A stretch of DNA of 11,463 bases from an uncultured bacterium (GTDB taxonomy: Bacteria > Patescibacteriota > Patescibacteriia > Patescibacteriales > Patescibacteriaceae), in contig CALMNI010000170.1 in NCBI GenBank assembly GCA_937868555.1, positions 1-11,463 on the forward strand. The letters run 5' to 3'. The position numbers and the translations under genes are program-made. Shown one piece after another: positions 1 through 11,463 of the stretch. Under the pieces are notes generated by a model. It had not been told where the DNA came from, made no database searches, and saw only the letters and a list, made by a program, of their open reading frames with translations. The first letter of the stretch is position 1; each line of letters begins with the position of its first letter.

Positions 1-44
1 CCCAGTTTCCGCATCATCACCGGCATAAAGAGTAGGGTCTGCCC

Positions 45-611
45 TTAAAATATTTTAGTAATGATAGCATCAACTCTTTTTTTATACCTTGCGTATAAAG
101 CATATATACAGCATCCAGAGCCAACACCAATAATGGCGCCCCACACAATATCGTACGGCCAATGAACGCCGCAGAAAATTCGAGCAATTCCCATAAGCGC
201 ACTCGCGATGAGCAATGCTATGCCTAGTTTTTTATTAAAAAATACAACGGCGGTTGAACAGGCAAAAAAGAATAACGCATGTCCCGATGGGAAGGATTGA
301 AATTGCTCTATTCGCGGAACGAGGATGAGCGGCGTTACATCGGACAAAGCCACAAAGGGGCGCGGTGCTTGATAGAATAAAACAATAATAGATTTTATGA
401 CGAAACGTGCAAAGAGTCCCGAGGCGAGGGCGACCATAATCATGCGGCGATGATGAGCGCGCCTATGTCGCGGGTAGAAATAAACAACAATTCCTAAGAG
501 CGCGATGGCATAGGCGACGAAATCAGCTAATAAAATTCCGGTCCAGTCGAGGAGGAGGGAGTGATGGGAATAGCCGTTGATTAATTCAAAAATCCAGAGG
601 TTATTAAGCAT
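45..611 (-). CDS. PAP2-family membrane phosphatase (possible undecaprenyl-diphosphatase, BcrC-like)
   Basis: This is a 188-residue integral membrane protein of the PAP2 (type 2 phosphatidic acid phosphatase) superfamily. The signature is readable in order: RPF at residues 84-86 (motif 1; no lysine stands exactly six residues before RP, the nearest upstream being K73), PSGHA at 108-112 (motif 2), and R144-x5-H150-x3-D154 (motif 3, usually SRx5Hx3D; here the Ser is Ala143). His150 would be the nucleophile and His111 the acid/base. About five hydrophobic segments (near 27-46, 57-76, 112-126, 130-148, 155-175) are separated by a strongly basic loop at 48-57. Family members remove phosphate from undecaprenyl diphosphate or other lipid phosphates at the membrane. 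The length and the 'FPSGHALFFFA' region fit the BcrC-like group, but the substrate is inferred. It is divergent from the gene at 667. The ATG at 611 has no Shine-Dalgarno sequence and a TATGCT hexamer ends 6 bases upstream. Confidence 0.85.
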   Translation of the reverse strand: MLNNLWIFELINGYSHHSLLLDWTGILLADFVAYAIALLGIVVYFYPRHRRAHHRRMIMVALASGLFARFVIKSIIVLFYQAPRPFVALSDVTPLILVPRIEQFQSFPSGHALFFFACSTAVVFFNKKLGIALLIASALMGIARIFCGVHWPYDIVWGAIIGVGSGCCIYALYARYKKRVDAIITKIF

Positions 612-620
612 TTTAATAGC

Positions 621-652
621 ATACCCTTTTTTTGAGGGAAGTAAAAGGGTAT
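621..652. promoter_or_regulatory. Divergent promoter region with a perfect 10-bp inverted repeat
   Basis: ATACCCTTTT (621-630) and its exact reverse complement AAAAGGGTAT (643-652) flank a 12-base spacer between the divergent starts at 611 (-) and 667 (+). Each arm runs into a -10-like hexamer for the gene it faces: TATAAT at 650-655 for the (+) gene and TATGCT (623 to 618) for the (-) gene. The -35 regions are poor on both sides (TTTTTT and TTTTAC at 17-base spacing). Predicted transcription starts fall about 0-5 bases from the start codons. The repeat could be an operator controlling both genes, or simply two back-to-back extended promoters. The repeat is seen directly; the regulatory role is inference. 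Confidence 0.5.
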
Positions 653-666
653 AATAGGGTAAATAT

Positions 667-2151
667 ATGGACCCACGATTAAATCATTTTACTAAAATAG
701 ATACAAGCATCGAGCATTATGACGGCTGCCCGGCATTTATTGAAATAACCGGAGCAGCATATACGCGTCCTTTATATAATAGTTCTATACCGTGCTATTC
801 AATGTGTGCTTCATTTTTTAAAAAACGCCAAGGAGATTATTTGTCCCTTGTCGCAGATCAGAGAAAAATAGGACGTGCTGTTATTGAAAAATTTTTAAAG
901 AACGAGAGCGATATATTAGATGTATATAACAAATGGCTGGGGAACTTCAGTACTCTGATGGATTATTTTAGAAATAAATTTTCCGAAGATCTTTCAAAAC
1001 TCAGCAACGATGAACTCTCTGAATGGTCAAACAATTTAACCACTTTTTATAGAGACACCATTCAAATGCCGGGATTCAGCGACGGTTATATGTTTTATGC
1101 CGACAAGCGCCTTGATGAACTTTTGACAGCATATTGCAAAGAAAGGGATATTAAAAATAGAATGGAGCTTTTTGCTATTTTGGCCGCACCGACTGAGCCT
1201 TCGTTTTTGAATGAAGCCGAAAATGATTTGAAGCGTATTGGCCAGCTTTGCGTAGCTTCTGGATATGATCAAAAAAATTCTTTGTTAGATTTCCTGAAGT
1301 CAAGAAAATCCGAATGCGTGTTGATAGAGGAACATATTAAAAAATACGCGTTTATTCAAAGCAGCTATGCCGGATATGTACCGTACACCCTTGAGGATGC
1401 AGTTGAGAAAATTGCAAAACTAGATTTAGATTCCGTGGATGATAATCATTTCCTTATAAATGAACAAATAAAAAGAAAGACTATTGAAGAGCATGATTTT
1501 ACCAAAGAAATTTTAGCGATTGCTCGTTTAACAGAAATCTTTATTAAATGGCAGGACAGGCGCAAAGAGTATACGTTAACTGCCGTGTCGCTGCGGCAAA
1601 AAGTTTTGGATGAAGTTTCGCGTCGGACGGGAGTCTCTGATGAGGTTTTGGTATATGCTGAAACGGCGGAAATTTCCAAAATACTCGCGGGTTCCATTGA
1701 TATAGATGAAATCGCGAATCGTCAAGACGGTTGTTTATTTTTTTATGAAAATGGCCGAACGGCAGCGATCGTAACAGGGACAGAGGCAATTGATTTTTTT
1801 GATAACTTGTCGCATATTGAGTTGAATGATGTTACTGAGGTAAAGGGATTGACCGCCTCTTTAGGTAAAGTATGCGGAAGGGCAAAAATTGTTATGACTG
1901 CGCAGCATATTAATGAAGTGAAGCCTGGAGATATTTTAATTGCACCGATGACTAGACCCGAACATACTGTCGGGATGCAAGCCGCAGCAGCAATAGTAAC
2001 GGATGATGGCGGAATAACCTGCCATGCGGCCATTGTTTCTCGAGAATTAAAAAAACCTTGTATAATCGGAACAAAAATAGCAACCAAAATTTTTAAAGAC
2101 GGGGATATGTTGGAGGTAGATGCGGATCATGGAATAGTTAGAAAAATATAA
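667..2151 (+). CDS. Phosphohistidine swivel-domain protein (PEP-utilizing enzyme mobile domain), no ATP-grasp domain
   Basis: A 494-residue protein whose C-terminal ~100 residues (about 393-494) form the PEP-utilizing enzyme mobile domain of PEP synthase, pyruvate phosphate dikinase and rifampin phosphotransferase. The phospho-acceptor signature GGITCHAAIVSR (448-459, His453) is intact and fits the standard active-site pattern. The preceding ~390 residues are mostly helical in character, with a short segment at 285-340 followed by 'IANRQDG' that resembles the helical region preceding the swivel domain in the second protein of this window (7966-8976). No ATP-grasp nucleotide-binding domain and no PEP/pyruvate TIM barrel are visible, so by itself it should not complete a dikinase cycle; a partner in trans or a different phosphate donor is implied. 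It is followed 9 bases later by a glutamine amidotransferase-like gene, probably co-transcribed. The gene is AT-rich (one 60-base sample, 1441-1500, is 23% GC). The substrate is unknown. Confidence 0.8.
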   Translation: MDPRLNHFTKIDTSIEHYDGCPAFIEITGAAYTRPLYNSSIPCYSMCASFFKKRQGDYLSLVADQRKIGRAVIEKFLKNESDILDVYNKWLGNFSTLMDYFRNKFSEDLSKLSNDELSEWSNNLTTFYRDTIQMPGFSDGYMFYADKRLDELLTAYCKERDIKNRMELFAILAAPTEPSFLNEAENDLKRIGQLCVASGYDQKNSLLDFLKSRKSECVLIEEHIKKYAFIQSSYAGYVPYTLEDAVEKIAKLDLDSVDDNHFLINEQIKRKTIEEHDFTKEILAIARLTEIFIKWQDRRKEYTLTAVSLRQKVLDEVSRRTGVSDEVLVYAETAEISKILAGSIDIDEIANRQDGCLFFYENGRTAAIVTGTEAIDFFDNLSHIELNDVTEVKGLTASLGKVCGRAKIVMTAQHINEVKPGDILIAPMTRPEHTVGMQAAAAIVTDDGGITCHAAIVSRELKKPCIIGTKIATKIFKDGDMLEVDADHGIVRKI

Positions 2152-2160
2152 TTTCAATAT

Positions 2161-2871
2161 ATGAAACCATACATTTTAATGCCGTTAGCAGAACTTAATA
2201 CCAATGAAGGTTTGGCTCGCGCGTATGCTATGCGCCGAAGCTATGCTGATCTTGTTGCCACTCACGGTTTTGTTCCCCTTGGAATACCAACTAATATTTC
2301 TCTTTCTGACATTAAGGATTTGTATAATAATGCTGCCGGCATTTTATTAATGGGCGGGAATGATGTCGATCCTCGTTACTACAAGGAAGAGAAGAATGGT
2401 TCAATAGAGCCGTATGACGCAGCCCGCGATAGTTTTGAAATTGATTTAGTGAAACAGGCAGCAAAGGATAAGAAGCCCTTAGTTGGGATTTGCCGGGGAG
2501 CACAAGTTCTGTGCGTTGCTTTAGGTGGATCTTTATATCAGGATATTGCCGATAAGGTTAATGAGGAAATTCATGCCTCAGTGCTTCCCCGCTATGAAGA
2601 AACTATCAATAAAGAAGATATTAAAGTAAGCTTGCAGCAAGATTCGCGCTTGGCGCATCTTCTTGGAAAGAATACGGTCAATGGTCCGTGCAATCATCAT
2701 CAAGCAATACATACGCTTCCCGATTCTTTAGCGGCGGTTGGACATTCTCAAGCCGGAATCATAGAAGCCGTTGAAGCAATTGATCCATTGTGGTTTTGTT
2801 TTGGCATCCAAAGCCATCCGGAAACACGCGGGGGCGGTGATTTCGACAAGCTGTTTAATTGGAAAGAATAA
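2161..2871 (+). CDS. Class I glutamine amidotransferase-like hydrolase, peptidase C26 (gamma-glutamyl-GABA hydrolase type)
   Basis: This 236-residue protein has the complete catalytic layout of the PuuD/peptidase C26 family. GGNDVDP is at 65-71 (oxyanion-hole region) and ARDSFEIDL at 88-96. The nucleophile elbow is GICRGAQ at 109-115 with Cys111. NHHQAIH lies at 178-184, and QSHPE at 217-221 supplies His219 and Glu221. Known members cleave gamma-glutamyl amides such as gamma-glutamyl-GABA, or act as glutaminase-like hydrolases in polyamine or folate metabolism; the substrate here cannot be read. Length is close to the family norm of about 250. It starts 9 bases after the swivel-domain gene, with no Shine-Dalgarno sequence, and a TATAAT formed by that gene's last codons (2147-2152) ends 8 bases before the ATG. 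The pairing with a phosphohistidine protein hints at a shared ATP-dependent gamma-glutamyl or amide chemistry, which is inference. Confidence 0.88.
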   Translation: MKPYILMPLAELNTNEGLARAYAMRRSYADLVATHGFVPLGIPTNISLSDIKDLYNNAAGILLMGGNDVDPRYYKEEKNGSIEPYDAARDSFEIDLVKQAAKDKKPLVGICRGAQVLCVALGGSLYQDIADKVNEEIHASVLPRYEETINKEDIKVSLQQDSRLAHLLGKNTVNGPCNHHQAIHTLPDSLAAVGHSQAGIIEAVEAIDPLWFCFGIQSHPETRGGGDFDKLFNWKE

Positions 2872-2880
2872 TTGAAGTAT

Positions 2881-2909
2881 AAAAAACGCGGATTGCTCCG
2901 CGTTTTTTT
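2881..2909. terminator. Bidirectional intrinsic terminator
   Basis: A perfect 12-bp stem (2881-2892 with 2897-2908, GC-rich core ACGCGGA/TCCGCGT) closes a TTGC loop and is followed by a T run through 2909. The A run at 2881-2886 gives an equivalent T run on the other strand. It sits in the 39 bases between the convergent genes ending at 2871 (+) and 2911 (-), so it should end both transcripts. Confidence 0.92.
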
Positions 2910-2910
2910 G

Positions 2911-3216
2911 TTAGGCAATTTTTTTCTTTTGCCACAGATGATGGAGGATGGCGCAGGGTTCAATAATATTTGGATCAATAATGGTATAAAAAACGTTTAA
3001 ACCTTGCTTGCGGGTATGAACAAGCCGGTTGTGTCGTAATAAAGCAAGATGCTGAGAAAGATTAGCTTTTGGCAATTTTGTAATTTTTAACAACTGTTCA
3101 ACCGATAATTCTCTATGCTTGATATTATTAAGAATTTCTAGCCGTTTTTCATTAGCGAGAACCTTATATATCTTGGCATTTCGTTCAAAGGCTGCTTTGG
3201 GGAGTACTGATTCCAT
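2911..3216 (-). CDS. ArsR-family winged-helix transcriptional regulator without the classical metal-site motif
   Basis: A 101-residue protein that is almost entirely one winged helix-turn-helix domain. KVLANEKRLEILN (about 18-30) is the family's first-helix signature, LSVEQLLKITKLPKANLSQHL (37-57) is the helix-turn-helix with recognition helix at about 48-58, and the wing follows at HTRKQGLNVFY. The ELCVCDL metal-sensing motif of ArsR/SmtB is absent: that helix reads ELSVEQL, and the only Cys is near the C terminus in EPCAILHHL, with two adjacent His. It is therefore either a redox or ligand sensor or uses a non-classical site. It lies 44 bases downstream of the adenosyltransferase on the same strand and has its own promoter at 3236-3264, so it could be both the tail of the B12 operon and independently expressed. 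Its targets are unknown. Confidence 0.88.
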   Translation of the reverse strand: MESVLPKAAFERNAKIYKVLANEKRLEILNNIKHRELSVEQLLKITKLPKANLSQHLALLRHNRLVHTRKQGLNVFYTIIDPNIIEPCAILHHLWQKKKIA

Positions 3217-3235
3217 ATAGTTTCAATATGCCGCA

Positions 3236-3264
3236 ATTATATCGCAAGGCTTTTGAAAAATCAA
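3236..3264 (-). promoter_or_regulatory. Promoter for the ArsR-type regulator, with flanking direct repeats
   Basis: On the minus strand TTGATT (3264 to 3259), a 17-base spacer and TATAAT (3241 to 3236) form a good sigma-70-type promoter. The expected start near 3229 leaves a ~13-base leader before the ATG at 3216. The -35 box overlaps the stop codon of the adenosyltransferase gene. The -10 box lies between two copies of TTGCG spaced 11 bp apart (3247-3243 and 3236-3232), about one helical turn, a plausible autoregulatory site. Confidence 0.6.
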
Positions 3265-3821
3265 TGGATATAACTTGGGGATTGTTCTTCGCAATGAGCT
3301 TGTTTGTTAGCAAAACGAACTAACGCATATAAGAGGCTGGAAAGTCTGTTGAGGTAGGCGGAGGCTGCGTGCGTGCTGTCGTTTCCCTTTTCTTGTATAA
3401 CACCAACAAAGGATCGTTCGCAGCGGCGGGCTATTGTACGCGTAATATCAAAATAAGATCCAAGAAGTGAAGCGCCCGGCAGATAAAAACTTTGCGGCTG
3501 CGGCAACCCTTCTGTAAGCCGGCTAATATTTGTTTCTATTTCTTTAACTCGTTTAAGCGAAAGGCCAAGGTCTGCGCCGGCAACTTGCGCCTGTATAGTA
3601 AAAAGGCTTTCTTGGGCCTGTAGGAGTATTGATTGTATGTACGGCGCACTCTCATGACTCGATGAGGCGTTGATCGATCGGCATAAACCAAGCCAGCAAT
3701 TCAGCTCATCAAGCGTGCCAAGTAGCTCAAACATTGGATTGTTTTTCAGCAAGCGTGTGGTATCTCCAAAAAGAGCGCTTGTCCCATCATCGCCGCGGCC
3801 GGTATAATAATTTGTTTTCAT
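3261..3821 (-). CDS. Cob(I)alamin adenosyltransferase, PduO/MMAB type
   Basis: This 186-residue enzyme transfers the adenosyl group of ATP to cob(I)alamin to give adenosylcobalamin. Family landmarks are in order: the N-terminal ATP loop YTGRGDDGTSALF (6-18), GTLDELNCWLG (35-45), FYLPGASLLGS (112-122), the basic helix RTIARRCER (128-136) and YLNRLSSLLYALVR (156-169). Length matches the family. I place the start at the ATG at 3821, not at an in-frame upstream codon: it aligns with the usual family N terminus, it overlaps the reductase stop as ATGA, and a GGAG lies 10 bases upstream inside the reductase gene. Translational coupling to the B12-dependent reductase makes supply of its cofactor the obvious role. 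The C terminus carries a short polar tail (HCEEQSPSYIH). Confidence 0.93.
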   Translation of the reverse strand: MKTNYYTGRGDDGTSALFGDTTRLLKNNPMFELLGTLDELNCWLGLCRSINASSSHESAPYIQSILLQAQESLFTIQAQVAGADLGLSLKRVKEIETNISRLTEGLPQPQSFYLPGASLLGSYFDITRTIARRCERSFVGVIQEKGNDSTHAASAYLNRLSSLLYALVRFANKQAHCEEQSPSYIH

Positions 3822-6112
3822 AATTCGCAAGCTCCGCCAGCGCAAGCAAGTTCCCGTTTCATTTCGGTTTCATCCTGCGCTTCGTAAGAGACTATTTTTG
3901 AAAAATCTAAGCTAAGGAATTTTTTTTTCATTTCTTCATAGCGCTCCTCATCGATTGCTTCGTATGGAGCCAGCTGATAGACGTGGTTGGAACGAGGCAA
4001 GAATGACAAGCCGCCGACAATATTCCAATTCTCGTAAACCCAATTAGCAACTCCTATCCATTCTTCTTCGCCAACAGAAACTGTAACTGAGGGGTTGTGT
4101 TCAGTAAAATGCTGTTTTACTTCTTTCCAATACGTAAGCATATCAATGGCTGACAAGTTATCTTTATATATAGAGCCAGCTGGCGACTTAACAGGAAATT
4201 CAAAGACAAAGGTTGTCGCACTTTCGGTTGCTTGCCCTACTTCTGGCTGGCAGGGAACGCCTTGGTCGCGCAGCATTTTAAAAAGCGCATCGGTTGCAGA
4301 AATTCTAATTCGGCGTATGTAGAATGGCGCATGTCGTGGATGCATTCCGGAGGCGCAATCAACTAATTGGGAAACGGTACCCGAGGGTTTAACGCAGGTA
4401 ACGCAGCTTGATGCCGGAATGCCGAAACGTTTAGCGTACATGCGGTTAGTGCGTACTGCCTCCCGTTTTAAAACATCTAAGACTTCGGCTTTTCTAACTG
4501 TCGGGCAATCCCACTGACCAGTAATAGAAACTCCAAGTAGGCGCTCAGCTTCGCAATTTTGTTTCCATTCTTTGGAAAGATAAGGAAAGTGAGTAAGCGT
4601 TGATTGATAGGTTCCTATAAGGGCGGCCAGGCGAGCTTTTTTTAAGAGCATTGATTTGGTGTCCCCGGCTCGGGCAACCACTTCTGATAAATTACAGAAT
4701 TGTTTTGATTGCAAAATTATTTCTCCGCAGGGATTCGTACCTATGAGCCCAATAATTGTAGTGCCGTCAGCATTAAAATATCCGCCTTTCTTTTTTAATA
4801 AACGGAGGCGCCTCGCCGGTAAGGTTGTTGCGAGCGAACCGCGGTTAAAGATCCCGCGTTCGCCGGAGCCTGATTGCGCAAGAGCCAGCCATTCTTCAAG
4901 AAATGTTTCGCTAGTTGGACGACGGCCGTAGACAGCGGAATTATTAGCCAGCGAGCGTTGCGGTTCAGTTAAATAAAATTGGCCTTTTTTAGCATCGCGA
5001 ATATCTTGATCATCAAGATCGGATAAGGAAATCATAGCGCTGCGCCGTACCCCGCCAGCGACAACGCAATCGCCTATCATGCAAATGATATCGTGCAGAT
5101 CTATATTTCTAAGGCGTTTGCCTTGCCGGCTTAATATTTTACGGCGCGCAAATTCAAGGAGGCGTTGCAGCGGTTCGGGGCCAGAGCTTTTGCCGCCCAT
5201 GGTTTTTAAGCGGGCGCCGGCCGGGCGCAGGTTAGAAAAATCAAAATCAATATCAAGCCCAGCTGCCCAGCTGCGCATGCCAAGGGCAAGAGCATTGGCC
5301 CAGCCTTCTTTACTGTCGCCAACAACATGGCGTTTCAATTTTTTTCCATTCTGCATTTCGATTTGTGGGAAGCGTTGGACGTTTTGACTTTCAACCGACC
5401 AGCCAACTCCTGTTCCGCACATCGATACATACATTATTTCGGCGATATCTTGGAATTGCTGGGGAGCGATATAGGAACAATTATAGGCGCAGACATTAGT
5501 GCTTTTGGCTGCCGGCCCCGCGAATTGCAGTAGGCGCATAGAAGGCATTACTTCTTGTTTCAAAATCGCTTCGCGCAGCTCAGCGTATTCTTGGGGGCGG
5601 ACTTTTTTTCCTAATTGTTCGCGCATGAAAGCGATATATCTATCGACTGTTTCTATCCATGTTTCGCGACGGCGTTCACTTTCAATCCAGCGCGCATAGG
5701 TTCGGTAATAGACAAATTCTGACAGTGGATTTTTAAAGTAACGTTTGCTTTCGCTTGCTAGTTTTTTTACATGCTCAGGGATAGCGGCAGTATGCCGTCG
5801 CGCTTCCATACGTTGCTGCCTATAGAGGATATATGCCTTGGCAACCTTATGAAGGCCTTTAGACATGATCGCTTCTTCAACGATATCTTGGATGAGCTCA
5901 ACAGTAGGAATAAAAGAAGTATCGTTAGAAAGTTTTTTTAAGCGGTTGAGATCAGTGAGAACGTGTTTGGCAACAGCGGCCGGAAAACCATCCTGGGCTT
6001 GGCCAGCGGCGCGAAATGCCTTAGTGACTGCTTGCTCAATGCGATTAGAATCAAAGGGAACAAGGCGTCCATCCCGCTTCTTAATGTTAGTAATGGAATT
6101 TGTCTTGTTCAT
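3818..6112 (-). CDS. nrdJ: Class II adenosylcobalamin-dependent ribonucleoside-triphosphate reductase (RTPR type) with N-terminal ATP-cone
   Basis: A 764-residue ribonucleotide reductase that makes deoxynucleotides using a radical generated from adenosylcobalamin. An ATP-cone allosteric domain occupies about 7-105 (KKRDGRLVPFD near the start, KAYILYRQQR at its end). The core begins with YYRTYARW (135-142). NVCAYNC (206-212) supplies one of the active-site disulfide cysteines (Cys208 or Cys211). MCGTGVGW is at 231-238. NPCGE (460-464) holds the presumed thiyl Cys462 and Glu464, and Cys473 lies 11 residues on, the same spacing as C408/C419 in the Lactobacillus leichmannii enzyme. CVKPSGTVSQL is at 573-583. 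The C-terminal tail CAGGAC (757-762) is the C-x4-C shuttle pair. All key residues are present. Both ends overlap neighbours by ATGA, and there is no Shine-Dalgarno sequence. No nrdR or NrdR-box is visible. The gene is GC-rich compared with others here (sample 5161-5220: 67%). Confidence 0.95.
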   Translation of the reverse strand: MNKTNSITNIKKRDGRLVPFDSNRIEQAVTKAFRAAGQAQDGFPAAVAKHVLTDLNRLKKLSNDTSFIPTVELIQDIVEEAIMSKGLHKVAKAYILYRQQRMEARRHTAAIPEHVKKLASESKRYFKNPLSEFVYYRTYARWIESERRRETWIETVDRYIAFMREQLGKKVRPQEYAELREAILKQEVMPSMRLLQFAGPAAKSTNVCAYNCSYIAPQQFQDIAEIMYVSMCGTGVGWSVESQNVQRFPQIEMQNGKKLKRHVVGDSKEGWANALALGMRSWAAGLDIDFDFSNLRPAGARLKTMGGKSSGPEPLQRLLEFARRKILSRQGKRLRNIDLHDIICMIGDCVVAGGVRRSAMISLSDLDDQDIRDAKKGQFYLTEPQRSLANNSAVYGRRPTSETFLEEWLALAQSGSGERGIFNRGSLATTLPARRLRLLKKKGGYFNADGTTIIGLIGTNPCGEIILQSKQFCNLSEVVARAGDTKSMLLKKARLAALIGTYQSTLTHFPYLSKEWKQNCEAERLLGVSITGQWDCPTVRKAEVLDVLKREAVRTNRMYAKRFGIPASSCVTCVKPSGTVSQLVDCASGMHPRHAPFYIRRIRISATDALFKMLRDQGVPCQPEVGQATESATTFVFEFPVKSPAGSIYKDNLSAIDMLTYWKEVKQHFTEHNPSVTVSVGEEEWIGVANWVYENWNIVGGLSFLPRSNHVYQLAPYEAIDEERYEEMKKKFLSLDFSKIVSYEAQDETEMKRELACAGGACEL

Positions 6113-6669
6113 AGAGATGGATTAAGCTTGGGTAGTAGTTCTTTGAGCCTATTAGCTTCAAAGCGCGGATTGGCGACAACGAGTTTGAAAATGAGCGGGC
6201 TAAGGAGGGCTCCTAAAATCACATTGCCTAAAAGATGATAAGCAGTGAAAGGAATTTGACCTATAACAGCCGATTGGAATGTTTGTCCGAAGAATAGGGG
6301 TCCTATTGATAAGCCGGTTACAATATCGTAGATAAGGGTTGCATAGACTGCGTGAATGGCATATTGAAAGGGACTGCCTTGGCGTTTTTTAAAGTACCAG
6401 GCGGAAAATATTGCTAACAAACCGTAGGCGGCAGCGGTAATAAGTGTCCATAGACCTAGCTTCCCCGTAACGGCGTCAAAAATCGCGATATTGCAAAAGG
6501 CAAAGAAAAAACCAGCTAACCAACCATATTGTTTGGCAAAAGGCATTTGCACGGCCAGAATTGCTTCAATATTCGGCGGTCGGAAAGGAATGAGCCGAAG
6601 CCCAAAAGAGAGGAGCCATCCGAGCAAGAACTTGAACCAACCCCCTTTCGGGGAAGACGTGACAGACAT
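6109..6669 (-). CDS. Membrane protein resembling an ECF transporter S component (predicted cobalamin uptake)
   Basis: From the ATG at 6669 this is a 186-residue hydrophobic protein with about five to six membrane segments (near 12-28, 34-46, 47-67, 72-92, 103-125, 141-165), with no signal peptide or soluble domain. Size, topology and conserved patches (RPPNIEAILAVQMPFAK at 30-46, FDAVTGKLG at 64-72, the final AYHLLGNVILGALLSP at 143-158) resemble substrate-binding S components of energy-coupling-factor vitamin transporters; that family call is moderate. Because its stop overlaps the start of the B12-dependent reductase (ATGA) and the next gene is a cobalamin adenosyltransferase, cobalamin or a precursor is the likely substrate, by inference. 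The EcfA/EcfT energizing module is not in this window. An in-frame TTG at 6708 would add 13 residues, but it lies only 2 bases from a strong -10 box, so the ATG is preferred. Confidence 0.65.
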   Translation of the reverse strand: MSVTSSPKGGWFKFLLGWLLSFGLRLIPFRPPNIEAILAVQMPFAKQYGWLAGFFFAFCNIAIFDAVTGKLGLWTLITAAAYGLLAIFSAWYFKKRQGSPFQYAIHAVYATLIYDIVTGLSIGPLFFGQTFQSAVIGQIPFTAYHLLGNVILGALLSPLIFKLVVANPRFEANRLKELLPKLNPSL

Positions 6670-6710
6670 ACATTTGTATGATAGTTTATTAGTATCGAAA
6701 CAATGCAACT

Positions 6711-6739
6711 ATTATAGCTCTAAGAAATTCTTTAGTCGA
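6711..6739 (-). promoter_or_regulatory. Promoter of the B12-reductase operon
   Basis: On the minus strand TCGACT (6739 to 6734), a 17-base spacer and a consensus TATAAT (6716 to 6711) are followed by a ~35-base leader to the ATG at 6669. The leader is far too short for a cobalamin riboswitch, so the operon is either constitutive or controlled by a protein. The divergent pyrD-like gene starts at 6823, so the two share this spacer. Confidence 0.55.
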
Positions 6740-6822
6740 GGAACATTTTTACCCAATAATAACAAGGCTAATAAGAGTTATGCACAACTAATAGTGTTTA
6801 AATCTTTGTTAAACTACTATAT

Positions 6823-7962
6823 ATGGATATTCTAGCCCGCGGCCGCGCTTATATTTTTGGAATTGTGTATAGATGGGTGCTTAAGCCGGTGTTATTTTTA
6901 ATGGAGCCCGAAAAAGTGCACGAAGATATGCTTATTCGGGGTGCGCATCTAGGTTCCTCGCCGTTGGGACGCTGGCTTATCCGCTCTTGCTTTTGGTATG
7001 GCAATCCCAAGCTCAAGCAGATAATCGCTGGCATTCATTTTCCTAATCCAGTAGGATTAGCGGCTGGCTTTGATAAAGATGGAAAATTAACCCAAATATT
7101 GCCGGGGTTAGGATTTGGCTTCGAGGAGGTTGGTTCGGTTACTGCTGGATCTTGTGCCGGAAATCCGGGTCCGCATTTATGGCGTTTAAAAAAATCAAAA
7201 AGCATTGCTGTCAATTATGGTTTGAAAAATGTCGGCGCTGAAGTTATTGCTCGGAGCTTAGCCGAGCTATCATTCTCTTTTCCCCTCGGCATTAGCATCG
7301 CTAAAACTAATATTCCCGCGACAATTGATGAGCAAGCCGGTATTATTGACTATATTGAGGGCTATACATCATTTTTACGCAATCAGGTCGGCGATTATAT
7401 GACTATTAACATTAGTTGTCCTAATGCCTGCGGCGGGCAGCCCTTTCTTAAACCGGCAGCTCTTGAAGGTTTGTTGAGCGCGTTGCAGAAATTGCGGATT
7501 GAACACGGCGATAAGCGCCCCTGGTTTTTAAAATTAGCCGCCGATATTTATCCAACTATGGTAGACGATGTAATCATTGTTGCCAGAAGGTATGGAGTTA
7601 CCGGTTTTATATGCAGCAATCTGACAAAAAATAGGGGGAATAAAAAAATTATCGATTCTAACGTCCCCTCCGTGGGCGGGTTCAGCGGGGCGGTTGTCCA
7701 AGAGCTCTCAACTAATCTTGTCCGTTATATATATAAGAAAACCAAAGGAGAATTTATTATTATCGGCTGCGGCGGTATTTTCTCAGCAGAAGATGCATAT
7801 GAAAAAATTAAAGCCGGAGCTTCCTTAGTGCAAATGATTACGGGAATGATATATCAAGGACCGCAGCTTATTTCTGAAATTAATATTGGCTTAGTCCGTT
7901 TATTGCAACGCGACGGTTTTTCTTCCATCTCTGAAGCAATTGGCGCTGATTACAAAGAATAG
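6823..7962 (+). CDS. pyrD: Dihydroorotate dehydrogenase, class 2-like, with a Cys at the catalytic-base position
   Basis: A 379-residue FMN enzyme that oxidises dihydroorotate to orotate in pyrimidine synthesis. The N-terminal helix region with KPVLFLMEPEKVHE (21-34) is the class 2 membrane/quinone-tunnel extension. The barrel follows: NPVGLAAGFDKDG (75-87), the class 2-like GNPGPHLWRL (113-122), VNYGLKNVG (130-138, one residue shorter than the usual class 2 INRMGFNN segment), Lys161, NISCPN (196-201), FLKLAAD (235-241), CSNLT (264-268), GGFSGA (285-290), GCGGI (315-319) and the phosphate site GASLVQMITGMIYQGP (332-347). Class 2 enzymes normally have Ser in the NxSSPN motif; here Cys199 stands in that place, as in class 1. 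The N-terminal helices support the ATG at 6823, although no Shine-Dalgarno sequence precedes it. No other pyrimidine gene is nearby. It is divergent from the B12-reductase operon. Confidence 0.88.
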   Translation: MDILARGRAYIFGIVYRWVLKPVLFLMEPEKVHEDMLIRGAHLGSSPLGRWLIRSCFWYGNPKLKQIIAGIHFPNPVGLAAGFDKDGKLTQILPGLGFGFEEVGSVTAGSCAGNPGPHLWRLKKSKSIAVNYGLKNVGAEVIARSLAELSFSFPLGISIAKTNIPATIDEQAGIIDYIEGYTSFLRNQVGDYMTINISCPNACGGQPFLKPAALEGLLSALQKLRIEHGDKRPWFLKLAADIYPTMVDDVIIVARRYGVTGFICSNLTKNRGNKKIIDSNVPSVGGFSGAVVQELSTNLVRYIYKKTKGEFIIIGCGGIFSAEDAYEKIKAGASLVQMITGMIYQGPQLISEINIGLVRLLQRDGFSSISEAIGADYKE

Positions 7963-7965
7963 AAA

Positions 7966-8976
7966 TTAGAGTATTTGAGCTTTCTCTTTTTCCGCATCAA
8001 GTTCAATGATATCTCCATCTTTAATATGTGCGGTTGCGGCATGTATTCCCATAATGCAGGGAATTCGATATTCCCGGGCCATAATTGCGGCATGGCTAGT
8101 TATTCCTCCTTCCTCGGTGATAATGGCAGATACGAGAGGAATATAAGGAGTGAGCAAGGTATTTGTCATCACAGCGATAATGATATCGCCTTTTTTTATT
8201 TTGTATAAATCTTCTTTTGTAATAATAATTTTTGCTGCTCCCTTTGCTTTACCGGGGAATGCGCACGTGCCTTTTAGTATATTATTAGAATAATTTTCAT
8301 TCATTTCAGGATTGATAAAATTATGAGCTGCGCAAAATTGCGAGAACGATGATTCGGGTGAAATAGTATGAGCGAATACGCTATACCCTTTTTGTCTTTG
8401 AAGAAGATTATATATTTTCTCAGCATCCGATTGATCATTTAAGATAGAATCGAATTCATCAATTGTTATAAAGTGGGCCAATCTTTTTGGAAGTTTTTTC
8501 TCAAGGAGTTTTTGTTCTATGAATTTTTCAACCATTTCATCGGCGCGGTATAAAATTCCTTCCGACAATTTTCTTGATTCCCAGGCTGTATTATTACGGT
8601 TTACGAAATCATCACTGACAATAAAAATATATAAGGACATTATACAGCCCATTAAAGAATGTATACGATGTAGATGCGTGGCCGCTATGGTATGTATTGA
8701 TAAAATAATTTCTAATTCCGCTACATCTTTTTTAAACTGCTCATTCAGTCTTGTGAAAAGATTGGCATCATTTAGTAATTTTTCAGTCACTACTTTTTTA
8801 AAGTAGCTAAAATCTTCCAAGGTATGGAAAAAATTTACTTTTTCCCCATCGTAATAAAAGGTTATATTGAAAGAATACCCCAAGGATTTTTTCAATATTT
8901 GAGTGTAGCCTAGCTCCCAGGCTTCAATAGAGAAAAGGGATAAATCTCGTTTTACGGTTGGCCGCAATATTTTCAT
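7966..8976 (-). CDS. Second phosphohistidine swivel-domain protein (PEP-utilizing enzyme mobile domain), no ATP-grasp domain
   Basis: A 336-residue paralogue of the protein at 667-2151. The C-terminal domain (about 235-336) is the PEP-utilizing mobile domain with an intact signature GGITSHAAIMAR (290-301, phospho-acceptor His295), preceded by GDIIIAVMT and followed by PCIMG and KDGDIIELDA, the same sequence blocks in the same order as its paralogue. Residues 1-230 are largely helical; the 'FDSILNDQSDAEKIYNLLQRQKG' region (175-197, quoted in part) matches in layout the segment before the swivel domain of the other protein. It is about 158 residues shorter, mostly in the middle helical part. 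No ATP-grasp or PEP-binding barrel is present. AGGA lies 7 bases before the ATG, one of the few Shine-Dalgarno-like sites in the window. It is strikingly AT-rich (samples 8461-8520 and 8581-8640: 30% and 32% GC). It converges on pyrD with a 3-base gap. Function unknown. Confidence 0.8.
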   Translation of the reverse strand: MKILRPTVKRDLSLFSIEAWELGYTQILKKSLGYSFNITFYYDGEKVNFFHTLEDFSYFKKVVTEKLLNDANLFTRLNEQFKKDVAELEIILSIHTIAATHLHRIHSLMGCIMSLYIFIVSDDFVNRNNTAWESRKLSEGILYRADEMVEKFIEQKLLEKKLPKRLAHFITIDEFDSILNDQSDAEKIYNLLQRQKGYSVFAHTISPESSFSQFCAAHNFINPEMNENYSNNILKGTCAFPGKAKGAAKIIITKEDLYKIKKGDIIIAVMTNTLLTPYIPLVSAIITEEGGITSHAAIMAREYRIPCIMGIHAATAHIKDGDIIELDAEKEKAQIL

Positions 8977-9048
8977 ACGTATATCCTAGCAAATATGGCC
9001 ATTAAATATAATAGGAAATAGGTTCTTTTTAATTATTGTAGCTGGAGC

Positions 9049-9054
9049 TATACT
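9049..9054 (+). promoter_or_regulatory. Possible -10 box for the hydrolase/DUF2207 unit
   Basis: TATACT ends 6 bases before the ATG at 9061, placing the predicted transcription start at or within a base or two of the A of the start codon. The candidate -35 at 17-base spacing (TTTTTA, 9026-9031) is weak. If real, the transcript would be leaderless; AAGG immediately before the ATG is too close to act as a normal ribosome-binding site. Confidence 0.35.
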
Positions 9055-9060
9055 TAAGGC

Positions 9061-9612
9061 ATGAGAGCAATACTAATACACGGCAAAGACACAAGCTCCA
9101 CCGAAAAGTGGTATCCGTGGTTTAAATCCGAGCTAGAAAAGCATGGCCTTGAGGTGATTGTTCCTGATATGCCAGAAGCGGGTGATCCGAAATTGAAAGC
9201 CTGGCTGAGGATTATAGAAGACTTAAAACCGGATGAGAATACTGTTCTTGTTGGGCATTCCCGAGGCGGAGTTGCTGTTTTACGGTATTTGGAAAATATG
9301 TCCGTTGGTACGCGTGTCAGAAAAGTTTTATTAGTTGCTGCTAATTCCGGTTTGTTACAACAACAAGCTATCCCCTCTGAAAACAGTAATGATTTTTATA
9401 CTGAAGGCGGTTTCAATTTTACAGAAATAAAAAAGCACTGCTCAGAGTTTGTTGTATACCATTCCAAAGACGATCCTTGGGTGCCTTTCGAACAGGGTCG
9501 AGAGAACTCACAAGGCCTAGGGGCGAAGTTTGTAATTTTTGAAAATAAAAAACATTTTGGCAAAGATAGCAAAACAGTGCCTGGTTTAATTTTTGAAATC
9601 GCTGGTTTATAA
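9061..9612 (+). CDS. Small serine hydrolase, RBBP9/YdeN-like alpha/beta fold
   Basis: A 183-residue alpha/beta hydrolase of the compact RBBP9/YdeN type. AILIHGKDTSS (3-13) is the first strand with the oxyanion loop; the nucleophile elbow is VGHSRGG (64-70) with Ser67; the acid is one of Asp137/Asp138 in SKDDPWVP (135-142); the base is His165 in KKHFG (163-167). The triad is therefore complete, and the length fits the family (about 180-190). The lid is minimal. There is no signal peptide, so it is cytosolic. Characterised relatives are serine hydrolases whose natural substrates are mostly unsettled. It is followed after 5 bases by the DUF2207 membrane protein and likely shares its transcript. 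It is divergent from the second swivel-domain gene across 84 bases. Confidence 0.88.
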   Translation: MRAILIHGKDTSSTEKWYPWFKSELEKHGLEVIVPDMPEAGDPKLKAWLRIIEDLKPDENTVLVGHSRGGVAVLRYLENMSVGTRVRKVLLVAANSGLLQQQAIPSENSNDFYTEGGFNFTEIKKHCSEFVVYHSKDDPWVPFEQGRENSQGLGAKFVIFENKKHFGKDSKTVPGLIFEIAGL

Positions 9613-9617
9613 ATAGT

Positions 9618-11423
9618 ATGAAGAAATTATTTTTTATTTTAAGCGTAGTGTTTATTACGGCTAGCGCCTTGTTATTTTCGGTGAGTGGGGTTTGGGCAGA
9701 AGAAGATTATACTATTAATTCTTTTAAGAGCGGCATCGTTATTCAAGATGATGGGAAAGTCGCCGTCCTCGAAACAATAGTGGTTGATTTTTCAACACCG
9801 CATCACGGTATTTATAGAGATATTCCTCTCGTGTATCAAAATCTTGATGGCACAAAACAATATACGCGCATTGAAGATATTTCGATTAGCGACAGTGGAC
9901 GAAGCGTTACTTTTCAACGTGAAAGCAATCAAAATAATGTGCGTATTAAGATTGGCGATGCTAACAAGCTTATTAGCGGAATCCATTCGTACCAGCTTTC
10001 TTATCGGGCAGTTGGTGTTTTAGCAAGTTTTACTGACCATGATGAATTATATTGGAATATTACTGGAAATGATTGGCCAGTATGGATTCAGTCAGCAGAC
10101 GCTTCAGTGCAGCTTGAGGGATCTCCTATAACACGTGTTCAATGTTATGTAGGTCTTCGCGGTTCAAACCAAAGCTGCGGCGCTTCTATAAATGCTAGTG
10201 GACAAGGAATATTTGGCAGCGGTCATGCGTTGGCTCCCGGCAATGGAATGACTATTGTTGCTGCTTTCGCCAAGGGCGCCGTCCCCATCATAACCGTCAG
10301 TGCCCCGGAAGAGGCTAAGCCCATATCGTTATTGTATATAATTATATCGGCATTAATTATTGTTATTGTTACCGCATTTATTCTTGGAAGAAGCTGGTGG
10401 CGATACGGACGAGATGCTTTTTATCTTCGAAAGAGTTTGCACGACCCCAAGCAGATTGAAAGCGTTTTGCCTTTAGTGGGCGCTCATGAGCCTATTGTTC
10501 CTGAATATGATGCTCCCGGCACATTACGCCCCGCGGAAATAGGAGTATTATTGGACGAAAAAGCCGATCAACTTGATATAAGCGCGACAATTGTTGATTT
10601 GGCAGTGCGAGGCTATCTAACAATTGCTGAGAAGAAAGACAGTACCCTTTTTGGATCAATAGATTATATTCTCACTAAAAAAGATGCAGAGCTTGCCGCT
10701 TTATTGCCGTATGAAAAAGAGCTGCTTGATCGCTTATTCAAAGGACGTGATTCGATAGCTATCTCGAAATTAAAAAATACTTTTTCTTCATCAATAAAAG
10801 CTGTTACCAAGCTTTTGTACGCATCGGTAGTCGAGAAAAAGATGTTTGTTGAAAATCCAGAAACGGTGCGTAGCCGGTATCGTAAAATCGGCGGTACCAT
10901 TGCCGTTGCCGCCGGCGTACTGTTGGTAATTTATGCAAATAATAGCGCTGCCCTGCCTTTTGCTCAGAGTAATTTTATAGGAGTTTGTATTGGTTTTCTT
11001 ATTGGAACGGTTATTTCTGGTTGCGTCGTGTTTTTAGCGGCTTATGCAATGCCTAAGCGAACGGCCTATGGGCGCGAGTTATATCGGCAAACATTAGGAT
11101 ATAAATTATTTGTCAGTGGAACTGAAAAATATAGGCAGCCCTTTTTTGAAAAGCAAAATATATTTATGGAAGTTCTTCCGTATGCGATGGTTTTCGGTGT
11201 AACCAAACAATTAGCTAAGGCAATGGAAGAAATGGGAATTAATCCTGATGTGAGTTCTTGGTACATTGGCACGGGATATTTTAACCTACGAACTTTTTCC
11301 AATAATTTCAGCGGGGTGGCGCAATCTTTATCGACCGCACCGGCAACACATTCGGGAGGCAGCGGTTTTAGCGGTGGTTCTTCGGGCGGCGGTTTTGGTG
11401 GAGGTGGGGGCGGAGGTTGGTAA
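9618..11423 (+). CDS. DUF2207 domain-containing membrane protein with glycine-rich C-terminal tail
   Basis: A 601-residue predicted membrane protein of the DUF2207 (YciQ-like) family. Residues 1-27 are a signal peptide, with probable cleavage after VWA. An extracytoplasmic beta-rich domain (about 28-230) contains HHGIYRDIP (62-70) and LYWNITGNDWPV (144-155), both typical of the family, plus Cys176/Cys187, which could form a disulfide. A transmembrane segment at about 237-257 is followed by basic WWRYGRD. A cytoplasmic region (about 264-420) includes LRPAEIGVLLDEKAD (303-317), a family hallmark that looks winged-helix-like. Two further membrane segments lie at about 424-440 and 452-476. The tail (579-601) is almost all Gly and Ser and ends in GGGW. 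Function is unknown in the family; a cell-envelope role is inferred. The gene starts 5 bases after the hydrolase stop with no Shine-Dalgarno sequence and ends at a terminator. Confidence 0.9.
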   Translation: MKKLFFILSVVFITASALLFSVSGVWAEEDYTINSFKSGIVIQDDGKVAVLETIVVDFSTPHHGIYRDIPLVYQNLDGTKQYTRIEDISISDSGRSVTFQRESNQNNVRIKIGDANKLISGIHSYQLSYRAVGVLASFTDHDELYWNITGNDWPVWIQSADASVQLEGSPITRVQCYVGLRGSNQSCGASINASGQGIFGSGHALAPGNGMTIVAAFAKGAVPIITVSAPEEAKPISLLYIIISALIIVIVTAFILGRSWWRYGRDAFYLRKSLHDPKQIESVLPLVGAHEPIVPEYDAPGTLRPAEIGVLLDEKADQLDISATIVDLAVRGYLTIAEKKDSTLFGSIDYILTKKDAELAALLPYEKELLDRLFKGRDSIAISKLKNTFSSSIKAVTKLLYASVVEKKMFVENPETVRSRYRKIGGTIAVAAGVLLVIYANNSAALPFAQSNFIGVCIGFLIGTVISGCVVFLAAYAMPKRTAYGRELYRQTLGYKLFVSGTEKYRQPFFEKQNIFMEVLPYAMVFGVTKQLAKAMEEMGINPDVSSWYIGTGYFNLRTFSNNFSGVAQSLSTAPATHSGGSGFSGGSSGGGFGGGGGGGW

Positions 11424-11428
11424 AAAAT

Positions 11429-11463
11429 AAAATCCCAAACACTTCAGTGAATGGGATTTTTTA
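11429..11463 (+). terminator. Intrinsic terminator after the DUF2207 gene
   Basis: AAAATCCCA (11429-11437) pairs perfectly with TGGGATTTT (11452-11460), followed by further T residues at the window edge. Within the loop CACT (11440-11443) pairs with AGTG (11446-11449), separated from the outer stem by a symmetric AA/AA internal loop, so the hairpin is longer than the outer stem alone. It begins 6 bases after the stop codon. The A-rich left arm means it could also serve an incoming transcript from the right. Confidence 0.85.

Follow-up and report, generated by a model that had tools for sequence, protein, structure and literature searches.

A CbrT-like membrane protein encoded with a B12-dependent ribonucleotide reductase and a cobalamin adenosyltransferase in Patescibacteria is a probable corrinoid importer

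The window, an 11,463-nt stretch of DNA (contig CALMNI010000170.1) from an uncultured member of the Patescibacteriaceae, carries a compact group of three genes on the minus strand: a 186-residue, CbrT-like membrane protein with a predicted S-component fold (6109..6669), which we propose to be a corrinoid importer; an adenosylcobalamin-dependent ribonucleoside-triphosphate reductase (RTPR) with an N-terminal ATP cone (3818..6112), assigned by profile and PDB alignment; and a cobalamin adenosyltransferase (ATR; 3261..3821), which matched both PF01923 (E = 2.2 × 10−38) and TIGR00636 over cut-off and is thus of the PduO type. Read from the sequence, both junctions are 4-nt ATGA overlaps on the minus strand, between the membrane protein and RTPR genes (6109..6112) and between the RTPR and ATR genes (3818..3821). 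A promoter-like site, TCGACT-17-TATAAT, lies on the same strand (6711..6739), 41 nt upstream of the ATG at 6669, and agrees with 10 of 12 consensus bases. This layout, already described in the first-pass annotation, was confirmed throughout in the ORF list and the sequence. Sites as good as this one numbered 9 in 4.2 kb vs 7.0 ± 3.2 in shuffled sequence, so that their count was rejected as evidence and position alone argues for the promoter. An ArsR-type regulator gene (2911..3216, minus strand; NF033788 over cut-off) begins 44 nt downstream of ATR and may be a fourth gene of the operon or its regulator, and a dihydroorotate dehydrogenase gene lies divergently beside the operon. Elsewhere in the window, at 667-2151 (+) and 7966-8976 (−), the sole family over cut-off was the C-terminal PEP-utilising mobile domain PF00391. 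The genome of origin comprises 1.02 Mb in 202 contigs and is 94% complete. In a genus mate (G001), the genes follow in the order membrane protein–RTPR–ATR–ArsR, and the 4-nt overlap between the membrane protein and RTPR genes is also present (L106:4229-4232).

The RTPR matched TIGR02505 with E = 1.6 × 10−84 and 284.5 bits, under the model cut-off of 340.05, and the enzymes of its genus mates scored 320.8 and 286.5 bits. It aligned to PDB 1l1l (E = 1.2 × 10−46) with conservation of Cys408, 419, 731, and 736 of that chain, which we take to be the catalytic and C-terminal cysteines of RTPR. Four of the five 1l1l cysteines with such roles fell in aligned stretches, the pattern of a class II ribonucleotide reductase (RNR), and the ATP cone PF03477 was detected. 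RTPR as the sole RNR of the genome was ruled out by a class I NrdA encoded on another contig (C109; L126:2502-5156); the genus mate G001 encodes NrdA and NrdB. RTPR may therefore serve at low oxygen, beside the class I enzyme. NrdD was found in 2 of 54 genomes searched, neither of them the genome of origin. In one related locus (L068:4237-8040), the RTPR ORF spans ~3.8 kb and its profile match is split into two distant parts, perhaps owing to an intein.

For the membrane-protein family, AlphaFold2 modelling yielded a six-helix S-component fold; in the model, the 186 residues consist of this fold and a short tail, with no signalling domain. The only PDB sequence match was CbrT (E = 0.0036). Fold and match together bear out the earlier description of the protein as S-component-like. 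In profile searches, the window protein itself passed no family-profile cut-off; among the 66 aligned family members, 43 matched PF07155 (E ≤ 0.01), a family named for riboflavin. An NCBIfam riboflavin transporter, tried as a candidate, reached only E = 0.82. Riboflavin and folate S components outscored BtuM in fold comparison, and a Foldseek search with the model found nothing at E ≤ 0.001; CbrT was absent among the VIA fold-comparison matches listed, which excludes nothing. His145 is invariant in all 66 aligned members and pairs with a histidine of CbrT, making it, on sequence grounds, a candidate substrate-contact residue. A single-sequence query detected no relatives in viral contigs. In another genome (G029), which has no full-length RTPR, a short frame (L110:4768-5088) matches residues 70-175 of the membrane protein only and is perhaps a truncated copy.

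We then surveyed the neighborhoods of related genes. The search pattern picked out 220 stretches in the genome collection, of which 123 encode relatives, in records titled mostly for Patescibacteria lineages; the best 80 of the 123 were analyzed. In 55 of these best 80 loci, the membrane gene has at least one B12 gene close by, a strong linkage of the kind that the first-pass annotation had anticipated. A B12-dependent RNR is encoded in 51 of the best 80, in 48 cases in the same orientation and no more than 400 nt away. By our own sorting of these 51 loci, the RNR gene stands downstream in 41 and upstream in 8, is convergent in L072, and is an NrdJ in L027, where the order is NrdJ–ATR–membrane protein–NrdR. 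ATR genes occur in 40 of the best 80 loci, 33 of them PduO-type and seven BtuR/CobA-type (L007, L014, L020, L038, L056, L057, and L051, the last a fragment at a contig start), never both together; PF02572 was confirmed in all five of the seven that were tested. Since the unrelated BtuR/CobA type replaces the PduO type, the place of the ATR is kept while the enzyme type changes. Either type is present in 39 of the 51 RNR loci, contig ends cutting some of the other 12. A 4-nt overlap of the same kind joins the membrane protein and RNR genes in 22 of 38 related loci measured, with the other 16 lacking it, and ArsR relatives occur in 13 of the best 80, some non-adjacent. In a tree built by a quick method, with few strong branches, nearly all RTPR-linked members clustered, and L027 and L072 fell outside; the L083 ORF, with an end branch of 10, is probably in the wrong frame. 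L027 (6237-11485) also shows, by eye, a dUTPase-like ORF after NrdR, in a record titled Woesearchaeota archaeon, perhaps a binning error.

No B12 gene was found nearby in the remaining 25 of the best 80 loci. In L053, L058-L060, L062, L063, L069, L077, L079, and L080, the homologue adjoins a gene that appears pyrB-like by eye; purF-like and aminopeptidase-like genes, likewise judged by eye, are often near, giving a second family context. We searched 29 genomes, those of the B12-unlinked loci (L054 not among them) plus that of L027. Strong RTPR matches, some with split or partial frames, were present in 20 of the 29, PduO ATR over cut-off in 21, and neither in five.

Cobalamin riboswitches were detected in 22 of 64 loci searched from the best 80 of 123, directly upstream of a DUF4430 ORF in all 21 loci that could be judged. 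DUF4430/transcobalamin-like surface proteins are encoded in 30 of the best 80. In L072, riboswitch, DUF4430, transcobalamin-like, membrane protein, and ATR elements follow one another in a single orientation, and the gaps measure 15, 23, and 35 nt. There (L072:2137-6157), in L028:13426-16119, and in others of the 30 loci, the riboswitch precedes genes for secreted DUF4430 and transcobalamin-like barrel proteins close to the membrane-protein operon. The window contains no cobalamin riboswitch up to E = 1 and no surface-protein genes, and the genus loci (L106-L108) and L109 gave no riboswitch over the gathering score. Transcobalamin, intrinsic factor, and haptocorrin are the closest known systems for these surface proteins of relatives, encoded outside the window; among the 27 PDB matches listed for the surface-protein profile, the best was squalene-hopene cyclase, and no B12 carrier appeared.

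Next, we looked for the energizing partner of the S component and for other routes to B12. The search for EcfT (PF02361) covered 110 genomes, namely 61 relatives and 51 genomes with linked copies, the genome of origin and G001 belonging to both sets. No EcfT passed the cut-off in any of them, the genome of origin included; of 14 control genomes, 10 matched and nine did so over cut-off. The membrane protein thus looks like a solitary S component. The first-pass annotation had taken it for the B12-specific subunit of an ECF importer; the linkage to B12 supports the substrate half of that claim, and the ECF partner finds no support. CobS, the cobalamin-synthesis gene searched, was absent from all 54 genomes examined, including the genome of origin, and no FecCD (BtuC-type) permease was matched in the latter, in line with the earlier expectation of a host that neither makes B12 nor has a separate importer of that type; 3 of the 54 gave FecCD matches over cut-off that were partial and weak. 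Full-length RTPR occurs in five of the 61 relatives (the genome of origin, G000, with G001-G003 and G037), two of which have the membrane protein. The other three (G002, G003, and G037) retain RTPR–ATR, and class III NrdD and PF02867 RNR searches found no match in them; they accordingly need B12 and obtain it otherwise. Other PF12822 S components were found over cut-off in none of 37 genomes, these three included, with five weak matches.

Solitary and ECF-dependent B12 S components are both known. CbrT of Lactobacillus delbrueckii (ECF-CbrT) is a proven B12 S component that operates with an ECF module and is encoded in a nrdJ-cbrS-cbrT-pduO cluster, as set out in the cited part of PMC5997447. 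Our protein resembles it in being an S component encoded alongside a B12-dependent RNR and a PduO enzyme, and in the alignment of the PN motif in loop 1 and the last-helix histidine; it differs in that the sequence match is remote, no EcfT was found, and the gene order is another. Because CbrT sits in the broad PF12822 family, the match by itself leaves the substrate unfixed. BtuM of Thiobacillus denitrificans is described, in the cited part of PMC6072759, as a solitary S component that supported B12-dependent growth of Escherichia coli with no ECF module there, with the product proposed to be trapped by its neighbor BtuR and with an invariant Cys80 that ligates cobalt as the defining feature. 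This cysteine has no counterpart in the membrane-protein family: the best cysteine column of the 66-row alignment reaches 29 of 66, and 31 members have no cysteine at all. Membership in BtuM is thereby ruled out.

Taken together, we favor, with a probability of roughly 0.7, an operon that takes up, activates, and uses corrinoids by way of a CbrT-like S component that is probably solitary and acts by BtuM-like facilitated transport. On this proposal, which draws on gene content and predicted fold, the membrane protein would bind cobalamin or another corrinoid at its outer face and let it through, working alone with no ECF motor, as proposed for BtuM. Inward pull would come from the ATR, which makes adenosylcobalamin, and from RTPR, which binds that product. 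Where related lineages encode transcobalamin-like proteins that are anchored at the surface and controlled by a cobalamin riboswitch, these proteins probably catch B12 first. The B12 part of the first-pass reading is likely right.

How far this holds against an ordinary ECF-dependent B12 S component depends on the motor, which could be too divergent for PF02361, lie in missing genome parts, or be replaced by another ABC ATPase. CbrT, the nearest solved relative, does use an ECF module (according to the same part of PMC5997447), weak EcfT matches below cut-off were seen in two relatives (G040 and G007), and many of the genomes are fragmented drafts. Set against the uniform lack of EcfT over cut-off in 110 genomes, where most controls were recognized, these points leave that explanation unlikely, if still the strongest competitor. 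The transported molecule might instead be a nucleotide-related metabolite (a base, a nucleoside, or a riboflavin-like compound), so that the tie to RTPR would reflect nucleotide metabolism and not B12; the pyrB-like and purF-like neighbors of related loci, the divergent dihydroorotate dehydrogenase gene, and the PF07155 matches all fit such a substrate. That two unrelated ATR types share operons with the membrane protein, that the L072 copy lies within a cobalamin-riboswitch operon, and that most genomes of unlinked loci still encode RTPR, in some cases in split or partial frames, or PduO ATR makes it improbable. S-component folds also occur in receptors (the cited part of PMC11109136), and the protein could in principle be a B12 sensor or membrane anchor and no transporter at all; given a six-helix fold with a short tail and no signalling domain, we regard this as very improbable.

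Solitary corrinoid import may itself be one element of a wider arrangement, which we put forward tentatively, at somewhat under even odds: a motor-free B12 route of the Patescibacteria's own, in which riboswitch-controlled, surface-anchored transcobalamin-like catchers would pass corrinoids on to a CbrT-like S component that acts alone and lacks the BtuM cysteine, and adenosylation and loading of the B12-dependent RNR would trap the corrinoids. The window would then represent the importer–activator–user core.

Among the matches listed in the open literature, we found no paper on this system. The family defined here, with 123 relatives, is a candidate B12 importer of these reduced bacteria, seemingly without an ECF motor, and bears on the unsettled working mode of solitary S components. 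Should B12 prove to be bound by the transcobalamin-like proteins that relatives encode behind riboswitches, these would be a bacterial counterpart of the animal B12 carriers, and import of B12 through the membrane protein would link DNA precursor synthesis in these organisms to B12 made by their neighbors.
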